Source of the DNA: Sulfurimonas sp.
GTDB taxonomy: Bacteria; Campylobacterota; Campylobacteria; Campylobacterales; Sulfurimonadaceae
Assembly: GCA_027019335.1 (NCBI GenBank)
Contig: JALUWV010000064.1
Location: forward strand, 1-47,705
Direction: 5' to 3'
DNA: 47,705 bases
Shown here: positions 1 through 47,705 of the stretch, piece after piece
Layout: each line of letters begins with the position of its first letter
Position numbering within the stretch: position 1 is the first letter of the stretch
The notes under the pieces: model-generated
What the model was told of the DNA's origin: nothing
What the model saw: the letters and a program-made list of their open reading frames with translations, nothing else
Database searches by the model: none
Position numbers and translations under genes: made by a program

Positions 1-423
1 TTGATGGATTTGGGTTCGTTAGTCTGTACTCCAAAAAATCCACAGTGTCAGGAGTGCCCTTTAGAAAAGAGTTGCTTAGGAAAAGAGGAACCAGAACTCT
101 ATATACAGAAAAAAAAGACACTCTACGAGGCACTCGACCTTTTTTACGGCATTTGCATAAAAAATGACAAAATCGCCCTTGAAGTCTCTCATGAAAAGAT
201 GTATAAAGATATGCTTGTCTTACCAAGAACAGAACCCATAGAAGATGATTTGTTAGCAGTTTTTAAACACTCGTATACAAAATATCGTTTGCGTGTGCAT
301 CTCTACACGATAGAAGAAGTGAGTGAGAGTGTCACATGGGTAGATATAAATAAGCTTGAAAATGCTCCAATCTCCTCACTTACAAAGAAGGCACTCAAAA
401 GTTTAAGCAAAAAAGATTTATAA
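1..423 (+). CDS. mutY: A/G-specific adenine glycosylase MutY, C-terminal part (5' truncated by window)
   Basis: This is the C-terminal ~140 residues of MutY, which removes adenine mispaired with 8-oxoguanine in base-excision repair. The frame is open from the first base, so the catalytic helix-hairpin-helix domain lies outside the window. The visible part begins at the MDLGSLVC segment that opens the 4Fe-4S loop. Its four cysteines have the MutY spacing C-X6-C-X2-C-X5-C (visible residues 9, 16, 19, 25). About 115 residues follow that fit a short MutY C-terminal NUDIX-like domain, with HSYTKYRLRVHLY and WVDINKLENAPIS as the recognisable strands. The gene stops 8 bases before the next gene, so they may be co-transcribed. 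Family assignment is firm from the cysteine pattern. Confidence 0.9.
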   Translation: MMDLGSLVCTPKNPQCQECPLEKSCLGKEEPELYIQKKKTLYEALDLFYGICIKNDKIALEVSHEKMYKDMLVLPRTEPIEDDLLAVFKHSYTKYRLRVHLYTIEEVSESVTWVDINKLENAPISSLTKKALKSLSKKDL

Positions 424-430
424 TGAGGGC

Positions 431-1177
431 ATGTTAAAAAAAATTATATTCCTTTTTTTATTCCTTTTTTATACTCTTAATGCAAAAGAGGTGCAAGTGA
501 TTTTTTCATACACTACACCTCCTTATGTGTTTAAAGATGGAAGTGGCATTGTTTTGACTTTAGTCAAAGAAGCCCTTGCCTATAAATCACATACGGTAAA
601 ACCTCTATTTGTAAATATAGGAAGAGGATTTGAATTGTTTAAAAATGGGTATGTTGATGCTACTTCGATTATTAAAAAAAGTTCTGGTTTAGAGGCTTAT
701 TATTCCGAACCTTTTATGCAGTATTACAATGTTGCAGTCAGTTTAAAGAAAAGCCACTGTAATATTAAGACAATAAGTGATTTGAAAAACTATAATTTCA
801 CCTCTTTTCAAAATGCAAAAGTGTATCTTGGTGAGGCGTTTGCTAAGGTTGCAAATGCCGCGGGGGAGAAGTACTCAGAAATAGCTAACCAAAGACAGCA
901 GGTGTATAAGCTACTCAAAGGAAGGAGTAGTGTTGCTGTGATGGATAAATATATCTTTACTTACTATAAAAATAAGTTAATCAAAGAGGGCAAGGTTAGT
1001 CCAAATATAGAAGTTGTAGAGTTAGATTTATTACAGCCAACAGCATATAGAACAGCATTTAAAGATAAAAAATTACGAGATGATTTCAACGAAGGTATTA
1101 CACACCTTAAAAAAACAGGTCGTTACAATGAAATTTATAAATACTACACAGAAAAATATTTTAAAACAAGAAAATAG
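431..1177 (+). CDS. periplasmic solute-binding protein (SBP family 3-like)
   Basis: This is a 248-residue secreted protein. It starts with a clear signal peptide (KK, then a long IFLFLFLFYTL hydrophobic run, probably cleaved after LNA). The rest reads as a type-2 periplasmic binding fold of the amino-acid (SBP_bac_3) kind: YTTPPYVFKDGSGIVLTLVKEAL near the start, and the C-terminal LRDDFNEGITHLKKTGRYNEIYKYY, which is typical of that family. The length (~230 mature residues) is usual. No ABC permease or ATPase gene is nearby. The next gene is a membrane diguanylate cyclase that begins at or before this stop codon, so the protein may act as a ligand-sensing partner rather than in transport; that is inference. 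The ligand is unknown. Confidence 0.8.
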   Translation: MLKKIIFLFLFLFYTLNAKEVQVIFSYTTPPYVFKDGSGIVLTLVKEALAYKSHTVKPLFVNIGRGFELFKNGYVDATSIIKKSSGLEAYYSEPFMQYYNVAVSLKKSHCNIKTISDLKNYNFTSFQNAKVYLGEAFAKVANAAGEKYSEIANQRQQVYKLLKGRSSVAVMDKYIFTYYKNKLIKEGKVSPNIEVVELDLLQPTAYRTAFKDKKLRDDFNEGITHLKKTGRYNEIYKYYTEKYFKTRK

Positions 1178-1178
1178 C

Positions 1179-2447
1179 GTGCCACATAAGAAACTGAATC
1201 TTTCAAGACAACTCCTAAAATCAGTACTCACTATCTATTTTATTATTACTATAGCTATTACTGCATTGCATATCTATGTAGATTATAGTTATACAAAAAT
1301 ACATATCAAAGATGAACTCCAAAGTATAGCAAAGATTTTCAAGCCAGCACTGCGAACCGCTTTGTGGGATTTGAATGATGCACAGCTACATGCTATTGTG
1401 AATGGGGTGCTTGAAGAACCACTCATCTATAAGATAGCGGTTACAGATGAAAAGGGCAAGACTCTTGTCGAAAAAATTGATAAAAAATTTGCAAAGAAGA
1501 AAACTTTTAATGAGACACTCTCTTTCTCTTTTCCTATTTATCAAGAATTCAACAATTTACATATACACCTTGCAGATGTTGTGATATATTCGGATAATTT
1601 AGCAATTTTTAATCGTCTCAAAGTCGGTTTTGGTATGATTTTGTTGAATGCTCTTGTAAAAAGTACTGTTCTTATTGTGTTGCTTATAGTTGCGTTTAAA
1701 GATAGGCTTGAGCGACCTCTGCAATCGCTGACAAATAGTATAGAGACATTAGAGTGGGAACATAAACAGAATCGTGTTATTAATGTAGGACTTGTTTATG
1801 AAAATGAGCTTTCGATTTTGCAAGCAAAATTTAATGAGTTACTTGCAAAAATATCAAGTGAGGAAGAGAAAAGATTTGCACTTATAGAAAAACAAAATAT
1901 TCAATTAGAGTATGATGTCCAGCAAAGAACACAAGAACTCGAAGCACTCAATCACAAACTACAAACTCTCGCAAAAACAGATAGCCTCACACAACTCTAT
2001 AACCGTTCTAAAATTGATGAAGAGTTGGCTCTAAGGCTCAAAGAATTCCACCGACATGAAAGAGTTTTTTCTGTGATAATGGTTGATATAGATTTCTTTA
2101 AAAGTGTAAACGATATTTATGGGCATCTCGTAGGAGATTCTGTTCTTCAAGAGATAGCAAATATACTTAAAAGCAACATACGAGAAACTGATATTGTAGG
2201 TCGCTGGGGTGGGGAAGAGTTTTTAATTATATGTAAAGAGACTACACTTGAAGGGGCATATACCCTTGCTGAAAATATTCGTAATGTTATAGATAAGCAT
2301 GATTTTGAGACAGTTGGACATAAAACAGCAAGTTTTGGTGTCGCTCAAATGCAAAAAGATTTTAGAATTGAGGATTTGATTAAAGCAGCAGATGATGCTT
2401 TATATGCAGCAAAAGATAATGGGCGTAATAAAACTGTTCGGGCTTGA
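1179..2447 (+). CDS. membrane-anchored diguanylate cyclase (GGDEF)
   Basis: This enzyme makes cyclic di-GMP from two GTP. Order: a short cytoplasmic N-terminus, TM1 (SVLTIYFIITIAITALHIYV), a periplasmic region of about 110 residues, TM2 (LLNALVKSTVLIVLLIVAF), a HAMP-like linker, a coiled coil ending in LQTLAKTDSLTQLYNR, then a GGDEF domain. The active-site motif is GGEEF, with an RETD inhibitory I-site five residues before it, so the enzyme should be active and subject to product feedback. Start choice is uncertain. A GTG at 1179 sits directly after the upstream stop. An ATG at 1128 would overlap the binding-protein gene by 50 bases with an AGG upstream. Operon position suggests that the binding protein supplies its signal. 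Confidence 0.87.
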   Translation: MPHKKLNLSRQLLKSVLTIYFIITIAITALHIYVDYSYTKIHIKDELQSIAKIFKPALRTALWDLNDAQLHAIVNGVLEEPLIYKIAVTDEKGKTLVEKIDKKFAKKKTFNETLSFSFPIYQEFNNLHIHLADVVIYSDNLAIFNRLKVGFGMILLNALVKSTVLIVLLIVAFKDRLERPLQSLTNSIETLEWEHKQNRVINVGLVYENELSILQAKFNELLAKISSEEEKRFALIEKQNIQLEYDVQQRTQELEALNHKLQTLAKTDSLTQLYNRSKIDEELALRLKEFHRHERVFSVIMVDIDFFKSVNDIYGHLVGDSVLQEIANILKSNIRETDIVGRWGGEEFLIICKETTLEGAYTLAENIRNVIDKHDFETVGHKTASFGVAQMQKDFRIEDLIKAADDALYAAKDNGRNKTVRA

Positions 2448-2461
2448 TAACTTTTTTAATA

Positions 2462-4243
2462 TTATGGCATAGAGAGTACAAAAACAGCACCTTTTTTGCC
2501 ATTACTCACCTCTAATTTTCCACCCATATTATGTTCTATAATGGTTTTTGACATGTAAAGACCAATCCCCATACCTTGTTCTTTTGTTGTAAAGTAAGGC
2601 TCAAAAATTTTCTCTATATTGGGGAGGTGAATGCCTCCTGCATTGTCGCTGATAGTTACTCTTGTACCTTTGATTTCTATGATGATTTTTGGACTTTTTA
2701 TTTTTCTTTGAATAAGCACATCTTTTGCATTGTTTATAATGTTTAAGAGGACTTGTTTATACTCATTCTTATAGTTTATTATGGTCTGTTCTTCTACTGC
2801 TTTTAACTCTATCTCGACCTCTTCAAAAGAGATAAAATCTAGCACTTTTTGGCTCTCATGTACTAAAGAGAACTGCTCTTTTTGCTTGTCACTTTTATAA
2901 AAGTTTCTAAAATCATCTATTGTTTGTGACATAAACTCTAACTGTTCATTCGCCTCATTTAACTTCTTTTCATGCAAATTTTTTCTATCTTTAACTTCTA
3001 TGTTCATTAAAATATAAGCAAGTCTCGAGAGAGGTTGTCTCCATTGATGAGCGATATTCCCTAGCATCTCTCCCATTGATGCTAATCTGCTTTGATGTAC
3101 TAAAAGTTCTTGCTGTTCTTCTTTACTTTTTTTTATGAGACTGATTTGATAAGAGATTGCTAAAGCAAGAAACAATGCTTCAAAAGTTGAACCTAGTAGT
3201 AAGGTGTCAAAGGCAAAAGAATCTTCAAAATATTCTGACAACAAAGTACCCACAGAAAAACTAAACCAACCAAAAAGAAAAAATAAGGCAGGTTTATAGC
3301 CTTGTCGTAAACGCAACCATGCAACCCAAACAATGTAAAGCCCAATAAAAGTATATAAACGTAAAATCAACATAAATGGAACAAAGAATAGAAGCAAATC
3401 TATAAAAGCAAAAATGGTAATATAGCGTAATATTTTTTCTTGTTTTGGTAAATATATTTTAGTTTCTAAAAAAGAGCGTATAAAGTAGAGAATAAATATG
3501 ATTGCACAATTAACAAGGAGAAAATAGAAAAATATTGCAATTTCTTCATTCTCTACATCTCCCATAATATAGCCATTAATGATGTCTGTATTATAAAAGA
3601 GTACTCCTAGCATAAAGAATTGCATCAGCATATAGAAAAGAAAAGATTTTTTACGATTAAATAGATATAAAGCACCATTATAAAAGGCAGTCATAAAAAT
3701 AACCCCAAAGAGGAAAAATGAGATAATTAACTTTAAACCATATCTTTCTACCCATTGTGATAGTTCTTTTAAAGAATACAGAGAGATAATAGGAGCAACA
3801 TGGGAAGTGTTCAGTGCCAGTTGAAAAAAGTATTGTCGTGGATTTTTATTTTTATTGTAATAAAAAGAGAAAAATTTTCGCCCCAAAAAAGAAAATTTTT
3901 CTACCCACTGATGAGGGATAAGAGTGCTTTTTGTAAATTCAAATGCTTTATACTCTACCCAATAATTTCCTTGTGATAGATTTTCATCAAACTCTATCAT
4001 AATCCAATTAAATTTATGATTTGTATTTTGCTTTAAGGTTTCTATATCTTCGCTGTTAAGTAAAATTTCAAATTGAACCTCTTCTTGAAATTCACTATCT
4101 TGAATTTCAAATTGGGAACTCCATTGTGCAATCTTCTCAATACTTATGTTCTCATCCGCAGAGTAATATTTGATAACAAAAGAAGCCTCTTGTGCAAAAA
4201 GAGGCATAATCAAGAGAGCTAAAAGAGATATAATTTTTTTCAT
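2462..4243 (-). CDS. 7TMR-DISM sensor histidine kinase
   Basis: This is a 593-residue membrane histidine kinase. Residues 1-18 are a signal peptide. Residues ~20-165 match the extracytoplasmic 7TMR-DISM domain layout, with an aromatic-rich beta region ending near QYFFQLALNTSHVAP. Residues ~170-370 contain a block of about seven hydrophobic helices. The dimerisation/phosphoacceptor helix follows, with GNIAHQWRQPL (His399), a form common in Campylobacterota kinases. The C-terminus is an ATPase domain with the N box (NIINNAKDVL), the DNAGGI box, FEPYFTTK and GMGIGLYMSK. It lies 36 bases downstream of a response-regulator gene on the same strand, so the two form a two-component pair. The sensed signal is unknown; DISM domains are often proposed to bind carbohydrates or other small ligands. 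Confidence 0.9.
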   Translation of the reverse strand: MKKIISLLALLIMPLFAQEASFVIKYYSADENISIEKIAQWSSQFEIQDSEFQEEVQFEILLNSEDIETLKQNTNHKFNWIMIEFDENLSQGNYWVEYKAFEFTKSTLIPHQWVEKFSFLGRKFFSFYYNKNKNPRQYFFQLALNTSHVAPIISLYSLKELSQWVERYGLKLIISFFLFGVIFMTAFYNGALYLFNRKKSFLFYMLMQFFMLGVLFYNTDIINGYIMGDVENEEIAIFFYFLLVNCAIIFILYFIRSFLETKIYLPKQEKILRYITIFAFIDLLLFFVPFMLILRLYTFIGLYIVWVAWLRLRQGYKPALFFLFGWFSFSVGTLLSEYFEDSFAFDTLLLGSTFEALFLALAISYQISLIKKSKEEQQELLVHQSRLASMGEMLGNIAHQWRQPLSRLAYILMNIEVKDRKNLHEKKLNEANEQLEFMSQTIDDFRNFYKSDKQKEQFSLVHESQKVLDFISFEEVEIELKAVEEQTIINYKNEYKQVLLNIINNAKDVLIQRKIKSPKIIIEIKGTRVTISDNAGGIHLPNIEKIFEPYFTTKEQGMGIGLYMSKTIIEHNMGGKLEVSNGKKGAVFVLSMP

Positions 4244-4279
4244 AATCTCATTTTATCTCAAAATAATGTGAAAAAAATA

Positions 4280-4954
4280 TTACTTTACTTTTAATCTATA
4301 ACCAAATCCAGAAACATTCTCTAGAAATTCTTTTTGAATCTTTATGCGAAGGGTTCTAATTAATGCTCTTAGAGCATCTTTACTCATGACATCATCATAC
4401 CAAATAGTATTTGCAATTTCATCATAAGTTACTACTCTATGATGATATTTTGCTAATAAATCCAGAAGCTGAAGTTCTTTGTTTGTGAGTTTGACAAATG
4501 TATTATGAACAAGTAGTGTTTTGTTTAGTTTGTCATAAAAAATATTCTCACCAAGAGAAAGAGTACTGTTTGTATTGAGATGTTCTAAGACAAGATTGAG
4601 GGCATCTTTAAGTGTTTTGGAACGAATAGGTTTAATAATGTATTTAATAAGCTGTAATTCTACCGCTTGAAGAAGATATGAAGTATCAATAAAAGCTGTG
4701 ACTACTATGATAGGAATTTGCTTATCTTTTTTTCGGATGTGTTTTGCCATCTCTAAGCCATTGAGTTTTGGCATTTTAATGTCAGTAATTATTATGTCTG
4801 GTTTTTTAGCTTCATAAACTTCAAGAGCTTCTAATCCATTTTTAGCAGAAAAGACTTCTTTTACCTCATGGACTAAGTACTCTACAGCATTGTTGCGAAT
4901 AACATCGTCATCATCAACATAGAGGATAGTTAGGTTGGTATAATTATTTTCCAT
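4280..4954 (-). CDS. OmpR/PhoB-type response regulator
   Basis: This is a 224-residue transcription factor. The N-terminal receiver domain has the acidic cluster DDDD (residues 14-17), phosphoacceptor Asp58 (ITDIKMP), Thr86 (VVTAF) and Lys108 (IIKPI). The C-terminal winged-helix domain (about 130-224) has the usual KLTNKELQLLDLLAKY and GFGYRLK ends. It is first in the operon with the sensor kinase and divergent from the beta-barrel gene at 5052. Two 11-base-spaced direct repeats in the shared intergenic region are candidate binding sites. A TAAAAT box (4965-4960) ends only five bases before the ATG and no Shine-Dalgarno sequence is visible, so the transcript may be leaderless. Confidence 0.92.
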   Translation of the reverse strand: MENNYTNLTILYVDDDDVIRNNAVEYLVHEVKEVFSAKNGLEALEVYEAKKPDIIITDIKMPKLNGLEMAKHIRKKDKQIPIIVVTAFIDTSYLLQAVELQLIKYIIKPIRSKTLKDALNLVLEHLNTNSTLSLGENIFYDKLNKTLLVHNTFVKLTNKELQLLDLLAKYHHRVVTYDEIANTIWYDDVMSKDALRALIRTLRIKIQKEFLENVSGFGYRLKVK

Positions 4955-4959
4955 AATGT

Positions 4960-4965
4960 ATTTTA
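4960..4965 (-). promoter_or_regulatory. -10 box of the response-regulator gene, possibly leaderless
   Basis: TAAAAT on the minus strand, five bases before the ATG at 4954. Transcription would start at or next to the start codon. No Shine-Dalgarno sequence lies between. No clear -35 box is seen, which is usual for Campylobacterota. Confidence 0.4.
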
Positions 4966-4989
4966 GTCAAACTTTCTAAATATACTAGC

Positions 4990-5023
4990 TTCACATTTTC
5001 CTCACACTATTTTATTTTACAAT
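4990..5023 (+). promoter_or_regulatory. candidate regulator-activated promoter of the beta-barrel gene
   Basis: Two direct repeats, TTCACA at 4990-4995 and CTCACA at 5001-5006, are 11 bases apart, the spacing used by dimers of OmpR/PhoB-family regulators. They overlap the -35 position of a TACAAT -10 box at 5018-5023. The divergent gene encodes such a regulator. This layout is typical of an activated promoter, but the binding is inferred. Confidence 0.4.
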
Positions 5024-5051
5024 GACAATATTCATACTTAAAGGAACTCAA

Positions 5052-5645
5052 ATGAGAAAACATTCAATTTTACAAGGTGTAATTTTATTATCCCTTTTAA
5101 CAGGTGCAAGTTATGCAAATAGTGATGGGTTTTATGTCGGTGCAGAAGCCAATCTGATTCTTTTAGGAGATGACTCTTTTACCCTTACAAATAAAGATGC
5201 AACAACAAGAACTTACAACAGAGTTGAGGGTTCGCATGCCAATATTAAAATTGGGTATCAACATTTTAAAAATAATCGAGTTGAACTCTACTACCGATAT
5301 AATAATTTTGATACCAATGTTGGAGATATTGTAACAAAGACTTTTGGAATAAACTATGAATGGGCATTTTCTTCTCTTTCTACAAAAAAATTAACTCCCT
5401 ATGCACTTATCGGGATAGGAGGAGGAGAGGCAAAGAGTAGTAGCATTAAAGCTCTAGATAATGCAGAGGTTGGAGAAGCTAATTTTGGTGTTGGCATACA
5501 TTATTGCCTCAACGAACATATAGACTTTCAAGCGGGGTATGCACGTATTTATACAGGTTTCGATGCTTTTGATAATCAAACAACAGATAAAACATCTGCA
5601 ATTGCTCAAGATAACTTTATCGTTGGTGCATCTTACAAATTTTAA
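5052..5645 (+). CDS. outer-membrane beta-barrel protein (OmpA/Opa-type porin-like fold)
   Basis: This protein of about 197 residues has a signal peptide (MRKHSILQGVILLSLLTGASYA) and then alternating amphipathic strands typical of an eight-stranded small barrel: GFYVGAEANLILLG, SHANIKIGYQHF, RVELYYRY, KLTPYALIGIGGG, EANFGVGIHYCLN and IDFQAGYARIY. It ends in NFIVGASYKF, where the terminal Phe is the usual barrel-assembly signal. The ATG at 5052 is chosen over the upstream in-frame ATG at 5022 because AAGGA stands seven bases before it and the signal peptide begins there. It is followed nine bases later by the EF-hand lipoprotein and is divergent from a two-component system that probably controls it. 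Function beyond barrel formation is unknown. Confidence 0.8.
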   Translation: MRKHSILQGVILLSLLTGASYANSDGFYVGAEANLILLGDDSFTLTNKDATTRTYNRVEGSHANIKIGYQHFKNNRVELYYRYNNFDTNVGDIVTKTFGINYEWAFSSLSTKKLTPYALIGIGGGEAKSSSIKALDNAEVGEANFGVGIHYCLNEHIDFQAGYARIYTGFDAFDNQTTDKTSAIAQDNFIVGASYKF

Positions 5646-5654
5646 GGATAAATC

Positions 5655-5963
5655 ATGAAAAAAATAGATAAAAAATCACTTTTACTACTCTCTTTTGTAG
5701 TGACCTTTCATGGCTGTTCTTCATTAATTCCAAACTCTATGCTGCGAGCTTCTCATCAAGACATAGATACAAACCACGATGGATATGTAGATTTTCAAGA
5801 GTACTTAAAGACAGGAAGTGAGGAAGACGTAATGCACGAAGCAAAAGCAAAAGGGATGACTAAAAAGAAGTATCTACAATGGGATTTTAACCGAGCTGAC
5901 GAGAATAAAGATGGTAAGGTGAGTGCACAAGAGTTTATTAATATGGCAAATAAAGAACTCTAA
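5655..5963 (+). CDS. EF-hand calcium-binding lipoprotein
   Basis: This is a 102-residue envelope protein. A positively charged N-terminus and hydrophobic stretch lead to FHGC, a lipobox with Cys21 as the lipidation site. Two canonical EF-hand loops follow: DTNHDGYVDFQE (residues 38-49) and DENKDGKVSAQE (82-93). Both have Asp/Asn at positions 1, 3 and 5, Gly at 6 and Glu at 12, so calcium binding is likely. The helices between them are rich in Lys and Met. The gene sits nine bases after the beta-barrel gene (RBS AAGGA) and is probably co-transcribed and under the same two-component control. It could be a periplasmic calcium sensor or a barrel partner; that part is inference. Confidence 0.8.
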   Translation: MKKIDKKSLLLLSFVVTFHGCSSLIPNSMLRASHQDIDTNHDGYVDFQEYLKTGSEEDVMHEAKAKGMTKKKYLQWDFNRADENKDGKVSAQEFINMANKEL

Positions 5964-6105
5964 AATAGATGAAGAGTTAGCTTTAGTCTAGATGAATACT
6001 TTTATAAATATAAAAAGTATGACAACCTGCCATAAAATAGAATTTATCCAATTTTTTACCTTATAATATTTTTGTAACATAAGATATATAATAGGACTTT
6101 ATAAA

Positions 6106-7374
6106 TTGAAAATCCATATTGACATTGATTGCTTTTTTGCAAGTGCTGCTAGAATTGTTTCTCCTGAACTTGAACATAAACCTATAGCTATTGGTGGGAG
6201 GAGTGATACAAAGATTTTTTCTAAAGAGGCGAAAAATCAAACAGTTAACTTTGAAAACTCTGGCTCTTTTGTGCCTACTTTTTATAAGGCTTACGAGCCC
6301 AAAGATGACATAGATGGTTTTAAAGATGAAAATGGAAAAATCAGGGGTATTCTTACCACCTCGAGTTATGAAGCACGTGCTTTTGGAATTAAAACTGCCA
6401 TGAGTATTCGTGAAGCCTTACTTCTTTGTCCTGAGCTTATTATAAAAGCTCCAAACATGTCATTGTACCAAGAACTTTCGCATAAATTACATGAATTTCT
6501 ATGTTCTAAGATTCCTCTTGTTGAACAAGCGAGTATAGATGAGTTTTATGCAGATTTATCTGGTTGGGTAGAAGACAAAGACATCCCTATGTTTATAGAT
6601 ACCCTGCGCCATGAGATAAAAAACACTTTACAACTTCCTGTTTCTATAGGTGCTGCAAAAACTCGCTATATCGCTAAACTAGCCACAACCTATGCCAAAC
6701 CTTTTGGGTGTAAAATCATCGAAGAACATAACTTTGATACTTTCGTAAATCCCATTGAAGTCGGTAACTTTGCAGGGATTGGTAAAAGTATGAAGAATAA
6801 ACTTGCATCTGTTCATATACAGACACTTGGTGATTTACGGGCTAGACGAGGAACAGTTGAGTCTTGGGGTCCTTATGCAAAAGAACTGTATAAAAGAGTG
6901 AGTGGTTTAAGTGATGCTCCCATCATAACAACCCATAAACGCAAGTCTATAGGTATAAGTCGAACATTTGACCCCTTATACGATAGAAATGAGCTTCAAC
7001 GCAGGGTTCATGTTTTAGCACGGCATTTAAGCTATGCCATCTTGAAACTAGATGTTATTCCAACTGTTTTTCATCTCAGTGTCTCTTATGAAATGAATCA
7101 AAATTCACACAAGAACATTTCTTTAGCTGAAATCTTTACAGAAAAAAAGTTTGACACACTCTGCCAAAATTTACTCAATTTTGCAGATACACAAAAAAGA
7201 TTACGAGTGATTCGTTTGAGTATAAACTGTTCTAGTTTTACACGAGATTCTAAAAAGGAGTTATCACTCATAGGTTTTGCAGAGGAGCAGAAGATGTATA
7301 CACTCACAAAATCAGTACAAAAGTTGAGACAACGATATGGCATCGACACCTTAAAGTTTGCAAGTGAAATGTAA
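6106..7374 (+). CDS. dinB: Y-family DNA polymerase (DinB/Pol IV-like) with insertion
   Basis: This is a translesion DNA polymerase of 422 residues starting at a TTG with AGGAC ~10 bases upstream. The N-terminal palm motif HIDIDCFFAS carries a catalytic Asp and the Phe-Phe steric gate. The second catalytic motif is QASIDEFYADLSGW. GAAKTRYIAKLATTYAKPFG and GIGKSMKNKL mark the palm end and the thumb helix-hairpin-helix, followed by a little-finger domain (about 290-400). Compared with E. coli DinB, about 47 residues (33-79) are inserted between AIGG and the RGILTTSSYEAR fingers segment. No beta-clamp motif is obvious at the C-terminus. The gene is monocistronic, with 142 AT-rich bases before it. 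Confidence 0.88.
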   Translation: MKIHIDIDCFFASAARIVSPELEHKPIAIGGRSDTKIFSKEAKNQTVNFENSGSFVPTFYKAYEPKDDIDGFKDENGKIRGILTTSSYEARAFGIKTAMSIREALLLCPELIIKAPNMSLYQELSHKLHEFLCSKIPLVEQASIDEFYADLSGWVEDKDIPMFIDTLRHEIKNTLQLPVSIGAAKTRYIAKLATTYAKPFGCKIIEEHNFDTFVNPIEVGNFAGIGKSMKNKLASVHIQTLGDLRARRGTVESWGPYAKELYKRVSGLSDAPIITTHKRKSIGISRTFDPLYDRNELQRRVHVLARHLSYAILKLDVIPTVFHLSVSYEMNQNSHKNISLAEIFTEKKFDTLCQNLLNFADTQKRLRVIRLSINCSSFTRDSKKELSLIGFAEEQKMYTLTKSVQKLRQRYGIDTLKFASEM

Positions 7375-7385
7375 TTATTACACAT

Positions 7386-8057
7386 TTACCAAAATTTTTC
7401 AACATCTTTTTGTAAAAAAGTATATGCACACTCTTTACAAATTTTATCTGGTGTAAGTATCTTTGTCTCTTGAAAGTGGGGCAAAAAATTTGTTTTTTCA
7501 AAATCAAACTGTTTTGCATTTTGTAAAAAAATCTTTTTCTTTGTTGTTTGCTGAGGTGCGACAATGTCAAAAATATTTTTTTGAACATCAAGTGCAATCA
7601 CTTTTTGTATAATCGCCACTACATCATCACGATGGACATAGTTTGTTCGTGAATTGTAAGGGAGAAGTTTTCCTGCTGTGTATTTTCCCGCTATTCGATT
7701 ATATCCCATTAAGCCACCCAAACGCAGGATAACAGCATTTTTACAAAGTTTTTGCAGTAACTCTTCTGCTTGTATAACTAACTTTTTGCCATTATAAAAG
7801 GAAATTGAGCTGAGAAATATTACTTGCGTTGTGGTTTTGAGTTTTGATAGACTCTCTTGGATGACTTCAAGATGGTTTTCTCTTGGTGCAATGCCAATGA
7901 CAAATGTATCACAAAGGTAAAAGCCTTTTGCTTCATTCTCTTGTATATCTCGTGATAAGCAATTTACTTTCTCTTTGTAAAGTGCCTCTTTGAGTGCTTT
8001 ACCTATCCAACCACAGCCAAGAATGGAAACAGTTTTATCGCTGTCGTTTCGCAACAC
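7386..8057 (-). CDS. NAD(P)-dependent epimerase/dehydratase-like protein
   Basis: This 223-residue protein has a Rossmann start (VSILGCGWIGKALKEAL), a strand with VIFLSSISFYNG, and the segment RTNYVHRDDVVAIIQKVIAL that is typical of extended SDR/YeeZ-type epimerase-like proteins. The catalytic Tyr-x3-Lys is not clear, so enzymatic activity is uncertain. The C-terminus contains two cysteines (ICKEC). It begins at a GTG whose G is the last base of the mnmG stop codon (TAGTG), so it is translationally coupled to mnmG. The substrate is unknown. The end converges with dinB across an 11-base gap. Confidence 0.7.
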   Translation of the reverse strand: MLRNDSDKTVSILGCGWIGKALKEALYKEKVNCLSRDIQENEAKGFYLCDTFVIGIAPRENHLEVIQESLSKLKTTTQVIFLSSISFYNGKKLVIQAEELLQKLCKNAVILRLGGLMGYNRIAGKYTAGKLLPYNSRTNYVHRDDVVAIIQKVIALDVQKNIFDIVAPQQTTKKKIFLQNAKQFDFEKTNFLPHFQETKILTPDKICKECAYTFLQKDVEKFW

Positions 8058-9943
8058 TAAGAGAGAGCTTTTTTCTTCGCAGCCATCTTAATATAAATAT
8101 GCAAAATCTCAATAGCCGCAGGGGTAATTCCGCTGATGTTCATCGCTGCTTGGAGTGTTGGAGGGGTGAAACTTGCGAGTTTTTCTTGTACTTCTTTACT
8201 TAATCCGCTTACACTTGTAAAGTCAAAACCTTCAGGAATTTTGATTTTGAGGTACTTCTTCATGCGGTGTATCTCTTCACTCTGCTTGTCAATGTAGCGA
8301 GCATATTTTCCCTCTACTAAAATCTCTTCTTGAATGTAGGGAGTAAATTTTTCGAGTTCTGGAACAAGTTTGAGCATTTTTTCCACATCAAAACTTTTAC
8401 GAGCAACAAGTTGTTGGGCGGTTGAGACATCTTTTAAGGGTTGCTCATCCATAGAAGCTAAAAGGGCATTGAACTCTTTGTTTGGAGTGAATTTTGTCTC
8501 TTCTAAAAGCGTTGCACCGTAGCGAATCTGCTCATTTTTGAGCTGAATTTTTTCATACAGTGCATCATCTACAAGCCCTAAAGCATGCCCATAGCCACCA
8601 AGACGAGTATCGGCTGACTCTTCGCGTAAAAGGAGTCTATACTCCGCACGGGAGGTAAACATTCTATACGGCTCACTTGTCCCTTTTGTGACCAAATCAT
8701 CTATCAAAACACCGATATATGCTTCCTCTCGTCCTAAAACGAGAGGCTCTTTTTTTTGTATACTCAAGCCTGCATTTATCCCTGCCATAAGACCTTGTGC
8801 AGCTGCTTCTTCATAACCTGTAGTTCCGTTAATCTGCCCTGCTAAGTAGAGTCCCGCGATTTTTTTAGTCTCTAGGGTATGTCGGAGTTCTCGAGGGTCA
8901 ACAAAATCATACTCTATAGCATAGCCATAACGGACAATCTTTGCGTTTTCCATGCCCTTAACTGAGCGAATCATATCGCGTTGGACTTCTGGAGGCATAG
9001 AGGTACTCATTCCATTGATGTAGTACTCGGTGGCATCGGCAGTTTGTGGTTCTAAAAAGAGGTGGTGTCTGTCTTTGTCTGCAAATTTACTTACTTTATC
9101 CTCTATACTTGGACAGTAACGCGGGCTTTTCCCTTCGATTTGTCCTGTAAAAAGGGGCGCACGGTAGAAGTTGCCTTCTATAATATCGTGTGTTGTTTGG
9201 TTGGTGTAGGCGATAAAACAAGGGAGCTGTTTTTTGTTTTTGGCAAATGCTTCTCTGTCTGTTCTAAAACTAAAAGGGCTTGGGTTTACATCACCATCTT
9301 GCTCTTCCATCACAGAAAAATCAACACTTGTCGCATCAATCCTCGCACAAGTTCCCGTTTTGAGTCGTGCCATATCAAGTTTACAATCATCACGAAGAGA
9401 GTCGCTGAGGTTGATACTTGTTTGTTCTCCGTAGCGTCCAGCACTCTGTTGAATCTCGCCCACATGGATGATACCTTTGAGAAATGTCCCTGTGGTAATG
9501 ATGACTTTTTGTGCGAAGTAGTCATTTAAAAGGTCTGTTTTGACTCCCTTCACCACACCATCTTCAATGATGAGGGATTGTACCATCTCTTGCGCGAGGT
9601 CGAGGTTTGGTGTGTTGAGGACAACATTACGAGCAATAACACGGTATCTGTCCATGTCAATCTGTGCGCGACTCCCACGAACGGCAGGACCTTTAGTTTG
9701 GTTTAAAATACGAAATTGAATTCCCGCTTCATCAGTGATAAGCCCCATCTGTCCACCGAGTGCATCAAGCTCACGGACAAGATGTCCTTTAGCGAGTCCG
9801 CCAACGGCAGGATTACATGAAGTTGCCCCTACATTCTCAGCAAGCATGGAAATCATAAGTGTTTTGTGACCCATGCGAGCAGAGGAGAGAGCTGCCTCTA
9901 CACCAGCATGTCCACCACCAACTACTATTATGTCATAATTCAT
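8057..9943 (-). CDS. mnmG: tRNA uridine-5-carboxymethylaminomethyl modification enzyme MnmG
   Basis: MnmG (GidA), 628 residues. With MnmE it installs the carboxymethylaminomethyl group on the wobble uridine of several tRNAs, using FAD and methylene-tetrahydrofolate. The N-terminal FAD-binding motif is [12 protein letters not shown], followed by [20 protein letters not shown], the [17 protein letters not shown] block and the FLKGIIHVG segment. [20 protein letters not shown] and [17 protein letters not shown] are further family signatures. The C-terminal helical domain binds tRNA/MnmE. Length is standard. It heads a two-gene unit with the epimerase-like gene. mnmE is not in the window. Confidence 0.97.
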
Positions 9944-10023
9944 ATTTTAAACCTTGTTCTTTTTCTTTAGCCGAATTTTAGCATTTTTGAGTATCATTTG
10001 CCTAATATTATAAGGGTTTTAGT

Positions 10024-10230
10024 ATGAGTGAAGAATTATTTAAAGATTATGTCCCCCAAATTATGGTGTATGACCCCATAGTTGATGGCGGTTATGAGCA
10101 TAAAATACGTGAAGAACATCTTCATGTGAAAGAGTATCTTTTAGAGAAAATTCGTAAAGCGAAAACAAAAGCTAAAGCAGGTGGAAAAGCCCTCTTTAGA
10201 CAACCAATCAGAACGGAGAATGAAAAATAA
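10024..10230 (+). CDS. small conserved-looking protein of unknown function
   Basis: This is a 68-residue soluble protein that I do not recognise. It is acidic at the start (MSEELFKDYVPQIMVYDP), has a middle HKIREEHLHVKEYLLEKI helix, and a Lys/Ala-rich tail (KAKTKAKAGGKALF). No signal peptide or membrane segment is present. The ATG is preceded by AAGGG at a suitable distance. Its stop overlaps the ATG of the Sel1-repeat gene (TAATG), which indicates an operon and translational coupling, so a role with that protein is plausible. Confidence 0.6.
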   Translation: MSEELFKDYVPQIMVYDPIVDGGYEHKIREEHLHVKEYLLEKIRKAKTKAKAGGKALFRQPIRTENEK

Positions 10231-10916
10231 TGCTTCAAACAGCAAATATTGCCTATGGCAATGGTGAATACGAAACGGCTTTTAAACTTTTTAGTGTCTT
10301 AGCAGAGCAGGGCAATGCCGATGCACAAACTTCTTTAGGGTATATGTACCAGAATGGACAAGGGTGTGCAGTAGATGAGGTAAAAACCTTAGAGCTTTAC
10401 ACCAAAGCAGCAGAACAAAATCAACCCTATGCACTTTTTAATCTAGCGATTTTATATGAAAATGGCATTGGTGGGGTGGAGCATGACCAGTTTAAAGCAC
10501 ATGAACTTCATCTAAAAGCAGCAGAGCGAGAAGTCCCACCTGCTCAGTATGAAGTGGGCTTGATGTTAGAACGCGGTTTAGGCTGTGTACAAAACTACTC
10601 TGAGGCGGCTTTTTGGTATGAAGAGGCAGCAAAACGCGGACATTTAGAAGCCTTTAATAACCTTGGAGTGCTTTATAAAGATGGTTTGGGAGTTATGCAA
10701 GATGACCAAAAATGTTTTATCTGTTTTTCGCGTGCTTCTGAAGGTGGTTTAGCACAAGGGCATTATAACTTAGGGCTTTTATATGACCAAGGTGTAGGCT
10801 GTGAAATGGACAATGATAAAGCCCTTGACCTCTGCCGTAAAGCTGCTTATGCAGGACATGAACAAGCCAAAGAAATTATCAAAGGTCTGCAAGAAGATGG
10901 GAAGATAGTTTTTTAG
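10230..10916 (+). CDS. Sel1-like/TPR repeat protein
   Basis: This 228-residue protein is built almost entirely of Sel1-like repeats of ~36 residues: AQTSLGYMYQNGQGCAVDEVK, ALFNLAILYENGIGGVEHD, AQYEVGLMLERGLGCVQNYS, AFNNLGVLYKDGLGVMQDD and GHYNLGLLYDQGVGCEMDND. Such repeats form a superhelical protein-binding scaffold. No signal peptide is seen, so it is probably cytoplasmic, unlike many secreted Sel1 proteins of Helicobacter and Campylobacter. The repeats have a Cys after Gly-x-Gly in several copies. It is translationally coupled to the 68-residue gene upstream. Specific partner unknown. Confidence 0.8.
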   Translation: MLQTANIAYGNGEYETAFKLFSVLAEQGNADAQTSLGYMYQNGQGCAVDEVKTLELYTKAAEQNQPYALFNLAILYENGIGGVEHDQFKAHELHLKAAEREVPPAQYEVGLMLERGLGCVQNYSEAAFWYEEAAKRGHLEAFNNLGVLYKDGLGVMQDDQKCFICFSRASEGGLAQGHYNLGLLYDQGVGCEMDNDKALDLCRKAAYAGHEQAKEIIKGLQEDGKIVF

Positions 10917-11021
10917 TTGAATGATGTGCGGATAAATAATGTTTATATATGCTATTTATTCGTCATTTCGTGTTGCTAATTGTAACACAATTGTCTTTTT
11001 CCTATGACATTAGAGTTATTA

Positions 11022-11030
11022 CCCCCCCCC
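11022..11030. repeat. homopolymeric C tract (9 bases)
   Basis: Nine consecutive C residues in an AT-rich intergenic region of 177 bases, 63 bases before the PAS gene ATG. A TATTAT candidate -10 box lies at 11049-11054, so the tract sits at the -35 position. Long C/G runs in low-G+C Campylobacterota are known slipped-strand contingency sites. Confidence 0.75.
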
Positions 11031-11093
11031 ATCTAACCATAAAAGTTGTATTATGCTAAACACAATCAAATTATCTTTATATAAAGAGTAGCT

Positions 11094-11576
11094 ATGGCTG
11101 AACTTACATTTTTAGAGTCTGAGATTATTGTCTCAAAAACGGATATAAAAGGTCGTATAACTTATGGAAATGAGCTTTTTTTAAAACTTGCTGGTTATGC
11201 AGAAGCAGATATACTTGGAAAACCTCACAATATTGTGAGACATCCTGATATGCCACGGATTATTTTTAAACAACTGTGGGATTATATACAAGCGGGTAAA
11301 GAGATAAATGCTTATGTTGTGAACAAATCAAAAAATGGTGATCACTACTGGGTTTTAGCTAATGTAACCCCTTCTTATGACAGTAATGGAAAAATCGTTG
11401 CTTATTACTCTGTCAGAAGAAAACCAAGTGAACAGGCTCTAAAAGTCATCAAACCACTTTATAAAGAACTTCTTAATGCTGAAAAAAGGGGTGGTATGGA
11501 TGCTTCATTGAAAATACTTGCTACTTTACTCGAAAAAAAAGGAGGTCGTTATGATAAATTCATCTTATCTCTCTAG
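11094..11576 (+). CDS. Aer/CetB-like PAS-domain energy-taxis sensor
   Basis: This 160-residue soluble protein is made of one PAS domain (about 8-115) and a helical tail. The core [20 protein letters not shown] followed by LWDYIQAGK is the signature of FAD-binding Aer-type PAS domains. The C-terminal part of the PAS is [29 protein letters not shown]. Its 3' end overlaps the downstream chemoreceptor gene by 26 bases in another frame. A PAS protein and a separate chemoreceptor is the arrangement of the Campylobacter CetB/CetA bipartite energy-taxis system, so this is likely the redox/energy sensor half. A nine-C tract upstream may vary its expression. Assignment to CetB rather than another PAS protein is inference. 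Confidence 0.82.
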
Positions 11577-12975
11577 GTTAGTAGCCTTAGGTTATGCAAT
11601 CGTTGTTCTTTTTGTCGTTGGGTATGTTCTCAAGTATTTTATTGATGGATTTAGTGTTGTTGATACGGTTATGTTAGGGATTATTATCGTTGTTGCAGTA
11701 TTGTTTAACAAAGCGATAGCAGGACTGAAAGCTTGTATGCAACGCTCTATATATGTTTTAAGAGAAGCTGTCAAAGGCAATCTTGAAGTACGTGCGACAG
11801 GTATTGTTGACCAAGGCGATGGAGGTGCTATGTGTCATGCTGTCAATAACCTTCTTGACCAGATGGAAACCTTTATGCGTGAGATGGGGACTTCAGTGCA
11901 TTATGCAACAGAGCATGAGTACTTTAGAAAGTTTAATGCACAAGGATTAAACACTGCTTTTACTTTTGCGGGGGAGAATGTAAACAAAAGTATTGATGGC
12001 ATGCATGAGAGCTATCTCGCACAGCAAAAATCTGATTTGGATGCTATTTTAAGTAGTGTCAATAAAAATGATGAACAACTGCATTCTCTGCAGACTAGTT
12101 TTAGTTCAAACACAGAAAGATTAGATGCTATTTCTCAAAAAGTAAAAGATTCAACACAAATGAGTGTTGCACGGGCAGAAGAAGCGGAAGGTGTGGGAGA
12201 AAAACTTTCAGGACTCAATGAGCTTTTAGACTCCAATGCCCAATCAACACTCTCTCTTGAAGATAGAACCAAAGAGATAACAGAGGTTATAAATCTCATT
12301 AGCGACATATCTGACCAAACCAATCTTCTTGCTTTAAATGCAGCTATAGAAGCTGCACGTGCAGGAGAACATGGACGAGGTTTTGCAGTGGTTGCAGATG
12401 AGGTAAGAAAACTCGCAGAGCGAACACAAAAAGCAACGGGTGAGATAAAAGCAACTGTGCAAGTCTTGCAACAAGAGAGTATGGAAATGAGCCAAAGTTC
12501 AGAATCTATGCGAGATGTTGTCAAAGAGTTTAGTGAGCTTATGGCTACATTTGCCGAGAGTATGAATGAACTTAGGGAGTCAAATGAGGTTATAGACAAA
12601 GATATTCGAGGGATTCATAGTCGAATCCTTGTAAATCTTATCATGATAGACCATATCTTGTTTAAAACAAATGCATACACCGCTATAAATCTTGGAAAAA
12701 TAACAACAAACTTTGGAAGTCATCATGAGTGTCGTCTTGGTCAGTGGTATGAAGGCAAAGGCAAAGAGATTTTTGAAAATACTCCAAGCTATAAAGAGAT
12801 AGATAGACCCCATGCAATTGTGCATAATAATGTGATATCTGCTATGAAGTGTGTGAATGGAACAGATGGTTGTGTTGCAAATAAAAATGTAATTATCAAA
12901 GATTTTACAGAGATGGAGCAGGCAAGTAGTGAGCTTTTTGTTTTACTAGACACTATGATAGATGAAGTGCATTGA
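11551..12975 (+). CDS. methyl-accepting chemotaxis protein with C-terminal CZB domain (CetA-like)
   Basis: This chemoreceptor of 474 residues has two close transmembrane helices ([18 protein letters not shown] and [17 protein letters not shown]) with almost no periplasmic domain, so it cannot bind an external ligand in the usual way. A HAMP-like region, a long coiled coil and the conserved hairpin tip follow ([20 protein letters not shown]). The C-terminus is a chemoreceptor zinc-binding domain with [14 protein letters not shown] and further His residues (DHILFK, PHAIVH) as 3-His/1-Cys ligands. The start at 11551 is set by GGAGG seven bases upstream, inside the PAS gene. The lack of an own sensor domain and the overlap with the PAS gene fit a CetA-like transducer. 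Confidence 0.88.
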
Positions 12976-13002
12976 CATTTATGGTAAAGATTTAGATATA
13001 AT
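12972..13002 (+). promoter_or_regulatory. promoter of ribE
   Basis: A perfect TTGACA (12972-12977) and a perfect TATAAT (12997-13002) are separated by 19 bases, 24 bases before the ribE ATG. This is the best match to a housekeeping promoter in the window, although the spacer is longer than the usual 17. Confidence 0.6.
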
Positions 13003-13026
13003 CTCATAAAAAAGAGAAGATTATAG

Positions 13027-13644
13027 ATGTTTACAGGTCTTATTCGTGAAATCGCAGCTGTTAAAAGTTTTTCTGGAAGTAGTTTGTCTTTACGGGCAAA
13101 ATACAAAGCAAATATTGGCGATAGTATTGCCATCAATGGAGCTTGTTTAACGGTTGTGAGTATGGAAAATGATGGTTTTAGTGTAGAACTCTCCCCTGAG
13201 AGTCAAAGTGTCCTTGCGATGGAGAACTACAAAAATGAAGTCCATATTGAACCTGCTATGAAAATGGGCGATCGATTTGAAGGGCATGTTGTGCAGGGGC
13301 ATGTTGATTGCATCGGCACAATTACCCAGATAAAAAACAATGGAAACTCTTATGATGTTTTTGTTGGCGTAGATACAAAGTATATTCCTTTTGTTGTACC
13401 TAAAGGCTCTATCACGATTGATGGTGTGAGTTTGACGGTCAATGAGGTGAAAGACAATATCTTTCGACTTACTATTATCCCCCATACTATGCAAGAAACC
13501 CTCTTTAGAAACTACAAAAAAGGCTCAAAAGTCAATGTAGAAACAGATATGTTCGCCCGTTATGTCTCGCACATCATTGCGCATCAAAAGAATGTAGATG
13601 TCCTCTCGTGGGATGAAGTAGATGCAATAAGTGCAAATTTTTGA
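13027..13644 (+). CDS. ribE: riboflavin synthase (alpha subunit)
   Basis: Riboflavin synthase dismutates two 6,7-dimethyl-8-ribityllumazine molecules to riboflavin. At 205 residues it has the usual length and the two tandem lumazine-binding repeats. The first begins MFTGLIREI and has INGACLTVV; the second has IDGVSLTVNEV. GHVVQGHVD is the link between them. It has its own consensus promoter. Its stop codon overlaps the TTG start of recQ, so the two are coupled. Other riboflavin genes are not in the window. Confidence 0.95.
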   Translation: MFTGLIREIAAVKSFSGSSLSLRAKYKANIGDSIAINGACLTVVSMENDGFSVELSPESQSVLAMENYKNEVHIEPAMKMGDRFEGHVVQGHVDCIGTITQIKNNGNSYDVFVGVDTKYIPFVVPKGSITIDGVSLTVNEVKDNIFRLTIIPHTMQETLFRNYKKGSKVNVETDMFARYVSHIIAHQKNVDVLSWDEVDAISANF

Positions 13645-15422
13645 AAGATAAAATTCTCAAAAATAACTTTGGACATAATAGCTTTCGAGAGCTTCAAGAA
13701 GAGGGTGTTGATGCTATCTTAGAAGGACGAGATTTACTGATGATTTTACCTACTGGTGGGGGGAAGAGTCTTGTTTTTCAACTCCCTACTATGATGATGG
13801 ATGGTATTACCATTGTGATTTCACCACTTATAGCACTGATGCAAGACCAAGTAGCAGCACTCAAAGCACAACAAATTAGTGCGGAGATGCTGAGTTCTGC
13901 ACAGAGTTTTGATGAGGTAAATTCCATTATAGAGAGTTTACATCGTGCTGAAGTGAAGTTTCTTTATCTCTCTCCTGAAAGACTTAATAACGGCTCTACT
14001 CTTCAACTTCTCCATACCCTAAACATTAACTTCTTTGTCATAGATGAAGCCCATTGTATCTCGCAATGGGGGCATGAATTTCGTGATGATTATCGTGCTT
14101 TAGGTAACTTAAAAGAGAACTTTCCCGACAAAACAATCGCTGCATTTACAGCAACAAGTACCGATAATGTTACAGAAGATATTATGCGAGAATTGCGACT
14201 TCAAAAGCCACTTTTACTCAAAGGAAAAGTGTTTCGTAAGAACATCTTTATCTCTGCACAAAGAAGAGTGAGTAATGGGCATGCACAACTCAAAAACTTT
14301 CTTTCTCGACATACAAATGAGAGTGGCATTATCTATGTGAGTTCGCGTAAAAAGACAGAAGAATTGAGTGCTTTTTTAAACCAAAATGGCTACAAAGCTT
14401 TGCCATACCATGCAGGCTTACCCCAACAGGTACGTGAGCAAAATTTTAAAATTTTTGTCAATGATAATGTAGACATTATGGTAGCGACCATTGCATTTGG
14501 GATGGGAATAGATAAGAGTGATATCCGTTTTGTGGTGCATATGTCTTTGCCAAAATCACAAGAGAACTACTATCAAGAGATAGGACGAGCAGGACGAGAT
14601 GCTGAAGATAGTGAGGTTTTACTTCTGTTTAATGCAGGCGATATCGTTCTACATAAAAGATTTTTAAATGATATAGCAAACACAGAGTATAAAGCACACT
14701 TAGATACGAAAATAGATAAGATTTACAAGTATGCCACAAGTGAAGTTTGCTTCCATAAACAACTTGCAGAGTACTTTGATGATACTTTAGAACCGTGTAA
14801 AAGTAGGTGCGATAACTGCCTTAGTTCTGATGATAAACGCCAAGATATTACGACTGAAGCACAAATGATTTTAAGTACCATTTATAAAACACAGCAAGGT
14901 TTTGGAAAAAATTATATCATAGATGTTTTGCGAGGTTCTAAAGAGCATAAAATCTTAGCCAATGGTGCCGATAAGCTTTCGGTGTATGGGATAGGATTAA
15001 ATCTCAGTAAAAAAGAGTGGTTCGTGATAGTTGAGCGTCTTTTGGAGTTGAAAATCATTATGCTTGGAGATTTTAGTGTTTTAGAACTTACAAATGATGC
15101 TATAGAGATTTTGAAATCTTTACAAACGGTAGATATTAAACAGTCGCGTTTAGAGATAAATGTCAAAGAGAAAAAGGTAAAACAAGCACAAGAGTTTGCG
15201 TATGATGAGGAACTTTTTGAAACGCTTCGCATAAAACGCAGTGAACTTGCGAGTGAACTCGGTGTACCTGCCTATATCATCTTTAGTGACAAAACACTCA
15301 AACATCTTGCCGATGAGAAACCTTTTGATAAGCCTTCTATGCTTAGTGTGAATGGGATTGGCCTAAAAAAATACGAGCAATATGGTGAAGATTTTTTAGA
15401 TATAATTAATAATGGAGTATAA
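13641..15422 (+). CDS. recQ: ATP-dependent DNA helicase RecQ
   Basis: A 593-residue RecQ-family 3'-5' helicase used in recombination and fork repair. Motifs in order: Walker A LPTGGGKSLVFQLP, DEAH box (VIDEAHCISQWGHEFRDDY, where the aromatic-rich loop is RecQ-specific), TAFTAT, VATIAFGMGIDKSD, and EIGRAGRDAEDSE. A zinc-binding cluster follows (VCFHKQ...PCKSRCDNCLS), then a winged-helix RQC region, and an HRDC domain near the C-terminus (ELGVPAYIIFSDKTLKHLA). The start is a TTG whose codon overlaps the ribE stop, consistent with translational coupling. Slightly shorter than E. coli RecQ (~610). Confidence 0.95.
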   Translation: MKDKILKNNFGHNSFRELQEEGVDAILEGRDLLMILPTGGGKSLVFQLPTMMMDGITIVISPLIALMQDQVAALKAQQISAEMLSSAQSFDEVNSIIESLHRAEVKFLYLSPERLNNGSTLQLLHTLNINFFVIDEAHCISQWGHEFRDDYRALGNLKENFPDKTIAAFTATSTDNVTEDIMRELRLQKPLLLKGKVFRKNIFISAQRRVSNGHAQLKNFLSRHTNESGIIYVSSRKKTEELSAFLNQNGYKALPYHAGLPQQVREQNFKIFVNDNVDIMVATIAFGMGIDKSDIRFVVHMSLPKSQENYYQEIGRAGRDAEDSEVLLLFNAGDIVLHKRFLNDIANTEYKAHLDTKIDKIYKYATSEVCFHKQLAEYFDDTLEPCKSRCDNCLSSDDKRQDITTEAQMILSTIYKTQQGFGKNYIIDVLRGSKEHKILANGADKLSVYGIGLNLSKKEWFVIVERLLELKIIMLGDFSVLELTNDAIEILKSLQTVDIKQSRLEINVKEKKVKQAQEFAYDEELFETLRIKRSELASELGVPAYIIFSDKTLKHLADEKPFDKPSMLSVNGIGLKKYEQYGEDFLDIINNGV

Positions 15423-15425
15423 ATA

Positions 15426-15806
15426 ATGAATGAAATGTACAACATGGGACTCTCTATCCACTCCCTAGGCACAGTTGTTTTTTTGGGGGTACTTGCTCTC
15501 AATATAGTGATGATAAAACAAGCTACTTCCTACCCGAAATATAGACGCTTGCATAGTATATTTTTACTGCCTCTCACAGTGAGTATTTTAGGGGTGGCTC
15601 TTTTTACTGGGGTCATTATGATGGCAGCAAAGCATTTAGATTTTACCATTGCGAATCTTGTGATGATATTTATCTCTCTCATTTTAATATATTTGGAAAG
15701 AAAACGAACGAAGGCTTTGGTCGCATATAAAACTTTAGGGGTGAAAATTTTAGCTATAGAGATAGTACTTGTCCTTCTCATATCTCTTTGGATGTGGTTT
15801 GTATGA
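15426..15806 (+). CDS. four-helix integral membrane protein of unknown function
   Basis: This 126-residue inner-membrane protein has four hydrophobic helices: LGTVVFLGVLALNIVMI, FLLPLTVSILGVALFTGVIM, IANLVMIFISLILIYL and LAIEIVLVLLISLWMWFV. Short basic loops (YPKYRRLH, ERKRTKALVAYK) lie between them. It contains a His in the first helix region (SIHSLG) and another before TM2 (RLHSIF), which recalls small heme or copper membrane proteins, but that is only a pattern. It lies three bases after recQ and its stop overlaps the rsmE ATG (ATGA), so it is part of this operon. Family not recognised. Confidence 0.7.
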   Translation: MNEMYNMGLSIHSLGTVVFLGVLALNIVMIKQATSYPKYRRLHSIFLLPLTVSILGVALFTGVIMMAAKHLDFTIANLVMIFISLILIYLERKRTKALVAYKTLGVKILAIEIVLVLLISLWMWFV

Positions 15807-16474
15807 TATACCTTTTTGATGCAAATGCAGGCAAAGAGCATCTAGTCCTTAAAGGCGAAACACATAAATACCTTGTAAAAGTTCTTCACCATAGTGTAGG
15901 GGATATACTTAAACTGAGAAATAAAGACTCCATCGAAACTTTACATCTATATGAAATCGTGAGTATTGAAGGGAGAAGTTTGACACTACATCTCATTGAG
16001 AGTAAAAGAAACGAAATCAATCCTCAAAAAAAATTACATATTGGCTGGTGCGTAATCGAGAGTAAGTCCATTGAAAAAATGCTTCCAAGTTTAAATGAAA
16101 TAGGGGTAAGTCGTATCTCCTTTATCTATTGTGAGAGAAGTCAGAAGAACTTTAAGCCTGATTTTAAACGATTTGAACGTATTTTAGAAGCTTCTATGCA
16201 ACAATCTGGCAGAACACATACAATGGAACTCGATACATACAAAAATGTACATCAGTTTATAGAAGAGTTTCCAGAGACAAAAGTGTTTGATTTTAGTGAT
16301 ATGGTTTTAGAAGGAGATAGTAACTTTGAGCAAGTACTAGTAGGGTGTGAAGGGGGCTTCTCTCAAGATGAAAAAGAGTTTTTAAAAAGTCAAGATGTCT
16401 TTAGACTCAACACCCCAATGATACTGCGTTCTGAGAGTGCGGTTATGGCAGTATCGAGTAAAATTTTACTTTAA
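15803..16474 (+). CDS. rsmE: 16S rRNA (uracil-1498-N3)-methyltransferase RsmE
   Basis: RsmE of about 223 residues methylates U1498 of 16S rRNA with S-adenosylmethionine. The N-terminal PUA-like part is present (HKYLVKVLHHSVGDILKLR). The SPOUT knot region has WCVIESKSIEKMLPSLNEIGV, ERSQKNFKPDFKRFERIL and EASMQQSGRTH, then VGCEGGFSQDEKEFL and the knot end LRSESAVMAVSSKIL. The start at 15803 is chosen because ATG overlaps the preceding TGA (ATGA); an upstream in-frame ATG would extend five residues into the membrane-protein gene. Near rpmE, rsmI and rlmB it forms a ribosome-maturation neighbourhood. Confidence 0.94.
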   Translation: MIYLFDANAGKEHLVLKGETHKYLVKVLHHSVGDILKLRNKDSIETLHLYEIVSIEGRSLTLHLIESKRNEINPQKKLHIGWCVIESKSIEKMLPSLNEIGVSRISFIYCERSQKNFKPDFKRFERILEASMQQSGRTHTMELDTYKNVHQFIEEFPETKVFDFSDMVLEGDSNFEQVLVGCEGGFSQDEKEFLKSQDVFRLNTPMILRSESAVMAVSSKILL

Positions 16475-16486
16475 AGAAATTTTAGT

Positions 16487-16492
16487 TATAAT
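16487..16492 (+). promoter_or_regulatory. -10 box of rpmE
   Basis: TATAAT, 85 bases before the rpmE ATG. Transcription from here would give a 5' leader of about 78 bases that contains two stem-loops. No strong -35 box. Confidence 0.5.
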
Positions 16493-16503
16493 CACAACTC
16501 TAA

Positions 16504-16563
16504 AAATCTGCCCCCATACGGATTTAAAAAACTATATAGATATACGTACATACGACGTGTATC
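16504..16563 (+). promoter_or_regulatory. structured 5' leader of rpmE (two stem-loops)
   Basis: Stem 1 pairs 16504-16510 (AAATCTG) with 16519-16525 (CGGATTT) around an eight-base loop CCCCCATA. Stem 2 pairs 16539-16547 (GATATACGT) with 16555-16563 (ACGTGTATC) with one G-U pair and a seven-base loop. Stem 2 ends directly before the AAAAGG ribosome site. The layout suggests autoregulation by the L31 protein or a translational switch; no experimental support is visible. Confidence 0.45.
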
Positions 16564-16576
16564 AAAAGGCAAACAA

Positions 16577-16777
16577 ATGAAAAAAGATTTACACCCTAAC
16601 TTTGTAACGTGTACAGTAACTTGTGCATGTGGAAACACTTTTGAGAACAAAGCAGCTCAAGATACACTTAGAATTGACATCTGTAACGAATGTCATCCAT
16701 TTTTTACTGGTTCTGAGAGAATGGTTGATACTGCTGGACGTATTGAAAAATTCAATGCACGTTACGCTAAAAAGTAA
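16577..16777 (+). CDS. rpmE: 50S ribosomal protein L31 (zinc type)
   Basis: bL31, 66 residues, a surface protein that bridges the two ribosomal subunits. It is the zinc-binding (C+) form, with cysteines in CTVTCACGN and a CNECHPFF pair. The C-terminus [22 protein letters not shown] is typical. It has its own -10 box and a leader with two hairpins. Ten bases separate it from the rsmI start. No zinc-free paralog is in the window. Confidence 0.97.
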
Positions 16778-16787
16778 TCTTTAAGAT

Positions 16788-17603
16788 TTGCTTACTCTCG
16801 TTCCAACTCCGATTGGAAACATCGGCGATATGTCACTTCGAGCTATTGAAGCTCTGAGTGAAGCCGATACTCTACTCTGCGAAGACACTCGTGTTACAAA
16901 AAAACTCATCCACATTTTAAAAGAACGGTACCAAACTCTTTTTAAAGAAAATCAAGAATTTATCTCTCTGCACTCTCATAATGAACAGGCTTTTGTTGAA
17001 AAACTCGAACCCTCATTTTTTGAGCAAAATGTTGTTTATGCAAGTGATGCAGGAATGCCAGGGGTAAGTGACCCTGGACAAGTGCTTGTGGCATACTGTT
17101 TGAAAGAAGGGATTGCTTATGATGTACTTCCTGGTGCAAATGCGGTACTGACCGCATTTGTTGCAAGTGGTTTCGTAGAAACACAGATGCTCTTTTTGGG
17201 CTTTTTAGACCATAAAGGAAGTAGCAGAAGTGCAGGATTACAACAAGCATTGCATAATGGTTTTACAAGCATACTTTATGAATCTCCTCATAGACTCGAA
17301 AAGCTCCTTTTAGAGATAGAAGCAGAAGTACCAGAGCGGGAACTGTTTTTGGCAAAAGAACTTACAAAGAAGTATCAAAAATATTTTCGAGGGACTGCTA
17401 CAGCTGCCTTGAACGAGTTAAAGGGTAACTTTAGAGGTGAGTGGGTTGTCGTGATTCGAGCGAGTCAAGCACAGAGTGCTTCGGCGATTACTCAAAAAGA
17501 TATTTTAGGTTTAGACCTTCCTAAAAAAGTACAAGCAAAACTCATCAGTAAAATTACAGGTGAAAATACAAAAGTTTGTTATCAAAGGCTTTTATCGCTA
17601 TAA
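16788..17603 (+). CDS. rsmI: 16S rRNA (cytidine-1402-2'-O)-methyltransferase RsmI
   Basis: RsmI methylates the ribose of C1402 in the decoding centre. The 271-residue protein starts at a TTG with the usual LTLVPTPIGNIGDMSLRAIE, where the GNIGD loop binds SAM. Further signatures are LLCEDTRVTKKLI, SDAGMPGVSDPGQVLVAYC, VLPGANAVLTAFVASGF, and FYES-type ILYESPHRLEKLL. The conserved KELTKKYQKYFRGT follows. The last ~50 residues resemble the helical tail seen in this family. It lies ten bases after rpmE and is likely in one transcript. Confidence 0.96.
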   Translation: MLTLVPTPIGNIGDMSLRAIEALSEADTLLCEDTRVTKKLIHILKERYQTLFKENQEFISLHSHNEQAFVEKLEPSFFEQNVVYASDAGMPGVSDPGQVLVAYCLKEGIAYDVLPGANAVLTAFVASGFVETQMLFLGFLDHKGSSRSAGLQQALHNGFTSILYESPHRLEKLLLEIEAEVPERELFLAKELTKKYQKYFRGTATAALNELKGNFRGEWVVVIRASQAQSASAITQKDILGLDLPKKVQAKLISKITGENTKVCYQRLLSL

Positions 17604-17604
17604 T
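17599..17604 (+). promoter_or_regulatory. -10 box of the second PAS gene
   Basis: TATAAT overlapping the 3' end of rsmI, 26 bases before the PAS gene ATG. A GGAG ribosome site stands between (17621-17624). Confidence 0.45.
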
Positions 17605-17630
17605 TATTTATAAAAAAATTGGAGTGACAG

Positions 17631-18047
17631 ATGCAAAGTATTTACAAAGATGCAAAATCAGAAGAGTGGCATTTTCCAGAGGCAAGTTATATTCTGAGTG
17701 AAACAGATGCAAAGGGTTTGATTCTTTATGCAAATGATTTGTTTTGTGAGATTGCAGGATACACCATAGAGGAACTCATTGGAAAACCGCATAACATAGT
17801 TCGACACCCTGATATGCCTCGCATTGCGTTTAAAGGTCTTTGGGATGATATACAAACAAAGGGTTTTTGGAATGGTACGGTAAAAAACCTTCGTAAAGAT
17901 GGTGGATACTACTGGGTCGATGCAACCGTTTTGCGTAAGGTAAATAGTGATGGAAGTATCTCTTATCTGTCGATTAGAAGAGTTCCCAATCGTTCTACTG
18001 TTGATGAATGTGTCGTATTGTATGCCAAACTACGAAGTAAAGAGTAA
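17631..18047 (+). CDS. Aer-like PAS-domain protein
   Basis: This 138-residue single-domain PAS protein is a close paralog of the one at 11094: [40 protein letters not shown] and YYWVDATVLRKV are the Aer-type FAD pocket and hinge features. No transmembrane helix or output domain is present, so it must act through a partner. It has its own -10 box and a GGAG ribosome site. Unlike the first copy it does not lie beside a chemoreceptor; its neighbours are the rRNA methyltransferases rsmI and rlmB. It probably senses redox state and works with a distant chemoreceptor or regulator (inference). Confidence 0.82.
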   Translation: MQSIYKDAKSEEWHFPEASYILSETDAKGLILYANDLFCEIAGYTIEELIGKPHNIVRHPDMPRIAFKGLWDDIQTKGFWNGTVKNLRKDGGYYWVDATVLRKVNSDGSISYLSIRRVPNRSTVDECVVLYAKLRSKE

Positions 18048-18065
18048 ATATTTAGAATTTTTAGA

Positions 18066-18071
18066 TAAAAT
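18066..18071 (+). promoter_or_regulatory. -10 box of rlmB, possibly leaderless
   Basis: TAAAAT six bases before the rlmB ATG, with no Shine-Dalgarno sequence between. The predicted transcription start coincides with the start codon. Confidence 0.4.
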
Positions 18072-18077
18072 ACTTTT

Positions 18078-18758
18078 ATGTTAATATATGCAAAACAACC
18101 AATTTATTATTTAATCAACAAATATCCAAAAAAGATAAAAAAACTCTATCTTGCTAAAGAGATAGAGAAAAAAGAGTACTCGCGTCTGATGAAAATGGGC
18201 TTTGAGATAAAACGCATTCCTAATGAAGCGGCACAAAAAATGTGTAAAAATGCCTCACATCAAGGTTTTCTAGCAGAAGTCGATACAATCATCTTACAGC
18301 CTTATGATTTCTTCTTAGATAAAAAGTTTGTCCTCATTCTCTCTGGTCTCACAGACATTGGCAATATCGGGGCTATTGTTCGGAGTGCTTATGCTTTAGG
18401 TGTGGATGCCATCATAGCGTGTGGTGTAAAATCACTGCCTTTAGAGCATATCGTGCGTACAAGTACTGGGGCATTGTATGATATGCCTTTTGCGATTGAA
18501 AATAACATCCATGATGTCTTAAATGACTTTAAAATGTCAGGATTTACTTCGTATGGTGCAGATATGAGCGGACAAGATATACGAGAAACTCGCATTGACA
18601 AGAAAAAAGTTTTAGTTTTAGGTAGTGAGGGAGAAGGTCTATCCTCTCGTGTCGTCTCAAAGCTAGATTGCCCTGTCAGTATAAAAATGAAACATGATTT
18701 TGACTCACTCAATGTCAGTGTAGCAGCAGGAATTTTGATGGATAGGATGCATTCGTGA
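18078..18758 (+). CDS. rlmB: 23S rRNA (guanosine-2'-O-)-methyltransferase RlmB/TrmH family
   Basis: This 226-residue SPOUT methyltransferase has an N-terminal substrate-binding part (LIYAKQPIYYLINKYPKKIKKLYLA) and the three knot motifs: LILSGLTDIGNIGAIVRSAYALG, LVLGSEGEGLSSRV and SIKMKHDFDSLNVSVAAGIL. These mark the TrmH family, with RlmB (Gm2251 of 23S rRNA) the best-fitting member because of the N-terminal L30e-like domain. The site specificity is inferred. Its stop overlaps the GTG start of the RodZ-like gene. Confidence 0.9.
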   Translation: MLIYAKQPIYYLINKYPKKIKKLYLAKEIEKKEYSRLMKMGFEIKRIPNEAAQKMCKNASHQGFLAEVDTIILQPYDFFLDKKFVLILSGLTDIGNIGAIVRSAYALGVDAIIACGVKSLPLEHIVRTSTGALYDMPFAIENNIHDVLNDFKMSGFTSYGADMSGQDIRETRIDKKKVLVLGSEGEGLSSRVVSKLDCPVSIKMKHDFDSLNVSVAAGILMDRMHS

Positions 18759-19606
18759 ATAAAGATTTGAAAAAGCTCAAAATTATAGGTGCTCAGAAGA
18801 TACATGAAGATACTCACATAGCATTAGGCTATGTTCAAAGTGTGATTCATGCAAGTTTTGAAGGATTGACAAAAATCCAATTTGTAGGATTTATTTCTAT
18901 TTTGGAAAGAGAATATAATCTTGATTTATCAGCACTCAAGGCAAGGGGTATAAGCTACTTTGAAGAGGAAGAGACACCGAGAAGTAAAGTGTTTGTGATT
19001 CCTGAGCGAAAAAAAAGCTTTACAGGTTTGTATGTTTTTATAGTGCTTGTGATATTTTCTTTAGCCATTTATGCAACTGTAGAGTATAAAAAAGAGAATT
19101 TAACATCAGAACCACTCGCTAATCATACCATTCTTGATGCACAGAAAAAAATCACGGTGAAAAAAGTTGCTATACCTCTTGAAGAAAACCTTACAAAAGA
19201 AACCAACACTACACAAGAAGTAAATAGCTCTGTAGTAAAAGAAGTAGTACCTCAAGTGCCTGTGCTAAAACCGATTGTTGAGAAAAAACCAGTGATTGTG
19301 GCTCCCAAAAAAGTGATTCAAAAGAAACACTCTTTTGTTATTAAACCAAGGTCTCGAGTTTGGATTGGGTATATCAACCTTACGGATAAAAAGAAAAAAC
19401 AAGCTATAATTAAACATATCTTGACATTAGATGCAAGTAAAGAGTGGTTAATTTCTGCAGGACATGGCAATATAAATATTGTACTTGATGGAAAAACAAA
19501 ACACTTTTCCTCTGCTCAAAGTGTCCGCTACTTGTATAAAAATGGGAGTTTGAAAAAATTATCGATTGCAGAATTTAAAAAATTAAATAATGGTCGCTTA
19601 TGGTAA
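18755..19606 (+). CDS. RodZ-like protein: HTH, one TM helix, periplasmic domain
   Basis: This 283-residue single-pass protein starts at GTG. Residues ~1-70 align in pattern with the RodZ N-terminal helix-turn-helix (HEDTHIALGYVQSVIHASFE, then GFISILEREYNLDLSALKARG). A basic stretch and one TM helix follow (FTGLYVFIVLVIFSLAIYATV). Then comes a Lys/Pro/Val-rich linker and a C-terminal beta domain (SRVWIGYINLTDKKKK, WLISAGHGNINIVLDGK, RYLYKNGSLKKLS) that resembles the DUF4115 domain of RodZ. RodZ links MreB to the cell-wall elongation machinery. The match is by architecture and motif pattern only; similarity of the HTH is weak and no mreB is nearby. It overlaps the next gene by seven bases. Confidence 0.65.
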   Translation: MNKDLKKLKIIGAQKIHEDTHIALGYVQSVIHASFEGLTKIQFVGFISILEREYNLDLSALKARGISYFEEEETPRSKVFVIPERKKSFTGLYVFIVLVIFSLAIYATVEYKKENLTSEPLANHTILDAQKKITVKKVAIPLEENLTKETNTTQEVNSSVVKEVVPQVPVLKPIVEKKPVIVAPKKVIQKKHSFVIKPRSRVWIGYINLTDKKKKQAIIKHILTLDASKEWLISAGHGNINIVLDGKTKHFSSAQSVRYLYKNGSLKKLSIAEFKKLNNGRLW

Positions 19607-20439
19607 AGTATGTACTCCTTTTTTGTCTCTTGATTGGCGTCTCTTTTGCTGATGATGCAACCTTTGAAGAAGATGTTTTATCGCAAAAGATTGCATCTTT
19701 GCTGGGCGAAACTGTATATGCAAAAAAAATCAATTTTATCAATGTAATTTTTGAACCAAAATCTGCTTTTTATACTAATGATAGGGTCAATATTATTAAA
19801 GTAGTGAAAACTTTAGAAGACAACGGTCTTTTAAAGCTCTTTTTTAAACAACCTCAAGCATTACATCTCCATTTTAAAACAGCAGGAACACCGCTCTTTT
19901 TTGTAAAAATTATGAGTGACACCTTACGTAACATTGGTTACTATCGCTATGTAACCACTTCTTCTTCTTTGGATACTTCCGCATTTACATGGAATATCGC
20001 TTTAAGTGCTGAGTATGCAACAGACCCTATAATTTTACAAAACGAATTGAAAAAATCAGGCTCTTTTATCATTGATATAGAAAGAAAATCGACAGATGAT
20101 TGGACATATACGATTGATATGAGTGGTGCCTCTTTAAATTTAATACATCTTCATGTAGGTAAAGAGGTGCAACTCAAGCACTCTTTATATGCCCATTGGC
20201 TTGACTGCTCACAAATCGATGTGCTTACTTTAAAAAGTACAAGAAGAAATCATTGGTACCCTTATATCGCCTTTTATGATGCTTCTTTACATCTTTTAGA
20301 AGTGCTACAAAAAGATAAAAAACAGACACTTTTGCAAATCAATATCCCTTCACAAGCAAAATATATAAAAATATCAGATATGTATACTTTAAAGAATGTC
20401 AAAGATGGCTTGATTTTAAGCCCTAAAGGTACAAGATAG
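19600..20439 (+). CDS. secreted protein of unknown function
   Basis: This 279-residue protein begins with a signal peptide (VKYVLLFCLLIGVSFADD). The rest is a soluble periplasmic protein with no repeats or obvious catalytic motif. A first domain (to ~130) has FKQPQALHLHFKTAGTPLFFVK, and a second part has beta strands such as WTYTIDMSGASLNLIHLHVG. I do not recognise the family. It overlaps the RodZ-like gene by seven bases, so translation is coupled and the two proteins may act together in the envelope. It ends 51 bases before the aminotransferase gene. Confidence 0.7.
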   Translation: MVKYVLLFCLLIGVSFADDATFEEDVLSQKIASLLGETVYAKKINFINVIFEPKSAFYTNDRVNIIKVVKTLEDNGLLKLFFKQPQALHLHFKTAGTPLFFVKIMSDTLRNIGYYRYVTTSSSLDTSAFTWNIALSAEYATDPIILQNELKKSGSFIIDIERKSTDDWTYTIDMSGASLNLIHLHVGKEVQLKHSLYAHWLDCSQIDVLTLKSTRRNHWYPYIAFYDASLHLLEVLQKDKKQTLLQINIPSQAKYIKISDMYTLKNVKDGLILSPKGTR

Positions 20440-20490
20440 ATTAAACATTTTTAGCTAAAATAGCAATAATAATTTAGCTAGGACTATAAA

Positions 20491-21714
20491 ATGTTTGATG
20501 AGATAAAATTCAACAGAGTTGAGAGACTTCCAAAGTATGTTTTTGCAGAAGTCAATGACATAAAGATGAAAGAACGCCGCGCGGGAAAAGATGTGATAGA
20601 CTTTTCTATGGGAAATCCTGATGGAGATACTCCTGAACATATTCGTGAGAAACTTGTAGAATCAGCACAAAAAACAAAAACGCATGGTTACTCTGTTTCA
20701 CGAGGTATCCCCAAACTTTTACAAGCGATTGCTGATTGGTATGAACGCCGTTATGACTGTGTTTTAGACCCTGAGACTGAGTGTGTGGCAACAATGGGTT
20801 CAAAAGAGGGCTATGCACACCTTACCTATGCTATCACAAATCCAGGGGATGTCGCTGTCGTGCCAGACCCAACATACCCTATCCATGAGTACTCTTTCAT
20901 CTTAGCTGGTGGAAATGTTGTTAAGTTTGGGATAGAATTTGATGAAGATTATAAGGTAGATGAAGATAAATTCTTTGAGAGTTTAGAACGTGTTTTTAAA
21001 GAGTCTTCACCAAAACCAAAATATGTTCTTGTAAATTTCCCACACAATCCTTCAACAGCAACCGTAACTCCAGAATTTTATGTACGTTTAGTTGCTATGG
21101 CAAAAGAGAAAAGATTTTACATTATCTCCGATATTGCTTATGGTGACATAACTTTTGGAGGGTATAAAACACCTTCTATCATGTCTGTCCCCGGTGCAAA
21201 AGATGTAGCAGTAGAGTCTTTTACTCTCTCTAAGTCTTACAATATGGCAGGCTGGCGTGTTGGCTTTTTTGTAGGAAATCCTAAACTTATAGGGGCTTTG
21301 CAAAAGATAAAATCGTGGTTGGATTATGGGATGTTTACCCCTATTCAAGTTGCTGCAACGGTCGCTCTTAATGGAGACCAACAGTGTGTGCAAGATATCA
21401 CAGATAAGTATGATCACCGTCAAGATGTGCTGATAGAAGCATTTCATAGAGCAGGCTGGCACATACGCAAAAATCAAGCAAGTATGTTTTCATGGGCAAA
21501 GATTCCTGAGTGTGCAGCACATCTAGGCTCTTTAGAGTTTTCTAAACGCCTCCTCACCGAGGCAGGTGTTGCCGTAGCTCCGGGGATAGGTTTTGGAGCA
21601 TATGGTGAAGGCTATGTCCGTATCGCGCTGATAGAAAATGACAATCGTATCCGCCAAGCGGCAAAAAATATCAAACAGTTTTTAAAACAGTTTGACTGTG
21701 AAGGTAAAAAATAG
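20491..21714 (+). CDS. class I/II PLP-dependent aminotransferase (AlaC/LL-DAP-aminotransferase-like)
   Basis: A 407-residue fold-type I aminotransferase. GNPDGDTPEHI near the start, the PLP-phosphate segment GSKEGYAHL, the NFPHNPSTATVT and SDIAYGDITFGGY regions, and the lysine motif ESFTLSKSYNMAGWRVGF identify the family. The C-terminal substrate-carboxylate Arg is in GYVRIALIEN. The closest type is AlaC/LL-diaminopimelate aminotransferase. It is directly followed by hom (stop and start adjacent), so a role in aspartate-family or alanine metabolism is likely. AGGA stands seven bases before the ATG. Confidence 0.88.
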   Translation: MFDEIKFNRVERLPKYVFAEVNDIKMKERRAGKDVIDFSMGNPDGDTPEHIREKLVESAQKTKTHGYSVSRGIPKLLQAIADWYERRYDCVLDPETECVATMGSKEGYAHLTYAITNPGDVAVVPDPTYPIHEYSFILAGGNVVKFGIEFDEDYKVDEDKFFESLERVFKESSPKPKYVLVNFPHNPSTATVTPEFYVRLVAMAKEKRFYIISDIAYGDITFGGYKTPSIMSVPGAKDVAVESFTLSKSYNMAGWRVGFFVGNPKLIGALQKIKSWLDYGMFTPIQVAATVALNGDQQCVQDITDKYDHRQDVLIEAFHRAGWHIRKNQASMFSWAKIPECAAHLGSLEFSKRLLTEAGVAVAPGIGFGAYGEGYVRIALIENDNRIRQAAKNIKQFLKQFDCEGKK

Positions 21715-22977
21715 ATGATTAAAGTTGGAATAATTGGTGTTGGAACGGTAGGGACAAGTGTCGCAGAGATTTTACGAGACAATGCAGATGTGATTTCTGC
21801 TCGTGCAGGTGTGGACATCATTGTCAAGAGTGGTGTTGTAAAAAATCTGAGCAAAGAGAGAGGTTTAGATATCATTATCACTGATAATGTTGATGATATT
21901 TTAAATGATGCTGAGATAGACATTGTTGTAGAACTCATGGGCGGAGTGGATGAGCCTTTTGAAGTAGTTAAACGTGCATTAAATGCAGGCAAAGCCGTAG
22001 TGACGGCAAACAAGGCACTTCTTGCATACCATCGTTATGAACTTCAAACGATTGCAAAAGATATTGCATTTGAGTATGAAGCCAGTGTTGCAGGAGGTAT
22101 CCCTATCATCAATGCACTTCGTGATGGGCTTTCAGCAAATCATATAGAGTCTATCATGGGCATTATGAATGGGACTTGTAACTACATGATGACAGAGATG
22201 ACAAACAATGGTGTGAGTTATGATACAATCTTGCAAGAGGCACAAGAGTTAGGCTATGCAGAAGCAGACCCTACGTTTGATGTGGGTGGATTTGATGCCG
22301 CGCATAAACTGCTTATCTTAGCTTCTATTGCCTATGGAATTGATGCAAAACCTGAAGATATTCTCATAGAGGGAATTGATAATGTCCGAAGTGAAGATAT
22401 CGCTTTTGCCAAAGAGTTTGGCTATGCGATTAAGCTACTAGGCATTGCTAAAAAAGATGAGGATGAAGTAGAACTACGTGTACATGCGTGTCTCATCAAA
22501 CAAGAAGAGATGATAGCGAAAATTGATGGTGTGATGAATGCTATCTCTGTGGTTGGCGATAAAGTAGGTGAAACACTCTACTATGGAGCTGGAGCGGGTG
22601 GAGATGCAACAGCTTCTGCTGTAGTTGCTAACATCATCGACATCGCAAGAAGTGGAAAATCAACACCAATGCTCGGCTTTAATCGCCCTATGGAAGGAAG
22701 TCAATTGACTCTCAAACCAAGTGCCGATATTGTCTCAAAATACTACTTACGAGTCAATGTTTCAGACAAGGCAGGTGTTTTAGCAAAACTCACAAAAATC
22801 TATGAAACACACAATATCTCCATCGAGACGATGTTACAACGCCCATCACAAAATGAGAGTGCAAATTTACTCATTTCGACACATGAAGCCAAAGAGAGTG
22901 ATATTCAAGCGATGATAAATGAGCTTGAACAACTTGACTTTGTCAATGCCCGTCCTGTGATGATTCGGATAGTATAG
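21715..22977 (+). CDS. hom: homoserine dehydrogenase
   Basis: NAD(P)-dependent reduction of aspartate semialdehyde to homoserine, on the way to threonine and methionine. The 420-residue protein has the Rossmann motif GIIGVGTVGTSVAEIL, VTANKALLAYH, the catalytic region EASVAGGIPIINALRDGL, GIMNGTCNYMMTEM and ELGYAEADPTFDVGGFDAAHK, then a C-terminal ACT domain (YLRVNVSDKAGVLAKLTKI) that normally mediates threonine feedback. It begins on the base after the aminotransferase stop. Aminotransferase-hom is an order I also know from Campylobacter, where yraN follows hom. Confidence 0.96.
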   Translation: MIKVGIIGVGTVGTSVAEILRDNADVISARAGVDIIVKSGVVKNLSKERGLDIIITDNVDDILNDAEIDIVVELMGGVDEPFEVVKRALNAGKAVVTANKALLAYHRYELQTIAKDIAFEYEASVAGGIPIINALRDGLSANHIESIMGIMNGTCNYMMTEMTNNGVSYDTILQEAQELGYAEADPTFDVGGFDAAHKLLILASIAYGIDAKPEDILIEGIDNVRSEDIAFAKEFGYAIKLLGIAKKDEDEVELRVHACLIKQEEMIAKIDGVMNAISVVGDKVGETLYYGAGAGGDATASAVVANIIDIARSGKSTPMLGFNRPMEGSQLTLKPSADIVSKYYLRVNVSDKAGVLAKLTKIYETHNISIETMLQRPSQNESANLLISTHEAKESDIQAMINELEQLDFVNARPVMIRIV

Positions 22978-22982
22978 GATTT

Positions 22983-23714
22983 ATGAAAATCCTCATTACT
23001 GGGGCAAGCTCTGGCCTAGGGGCTGAGTTCGCTCGTCAATATGCAAGTTTAGATAATGAGCTTGTTCTTCTGGCTCGTCGTGAGCAAAATCTTCTCTCTT
23101 TAAAAAATGAACTCCAAAGTAGTTGTAAAAATATAGAAATTATTACAGTTGATGTGACAGATTTTCCCACCTTACAAGCAAAAATCAAAACGATACAAGA
23201 TATAGATATGGTCATCTTAAATGCAGGTATTTCGCTTGGGCATAAAGGAGATATTCCCACCATAGAACAGTTTGAAAATCTTTTTGATGTCAATGTCCTC
23301 TCAGCCCATGCAATTTTGGAGATTTTACTGCCACAGTTTCGAGACAAACGCAAAGGGACAATAGTCTTTATCTCCTCTTTAGCTTCTCTGTTTTCAATGC
23401 CGACTTCTAAAGTGTACTCTGCTTCAAAACGCGCAGTCAATGCTTATGCAGAAGGGATTCGATATAAGTATAAACCCTATGGGGTGAAAGTGATTACTCT
23501 TTTACCAGGATTTATAAAAAGTGAAATGACAGATAAAAATGAGTTTACAATGCCTTTTCTTTTACAAACACAAGAAGGAGTGAGCCGTATGAAGCGAGCG
23601 ATAGAGAGAGGTAAAGAGTGCTATGCTTTTCCCTTTAGATTTTACTTAATCATCCGCTTTTTAAATCTACTTCCATCCCTTTTAAGAGAGAAAATTGTAC
23701 ACTACAAAAAATAG
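22983..23714 (+). CDS. short-chain dehydrogenase/reductase
   Basis: A 243-residue classical SDR. The cofactor motif is TGASSGLGAEFARQYA (residues 6-21). The NAG motif is LNAGISLG, the catalytic Ser is in VFISSLASL, and the Tyr-x3-Lys is YSASKRAVNAYAEG. LPGFIKSEMT is the post-catalytic loop. An Arg-rich second strand (LLARREQN) favours NADP(H). The C-terminus (RFYLIIRFLNLLPSLLREKI) is hydrophobic and may touch the membrane. It follows hom by five bases. The substrate cannot be told. Confidence 0.88.
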   Translation: MKILITGASSGLGAEFARQYASLDNELVLLARREQNLLSLKNELQSSCKNIEIITVDVTDFPTLQAKIKTIQDIDMVILNAGISLGHKGDIPTIEQFENLFDVNVLSAHAILEILLPQFRDKRKGTIVFISSLASLFSMPTSKVYSASKRAVNAYAEGIRYKYKPYGVKVITLLPGFIKSEMTDKNEFTMPFLLQTQEGVSRMKRAIERGKECYAFPFRFYLIIRFLNLLPSLLREKIVHYKK

Positions 23715-23729
23715 TTTTAGGATAACTTG

Positions 23730-25799
23730 ATGGAAAATATAGAAACAATTGATAGTGTGTGTGCCTACTGTGGTGTTGGCTGTGATATAGCCGCTCATGT
23801 AGATACAAAAGAGAATAAAATCAAAAAGATTTTTGCACACCCAGATGGTGTTGTTTCGCAAGGAAACCTTTGTGTCAAGGGAAAATATGGTTATGATTTT
23901 GTGGACTCTGAAGAGAGACTCAAAATGCCACGTATCAAAAAAAGCTTTTTAGAAAAAAATCCAGCGATTAAAGATGCCCTCTCTGCAAAAATCACGGACT
24001 TAGATGCTATTTGGTACGAGACAGATTTGGAGAGTGCTACGACTGCGGCAAGTATGAAACTCAAAGAGATTCAAGCCGAGTATGGGAGAAAATCTGTCTG
24101 TTCTTTAGGTGGGGCAAGAAGCTCGTGTGAGAGTGCTTTCTTCTTCCAAAAATTTACTCGTGAAACCCTCAACTCCCCGCATGTTGATAACTGTGCAAGA
24201 GTATGCCACTCCCCATCACTCAAGGGAATGCGTATGACCATAGGCGAGGGAGCCGCGACAAACCCTTATAATGACATCTATAACTGCGAATTTATGGTTG
24301 TTTTTGGTTCAAATACGACAGAAGCCCATCCTATCATTGCCAATCGTATGCTCGATATGGCACGCAAACATGATAATCTTGCTACTTTTGATGTTCGTGA
24401 GATAAAGCTTCACCGATTTTCAAAGTACAAAGCAATTATTCCTCATGAAGCAAACCTACTTGTCCTCAATATGCTTGCTTTTGTTATCATAGATGAAGAG
24501 CTTTATAGTGAAGATTTTTTAGCAGATAGAACGAAAGGCTTTTTAGATTTTAAAGCAAAAATCTTAGCAGACCCTTATGCAAATCCTAACTATTTTAAAG
24601 AGATTGAAGGGTATGAGTACCTAGCGAAGATGATTCCAAAGATTGCTCGTGAGTATGCTTTGAAGAAGTCTATGATATTTTGGGGACTGGGGATTACAGA
24701 ACACACAGATGGCTCGTATGCTGTTATGGCTATCACACATTTGGCTTTGATGACGGGTAATATTGGAAAACCAGGAGCAGGACTTATGCCACTACGGGGG
24801 CAAACAAACGTTCAAGGTGTTTGTGATATGGGAATGCTACCTTACTATGCCCCTGATTATCAGACACCAAAAGAGATAGGTTTGATGACACCACAACTTG
24901 TGGATGGAATGATAGACGGGAGTATTAAAGCGGTTTTAAACATTGGTGAAGACTTAACACATATCCATCCAAATCTCAACAAAATTACGAAAGCATTTGA
25001 AAATTTAGAGCTTATTTTTGTGCAAGAGTTATTTATGACAGACATCGCAGAGCGAGCAGATATTGTAGTAGGAGTAAAATCAATTTATGAGAAAACAGGA
25101 GTCTATGTCAATGCAATGCGTCGTCTGCACCTCTCACAGCCTTTAGTCAAATCAGACTTGCCAGATGATTGGGAAGTACTCAAACTCCTTGATAACAAAA
25201 TGGGTGGAGATTCCACTTATGAGTCAAGTAAAGATGTTTGGGAAGATGTACAAAAAACAGCCTATAGACGTTTCTCAGGTGCGGACTATCATCGCTTAGA
25301 AAAACATAGAAAACGCGGACTCCAATGGCCTGTACATACAGAAGATACCCCGATTTTACATCAGCTCGATTTTCGAACTGATGATGGTTTGGGTGCTTTT
25401 CATTACCACCAGTATAGGCTTCGTGGTATGGTAGAAGAGATAACAAACAAACAACTCATAGGTTATCATCTCACGACAGGTAGGGCTTTGCAACACTATA
25501 ACAACTCAGCACAAACAAAATACACGGAGCGTTTGAATAAACGTTATGCTGAAGATATTTTACTTGTCCATGAAGAAGATGCAGCAGATTTTACAAGTGA
25601 AAAAGTCATTTTAAAAACAGAGTATGGACAAACAAATCCAATAAAGATAAAATTTACAGATAAAGTGAAACCAAAAACACTCTATGCCACTTTTCACTAT
25701 GCCGATACAAAACTCAACAACATTTTTGGAGATAAGAGTGATGAACTCATTTTAACGGCTGCATTTAAGTCTATTCAGGTTGAAGTTATAAACTGTTGA
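23730..25799 (+). CDS. fdhF: molybdopterin formate dehydrogenase-like subunit, cysteine type (FdhF-like)
   Basis: A 689-residue molybdenum/tungsten bis-MGD oxidoreductase. The N-terminal 4Fe-4S site is CAYCGVGC plus NLCVKG (Cys11, 14, 18, 48). The active-site position in CARVCHSPSLKGM is Cys159 where E. coli FdhF has selenocysteine, followed by the conserved His160. MTGNIGKPGAGLMPLRGQTNVQG is the second conserved block, and the C-terminal MGD-binding domain begins near LTTGRALQHYN. There is no TAT signal, so it is cytoplasmic. No electron-transfer subunits are next to it. The start at 23730 is preferred over TTG 23727. A related molybdopterin oxidoreductase with another substrate is possible. 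Confidence 0.85.
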   Translation: MENIETIDSVCAYCGVGCDIAAHVDTKENKIKKIFAHPDGVVSQGNLCVKGKYGYDFVDSEERLKMPRIKKSFLEKNPAIKDALSAKITDLDAIWYETDLESATTAASMKLKEIQAEYGRKSVCSLGGARSSCESAFFFQKFTRETLNSPHVDNCARVCHSPSLKGMRMTIGEGAATNPYNDIYNCEFMVVFGSNTTEAHPIIANRMLDMARKHDNLATFDVREIKLHRFSKYKAIIPHEANLLVLNMLAFVIIDEELYSEDFLADRTKGFLDFKAKILADPYANPNYFKEIEGYEYLAKMIPKIAREYALKKSMIFWGLGITEHTDGSYAVMAITHLALMTGNIGKPGAGLMPLRGQTNVQGVCDMGMLPYYAPDYQTPKEIGLMTPQLVDGMIDGSIKAVLNIGEDLTHIHPNLNKITKAFENLELIFVQELFMTDIAERADIVVGVKSIYEKTGVYVNAMRRLHLSQPLVKSDLPDDWEVLKLLDNKMGGDSTYESSKDVWEDVQKTAYRRFSGADYHRLEKHRKRGLQWPVHTEDTPILHQLDFRTDDGLGAFHYHQYRLRGMVEEITNKQLIGYHLTTGRALQHYNNSAQTKYTERLNKRYAEDILLVHEEDAADFTSEKVILKTEYGQTNPIKIKFTDKVKPKTLYATFHYADTKLNNIFGDKSDELILTAAFKSIQVEVINC

Positions 25800-25846
25800 T
25801 ATATATTTTAAGAAAATAATTTGTAAGATATTAAAGGGGAATGGAG

Positions 25847-27520
25847 ATGGTAGAAATTAAAGTAGGTGAGTTTTTACGTCGTCATATTGATAATATTATA
25901 GAATTATGTAAAAATGATTATCAGTGTTTTATAGATTTACAAAGTACTTCATATTGTAGTAATACTTTTGGTCTTTTGAGTAGATATAGCCTTTTATTAG
26001 AGTATGATGAGATAAGAGATAGAGGGATTTTTAATCGTTATTATAAAAATGATTATCTAGTTCAAGGGAAAACTTTAAGAGTTTGTTCCCAATTTGGTGG
26101 GAACCATCTCATACATGGTATGAGTGCATCAGCTTATCATGGAAAACAACTACTTTTTTTCTTTCAAGAGAAAGGTATATTGTTAGATGAATTTAAAAAT
26201 AAAGAGTTATCTTTTATCGTTGCATCATCAAAAGAAAGTTCTCAAAAAAAAGATAATAACAGCCAAAATAGCCAACTAAACCAAATACTCTACGGACCTC
26301 CAGGCACGGGAAAAACATACAATACAATTAACAGAGCATTAGAGATAATGGATGGAGAAGTATCTCAAGATAGAGCTAAAGCTAAGGCTAGATTTGAAGA
26401 GCTTAGTAGTGCGGGGCAGATAGAGTTTGTTACTTTTCATCAATCTTATGGGTATGAGGAGTTTGTTGAGGGGATAAAGGCAAATAGTGTTGATGGGAAT
26501 ATCTCTTATAATGTTGAGGGTGGGATTTTTAAGAAGTTGAGCGTAAAAGCAAGTAGTGATGATTTAGATTTTAGTAATACTAATGAGTTTGATAATTTAT
26601 ACAGTGAATATGTAAGAAAGTTTGATTTCTTTAATGATGAAGATGCAATAGGTACGGTATATAAAACAAAAAGAGGTAATGAATTTAAAGTATTTAAAAA
26701 TTCTAACTCTTTGGTAGTTAAAGCCAATACTACTTATATTTCACTCTCATGTGACTTACTTAAAAGAACTATAGCAGAGGGTAAACCACCATATTATGAC
26801 TCTTATGTAAATATTATTTTACCAGATATTTTACAAGGTAGAGAGATTAAGATAGAGAAAAATACTAAAGTAAAAAACTATATCCTAATAATAGACGAAA
26901 TAAACAGAGGCAATATCTCAAAAATCTTTGGAGAGCTCATAACTCTCATAGAACCCTCCAAACGTATAGGTGCAGAGGAAGAGATACAACTGTGTTTACC
27001 ATACTCAAATGATATGTTTGGAGTACCTTTAAATCTTTACATCATAGGCACAATGAATACAGCCGACAGAAGTATTGCGCTTATGGATACAGCATTAAGA
27101 CGGCGTTTTGAATTTGTAGAAATGATGCCAAATGCAGAACTTTTAGATTTTGAAGTTGCGGGTGTGAACTTAAAGGCATTACTTCAAAAGATAAATGCAA
27201 GAGTGGAGTATCTTTACGATAGAGACCATACTATTGGTCATGCTTATTTTATGGAATTAGATGAGTATTCCTCTTTGTATGACTTAAATGCTGTAATGAA
27301 AAACAAAATTATTCCCTTACTTCAAGAGTACTTTTATGATGATTGGGAAAAAATAAAACTTGTTTTAAATGATGGATTTATCGAAAAAGACAAAAGTAAA
27401 GCAACACAAATATTTGATATTGATATGGATGATGAATATATTGAAGATGAGAAATCTGTGTATAGTGTAGCTAAGGATTTTACTAAAGAGTCATATAGAA
27501 AAATTTATGATAAAATTTGA
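25847..27520 (+). CDS. mcrB: McrB-like GTPase subunit of a McrBC restriction system
   Basis: This AAA+ protein of 557 residues moves on DNA and activates the McrC nuclease. The first ~140 residues are a domain I do not recognise, presumably the DNA-recognition part. Walker A is YGPPGTGKTYNTINRAL (about 149-165). VTFHQSYGYEEFVEGIK is the McrB-specific follow-up, Walker B is ILIIDEINRGNISKIFGEL, and the signature IGTMNTADRSIALMDTALRR holds the MNxxDRS GTP motif. The ATG at 25847 is chosen over 25841 because AGGGG is six bases before it. The N-terminal part looks more AT-rich than the flanking genes. A toxin-antitoxin pair separates it from mcrC. Confidence 0.92.
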   Translation: MVEIKVGEFLRRHIDNIIELCKNDYQCFIDLQSTSYCSNTFGLLSRYSLLLEYDEIRDRGIFNRYYKNDYLVQGKTLRVCSQFGGNHLIHGMSASAYHGKQLLFFFQEKGILLDEFKNKELSFIVASSKESSQKKDNNSQNSQLNQILYGPPGTGKTYNTINRALEIMDGEVSQDRAKAKARFEELSSAGQIEFVTFHQSYGYEEFVEGIKANSVDGNISYNVEGGIFKKLSVKASSDDLDFSNTNEFDNLYSEYVRKFDFFNDEDAIGTVYKTKRGNEFKVFKNSNSLVVKANTTYISLSCDLLKRTIAEGKPPYYDSYVNIILPDILQGREIKIEKNTKVKNYILIIDEINRGNISKIFGELITLIEPSKRIGAEEEIQLCLPYSNDMFGVPLNLYIIGTMNTADRSIALMDTALRRRFEFVEMMPNAELLDFEVAGVNLKALLQKINARVEYLYDRDHTIGHAYFMELDEYSSLYDLNAVMKNKIIPLLQEYFYDDWEKIKLVLNDGFIEKDKSKATQIFDIDMDDEYIEDEKSVYSVAKDFTKESYRKIYDKI

Positions 27521-27543
27521 GATAAAAGAGATGGAGAAGGAAT

Positions 27544-27795
27544 ATGCAAGCGATTAAACTAACTATTGAAGATAGTATTTATAGCCGATTCATGGGACTT
27601 TTAGAGATATTGCCAAAGGGGAGTGTGACTATTGAACCTGTGGAAGATACTTATCCTAGTGAAGTCGTTGTGAGTAGTGTTGCTGAAGTTCGTGCCAGAG
27701 TTTATGCAGCAGAACAGCAAGAAGGAATAGGAGAAGCAGAGTACGAGAAAATGATGAAGACATTTTTTAAAGAAGAGTTGGGTGTTGATAGATGA
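27544..27795 (+). CDS. putative antitoxin
   Basis: An 83-residue acidic protein placed directly before a RelE/ParE-type toxin and overlapping it by four bases (ATGA). The N-terminus MQAIKLTIEDSIYSRFMGLLE with the following LPKGSVTIEP is a pattern seen in small antitoxins of RelE/ParE pairs, and the C-terminal helix (EAEYEKMMKTFFKEELGV) would be the toxin-binding tail. No clear DNA-binding motif. The call depends mainly on position and size. It lies 23 bases after mcrB and is likely part of the mcrBC transcript. Confidence 0.72.
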   Translation: MQAIKLTIEDSIYSRFMGLLEILPKGSVTIEPVEDTYPSEVVVSSVAEVRARVYAAEQQEGIGEAEYEKMMKTFFKEELGVDR

Positions 27796-28064
27796 TGATT
27801 GAAAAAAAGCCAAAATATATTTTTGGTTTGTTAAAGATTCTCAAATATATTTCAAAAGATAAAAAGACTCCTGCTGTGAAGTTTGAAAAAGAGTTAAATG
27901 AGATGCTTATGCTTCTCAAAGATAATCCACAAATGTGTAGAAAATCATATTATTTTGACGATGAAAGATATAGAGACTTAATCTATAGTGCTTATACAAT
28001 AATATATAAAATTGAAGAAGAAAAAATATTGATACTAGAGATTTTTAAGTGGCAAAACAGATAG
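27792..28064 (+). CDS. RelE/ParE-family toxin
   Basis: This 90-residue basic protein has the RelE/ParE fold pattern: an N-terminal helical hairpin (FGLLKILKYISKDKKTPAVKFEKELNEML is the region), then DERYRDLIYSAYTIIYKIEEEKILILEIFKWQNR, where YTIIYKI and LEIFKWQNR are the characteristic last strands. RelE members cleave mRNA on the ribosome and ParE members poison gyrase; which applies is not clear. The start overlaps the antitoxin stop. Its last 16 bases overlap the GTG start of mcrC, so toxin and nuclease translation are linked. Confidence 0.85.
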   Translation: MMIEKKPKYIFGLLKILKYISKDKKTPAVKFEKELNEMLMLLKDNPQMCRKSYYFDDERYRDLIYSAYTIIYKIEEEKILILEIFKWQNR

Positions 28065-29269
28065 TTCTTAAAGAATATGATTTCTTACAGACAAAAGATA
28101 CTACACAAAAAAACTATATAGATACAACGACATTTACTCAACTTGAAAATTTTGTCTTGCAAAATGAAGAAACAGCTAATTACCTCAAACTCACAACAAA
28201 AAAAGGCTTTGGTAAGGTTCTCCAAGCACAAAACTATGTTGGGCTGCTACAAACAAAAAATGGCATAACAATAGAGATACTTCCAAAGATAAAAAAGATT
28301 ACTTCTGTTGAGGAGTCAAAAAACATTTTACTAAAGATGTTACGAACATTGAAAAAATCTCCTTTCAAAAACTTTCACAAAGCAGAATTAAAATCATCAA
28401 AAATGCCACTTTTAGAGATTTTTATATCTATGTTTTTAGAAGAACTTGCAACTCTTGTAAGAAAAGGCATAAAGAGTGAGTATGTTTCAAAGGAAAAAAA
28501 TCTACACTTCTTAAAGGGTAAACTTAAAATGAGTGAGCAGATAAAACACAATGCCATTCATAAAGAGAGATTTTTTGTAGAATATGAAGAGTTTTTGAAC
28601 GATAGAGTAGAAAATAGACTCATAAAAACTACACTAGAATTTCTTTATAAAAAATCTAAATTTACGAAAAATCAGCAACTTATAAGAGAGTTTCTCTTTA
28701 TCTTTGATGATGTTAAATGCAGTTACGATATAAAAACAGATTTTTCAAAAGTCAGGATAGATAGGCAGATGAGAGTGTATGAACAGGTACTTATCTACTC
28801 AAAAACCTTTCTTTTAGAGAATTCTTTTTCTCCTTATCGTGGAAAAGATATGGCATTTGCACTTCTTTTTGATATGAATTTACTTTTTGAGTCTTACGTA
28901 GGAGTTTATCTCAAGAAAAAAGGTTTTGAGGTAAAGAACCAAGATAAGGGAAAGTATCTTGTTGCAATGCCAAATAAGTTTGCCCTCCGTCCTGATTTTG
29001 TTATAAACAAAGGAACAGCACAAGAGAGAATAGCAGATACGAAGTATAAAAATATTGACTCCTATAAAAATATTAGCCAGTCTGATATGTACCAACTTTA
29101 TGCTTATGGAACAAAATATGAAAATACAAAGCAACTGTATCTGATTTATCCAAAGAGTTGTAATGTTCATTTAGAGAGGTGTAGTTACATACAAAATGAG
29201 TTGCATCTTGATGTATTATTCTTTGATTTAACTTTAGGGTTTGAACAAGATATTGGGATAAAAAAATGA
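28049..29269 (+). CDS. mcrC: McrC nuclease subunit of a McrBC restriction system
   Basis: McrC carries the endonuclease of the modification-dependent McrBC complex. The 406-residue protein starts at a GTG inside the toxin gene. LKLTTKKGFGKVLQAQNYVGLLQ and GITIEILPKI are the N-terminal family strands, KSEYVSKEKNLHFLKGKL and FLNDRVENRLIKTTL are in the middle, and the PD-(D/E)xK active site is RPDFVINKG plus ADTKYKNI (Asp, Asp, Lys). The C-terminus includes DMYQLYAYGTKY. It overlaps yraN by four bases (ATGA). Confidence 0.92.
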   Translation: MAKQIVLKEYDFLQTKDTTQKNYIDTTTFTQLENFVLQNEETANYLKLTTKKGFGKVLQAQNYVGLLQTKNGITIEILPKIKKITSVEESKNILLKMLRTLKKSPFKNFHKAELKSSKMPLLEIFISMFLEELATLVRKGIKSEYVSKEKNLHFLKGKLKMSEQIKHNAIHKERFFVEYEEFLNDRVENRLIKTTLEFLYKKSKFTKNQQLIREFLFIFDDVKCSYDIKTDFSKVRIDRQMRVYEQVLIYSKTFLLENSFSPYRGKDMAFALLFDMNLLFESYVGVYLKKKGFEVKNQDKGKYLVAMPNKFALRPDFVINKGTAQERIADTKYKNIDSYKNISQSDMYQLYAYGTKYENTKQLYLIYPKSCNVHLERCSYIQNELHLDVLFFDLTLGFEQDIGIKK

Positions 29270-29595
29270 GTAGAGCAAAAGGAAATATAGCAGAAAAAAA
29301 AGCTGTGGATTTTTTGGAAAGTGAGGGTTTTGATGTTATAGAGCAAAACTTTTACTCTCGATTTGGTGAAATAGATATTATTGTAACTAAAGAGGATGTG
29401 CTACATTTTATAGAGGTAAAGAGTGGAGCAGATTTTGAGCTTGCTGTTCAAAATATTACGCCGAGGAAACTTGCAAAAATCATTAAAACAGCAGATATTT
29501 ATATGAAGAAAAATGCTTTTTATGGGGACTATTGTCTTGATGGGGTGATTGTCACTCCTAATGGGATAGAAATGGTTGAAAATATTACGGTATAA
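29266..29595 (+). CDS. YraN/UPF0102 family protein
   Basis: A 109-residue protein of the widespread UPF0102 family with an archaeal Holliday-junction-resolvase-like fold. GNIAEKKAVDFLESEGFDVIEQNFYSR at the start and FGEIDIIVTKEDVLHFIEVKSG carry the conserved Glu-Asp-Glu-Lys nuclease-like residues. Its molecular role is not settled in the family. It overlaps mcrC by four bases, although in related genomes it belongs to a housekeeping cluster with hom, so it probably was there before the McrBC island. Its end overlaps the start of the next promoter. Confidence 0.88.
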   Translation: MSRAKGNIAEKKAVDFLESEGFDVIEQNFYSRFGEIDIIVTKEDVLHFIEVKSGADFELAVQNITPRKLAKIIKTADIYMKKNAFYGDYCLDGVIVTPNGIEMVENITV

Positions 29596-29596
29596 T
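29591..29596 (+). promoter_or_regulatory. -10 box of the aldehyde dehydrogenase gene
   Basis: TATAAT overlapping the yraN stop, followed by AAGGA (29606-29610) and the ATG at 29617. The leader would be only about 14 bases. Confidence 0.5.
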
Positions 29597-29616
29597 TTAC
29601 TTAAAAAGGAAACTGC

Positions 29617-31032
29617 ATGCAAGCAAATATATTTTTTGGTTCACAAGAAGCCACAAAAGAGTATCTTAGTGAGAGATGTTCGCCTTATCATGGAGAAGTT
29701 GTCTCTACTGCTCCTATCTGTACGCAAGATGATGCATTAAAAGCACTTAAAATTGCTCAAAATGCTACTTTGAAAACGAAAACTTCACCACTTGCACAAC
29801 GCTGTTCATGGCTCTTAGATGTTGCTGCAAAACTTCGACAAAACAAAGAAGATTTAGCGAAAACAATTACCGATGAAGTAGGAAAACCTATCGCTTTTGC
29901 TCGAGTAGAAGTAGAACGATGTATTGAGACTGTGACTCTCGCTGCTGAGACGATGCGAACAATGCACGGTGAAACAATCAACACAGATGCTATGGGTTCA
30001 GGGAAAAAAACAACAGCCTTTTTTTCTCGTGAAGCAGCTGGAGTTGTAGTTGCTATTACACCTTTTAACTTTCCTCTTAATCTTGTCGCCCATAAACTCG
30101 CACCCGCTTTAGTTGCAGGAAATGCAGTAGTCCTCAAACCCACACCCGAAGCACCATTGACAGCCTATAAATTTGCAAAGCTGTTTGTGGAGAGTGAGTT
30201 TGCCATAGAAGATGCTTTAAGTGTTGTGTATGGGGATGCAGAAGTGGGGTCGGCTTTGATAAGAAGTGATATTGCGCGTGTGATTAGTTTTACGGGAAGT
30301 GTTCCTGTGGGGAAAATCATCACACAAAATGCAGGTATTAAAAAAGTGAGTTTGGAGCTTGGTGGAAATGCTGCGACCTTTGTTGAAAAGAGTGCTGATT
30401 TGCAACTAGCGGCTTCAAGGTGTGCTTTAGGGGCATTTGTAAATTCTGGGCAGGTCTGTATCTCCTTACAACGTATTTATGTCGATGCTACAGTATATGA
30501 TGAGTTTGCACAGTTAATGGCAGAGGAGAGTCAAAAACTTGTCGTCGGTTCTCCTTATGAGAGTGATACCTTTATGGGACCATTGATTGATATGGAGTCT
30601 GCAGATAGAGCGATGCACTGGGTCGAATCAGCCATAGAGGAGGGTGCAAGACCACTGTTTCCTCCACATCGTGAAGGAAGAATGTTTCACCCTTGTGTGA
30701 TGGCAGATGTCACAGATGAGATGGCGATAGTCTGTGAAGAGGTTTTTGCTCCGATAGTGAGTTTAGTCAAAGTAGAAAATTTTGATGAAGCTATCATAAA
30801 GATGAACAACTCTCCTTATGGTTTACAGTTCTCAATTTTTACAAACGATTTAAAGATGACACAAAAAGCTATAAGTGAGCTTGATGCAGGGGGAATCGTC
30901 ATAAACGATATGCCAACCTTGCGTTTTGATATACAACCTTATGGGGGTGTCAAACTCTCAGGAGTAGGGCGAGAAGGACCACGTTTTGCCATCGAAGAGA
31001 TGACAGAGATAAAATCAGTCGTGATTTGCTAA
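29617..31032 (+). CDS. NAD(P)-dependent aldehyde dehydrogenase
   Basis: A 471-residue ALDH-superfamily enzyme. AITPFNFPLNLVAHKLAPAL with VLKPTPEAPLTAY binds the cofactor, FTGSVPVGKII is the turn motif, LELGGNAATFVEKSADLQ has the general-base Glu, and NSGQVCISLQRIYV contains the catalytic Cys. EEVFAPIVSLVKV is the C-terminal signature. By sequence feel it is near lactaldehyde/glyceraldehyde-3-phosphate dehydrogenases of the ALDH superfamily, but the substrate is not decidable here. It has its own -10 box and AAGGA site. The stop overlaps the minus-strand FapA-family stop (CTAA). Confidence 0.92.
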   Translation: MQANIFFGSQEATKEYLSERCSPYHGEVVSTAPICTQDDALKALKIAQNATLKTKTSPLAQRCSWLLDVAAKLRQNKEDLAKTITDEVGKPIAFARVEVERCIETVTLAAETMRTMHGETINTDAMGSGKKTTAFFSREAAGVVVAITPFNFPLNLVAHKLAPALVAGNAVVLKPTPEAPLTAYKFAKLFVESEFAIEDALSVVYGDAEVGSALIRSDIARVISFTGSVPVGKIITQNAGIKKVSLELGGNAATFVEKSADLQLAASRCALGAFVNSGQVCISLQRIYVDATVYDEFAQLMAEESQKLVVGSPYESDTFMGPLIDMESADRAMHWVESAIEEGARPLFPPHREGRMFHPCVMADVTDEMAIVCEEVFAPIVSLVKVENFDEAIIKMNNSPYGLQFSIFTNDLKMTQKAISELDAGGIVINDMPTLRFDIQPYGGVKLSGVGREGPRFAIEEMTEIKSVVIC

Positions 31033-32825
31033 TCGAGTTTAATTACTTTCTCATTTTCGCTATTGAGTGTGAGTGAGATTGTCTCGATTTTCCCCTCAGG
31101 GATGTGTAAAATCTCCTCTTTCGTTTTCATATCTACAAAGATAACCTTACTTTGTCCATCATAACTTGTATGCGAAATAACCTTCGCATGTAAATCTTTG
31201 TTGCACATTTTGTCAATCTCTTCTGCAAGTGTATTGAGGTCATTTTCTTTTTGCTCAAGTACTTTTTGCTCTTCTTGAAGTGCAAGTGTCTTGCGTTTAT
31301 ACTCTTTGATACGAATCATATCTTGTTTCATCGGTGTTTTTCCTGCTCTTTGTGCAGATATAATGCGTTTTTGAAAGGTCTTAATTCTATCAATTTGTTC
31401 GTTATGTTGTACGAGCTTTTCATCAAGGTGGAGTTTTTCTACTTGAAAATCTTTGTTTTTACTTTTGTGTTCGGCTTGTAATTTTGCTAAATCTTTATGA
31501 TAACTTTCTATCTTGTCAGGATTAATGATGAGGGTGTTGTTTGTTCCATTGAGTGCTTGAATCTCAATGCGTTCTGAAGCAATAATCATACTGTTTGAGA
31601 GGAGTTCATCAACCTTGACAACAGGAGCGATAGCCTCACCGCCAAGCATTTTTTTGATGTGAATAGAGTTATGAGCGGTAATTTTCCCACTCTCAAGCAC
31701 ATCAATCTCAGCATCTTTGGCGGTTAAATCTCCTCGATGGAGTTTTATATTTGCGCTATTTTCTACTTCAATTTTTGATTTTTTGTGGGTTTGCGCATCG
31801 ATATTGAGTTCTTGTGCGGAGATATTAACATTTGAGCCTACTGAACCGCTACTTTTGAGTTCTTTGACATCAATAGTCACACCACTCCCTATCCCATCTT
31901 CGCTATGTGATTTGGTATGTGCAATCTCGACTGAAATCTCTTTTGAACTCTCTCCTCCATCAATATGGGCAGTGGAACGAAAATCGGCATTGTTGAGTTT
32001 TAATGTTTTTGATATCCCTACATTTCCACCTTCATAGCGTACATAACCATCTTCTTTTGCAAAGTACTCGAAACTCTCTTCACCCTCTTTGACTTCGATT
32101 GTTGCATCACAGACAGGAAGCATATTTTTGACTATTGGATCGCGCATTTGTAGAAATCTTCCATTGCAGGCACGACCATCAACTCCCTTTTTCTCTTTTT
32201 TATAACATAAGATAAGTTCGTTTGCATCAACACAATCGACAATACTTTCACTCTCTTCATTTTTTTGTTCATAGAGTTTGATGACATGGGCATCGACAGG
32301 AGGAGTTGGTTCTATACCAAGCGCAACGCTAAATTTAACATCTCTACTCAAAGGTTTGTCAGGGGGAACAAGTTTTAAGATTTTATGGAGCTGGGCATCA
32401 AGATTTGGTTCAAAAATATCTATAAAAAGTCCTGCTTTGAGTTTTTTCTCCCATATGAAGTACTTAAAGGCTTGAAGTGTCAGCCCTTTTTGCAAGATAC
32501 TTCCTTTGTGGAGTGTCGCAATGGCTTTTGTTTTGAGCTTATTACTCGCAAGTGTTAGCCTGATTTTAGAAGTTTTTTTGAGTGGTTTTATCTTGATACT
32601 ATACTCTTGACGAAGTATAGTTGTTGCCTCAAGATACTCTTCTTTTGTGATTGTTTTTGACTCTTCAACAAGTACAAATTCAAAATCTTTCTCTCGTTTC
32701 ATCAGTGTTTGAAACGAAATGAGTTCAAAATCTAAACTTTTAACATCTACTTTTCTATCTTTAGCAAATTCAAGCAAACTTTTAACAATGGACACAGAGT
32801 TACGAACGACAGGAGTAAAAGACAT
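31029..32825 (-). CDS. FapA/DUF342 family protein
   Basis: A 598-residue cytoplasmic protein of the DUF342/FapA family. The N-terminal half has the family strands KLYEQKNEESE and VDANELILCYKKEKKGVDGRACNGRFL. The middle is a right-handed beta-helix of polar repeats (DVKELKSSGSVGSNVNISAQ region, then SAQELNIDAQTHKKSKIEVE). The C-terminal part (about 435-530) is a long coiled coil rich in Lys, Gln and Glu (KLQAEHKSKNKDFQVEKLHL region). Family members are often near motility genes and are proposed scaffolds, but the function is not established. It ends tail-to-tail with the aldehyde dehydrogenase, with stop codons overlapping. Confidence 0.82.
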   Translation of the reverse strand: MSFTPVVRNSVSIVKSLLEFAKDRKVDVKSLDFELISFQTLMKREKDFEFVLVEESKTITKEEYLEATTILRQEYSIKIKPLKKTSKIRLTLASNKLKTKAIATLHKGSILQKGLTLQAFKYFIWEKKLKAGLFIDIFEPNLDAQLHKILKLVPPDKPLSRDVKFSVALGIEPTPPVDAHVIKLYEQKNEESESIVDCVDANELILCYKKEKKGVDGRACNGRFLQMRDPIVKNMLPVCDATIEVKEGEESFEYFAKEDGYVRYEGGNVGISKTLKLNNADFRSTAHIDGGESSKEISVEIAHTKSHSEDGIGSGVTIDVKELKSSGSVGSNVNISAQELNIDAQTHKKSKIEVENSANIKLHRGDLTAKDAEIDVLESGKITAHNSIHIKKMLGGEAIAPVVKVDELLSNSMIIASERIEIQALNGTNNTLIINPDKIESYHKDLAKLQAEHKSKNKDFQVEKLHLDEKLVQHNEQIDRIKTFQKRIISAQRAGKTPMKQDMIRIKEYKRKTLALQEEQKVLEQKENDLNTLAEEIDKMCNKDLHAKVISHTSYDGQSKVIFVDMKTKEEILHIPEGKIETISLTLNSENEKVIKLD

Positions 32826-32868
32826 CCGTTATGATAGCATAAAATAGAATTATTTAAGTTTATTTTGT

Positions 32869-32874
32869 TAAAAT
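32869..32874 (+). promoter_or_regulatory. -10 box of the RDD gene, possibly leaderless
   Basis: TAAAAT six bases before the ATG at 32881, in a very AT-rich gap of 55 bases between divergent genes. No Shine-Dalgarno sequence lies between. Confidence 0.35.
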
Positions 32875-32880
32875 TAAATA

Positions 32881-33348
32881 ATGAGATTTAGAAAATTAAA
32901 ACAACAGCAAAAAAGACCAAAAAAGCAAGCACAAATAGATAAAATATTGTATGCAAATATTCCTGATAGAATCAAAGCATTTATCACTGATATGTTTATG
33001 ATTTATATGCCTATCTTATATGTGATTACTTATGTGATTTTAGATGGGAAAGATGCTTTTCAAGCTTCAAATTGGGCACCCTTTTTTGGCGTGTTTACAT
33101 ATGGCTTGATTTATACTATTTTACTCTATAAATTTGCACAAACACCAGGGAAAAAAGCCTACCTTATAAAAGTTGTAGATGTCCATAGCCATGAGAATAT
33201 AGGCTATTTTCAAGCATGGCTGCGTTTTGTTGGGTTTTTGTTCTCGGCGACACTTTTGTTTGGTTTGTTTGTGCCTTTTTTTAGAAAAGATAAACGAAGC
33301 TTACATGATTTAATTGCAGGGACGATAGTAATTGCAGCTAAAGATTAA
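32881..33348 (+). CDS. RDD-family membrane protein
   Basis: A 155-residue inner-membrane protein. A very basic N-terminus (KLKQQQKRPKKQAQ) is followed by the RDD-domain start, RIKAFITDMFMIYMPILYV, where family members usually have Arg-Asp-Asp. Three hydrophobic segments follow: YVITYVILDG region, FGVFTYGLIYTILLYKFA and FVGFLFSATLLFGLFVPFF. The conserved TPGKKAYLIKVVD and DKRSLHDLIAGTIVI end the domain. RDD proteins are poorly characterised; some are linked to ion or compatible-solute transport. The transcript may be leaderless. Confidence 0.85.
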   Translation: MRFRKLKQQQKRPKKQAQIDKILYANIPDRIKAFITDMFMIYMPILYVITYVILDGKDAFQASNWAPFFGVFTYGLIYTILLYKFAQTPGKKAYLIKVVDVHSHENIGYFQAWLRFVGFLFSATLLFGLFVPFFRKDKRSLHDLIAGTIVIAAKD

Positions 33349-33353
33349 AGCTG

Positions 33354-33359
33354 TATAAT
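33354..33359 (+). promoter_or_regulatory. -10 box of moaA
   Basis: TATAAT 27 bases before the chosen moaA start (33386). AGGAGA at 33375-33380 is the ribosome site. Confidence 0.5.
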
Positions 33360-33385
33360 ACGAAAAAACTATGCAGGAGAGTGCA

Positions 33386-34351
33386 ATGCTTATAGACAGC
33401 TATGATAGAGTTGTTGATTATTTGCGAGTTTCAGTGACAGAACGCTGTAACTTTCGATGCCAATACTGTATGCCTGAGAAACCTTTTTCTTGGGTACCAA
33501 AAGAGAATCTTCTCTCCTTTGAAGAACTTTTTGAGTTTATGAAAGTCGCGATTGATGAGGGGATTAAAAAAATCCGTATCACGGGTGGAGAACCTCTTTT
33601 GCGCGAAGACTTAGATAAATTTATCAAGATGATTTATGATTATGAACCCTCCATTGACCTTGCGATGACTACAAATGCTTTTTTACTCAAAGGCACCGCA
33701 CAAAGGCTCAAAGATGCAGGACTCAAACGCATTAATGTTAGCATAGATACCCTCATTCCTTCTGTTGCAAAAGAGATTGCAGGAAAAGATGTTTTAAAAA
33801 ATGTTTTAGAAGGTGTCGAAGAAGCTCGCAGAGTTGGACTCAAGGTCAAAGTCAACATGGTACCGATGAAAACAGTCAATTTTGATGAGATTATTGAGGT
33901 TCTTGAGTACTGCAAAGCACGAGATATGAGTATTCGTTTTATAGAATATATGGAAAATAAATTTGCAAAAGAGGGCATTGCTGGTGTGAAATCGCAAGAG
34001 CTTTTAGCCGTCCTTTCACAAAAATATAATTTTACCGATGAGGGTTTTGATGGCTCTTCGCCTTCGCATTATTATGTGATGGATGATGGGTATAGATTTG
34101 GGATTATTGAGCCGTATGAGGATGACTTTTGTAAGCAGTGTAACCGTATACGTTTAACTGCAGAAGGACATCTTATCCCTTGTTTGTACTTTGATGAGGC
34201 GATGAGCATTGCAGAGTCTGTCAAACGCGGTGATATTAAAACAGCAGCACTTGTTTTAAAAGAGGTTGTGCGCACTAAACCTGAAAAAAATCGTTGGGGC
34301 GGAGAGGATGGAGAAATCTCTTCTCGTGCTTTTTATGAGACAGGCGGGTAA
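33386..34351 (+). CDS. moaA: GTP 3',8-cyclase MoaA
   Basis: MoaA, a radical-SAM enzyme, converts GTP to the precursor of cyclic pyranopterin monophosphate in the first step of molybdenum-cofactor synthesis. The ~321-residue protein has the N-terminal cluster CNFRCQYC, the GGEPLLR SAM motif, and a C-terminal second 4Fe-4S cluster ([19 protein letters not shown]). It ends in Gly-Gly, which is needed for activity in the family. The start at 33386 is chosen because AGGAGA is five bases upstream; an in-frame ATG at 33371 overlaps that site. It begins a run with queE and queD. moaC is not in the window. Confidence 0.96.
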
Positions 34352-34355
34352 ATAA

Positions 34356-35114
34356 TTGCTTTATTTGGTAGAACATTTTTACTCTATTCAAGGTGAAGGA
34401 AAACGCACAGGGACACCTTCACTCTTTTTTCGCTTTGGCGGGTGCAATATGCGTTGTGAAGGTTTCGCTTGTACTGAAAAAGCAGAAGATGGCACAGAAG
34501 TTATAGGCTGTGATACGGTTTATGCTGTAAACAAAGAGCATTTTTCACACTCGTGGATACCCATCATAAAAAGTGAAGAACTTTTAAATGTTTTAGCCCT
34601 TTATGAGCTACCCGAGGGTGTAGATATAGTTCTCACAGGTGGTGAACCACTCATCTATGCGAATGATGCAGTTTTTGTTGCATTTTTAGAAGAGTTGCAC
34701 TCTCGTGGGCATCAGATTACTTTTGAGACCAATGGCTCTTTGGGTGTTGATTTTGAAAAGTACCCCATTTATAAAGAGTGTATTTTTGCACTCTCTGTGA
34801 AACTCTCAAATTCACTAGAACCTTTAAGTAAACGTATCCGTGGCGGTGTGATTTATACTATTGCTTCACAAGCGAAAGATGCTTTTTTTAAATTTAGTAT
34901 TGATGCAGATTCTATTGGTTTAGGACTTGAAGCGGAGATTGATGAGATATGCCTGCACTCTCCAAAAACAAAAGTTTATTGTATGCCTTTAGGGGGTACA
35001 AAAGCACAAATTGAAGCCAATACTGAGCCTCTCATAGAGTTTTGTAAGGCAAAAGGGTATAACTTTAGCGATAGATTACATATTCGTATTTGGGATGCAA
35101 ATAAAGGAGTTTAG
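34356..35114 (+). CDS. queE: 7-carboxy-7-deazaguanine synthase QueE
   Basis: This 252-residue radical-SAM enzyme converts 6-carboxytetrahydropterin to 7-carboxy-7-deazaguanine in queuosine synthesis. It starts at a TTG with LVEHFYSIQGEGKRTGTPSLFFRFGGC. The cluster-binding cysteines are CNMRCEGFAC, spaced C-X3-C-X4-C rather than the canonical C-X3-C-X2-C. VLTGGEPLIY is the SAM motif. The sequence after the cluster has a family-like TEKAEDGTEVIGCDTVYAV. It is directly followed by queD, which makes its substrate. Confidence 0.93.
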   Translation: MLYLVEHFYSIQGEGKRTGTPSLFFRFGGCNMRCEGFACTEKAEDGTEVIGCDTVYAVNKEHFSHSWIPIIKSEELLNVLALYELPEGVDIVLTGGEPLIYANDAVFVAFLEELHSRGHQITFETNGSLGVDFEKYPIYKECIFALSVKLSNSLEPLSKRIRGGVIYTIASQAKDAFFKFSIDADSIGLGLEAEIDEICLHSPKTKVYCMPLGGTKAQIEANTEPLIEFCKAKGYNFSDRLHIRIWDANKGV

Positions 35115-35696
35115 ATGATTATACGAAAAGAGTTTAAGTTTGAAAATGCACATATAGTCCGCGGTTGTTCTTCTGTAAAATGCCGTAGTTCTTTGCATGG
35201 ACACTCTTATAAAATTGAACTACTTTTTGAATCAAATTTTTTAGATAATGGGCAGATGGTCTATGATTTTGGACTCATGAAACAAAATATGAAAGCGCTT
35301 GTGGAGAGTTTTGACCATGCCATTACTCTTTGGAGTGGTGATGGTGAAAAATATGTCGCAGATATGAAAGCCCACTCAGATAGATGGGTAGAACTCCCTG
35401 TCTCTCCCTCTGCAGAACAGTTCTCTCGAGTCATATATGTGATGATAGACCGACTCCTCCAACTCACTTCCACCGTCAATGGTGAAAAAGAGGTAAAACT
35501 ACACTCCGTCATCGTACATGAAACTGCCACAGGGTATGCACAAGCCTTTAAAGAGGATGCCTACTCGGTAAATATGGGAGTGATTCCGCTAGACGAGATT
35601 ATTTTTTCCGAGGAAGTGAGAAATGATTGGAACGATAAAGAACTTTTTGAAAAAATAAAACGCAATGAATCTTTTGTAAATCCACTAAGTGTTTAG
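35115..35696 (+). CDS. queD: 6-carboxytetrahydropterin synthase QueD
   Basis: QueD makes 6-carboxy-5,6,7,8-tetrahydropterin from dihydroneopterin triphosphate, upstream of QueE. Zinc ligands are in FKFENAHIVRG (His) and LHGHSYKIELLF (HGH). The cysteines of GCSSVKCRSS are at the usual catalytic position. DFGLMKQNMKALVESFDHAITL and VIVHETATGYA complete the family motifs. At 193 residues it is longer than E. coli QueD (about 120), with insertions around WSGDGEKYVADMKAHSDRW. It begins on the base after the queE stop. Confidence 0.94.
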   Translation: MIIRKEFKFENAHIVRGCSSVKCRSSLHGHSYKIELLFESNFLDNGQMVYDFGLMKQNMKALVESFDHAITLWSGDGEKYVADMKAHSDRWVELPVSPSAEQFSRVIYVMIDRLLQLTSTVNGEKEVKLHSVIVHETATGYAQAFKEDAYSVNMGVIPLDEIIFSEEVRNDWNDKELFEKIKRNESFVNPLSV

Positions 35697-35845
35697 TTGT
35701 CTTCCTATTTAAACATATTGAAAGTGGTGATTTACTCGATATAGTCAATCATCCAAACAAAGAAAAATTTGCTCATCAAAGATTTTTAAAAACTATCATT
35801 CCAAGTCGTAAATTAACAAAACAATATCTAGGAGCATCAAAATGA
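35696..35845 (+). pseudogene. remnant of the toxin gene of a CopG-antitoxin pair
   Basis: An open frame without start codon reads VVFLFKHIESGDLLDIVNHP and continues to FLKTIIPSRKLTKQYLGASK, ending with TGA inside ATGA at the antitoxin start. From memory, toxins paired with this antitoxin type have an ESGDLLDIIEHPN segment, then a central strand region (about 20-25 residues) and then FLKTIIPSRKATKKYL. Here the N-terminal part and that central segment are missing, which points to two deletions. The four-base overlap with the antitoxin is the arrangement expected of an intact pair. A functional toxin is very unlikely. Confidence 0.7.
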
Positions 35846-36126
35846 AAAAGTTTACTTTAGAAGATGAAGAGATGGAACTTTTAGATTCACTGGAATCTAA
35901 TGAATGGAACTCTGTAGAAAATCTAAAAGATGAGATAGCTTCACATCAAGTGATTGCAAGAAATACACTTAAAAAAGATAAAAGAGTTAATCTTCGTATG
36001 TCATCTAAAGATTTAGAGGATATTAAAACATATGCAATAGAAGAAGGTCTGCCTTATCAAACACTTATGTCAAGTGTACTTCATAAATTTATTAGTGGTA
36101 GACTTGTAGATAGACAAGCAGGATAA
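35842..36126 (+). CDS. CopG-like ribbon-helix-helix antitoxin
   Basis: This 94-residue antitoxin is complete. An acidic N-terminus (TLEDEEMELLDSLESNEWNS) would bind the toxin. It is followed by ARNTLKKDKRVNLRMSSKDLEDIK, and YAIEEGLPYQTLMSSVLHKF is the ribbon-helix-helix DNA-binding part. This is the common CopG/BrnA-like antitoxin architecture of Campylobacterota. The toxin gene just upstream is a deleted remnant, so this antitoxin is an orphan. It may still repress its own promoter or neutralise a related toxin elsewhere. AGGAG stands before its ATG. Confidence 0.85.
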   Translation: MKKFTLEDEEMELLDSLESNEWNSVENLKDEIASHQVIARNTLKKDKRVNLRMSSKDLEDIKTYAIEEGLPYQTLMSSVLHKFISGRLVDRQAG

Positions 36127-36185
36127 CAAGGCAAACTAGCCAATCATATTGAGTCCAAAATTTCAACTTTGATTATAACACCCTC

Positions 36186-37403
36186 TTAGTCACTAACCAA
36201 ACTTACAAAATGACTCGAAGTAAAATTAAACTTTGTAGATATGATTTTGACACTTGCTTCTGCATTTAAAATACTACACTCTTCGTCTATCATAATGTAG
36301 GCATTTGCATAGGCAAGGGGGGAAATCATTCCTGGTGCAAAGTGTTCACATACTACAAAATACTCTCCATCGTAAACCCCTGGAACTATGGAGCGACGAC
36401 CTGCTCGAAGTTTGTATTCATGTTTCATTTTCGCTTGAATAGGGCGGATGAATTTTGCTTTTGTACCACTCATGGCATGGATGATACTCTGCCCAAAGAG
36501 TTCAAAGTTGATAGCAGCTGCGAGAGGATTTCCAGGGAGATTTAAAACTACAGTTTCTCCAACTTTCCCAAAAGTTGTTGGTTTCCCAGGTTTGATGTTT
36601 ACCTTGTCAAACAGTATCTCATAACCAAAGTCTCCAAAAGCTTCTTTGGTAAAATCAGCATCGCCGACACTCACACCCCCTGAAGTGATGACAAGGTCAC
36701 ACTCTAAAGCACTTTGTATATGGGCTTTGATGTCAATCATGGTATCTTGTGCTGTACCGATAAACTCTACCTCACAGCCTAACTCTTTGGCACGGGCTAA
36801 AAGGGTAGGGGTGTTTGTGTTGTAAAGTTGATACTCGGTGACTTGTTCAAAGTGCATTTTGAGTTCATTTCCAGAAGCAAAGAGTGCAACCCGTGGTTTT
36901 TTATGAACCTTAATATGACTTATCCCTTGGGAAGCTAGTAATGTAATCTGATGGGCATCAATCTTATCACCACGATGTAAAAGAATCTGCCCTTTTTTGA
37001 TGTCTTCACCACTAAGTCTAATGTGTTTAGAGAGGGTAAGGTTTTGGGGGAGTGTCACACCTGTTGGCGAGGGTGAAGTCTCTTCGATAGGGACAATACA
37101 CTGTGTCCCCATAGGGATACGAGCGCCTGTCATGATTTTGATAGCTTGCATATCTTCGAGAATTTCATGTGAGTTATCGCCTGCAAAAATGGTATGTTTT
37201 ACACTCACATCTTTTCCAGCATCGGCAACTTTTACAGCATAGCCATCCATTGCGGAGTTATCGTAAGGGGGGAGATTATGTGTCGCTGTGATATTTTCTG
37301 CGAGAATAGAACCTAATGCTTCTTCAATGGGAATGATGTTGATGGACTTTGGTTTTGTGTTGGTGTAAATGAGTTCAAGTGCATGTTCAATAGAGACTGC
37401 CAT
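36186..37403 (-). CDS. moeA: molybdopterin molybdenumtransferase MoeA
   Basis: MoeA inserts molybdate (or tungstate) into adenylated molybdopterin. The 405-residue protein has the DNSAMDGYAVK motif, IMTGARIPMG, TSGGVSVGDADFTKEAFG and the intact LPGNPLAAAINFELFG loop, with domain IV from about residue 335. It is the last gene of the minus-strand operon with moaD, moaE, the moeA paralog and the gene at 37406. The retained PGNP loop suggests this copy is the standard molybdenum insertase. Confidence 0.94.
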   Translation of the reverse strand: MAVSIEHALELIYTNTKPKSINIIPIEEALGSILAENITATHNLPPYDNSAMDGYAVKVADAGKDVSVKHTIFAGDNSHEILEDMQAIKIMTGARIPMGTQCIVPIEETSPSPTGVTLPQNLTLSKHIRLSGEDIKKGQILLHRGDKIDAHQITLLASQGISHIKVHKKPRVALFASGNELKMHFEQVTEYQLYNTNTPTLLARAKELGCEVEFIGTAQDTMIDIKAHIQSALECDLVITSGGVSVGDADFTKEAFGDFGYEILFDKVNIKPGKPTTFGKVGETVVLNLPGNPLAAAINFELFGQSIIHAMSGTKAKFIRPIQAKMKHEYKLRAGRRSIVPGVYDGEYFVVCEHFAPGMISPLAYANAYIMIDEECSILNAEASVKIISTKFNFTSSHFVSLVSD

Positions 37404-37405
37404 AG

Positions 37406-37954
37406 TTAGCTCCTTGAGGCATTTAACGCGAGTTGTGCCATGTTTTGTAAGTGACTTGATATATCGGATTTTTCTTCTATGGCTTTTTTGAGTTGGTTTA
37501 TAAAATACTCTTGTGTTCTTACATCAGCAATGTTAAAAGTGTATAAAACCCATTCAGGATTGAGGGCGATTTTTTCATTGTCGTGCGAGAGTGTAAAGTT
37601 TCTGTAGAGATTAATATCTGTGCCAGAGAGTAATGCTAAAACCTCCGTATAAAAGGGAGGAACCTCATAGTTGATGAGTTCTTTTAGTGTCTCTTGTGGG
37701 ATGCTTACATCGCTCTCTTCAAGTCCATTTTGTCCGATGATAAGGGCATCGCCTAAAAGGAGTTGTTCCCCTAAAAAATAGGCTTGTTTTTTTTCACTCA
37801 AGGCATTGGCATCGGTGAAAATGAGATGTTTTTGTAGCGTCACAATCTCATCAATTAAAATAGAGTTAAAAAAACTATAGGTTGTGTTGGCTTTCATCTC
37901 TATGTCGAGTGTTTTTACTGTTTGTGTCGTAGGTGAAATGGAAAAAGCTTGCAT
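37406..37954 (-). CDS. unknown protein in the molybdenum-cofactor operon
   Basis: This 182-residue soluble protein is one I do not recognise. There are no membrane helices, no Cys clusters and no nucleotide-binding motif. It is acidic, with many Leu/Ile helices and a central stretch ISPTTQTVKTLDIEMKANTT near the start. Its start (37954) overlaps the moeA-paralog stop, and it ends two bases before the MoeA start, so it is co-translated between two MoeA-type proteins. A role in cofactor insertion or delivery is inferred from position only. Confidence 0.72.
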   Translation of the reverse strand: MQAFSISPTTQTVKTLDIEMKANTTYSFFNSILIDEIVTLQKHLIFTDANALSEKKQAYFLGEQLLLGDALIIGQNGLEESDVSIPQETLKELINYEVPPFYTEVLALLSGTDINLYRNFTLSHDNEKIALNPEWVLYTFNIADVRTQEYFINQLKKAIEEKSDISSHLQNMAQLALNASRS

Positions 37955-39165
37955 TAAAAATCCTCTAGCAAGATAACATTGACAAAAGTCCCTGCTTCTA
38001 AAAATTTATCTTCCTCTCCTGCGACCATGAGGGCGCTTTTGTGAAGCATATTGGTAAGAATGGCTGAACTTCCGATGATTTTATCTTGAAAGTTTACAAA
38101 GTACTCACCATCTTCAACGACAACATTACAAGCAGTAAACTCTGTAAAACGGCTCCGCTTTTTAAAGTCCTCTTGCAGTTTTGCGGCAACTTGTTTAAAG
38201 GGTCTTGCTTTCCCAAGCATTTTAGCAATGAGGGGGAGGGCATACAAGATGGCTGTGACTGTTGAGGAGTAGGCAAATCCTGGGAGTGCCAAGATAAACT
38301 TACTCTGCATTTGTGCGACTAAAAGATGACGCCCAGGTTTGATACCGACTCCTTTGTAAACGACTTCTGCACCCAAACGTGGAACGATATCTTTGACAAA
38401 GTCATAATCCCCGACACTCACACCTCCTGTACTTACCAAGATGTCTGCATTTGCTAAGGCATTTTCAAAGGTATGCATGATGGCATCACGATTGTCAGGG
38501 GCTGTACCGAGTTGGATAACCTCTGCTCCAGCTTGTTCAAAAAGGGCTGCTAAGGTGTAATTATTTGAACTACGGATTTGTGCAGGATTGTCACTATTTT
38601 CACCAAGGTCTAAAATCTCACTCCCTGTGGCAATGACGGCAACACGAGGGCGGATAGCAACTTTGACCATGACTTGATTGAGTCCTGCCATGACACCAAT
38701 CTCTGCAAAACCGATTTTTGTCCCTTTTTTGATGAGTGTTTGACCTGCCTTGTAACCCTCCCCAATAGGACGCACGGAAAAGCCAAGAGGCACTGGTTCG
38801 TCGATAGTGATTTTTCCATCAGCATAAGTAACATTCTCGATTTGGATGAGGGTGTCTGCACCGCTAGGCATCATAGAACCTGTAAATGTTTTGATACACT
38901 CTCCCTCTTGCAGGAGACGAGTTTCATCATGTCCAGCAGGATTGTCTCCTAAGACAGTTAGCTCTTTTTTGGCTAAATCAGTATGTTTAACCGCATAACC
39001 ATCCATAGAAGCAGTTGGAAACTGCGGGTCGTTAAACTCTGCGACAATGTCCTCAAATAAAACACGACCAAGAGAAGCATTGAGGGCAACTCTTTCGTAT
39101 CTACTCGAATTTACATCTAGTAAATCCAACATATTTTGACTCGTTTCATACGATATAAAATCCAC
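37954..39165 (-). CDS. MoeA paralog with altered PGNP loop
   Basis: A 403-residue MoeA-family protein. It has PTASMDGYAVKHTDL, TGSMMPSGADTLIQIENV, VSTGGVSVGDYDFVKDIVPR and the C-terminal domain IV (VVEDGEYFVNFQDKII). The MoeA substrate loop that reads LPGNP in the neighbour is LPGFAYSSTVTA here, so the second Pro and the Asn are missing. This suggests altered metal or substrate handling, for example tungsten versus molybdenum, or a partner role in a hetero-oligomer. It is the third gene of the operon, ten bases after moaE. Confidence 0.9.
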   Translation of the reverse strand: MDFISYETSQNMLDLLDVNSSRYERVALNASLGRVLFEDIVAEFNDPQFPTASMDGYAVKHTDLAKKELTVLGDNPAGHDETRLLQEGECIKTFTGSMMPSGADTLIQIENVTYADGKITIDEPVPLGFSVRPIGEGYKAGQTLIKKGTKIGFAEIGVMAGLNQVMVKVAIRPRVAVIATGSEILDLGENSDNPAQIRSSNNYTLAALFEQAGAEVIQLGTAPDNRDAIMHTFENALANADILVSTGGVSVGDYDFVKDIVPRLGAEVVYKGVGIKPGRHLLVAQMQSKFILALPGFAYSSTVTAILYALPLIAKMLGKARPFKQVAAKLQEDFKKRSRFTEFTACNVVVEDGEYFVNFQDKIIGSSAILTNMLHKSALMVAGEEDKFLEAGTFVNVILLEDF

Positions 39166-39175
39166 ATCTTATCCT

Positions 39176-39616
39176 TTAGTTTGCAAGTAATCCACTGCCT
39201 TTGATAGCAGTAGAACGCTCAAGTGCATAGCGGCGCTTTCCATCTTTTAAGTCATATTTCCAGATAGGGGCGGAGGCTTTAAAATCTTCTACAAATGCAT
39301 CGATAAACTCTAAGGCAACTCTGCGTTTTGGTGAAAATACAGCGGCAATATAAGAGGACTCATGTAACAAAACATCGCCTCTTGAGTGTGCCATCTTGAT
39401 GATAGCCCCTTTCTCTTGTGCTTTTTTTTGCCAAGAGGCAAACCAAGAGTTGAGGATGGGTTCATAGATGTCAAAGCTCAGCCCATCAATGCCATCTTCA
39501 CTACGAACTGTTCCTATAAAAGGGATGTACGCACCATAGTTACTTTGTGCCTCTTGTGCATACCAATCTTCTAAAATCTTTGGCACATTGAGTGCGCCAT
39601 CATACAAGTAGAGCAT
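39176..39616 (-). CDS. moaE: molybdopterin synthase catalytic subunit MoaE
   Basis: MoaE with MoaD converts cyclic pyranopterin monophosphate to molybdopterin by adding two sulfurs. The 146-residue protein has the GAYIPFIGTVRSEDG strand, LSFDIYEP, MAHSRGDVLLHESS and APIWKYD, where the Lys is the conserved catalytic one. The C-terminus (KRRYALERSTAIKG) is basic and shorter than in E. coli. It follows moaD by three bases in the same minus-strand operon. Confidence 0.94.
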   Translation of the reverse strand: MLYLYDGALNVPKILEDWYAQEAQSNYGAYIPFIGTVRSEDGIDGLSFDIYEPILNSWFASWQKKAQEKGAIIKMAHSRGDVLLHESSYIAAVFSPKRRVALEFIDAFVEDFKASAPIWKYDLKDGKRRYALERSTAIKGSGLLAN

Positions 39617-39619
39617 ATT

Positions 39620-39841
39620 TCAACCACCACAAACAGGAGGTAAGAGGGAAATTTTGTCTCCATCTTTGAGTGTTCCCTCTAAAGAAGAGATGAGTGTGTC
39701 ATTGAGTGCAACTGCTGAGTTTGTGAGCCACTCATGCAAACTTGCATCTGCTTGTAAAATTGCTGCGAGTTGGCGCAAGTCTGTAATCTCTAACTCAAGG
39801 GCATCTTTTTGTATCGGTCCTAAAAATTCAACACGTACCAT
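39620..39841 (-). CDS. moaD: molybdopterin synthase sulfur carrier MoaD
   Basis: A 73-residue ubiquitin-fold sulfur carrier. The C-terminus SLLPPVCGG ends in the Gly-Gly that is thiocarboxylated by MoeB and donates sulfur to MoaE. The start VRVEFLGPIQKDALELEI and the DGDKIS(L)LPPV end are typical. It is the first gene of the operon. AAAGG stands about eight bases before the ATG. The divergent gene is mqnA. A MoeB gene is not in the window. Confidence 0.94.
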   Translation of the reverse strand: MVRVEFLGPIQKDALELEITDLRQLAAILQADASLHEWLTNSAVALNDTLISSLEGTLKDGDKISLLPPVCGG

Positions 39842-39896
39842 CTGTATAACCTTTATAATAATTGACGAAATTATATCTAAGATAAGTTAAGTGCTG

Positions 39897-39902
39897 TATA
39901 AT
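39897..39902 (+). promoter_or_regulatory. -10 box of mqnA, possibly leaderless
   Basis: TATAAT, six bases before the ATG at 39909, with no ribosome-binding sequence between. An in-frame upstream ATG lies inside or before this box and would not be on the transcript. Confidence 0.45.
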
Positions 39903-39908
39903 CACACT

Positions 39909-40580
39909 ATGATTTTTGGCAAGATAGAGTATCTCAACTTATTACCTTTTCATGTGTTTATGAAACGCTTCACCAGAAGTTCGCAAGAGCGAATGAGTAT
40001 GCAGTACTATAAAAATGTGCCTTCTTCGATTAACACTCGTTTTGTAGCACGAAAAGCAGATGCAGCATTTATATCGAGCATAGCGGCGAAGAAGTATCCT
40101 CATGTTGGCTTAGGCATTATCGCTAAAAAAGAAGTGTTGAGTGTTCTTTTAGTACCACAAGATGAGTATGAAAAAGATAGTGCCTCTGCTTCTTCCAATG
40201 CCTTAACAAAGGTTTTAGGTTTAGAGGGAAAAGTGATGATAGGGGATAGGGCATTGTCTTACTTCTTTGAAGGAAAAGAGCATATTGATTTGGCTCAAGA
40301 GTGGCATAAGCGTTATGGAGTTCCTTTTGTTTTTGCGCTTTTATGTTTTCATAAAGAAAAAAGTCTTTACACTCAAATAGAACATAAGTTTCTCAAATCC
40401 CCCGTAAAAATCCCCCAATACTTACTTCAAAAAGCTTCGAAAAAGACAGGAATAAGTGCGAAAAATATTTTATACTACCTCAACTATATCTCTTATGATT
40501 TAGATGCTTCTGCTAAAAGGGGATTGAAGCTTTTTTATAAGCTTCATTACGCTACAATTACAACTCGAAAAAATTTTTAA
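39909..40580 (+). CDS. mqnA: MqnA-like chorismate dehydratase (futalosine menaquinone pathway)
   Basis: MqnA dehydrates chorismate to 3-enolpyruvoyl-benzoate, the first step of the futalosine route to menaquinone used by Campylobacterota. The ~224-residue protein starts with IFGKIEYLNLLPFHVFMKR, similar to the MqnA start with its N-terminal Leu-Asn-x-x-Pro. Further on are DAAFISSIAAKKY (binding-protein-like), GKVMIGDRAL and LAQEWHKRYGVPFVFALLCF. It has the periplasmic-binding-protein-like fold but no signal peptide. The start at 39909 is preferred because the upstream part contains the -10 box. The last bases of the gene hold a hairpin and the rpsU promoter. Confidence 0.82.
   Translation: MIFGKIEYLNLLPFHVFMKRFTRSSQERMSMQYYKNVPSSINTRFVARKADAAFISSIAAKKYPHVGLGIIAKKEVLSVLLVPQDEYEKDSASASSNALTKVLGLEGKVMIGDRALSYFFEGKEHIDLAQEWHKRYGVPFVFALLCFHKEKSLYTQIEHKFLKSPVKIPQYLLQKASKKTGISAKNILYYLNYISYDLDASAKRGLKLFYKLHYATITTRKNF
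40525..40558 (+). promoter_or_regulatory. hairpin and -10 box before rpsU
   Basis: TGAAGCTT (40525-40532) pairs perfectly with AAGCTTCA (40539-40546) around a six-base loop. It is followed by TACAAT (40553-40558), a likely -10 box for rpsU, 41 bases before its ATG. The hairpin lies within mqnA codons and may attenuate read-through, but it has no T-run after it. Confidence 0.35.
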
Positions 40581-40599
40581 AGAAAGTGGGTGATGTGAT

Positions 40600-40812
40600 A
40601 TGCCTGGTATCGTACTACGCCATGACGATAATTTTGATGCTTCTTACAGACGTTTTAAAAAGCAGACTGACCGTAACTTAATCGTTACAGAAGCTCGTGC
40701 TCGCCGTTTCCATGAAACTGAAACTGAAAAACGTAAGAAATTCAAAATAGCTTCTCGTAAAAAGATGTTAAAACGTCTTTATATGATGAGACGTTATGAA
40801 TCACGCCTGTAA
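40600..40812 (+). CDS. rpsU: 30S ribosomal protein S21
   Basis: bS21, 70 residues, a small very basic protein at the platform of the 30S subunit near the anti-Shine-Dalgarno. [21 protein letters not shown] is the standard start, followed by basic helices ([21 protein letters not shown]). Its Shine-Dalgarno is weak (GTGGG at nine bases). It ends before a strong terminator and probably has its own promoter in the 3' end of mqnA. Confidence 0.97.
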
Positions 40813-40817
40813 CAATT

Positions 40818-40850
40818 TATCTTAAGCCTTTTGGCTTAAGATATTTTTTT
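40818..40850 (+). terminator. Rho-independent terminator after rpsU
   Basis: A perfect 11-base-pair stem (TATCTTAAGCC, 40818-40828, with GGCTTAAGATA, 40833-40843) has a TTTT loop and is followed by seven T. It starts six bases after the rpsU stop. The opposite strand has no comparable T run, so it acts mainly on plus-strand transcription. Confidence 0.93.
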
Positions 40851-40859
40851 CTCTATCAA

Positions 40860-42080
40860 CTAAAACGCAACTCCAAATCCCATAATCATCTGAAAATCAT
40901 TTTGAAGTGGTATAGCACCATCGCTAGCAGCTGTCGGACTTTTTACATAATCCCAAATCCCTGAAATATCAAAATCTAGCCAAGAGAGTAAACTGTTTTG
41001 TAAAACAAGTACCATATGATGCTTGTAAACCCCTGCTTCACGTGTTGTGTATGTCAGCTTATAATCGTAAGTCAATTTTGTCATTGTATTGATTTTATAT
41101 TTATATTGTGTGCTTGCTTCCAAGGCAGGAGAAAAAGCAGTTTTTTGTGTTGCTGTATCTACCGTTGCATGGCGAGTATAAACAAACGCAGGCCCTCCCG
41201 AAAAACTCCATCTCGTTTTTGATGTGTCCAAGAGTGTGTACCCTACCCCTACCCCAGCAGTGATTTGTGCATCAATATTTTTAAATTTATCAATATAAAG
41301 TTCTGAAAAAAGAGGTGTCCAAAAAAAGTTTCTACTCAAAAAAATATCATACTTTTCATTAAAACGATGGTCATTAGATATTTCTACCTTCTCTTTAGAA
41401 GAGACACGTCCCAAATAGCTCAAAGCCAAATGTGACTCAGAACTTCTTCTTTGAAGTTTAAGATTTGCGGTAAAATCCTGCTGGTCGCTATTACCACTAC
41501 GCATATCCAAACCTATACTTGCTTTCCCACTCCACAGATTTCGCTCTGCATTGGCATCTCGGGCAAAAGAGACAATCTGTTTTTTTGCAAAATCATACTT
41601 GTTCTCACCTTGTATAATCGTCAGTTTCTCTCCCTTTAAACGCAAAATACCTTTAATAGAAGCTAAATTTTCAATATTGACACGCATGAGATGATAACTT
41701 TTTATCTGTGCAACATCTGCAAGTTTAAAAGTGTATAAACCGATTTCTTTGCTATCAAATTCAAGCCTGTCATCATAAAGTGCTTTAATGTTCCCCCTAA
41801 ACCACTCTCCTGATTTTGTCTGTACCCAATCATATTTTTTAGGTGTAGGAGAGAGTTTCTCCCATTTTGCTTCTAGCTTTGCTAAATCTACCTTGCCCTT
41901 GCTATCGGTTGCCGCTATCACATCTTGTATATCTAAAATTCTTTTGACTTTTTTATCGGCTGCTTCTGCCTTTTTTCTAATGGCATTCTCACTCAAACCA
42001 GAACTGTCTTTCACAACAGTAAGTCTCTCTTGTGCCTGTAACAAAAAAGTACTCAAGAAAAAGAAAATAATTATTTTCAT
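40860..42080 (-). CDS. DUF481-type outer-membrane/secreted protein
   Basis: This protein of about 406 residues has a signal peptide (MKIIIFFFLSTFLLQAQ). An N-terminal region of about 150 residues contains a charged helix (RKKAEAADKKVKRILDIQD) and WFRGNIKALYDDRLEFDSKEI. The C-terminal ~230 residues are amphipathic beta strands of DUF481, such as WSGKASIGLDMRSGNSDQQD, LALSYLGRVS and WSFSGGPAFVYTRHAT, ending in IMGFGVAF with the terminal Phe of a beta barrel. The start at 42080 (signal peptide) is used rather than upstream Mets inside dgt; it begins two bases after the dgt stop codon. Confidence 0.82.
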   Translation of the reverse strand: MKIIIFFFLSTFLLQAQERLTVVKDSSGLSENAIRKKAEAADKKVKRILDIQDVIAATDSKGKVDLAKLEAKWEKLSPTPKKYDWVQTKSGEWFRGNIKALYDDRLEFDSKEIGLYTFKLADVAQIKSYHLMRVNIENLASIKGILRLKGEKLTIIQGENKYDFAKKQIVSFARDANAERNLWSGKASIGLDMRSGNSDQQDFTANLKLQRRSSESHLALSYLGRVSSKEKVEISNDHRFNEKYDIFLSRNFFWTPLFSELYIDKFKNIDAQITAGVGVGYTLLDTSKTRWSFSGGPAFVYTRHATVDTATQKTAFSPALEASTQYKYKINTMTKLTYDYKLTYTTREAGVYKHHMVLVLQNSLLSWLDFDISGIWDYVKSPTAASDGAIPLQNDFQMIMGFGVAF

Positions 42081-42081
42081 A

Positions 42082-43152
42082 CTATAATTTCCCATACATT
42101 TCGTTATAAAATTTAAGAGCATATCGATCACTCATCGAAGCCATATAATCAGCAACAACTCTATGCTTGTTACGATATGCAAGCTGTTTGTAGTAAAAAA
42201 GAGGAAGCATTTTTTCTTCCTCCATTAAACCCTTATAAAGCCCTATTATCGCCTGTTTTCCCGCATACATTTTTCGCACAATACTCTTATGTTGGTACAT
42301 TTTTTGAAAAAGTATTTTTTTAAGTTTTTTGAGTTTTGTCTCTAATGTTCTCTCCATCCCTATAGGCATGAGATTCTCTTTATCTAAAAGTCTTGGTGTC
42401 GAGTAATCAAGCAGGGAATAGACAAGATGATTGATAAGATGCGAACTAAAACGGTAGCGAAACATCTCCTCTTCTTGCTCTGAGATACCCTCTTCTTGTA
42501 CCTTTTGCAAGATCTCTTGCACAAGTTCACTCTCCTTTAAATCTGCAAAAGTGATAATCCCTGAGTTAATCCCATCATCAATATCATGACTCGTATAGGC
42601 AATCTCATCTGCCCTATCGACAATCATCGCTTCAAAAGAGGGGTGTTTGTCAAGGTTAAATTGTTCATGAATTTTTGCAGGTAAAAAAGATTTATGGTAC
42701 GGGTAGGAGTGTTTTAAAATGCCCTCTAAAGTCGCAAAAGTGAGGTTGAGTCCATCAAAACCTTGGTAGCGTTTCTCAAGTGCTGTCACCACACGAAAGC
42801 TCTGAAAATTATGCTCAAACCCATGCTTAAAACCATCATCTTTTAAGCACTCATCAAGGGTATCCCCACCTACATGTCCAAAAGGAGTATGCCCCAAATC
42901 ATGAGCTAACGCAATGGCTTCAGCTAAAGATTCATTGAGTCCAAGTTGTGAGGTAATAGAGCGTGCAATTTGGGAGACTTCTATAGAGTGTGTAAGACGT
43001 GTACGAAAAAAATCGCCCTCATGGTTTAAAAAAACCTGCGTTTTATACTCGAGTTTACGAAAGGAGCCAGAGTGAATAATGCGGTCTCTGTCTCGTGCAT
43101 AAGGATTACGAAAATCCTTATCTATTTTATGAAATCTATCGCTCGCTTGCAT
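42082..43152 (-). CDS. dgt: deoxyguanosinetriphosphate triphosphohydrolase-like HD protein
   Basis: A 356-residue HD-domain enzyme. Members split dNTPs to deoxynucleoside and triphosphate. The start RFHKIDKDFRNPYARDRDRIIHSGSFRKLEYKTQVF, then TRLTHSIEVSQIAR (first His) and ALAHDLGHTPFGHVGGDTL (His-Asp pair) are the metal site, and ADEIAYTSHDIDDG is the fourth ligand region. It lies in a minus-strand run and overlaps the phnA-like gene start by one base. Nucleotide specificity is not decidable; thyX is nearby, so dNTP balance is a shared theme. Confidence 0.93.
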   Translation of the reverse strand: MQASDRFHKIDKDFRNPYARDRDRIIHSGSFRKLEYKTQVFLNHEGDFFRTRLTHSIEVSQIARSITSQLGLNESLAEAIALAHDLGHTPFGHVGGDTLDECLKDDGFKHGFEHNFQSFRVVTALEKRYQGFDGLNLTFATLEGILKHSYPYHKSFLPAKIHEQFNLDKHPSFEAMIVDRADEIAYTSHDIDDGINSGIITFADLKESELVQEILQKVQEEGISEQEEEMFRYRFSSHLINHLVYSLLDYSTPRLLDKENLMPIGMERTLETKLKKLKKILFQKMYQHKSIVRKMYAGKQAIIGLYKGLMEEEKMLPLFYYKQLAYRNKHRVVADYMASMSDRYALKFYNEMYGKL

Positions 43153-43682
43153 TAGGCTTTTTTGATAAACTCTGTTTTGAGGTAGATTTTCGTTCCATTG
43201 ACACGACCCTCTACATGGTCGTCCATATCATTTGGTAAGGCAATTCTTGTGACCGTTGTCCCGCGTTTTGCAGTAAAACCAGCACCCTTCACATCAAGGT
43301 CTTTTAAGATGACAATGCTATCGCCTGCATGGAGTTCTACCCCATTAGCATCACGAAAGACCACCTTATTTGCTTCTGCATTGAGTGCCTTATCAAACCA
43401 AGCTTGTTCTGCCTCTTCAAAGTACATCATCTCTAACAAATCTTGACGACCAAGTTTGTTAAGGAGTATCGCTGACATTACTTTTACCGCTGGCACTTCA
43501 CTCCACATAGAGTCATTTAAACAATTAAAATGTGTCTCATCAAGTTCACCTGAGTCTATCTGCGTTTTACAATTTGCACAGACACAAACGCCACCATCTT
43601 CACCCTCTACTCCTTGAGGTACTGCTAATTCACTTACTTCTTCACTACTGCCACATAACTCACATACTTCACTTCTTGCCAT
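43152..43682 (-). CDS. PhnA/YjdM-like zinc-ribbon protein
   Basis: This 176-residue protein has an N-terminal zinc ribbon (CELCGSSEE and CANCKTQID, with another Cys pair VCVC) and a C-terminal PhnA domain (AGDSIVILKDLDVKGAGFT, then GTTVTRIALPNDMDDHVEG). Despite the name, PhnA-domain proteins have no proven role in phosphonate use. The middle is helical with WSEVPAVKVMSAILLNKLG. It overlaps dgt by one base and follows argB by 14 bases. Confidence 0.86.
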   Translation of the reverse strand: MARSEVCELCGSSEEVSELAVPQGVEGEDGGVCVCANCKTQIDSGELDETHFNCLNDSMWSEVPAVKVMSAILLNKLGRQDLLEMMYFEEAEQAWFDKALNAEANKVVFRDANGVELHAGDSIVILKDLDVKGAGFTAKRGTTVTRIALPNDMDDHVEGRVNGTKIYLKTEFIKKA

Positions 43683-43696
43683 ATCTGTTTCCTTTA

Positions 43697-44548
43697 TTAT
43701 TTTTTTATTACTGTTCCAATACCTTCGCTGGTAAATACTTCTAAAAGTATCGAGTGTTCCACTCTTCCATCGATGATATGTGCCTTTTCTACCCCTGCGT
43801 TTACTGCTTCTAAGCAGGCATCCACTTTTGGTATCATGCCGCCTACAATTGTTGCATCTTGTTTGTAAGCCTCTATCTCATCTTGTGTTAATGTTTCAAG
43901 AAGATTTTTTTCTTTATCTAACACCCCAACAATATCTGTCATGAAAATGATTTTTTTTGCACCGATTGCCGCAGCGATTTTACTTGCGGCTAAGTCTGCG
44001 TTTATATTAAATCCTGGGTGATTCACTTCATTTCCTGAGCCAATAGGGGCAATTACAGGAATAAATTTATCTTCTAAGAGTCGCTCTATGACACTGTTGT
44101 TGATGTTTACAATTTCACCGACAAGACCATATTTTCCTTTTGCTTTTGGCTCTGCTGTGATAAAATTTGCATCTTTTCCTGTCATTCCAAGGGCTTTACC
44201 GCCATGCATATTGAGCAGTGTAGTGATTTCATTGTTAATGTTTCCACTCAGCACCATCTCCACAACTTCCATTACCTGCTCATCAGTGACACGCATACCA
44301 TCAATAAATTGACTCTCAATTTCAAGTTTATCAAGCATCGCATTAATTTTTTTCCCACCACCGTGGACAACAACGGGTTTAATCCCTACAAGATACAGCA
44401 AAATAATATCTTGTGCAAATTTATCTTTTAAAGAGGGGTTTATTTGTGCAGAGCCACCATACTTAATGACAAAAATCTCATTGGTGTAGCGTTTAATGTA
44501 GGGCAGCGCCTCAAGAAGGGTCTGTGCTGTTTCAATTTTGTTGTTCAT
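43697..44548 (-). CDS. argB: acetylglutamate kinase ArgB
   Basis: ArgB phosphorylates N-acetylglutamate in arginine synthesis. The ~283-residue protein has VIKYGGSAQINPSLKDKFAQD (Lys of the phosphate site), VVVHGGGKKINAML (glycine loop), KDANFITAEPK and FNINADLAASKIAAAIGAKK, ending with the ISTEGIGTVI-like LEVFTSEGIGTVIKK. The start at 44548 is chosen because AAGGA is about six bases upstream, inside the preceding lipoprotein gene; a longer start would overlap that gene more. There are no other arg genes in the window. Confidence 0.95.
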   Translation of the reverse strand: MNNKIETAQTLLEALPYIKRYTNEIFVIKYGGSAQINPSLKDKFAQDIILLYLVGIKPVVVHGGGKKINAMLDKLEIESQFIDGMRVTDEQVMEVVEMVLSGNINNEITTLLNMHGGKALGMTGKDANFITAEPKAKGKYGLVGEIVNINNSVIERLLEDKFIPVIAPIGSGNEVNHPGFNINADLAASKIAAAIGAKKIIFMTDIVGVLDKEKNLLETLTQDEIEAYKQDATIVGGMIPKVDACLEAVNAGVEKAHIIDGRVEHSILLEVFTSEGIGTVIKK

Positions 44549-44765
44549 CAGCATCCTTAGAAAATTTAATAATGTCATCACGTTTTTGGGCTTTCTTTTT
44601 GCCTTTAAAAAATGCTTTTTCTGCCTCTTTTTCTGAGTAGTTACGACACTCTTCTGGCATCATCTGGTGGGGGTCATTGGCTATCTTGTCACACATACTT
44701 GCATTTATACTAAAGCTTGAACAAGCACTAAACGCAAGAGCGACAATGGGTATAAATTTCCACAT
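44532..44765 (-). CDS. small lipoprotein of unknown function
   Basis: A 77-residue envelope protein with a lipoprotein signal (FIPIVALAFSACSS, Cys15 the likely lipidation site). The mature part has two more cysteines (MCDKIAND, EECRNYSE) that could form a disulfide and a basic helix (AFFKGKKKAQKRDD). Function unknown. Its 3' end overlaps argB by 17 bases and it starts nine bases after thyX, so it is inside the operon. Confidence 0.75.
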   Translation of the reverse strand: MWKFIPIVALAFSACSSFSINASMCDKIANDPHQMMPEECRNYSEKEAEKAFFKGKKKAQKRDDIIKFSKDADEQQN

Positions 44766-44774
44766 CTTTTTCTC

Positions 44775-45608
44775 CTATTTTTGTTTTATAATCAGGTCTA
44801 AATATTTTTTTGGTGTTACTGCTATCATTGCCTGTGCAAGCCAGCGAATTTGAAAAAATGCCGCACCGCTATCACGAAGTGTAAAGTAGTTTTTTAGACT
44901 TCTGAGGTTAAAAGTAACCACCATATCTACTTTGACATTATCAGAAATGATGTGTTTAAAAGCATCACCGACATTGCGTTTTTTCTTGCCTGCTTGGAGG
45001 GCATCGTAGAGTTTTTGGGCATCATGAGAGAACTCCTCTAAAAGAGGCAAAGAACTTTTTGCCACCGCAATAGCATAAAAATCTTCCACCATTTCTTTTT
45101 GAAAAAGGAGCTTCTCATACATTCCTGCAATTTCAATACGATTATAATTTTCATCTGCTGTGACAAACATATCAAACGCAAGCACCTTTTGGATAAAAAA
45201 CTCTTTATCACCTGCTACTTGTGCAGCAACAAATGCATTAATAATCCCACTCATGGTATAGCGAGTGCTTCGCACACTAATGGCTTGGAGTCGGTGTCTT
45301 GCATGCTCTTGCAATACCCCTCGAGAAGTCCCACGAATAAGAAAACTCAAGTTTGCATGCTCTAAAATAGAGTGATGAAAATAGGTCCAAGCAAGGTCAT
45401 CTAAAAGCTGTGAATCATCAATCGCATTAATATCTTCACACATTGTCTCTGTTGGAAGGGTATGTTCTATGGCTTGGATAACCTCATTTTCACTATTTGA
45501 AAAGGAGTCATAACAGGTACGAGCAGCACTCTCCGCCACCCCAATACCTGTATCTTGCAGTAGCACGACCTCAGGTTTTGCATACAATATACCATGAACT
45601 TTTTCCAT
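44775..45608 (-). CDS. thyX: flavin-dependent thymidylate synthase ThyX
   Basis: ThyX methylates dUMP to dTMP with FAD and methylene-tetrahydrofolate, replacing ThyA. The 277-residue protein has the ThyX core LEHANLSFLIRGTSRGVLQE, then HARHRLQAISVRSTRYT (RHR...S..STRYT signature). DMVVTFNLRSLKNYFTLR with FFQIRWLAQAM forms the C-terminal dUMP site. A TATAAT box (45638-45633) and a GAGGAG ribosome site precede it, so it likely has its own transcript as well as read-through from pcm. Confidence 0.95.
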   Translation of the reverse strand: MEKVHGILYAKPEVVLLQDTGIGVAESAARTCYDSFSNSENEVIQAIEHTLPTETMCEDINAIDDSQLLDDLAWTYFHHSILEHANLSFLIRGTSRGVLQEHARHRLQAISVRSTRYTMSGIINAFVAAQVAGDKEFFIQKVLAFDMFVTADENYNRIEIAGMYEKLLFQKEMVEDFYAIAVAKSSLPLLEEFSHDAQKLYDALQAGKKKRNVGDAFKHIISDNVKVDMVVTFNLRSLKNYFTLRDSGAAFFQIRWLAQAMIAVTPKKYLDLIIKQK

Positions 45609-45632
45609 AAAAGACTCCTCAAATATGGTTTT

Positions 45633-45638
45633 ATTATA
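45633..45638 (-). promoter_or_regulatory. -10 box of thyX
   Basis: TATAAT on the minus strand, 24 bases before the thyX ATG at 45608. GAGGAG (45620-45615) is the ribosome site. Confidence 0.5.
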
Positions 45639-45643
45639 GCATA

Positions 45644-46342
45644 TTACTTCTGCACTCCATCTAAAACAGGCACAAAGTCACAAGCCTCAAGCTCTGTTTT
45701 TTCAATGCGTGTCCCATTTTTTTTAAATTTTGTAATGATTTGCTGATTGCCTTTTTGCATAGGAGCAACTAAGATGCCTCCATCACGTAATTGCTCAAAC
45801 AATTTTTGTGGGATACTTTTTGCCGTTGCAGAGAATAAAATCCTATCATAGGGTGCATACTGTACCCAACCGTTTTGCCCATCATCGGTTCGTGTATGGA
45901 CATTGTCTATCCCTAAAGCACGAAATCGTTTTTTCGCTTCTAACATTAATGATTCTATGCGTTCTATGGTAAAAACACCCCGAAAAAGGTGCGACAAAAC
46001 TGCTGCTTGATACCCACTTCCACACCCTATTTCAAGAACTCTATCTGCTCCTTGTGGTTCTAGGTACTCACTCATTTTTGCGACTGTCAAAGGTGAACTA
46101 ATATACTGTGAAGAACCTATAGGCAAGGCATCGAGTTTATAAGCATTATGGCGAAATCCAGAGGGAACAAACTCCTCTCTACTCGTTTTTTCTATCGCTT
46201 TTTTCACAGCATCGCTGAGTTTAAAAATCTTATCACACTCGCTTGCCAGGCGGGCTGTTTTTGTCGCTGTTATTCTGTCCAATTCCTTACCCTGATAATT
46301 ATCTCTTACTCCCTTTAAAGCAACTGTTATTCCAAAATCCAA
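45644..46342 (-). CDS. pcm: protein-L-isoaspartate O-methyltransferase
   Basis: Pcm methylates isoaspartyl residues of damaged proteins for repair. REEFVPSGFRHNAYKLDALPIGSSQYISSPLTVAKM is the family N-terminal block, and VLEIGCGSGYQAAVLSHL is the SAM-binding loop. RTDDGQNGWVQYAPYDRILFSA follows, then LRDGGILVAPMQKGNQQII. The 232-residue frame starts at TTG 46342, overlapping dbpA by 16 bases; about the first 20 residues look non-conserved, so a TTG nearer 46280 is possible. Confidence 0.92.
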   Translation of the reverse strand: MDFGITVALKGVRDNYQGKELDRITATKTARLASECDKIFKLSDAVKKAIEKTSREEFVPSGFRHNAYKLDALPIGSSQYISSPLTVAKMSEYLEPQGADRVLEIGCGSGYQAAVLSHLFRGVFTIERIESLMLEAKKRFRALGIDNVHTRTDDGQNGWVQYAPYDRILFSATAKSIPQKLFEQLRDGGILVAPMQKGNQQIITKFKKNGTRIEKTELEACDFVPVLDGVQK

Positions 46343-47685
46343 ACACTAAATTTTTTCGCTTTAATTTTCCCTTTTTGCATTCTCTTTTGTGCCTCTTCTA
46401 TAAATGCACGTTCTATCGCAACATAACTCTGTCTCTCATAAATGTCAATCTTGCCGATACTACTCCCTTTAAGTCCGCCCTCTCCTGTCAAGGCTCCCAG
46501 AATATCGCCTGCTCGAAGTTTCTCTTTTTTGCCACCCTCTATAACCAAGGTCACATACTTTGGTTGCATACTAAAACCTGCTGCTTTGCTTAAACTCGAT
46601 GCATCTTTAAAAACTCTTTGTTCATTTTTATAAAGGGCTACTTTCTCTGCTTCAAAGGCTTCGTAGAGTGTAACCGCTCTCCCTTTTGCTCCTGCTCGCC
46701 CTGTTCTGCCTATGCGATGGGTATATGTCTCTTTTCCATGAGGTAAATTAAAGTTCACAACCATAGACAAGGCTTTAATGTCAAGTCCGCGAGCCGCCAC
46801 ATCTGTCGCTACCAAAATAGAACACGAAGCATTGGCAAACTGTACTAAGACATCATTACGTTCATACTGCTCTAAATCTCCATGAATGGCTAAAGCATCT
46901 ATCTGCTCTTTTTGCAGTGCGAGGACTAACTCTTTGGCTTCGATTTTTGTGTTTGTAAAGACAATCACATTTTCTGGTTGATATGTGCTTAAAACTTGAA
47001 TTAAACTCGCTATTTTGTTCTCAGTCAAAAAGAAAATCTCTTCAATCTCATTTTTGACCTCAACACTTGCCGTTTTCACACTCACAGCATTCCTTTGAAA
47101 TGTTTTACTTACCGTTCGTATTGCATCATCATAAGTCGCGGAGAAAAGCAGAGTTTGGCGTTTTTGTGGGACAAACGAGAGAATGCTTTGAATCTCTTCA
47201 ATGAAGCCCATATCGAGCATTCTATCGGCTTCATCCAAAACCAAGGTTTGCAAATTTGAGAGTTCTAAACTCTCTTTGTTTAAATGCTTTAAAACACGTC
47301 CTGGTGTCCCAACAATAATATGTGCTTGATGCGCCAAAGAGGCGAGTTGTTTTCCAAAAGAGTCCCCACCGCACAAAATCAAAATCTTGATGTTATGTTT
47401 AAACTTTGCAAGGCGGCGTAACTCTTTTGCCACTTGATCAGCGAGTTCACGAGTAGGACACAGCACAAGTGACTGCACCCGAAACTTTTTCACATCTAAA
47501 TTTTCTAAAAGCCCTATCCCAAACGCAGCAGTCTTTCCGCTTCCTGTTTTTGCCTGAGCAATCACATCTTTTCCCTCCAAAATCAAAGGAATTGCTTCAC
47601 TTTGAATAGGAGTCATTTGTTTATATGCTAAAGCATCAAGGGTTTGGAGCATCTCCTGAGAGAGTGGAAGTTTTGAAAAGTTCAT
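46327..47685 (-). CDS. dbpA: DEAD-box RNA helicase, DbpA type
   Basis: A 452-residue ATP-dependent RNA helicase that works in ribosome assembly. Q motif MTPIQSEAIPLILEGKD, Walker A AKTGSGKTAAFG, PTRELADQVAKEL, DEAD box LVLDEADRMLDMGF, SAT (LFSATYDD), VATDVAARGLDIKA and HRIGRTGRAG are all present. The C-terminal 75 residues match the DbpA RNA-binding domain (GDILGALTGEGGLKGSSIGKIDIYERQSYVAI), which recognises 23S rRNA hairpin 92. It starts near the window edge with 20 bases of upstream sequence visible. This fits the ribosome theme seen at 15.8-18.7 kb. Confidence 0.95.
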   Translation of the reverse strand: MNFSKLPLSQEMLQTLDALAYKQMTPIQSEAIPLILEGKDVIAQAKTGSGKTAAFGIGLLENLDVKKFRVQSLVLCPTRELADQVAKELRRLAKFKHNIKILILCGGDSFGKQLASLAHQAHIIVGTPGRVLKHLNKESLELSNLQTLVLDEADRMLDMGFIEEIQSILSFVPQKRQTLLFSATYDDAIRTVSKTFQRNAVSVKTASVEVKNEIEEIFFLTENKIASLIQVLSTYQPENVIVFTNTKIEAKELVLALQKEQIDALAIHGDLEQYERNDVLVQFANASCSILVATDVAARGLDIKALSMVVNFNLPHGKETYTHRIGRTGRAGAKGRAVTLYEAFEAEKVALYKNEQRVFKDASSLSKAAGFSMQPKYVTLVIEGGKKEKLRAGDILGALTGEGGLKGSSIGKIDIYERQSYVAIERAFIEEAQKRMQKGKIKAKKFSVWILE

Positions 47686-47705
47686 AATTTTATCTTTTTG
47701 TAATT

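Follow-up and report, generated by a model that had tools for sequence, protein, structure and literature searches.

The rpmE locus and its predicted 5' leader

The window, by which we mean the whole 47,705-nucleotide stretch of Sulfurimonas sp. DNA that was analysed, contains the gene for ribosomal protein bL31 amid three rRNA methyltransferase genes, rsmE, rsmI and rlmB, at 15803-18758. The rpmE gene (16577-16777, plus strand, as are rsmI and the leader elements given below) encodes bL31 of 66 amino acids. It is detected above cut-off by NF000612 (100 bits, cut-off 70) and by TIGR00105 (96.3 bits), which confirms the gene assignment made in a first-pass annotation of this DNA. It is followed by rsmI, the gene for a 16S rRNA 2'-O-methyltransferase (16788-17603; TIGR00096, 249 bits), which is probably contained in the same transcript, and is preceded by rsmE, which ends at 16474, upstream of the leader. 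When the gene order is compared among relatives, rsmI is found within 400 bases behind rpmE at all 100 loci, and rsmE within 400 bases upstream at 61 of the 99 testable loci. At the other 38, rsmE is not found and the leader still accompanies rpmE. This result indicates that the leader belongs to rpmE, probably to an rpmE-rsmI unit, and not to the upstream gene.

The box TATAAT at 16487-16492 is a putative -10 promoter element, and a transcription start near 16499, about 7 bases downstream of the box, is predicted from it. The resulting leader of about 78 bases (16499-16576) was proposed in the first-pass annotation to contain two stem-loops, the second of which adjoins the ribosome-binding site. 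The minimum-free-energy fold of the leader contains exactly these two stem-loops (16504-16510/16519-16525 and 16539-16547/16555-16563). Its energy is -14.9 kcal/mol, as compared with a mean of -6.6 kcal/mol (sd 2.3) for shuffled sequences (z = -3.6), and none of 200 dinucleotide shuffles folds as well. Hairpin 1 (16504-16525) has a stem of 16504-16510 with 16519-16525 and the loop CCCCCATA at 16511-16518. Hairpin 2 (16539-16563) is assigned a stem of 16539-16546 with 16556-16563 and a loop at 16547-16555. The Shine-Dalgarno (SD) sequence AAAAGG (16564-16569) follows directly, so that its AGG begins 3 bases past the end of hairpin 2.

The generic promoter scan is at chance level (3 promoters found, 4.3 expected in shuffles), and the promoter call therefore rests on the conserved place of the box. 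The gap between TATAAT and hairpin 1 is 11 bases in the window. A -10-like box with at least five of six matches is present within 40 bases of hairpin 1 at 98 of 100 relatives, 9-14 bases before it at 94 of these family loci and farther away at 4; no box reaches five matches at the remaining 2. Transcription is predicted to start 4-5 bases before hairpin 1. The SD core, taken as AGG or, failing that, as AAG, lies 2-6 bases past hairpin 2 and 6-9 bases upstream of ATG at all 100 loci. In the two-dimensional ensemble, which does not include the pseudoknot described below, the mean unpaired probability is 0.60 for the SD (below 0.5 at 33 of 100 loci) and 0.52 for the ATG (below 0.5 at 48 of 100).

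Covariation of two hairpins and a pseudoknot

Two alignments were used for the analysis of covariation. The genus alignment A1 contains 48 of 51 genus loci, leaving out L023 and L040, which are identical to others, and L035, which has a long insertion; its mean column identity is 70%. RNAalifold applied to A1 without guidance yields the same two helices. When the structure is written out for the genus alignment, 97.8% of the cells pair and both sides are changed at 9 of 15 pairs. The covariation score of 0.383 exceeds that of shuffles (0.137) and that of slid structures, which does not rise above 0.068. The wider alignment A3 contains 100 loci, 45 of the genus and 55 of 17 other genera, drawn from 126 leader loci (L001-L051, L119-L147, L149-L180, L181-L187 and L188, less L148). 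All 100 are matched by R1, a covariance model built from the genus alignment, the E-values of which are rough. The loci left out are L023, L038, L040, L043, L049, L050, L135, L138, L143, L174-L176 and L181-L188, of which L135, L138, L143, L174-L176 and L181-L188 are also matched by R1. In the 99 distinct rows of A3, 95.2% of the cells of 18 pairs are paired, and 14 pairs are changed on both sides. For hairpin 1, changes on both sides are seen at 6 of 7 pairs, although 43 of the 99 rows do not form the outermost pair; for hairpin 2, such changes are seen at 7 of 8 pairs, and 97.5% of the cells are paired. U-G pairs are common: one position of hairpin 2 has them in 65 of 99 rows, and one of hairpin 1 in 22 of 99. 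Because the opposite strand would have A-C mismatches at these places, it is the sense RNA that folds. The loop of hairpin 2 takes insertions (L009, L016, L035); the insertion at L035 and L208 (869-1006 of each) is about 50 bases long and is itself an inverted repeat, and the leader core is unchanged there.

The check for covariation proposed in the first-pass annotation was carried out with a script that follows the idea of R-scape. A corrected G statistic was calculated for 2346 column pairs, with a null in which the substitutions are re-dealt along the tree. Six pairs are significant (E<0.05) with the tree of rpmE coding DNA and five with the tree of the leader itself, and all of them belong to the proposed structure, including pair 11-55 of hairpin 1 and three to four pairs of hairpin 2. 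When the test is repeated with a new seed, five pairs are below 0.05 and one is at 0.075 on all 100 rows. Three pairs, including that of the pseudoknot (0.025), are below 0.05 when the genus is removed, three when only the genus is used, and three on a genus alignment made without the structure. No pair outside the structure is significant, either at E<0.05 in the first run or at E<0.1 in the repeats. For most of the remaining pairs of the structure, variation is insufficient to reach significance singly.

As the comparative evidence shows, the leader also forms an H-type pseudoknot, which had been missed in the first-pass annotation. RUA in loop 1 pairs with UAY in the linker just before hairpin 2, so that a hairpin loop is paired with bases downstream of its own hairpin. 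In the window, these strands are AUA (16516-16518) and UAU (16535-16537), and one base joins the pseudoknot to hairpin 2. The A-rich linker between hairpin 1 and the UAU strand (16526-16534) provides the third strand, with A in 97-99 of 100 loci at three columns. One of the three pairs varies enough for testing. It joins the third base from the 3' end of loop 1 to the linker base that is separated from hairpin 2 by a single base. When positions are counted in this way, it is A-U at 59, G-C at 38, G-U at 1 and another combination at 2 of 100 loci. When it is counted by alignment column, the numbers are 59, 37, 2 and 2, the difference arising because L121 is shifted. On the stored alignment, which is not fitted to the pseudoknot because R1 does not contain this third helix, they are 60, 31, 2 and 6 of 99 distinct rows. 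In the tree-aware test, this pair has a G of 93.6, as compared with null maxima of 66 and 88, and it is significant (E<0.05) both on all rows and without the genus. The neighbouring UA of the loop is opposite UA of the linker in most rows; five Sulfuricurvum-type rows have GGU opposite ACC, and L124 has GUU opposite AAC in a shifted register. On the tree of rpmE coding DNA, the joint state of the pair changes 9 times, the loop base 8 times and the linker base 7 times. Agreement of loop and linker is therefore not the result of one inherited event. Within the genus, the pair is nearly constant (44 A-U and 1 G-U of 45), and the genus sets are unable to test it because it hardly varies there. A single aligned family leader, that at L147 of genome G110 (1684-1788, minus strand), lacks the pseudoknot pairing and has a loop 1 that is remodelled by an additional hairpin-like stretch.

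Several unpaired bases are also nearly invariant: C at three positions of loop 1 (100, 99 and 88 of 100 loci), the A of the linker, and an A in the loop of hairpin 2 (98 of 100).

Retention of the hairpins in near relatives, another point raised at first pass, was examined by eye and by model. The rpmE gene was located in 88 of 99 relatives, and the same leader is seen by eye at all 51 genus loci among these 88, one of which (L050) is cut by a contig end. It is not seen by eye at the 37 rpmE loci of other families. R1 matches the window at 16496-16582 (91.5 bits) and 207 of the 228 genomes of the family Sulfurimonadaceae, in 208 of which rpmE itself is found, and at all 100 aligned loci its matches extend to 4-7 bases beyond the A of the rpmE ATG. 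All 18 genera of the family have the leader when a laxer search is counted, because the locus L145 of G122, the one genus missed under strict filters, is recovered at 31.6 bits. Each matching genome has one match, except G014, a draft genome with two. The second copy in it (L188, contig C42, 26-110, minus strand) lies at a contig end, so that the gene behind it is cut off, and may be a strain duplicate of the C243 locus, which is also at a contig end.

Outside the family, R1 yields only isolated weak matches. It matches 46 of 398 genomes in a sample of the order (45 of the family and G427, E 0.095, off rpmE) and 13 of 150 in a sample of the phylum (11 of the family and 2 weak matches, neither at rpmE). 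The matches in G427 and G068 (E 0.053) were rejected, both lying away from the rpmE of those genomes. Among 80 named rpmE loci, R1 matches 47, each directly before rpmE; these carry the titles Sulfurimonas, Sulfuricurvum or Sulfurimonadaceae, or belong to metagenome-assembled genomes with less precise names. The 33 that are not matched include loci with the titles Campylobacter, Aliarcobacter, Sulfurospirillum and Sulfurovum and three loci of other phyla.

A possible operator for bL31

A covarying RNA structure in the 5' leader of a ribosomal-protein gene, adjoining rpmE at all 100 aligned loci, places this element among ribosomal-protein leaders in the general sense. The five L31 motifs published by Eckert and Weinberg (2020, PMC7247131) are described as single hairpins from other lineages, and those from Actinobacteria, Coriobacteria, Corynebacteriaceae and Firmicutes resemble the present leader in being lineage-bound rpmE leaders backed by covariation. 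They differ from it in that none is from Campylobacterota and all are single hairpins, whereas the present leader has two hairpins and a pseudoknot. No L31 family of Rfam is found at gathering score in the window or at 23 further family loci (L004, L008, L016 and 20 others), nor is one found even among the weak Rfam matches to 16440-16620. No Rfam family of any kind reaches gathering score in the window or at 60 loci, apart from a tRNA near one non-family locus. Likewise, no Campylobacterota L31 leader was found in searches of openly licensed papers. The first-pass statement that bL31 leaders occur in other phyla and that none is described for this one thus agrees with the lineages of Eckert and Weinberg, with Rfam and with these papers. 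The leader is best read as structurally new in comparison with the known L31 leaders.

We propose, with a probability of roughly two in three, that the leader is a cis-acting translational operator through which bL31 limits its own translation. The structure is established by comparison, and we infer both bL31 as the ligand and repression as the outcome. According to reports on E. coli (PMC10931766, PMC9825181), bL31 represses its own mRNA there through a hairpin that separates an A/U-rich bS1 site from the SD, and its N-terminus is required for this autorepression. In the present leader, when free bL31 is scarce, the three-base pseudoknot helix and the A/U-rich linker would open easily, and the 30S subunit would load on the linker and the SD in this open state. 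Free bL31, probably by its N-terminus (MKKDLHP), would bind the pseudoknot and hairpin 2 and lock them as one stacked rod against the SD. The locked rod would hide the A/U-rich site and block initiation on rpmE, and perhaps also on rsmI behind it.

This proposal is favoured because both hairpins and the pseudoknot covary beyond a tree-preserving null and nothing outside the structure does, because R1 is nearly as frequent in the family as rpmE and lies at rpmE in every aligned locus, because the leader is retained at rpmE in loci that have no rsmE detected upstream, and because the SD keeps its short distance from hairpin 2 without exception. By analogy, it is also favoured because the order of A/U-rich linker, hairpin and SD is the same as in E. 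coli, and because pseudoknot operators are known for uS15, uS4 and bL20. The Gammaproteobacterial leader (E. coli rpmE operator, Rfam L31 motif) is likewise described as a structured 5' leader of rpmE alone, with a hairpin near the SD and an A/U-rich stretch upstream of that hairpin. It differs in being a single irregular hairpin with two bulges, whereas a pseudoknot and a hairpin without an Rfam match are found here. The uS15 leader (rpsO) of mycobacteria and E. coli also has a pseudoknot in a ribosomal-protein leader, which in mycobacteria lies upstream of the initiation site and is required for repression, according to PMC10931766. Protein and gene are different in that case, and uS15 is described as recognizing a U-G/C-G motif. 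Several points count against the proposal. The pseudoknot has one variable pair of three, which is near-constant in the genus, and is absent at L147; the free, open state is not evident from folding, because the SD is only partly open in the two-dimensional ensemble without the pseudoknot; and a likeness to 5S rRNA is limited to CCCAU.

The last point arises from the leader loop CCCAUACGGA, which resembles the motif of loop C of 5S rRNA. However, 5S rRNA of the same genome has CCCAUUCCGAAC, only CCCAU is common to both, and the A of the leader changes to G together with its pseudoknot partner. The likeness is therefore probably due to chance. When the 18-base motif is scored over the whole 1,989-base 5S locus, the best windows are outside 5S. 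Transcription attenuation is disfavoured, because no terminator-like site is found in 15800-17200; hairpin 2 is followed by AAAAGG and not by a U run.

The leader might instead be a constitutive element for translation or stability, the folded 5' end of which protects the mRNA and hairpin 2 of which positions the ribosome site without any ligand. Its structure occupies what is predicted to be the extreme 5' end of the mRNA and adjoins the SD, as expected for such an element, but many of its unpaired bases are nearly invariant, which is beyond the needs of a stability hairpin, and bL31 has ligand-binding leaders elsewhere. We regard this explanation as unlikely. It is less likely still that the leader answers another ligand, such as another ribosomal protein, zinc or Zur acting through RNA, RsmI, or a metabolite. 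The last of these would be similar to the preQ1-I riboswitch, whose H-type pseudoknot has C in its loop and a third strand rich in A, a layout that is shared by the present leader. RF00522 aligns weakly to 16501-16541, but at 11.3 bits (E 6.8) as compared with the gathering score of 39, the gene is rpmE and not a queuosine gene, and hairpin 2 at the SD is extra. The constant presence of rsmI behind rpmE agrees with a ligand other than bL31, but rpmE is the only ribosomal-protein gene behind the leader. A switch involving a zinc paralogue, as in E. coli, was examined with NF002462, the model for type B bL31. None of 60 relatives exceeds its cut-off; in 54 of them a single weaker match is seen, which coincides in contig and position with rpmE. 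This result makes a zinc-paralogue repressor unlikely and argues against the zinc cascade of E. coli. That the hairpins arose by chance, or that the alignment merely mirrors close relatedness, is very improbable: the genus sequences are alike and the generic promoter scan is not above chance, but the covariation exceeds a tree-keeping null even in a genus alignment made without the structure, and the slid controls do not exceed 0.070, as compared with 0.383 for the genus alignment and 0.459 for the 100-locus alignment.

In a bolder reading, which we hold tentatively and at somewhat less than even odds, the leader would be the sixth operator for bL31, independent of the others in structure and the first to contain a pseudoknot; bL31 would act by locking this H-type fold, so that an A/U-rich site for ribosome loading is hidden. 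If the Sulfurovum-type leader, and perhaps also the C-rich element, both described below, are counted with it, one order would have invented two or three unrelated bL31 operators, and recognition of RNA by bL31 would be unusually easy to evolve. Several unrelated elements before one gene in one order would be a clean case for studying the re-invention of protein-RNA feedback. The analysis adds a covariation-backed regulatory RNA to a phylum with few known; in C. jejuni, the average 5' UTR is 30.6 bases and no metabolite riboswitch but that for TPP is reported (PMC3847290). It also provides a pseudoknot architecture, with the exact paired bases named, for a protein of which the leaders published so far are described as single hairpins.

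Other elements before rpmE in sister families

Upstream of rpmE in several other families of the Campylobacterales, near a promoter-like box, lies a C-rich stretch, CCCCUCCCC, after which come UAUAUAG and a hairpin. Alignment A4 of this element contains twelve loci picked by eye (L053, L061, L062, L063, L065, L066, L068, L069, L074, L078, L082 and L251), at which it lies 70-135 bases upstream of rpmE. Model R2, built from them, matches 81 of the 398 genomes of the order, none of which is of Sulfurimonadaceae. The place of rpmE is known for 18 of the 81, of which 11 contributed to the model. In the other 7, the match is upstream of rpmE on the same strand in six and elsewhere in G065. The element could be a separate small RNA, because the match in G065 is not at rpmE. 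Common descent of the Sulfurimonadaceae leader with this element, considered because both have UAUAUAG before a hairpin, is not established.

In family f6, a longer conserved leader of the form UUGUCUC ... GUUGCAA ... GGAAGAGCC ... AGGUUAGUUGCCU is found before rpmE. Alignment A5 of this leader contains ten loci, several of them titled Sulfurovum (L071, L081, L242, L243, L249, L250, L253, L262, L264 and L267), at which it lies directly upstream of rpmE. Model R3, built from these loci, matches 39 of the 398 genomes of the order, 38 of them in family f6. It lies directly before rpmE in all 7 matching genomes for which the place of rpmE is known, two of which were used to build the model.
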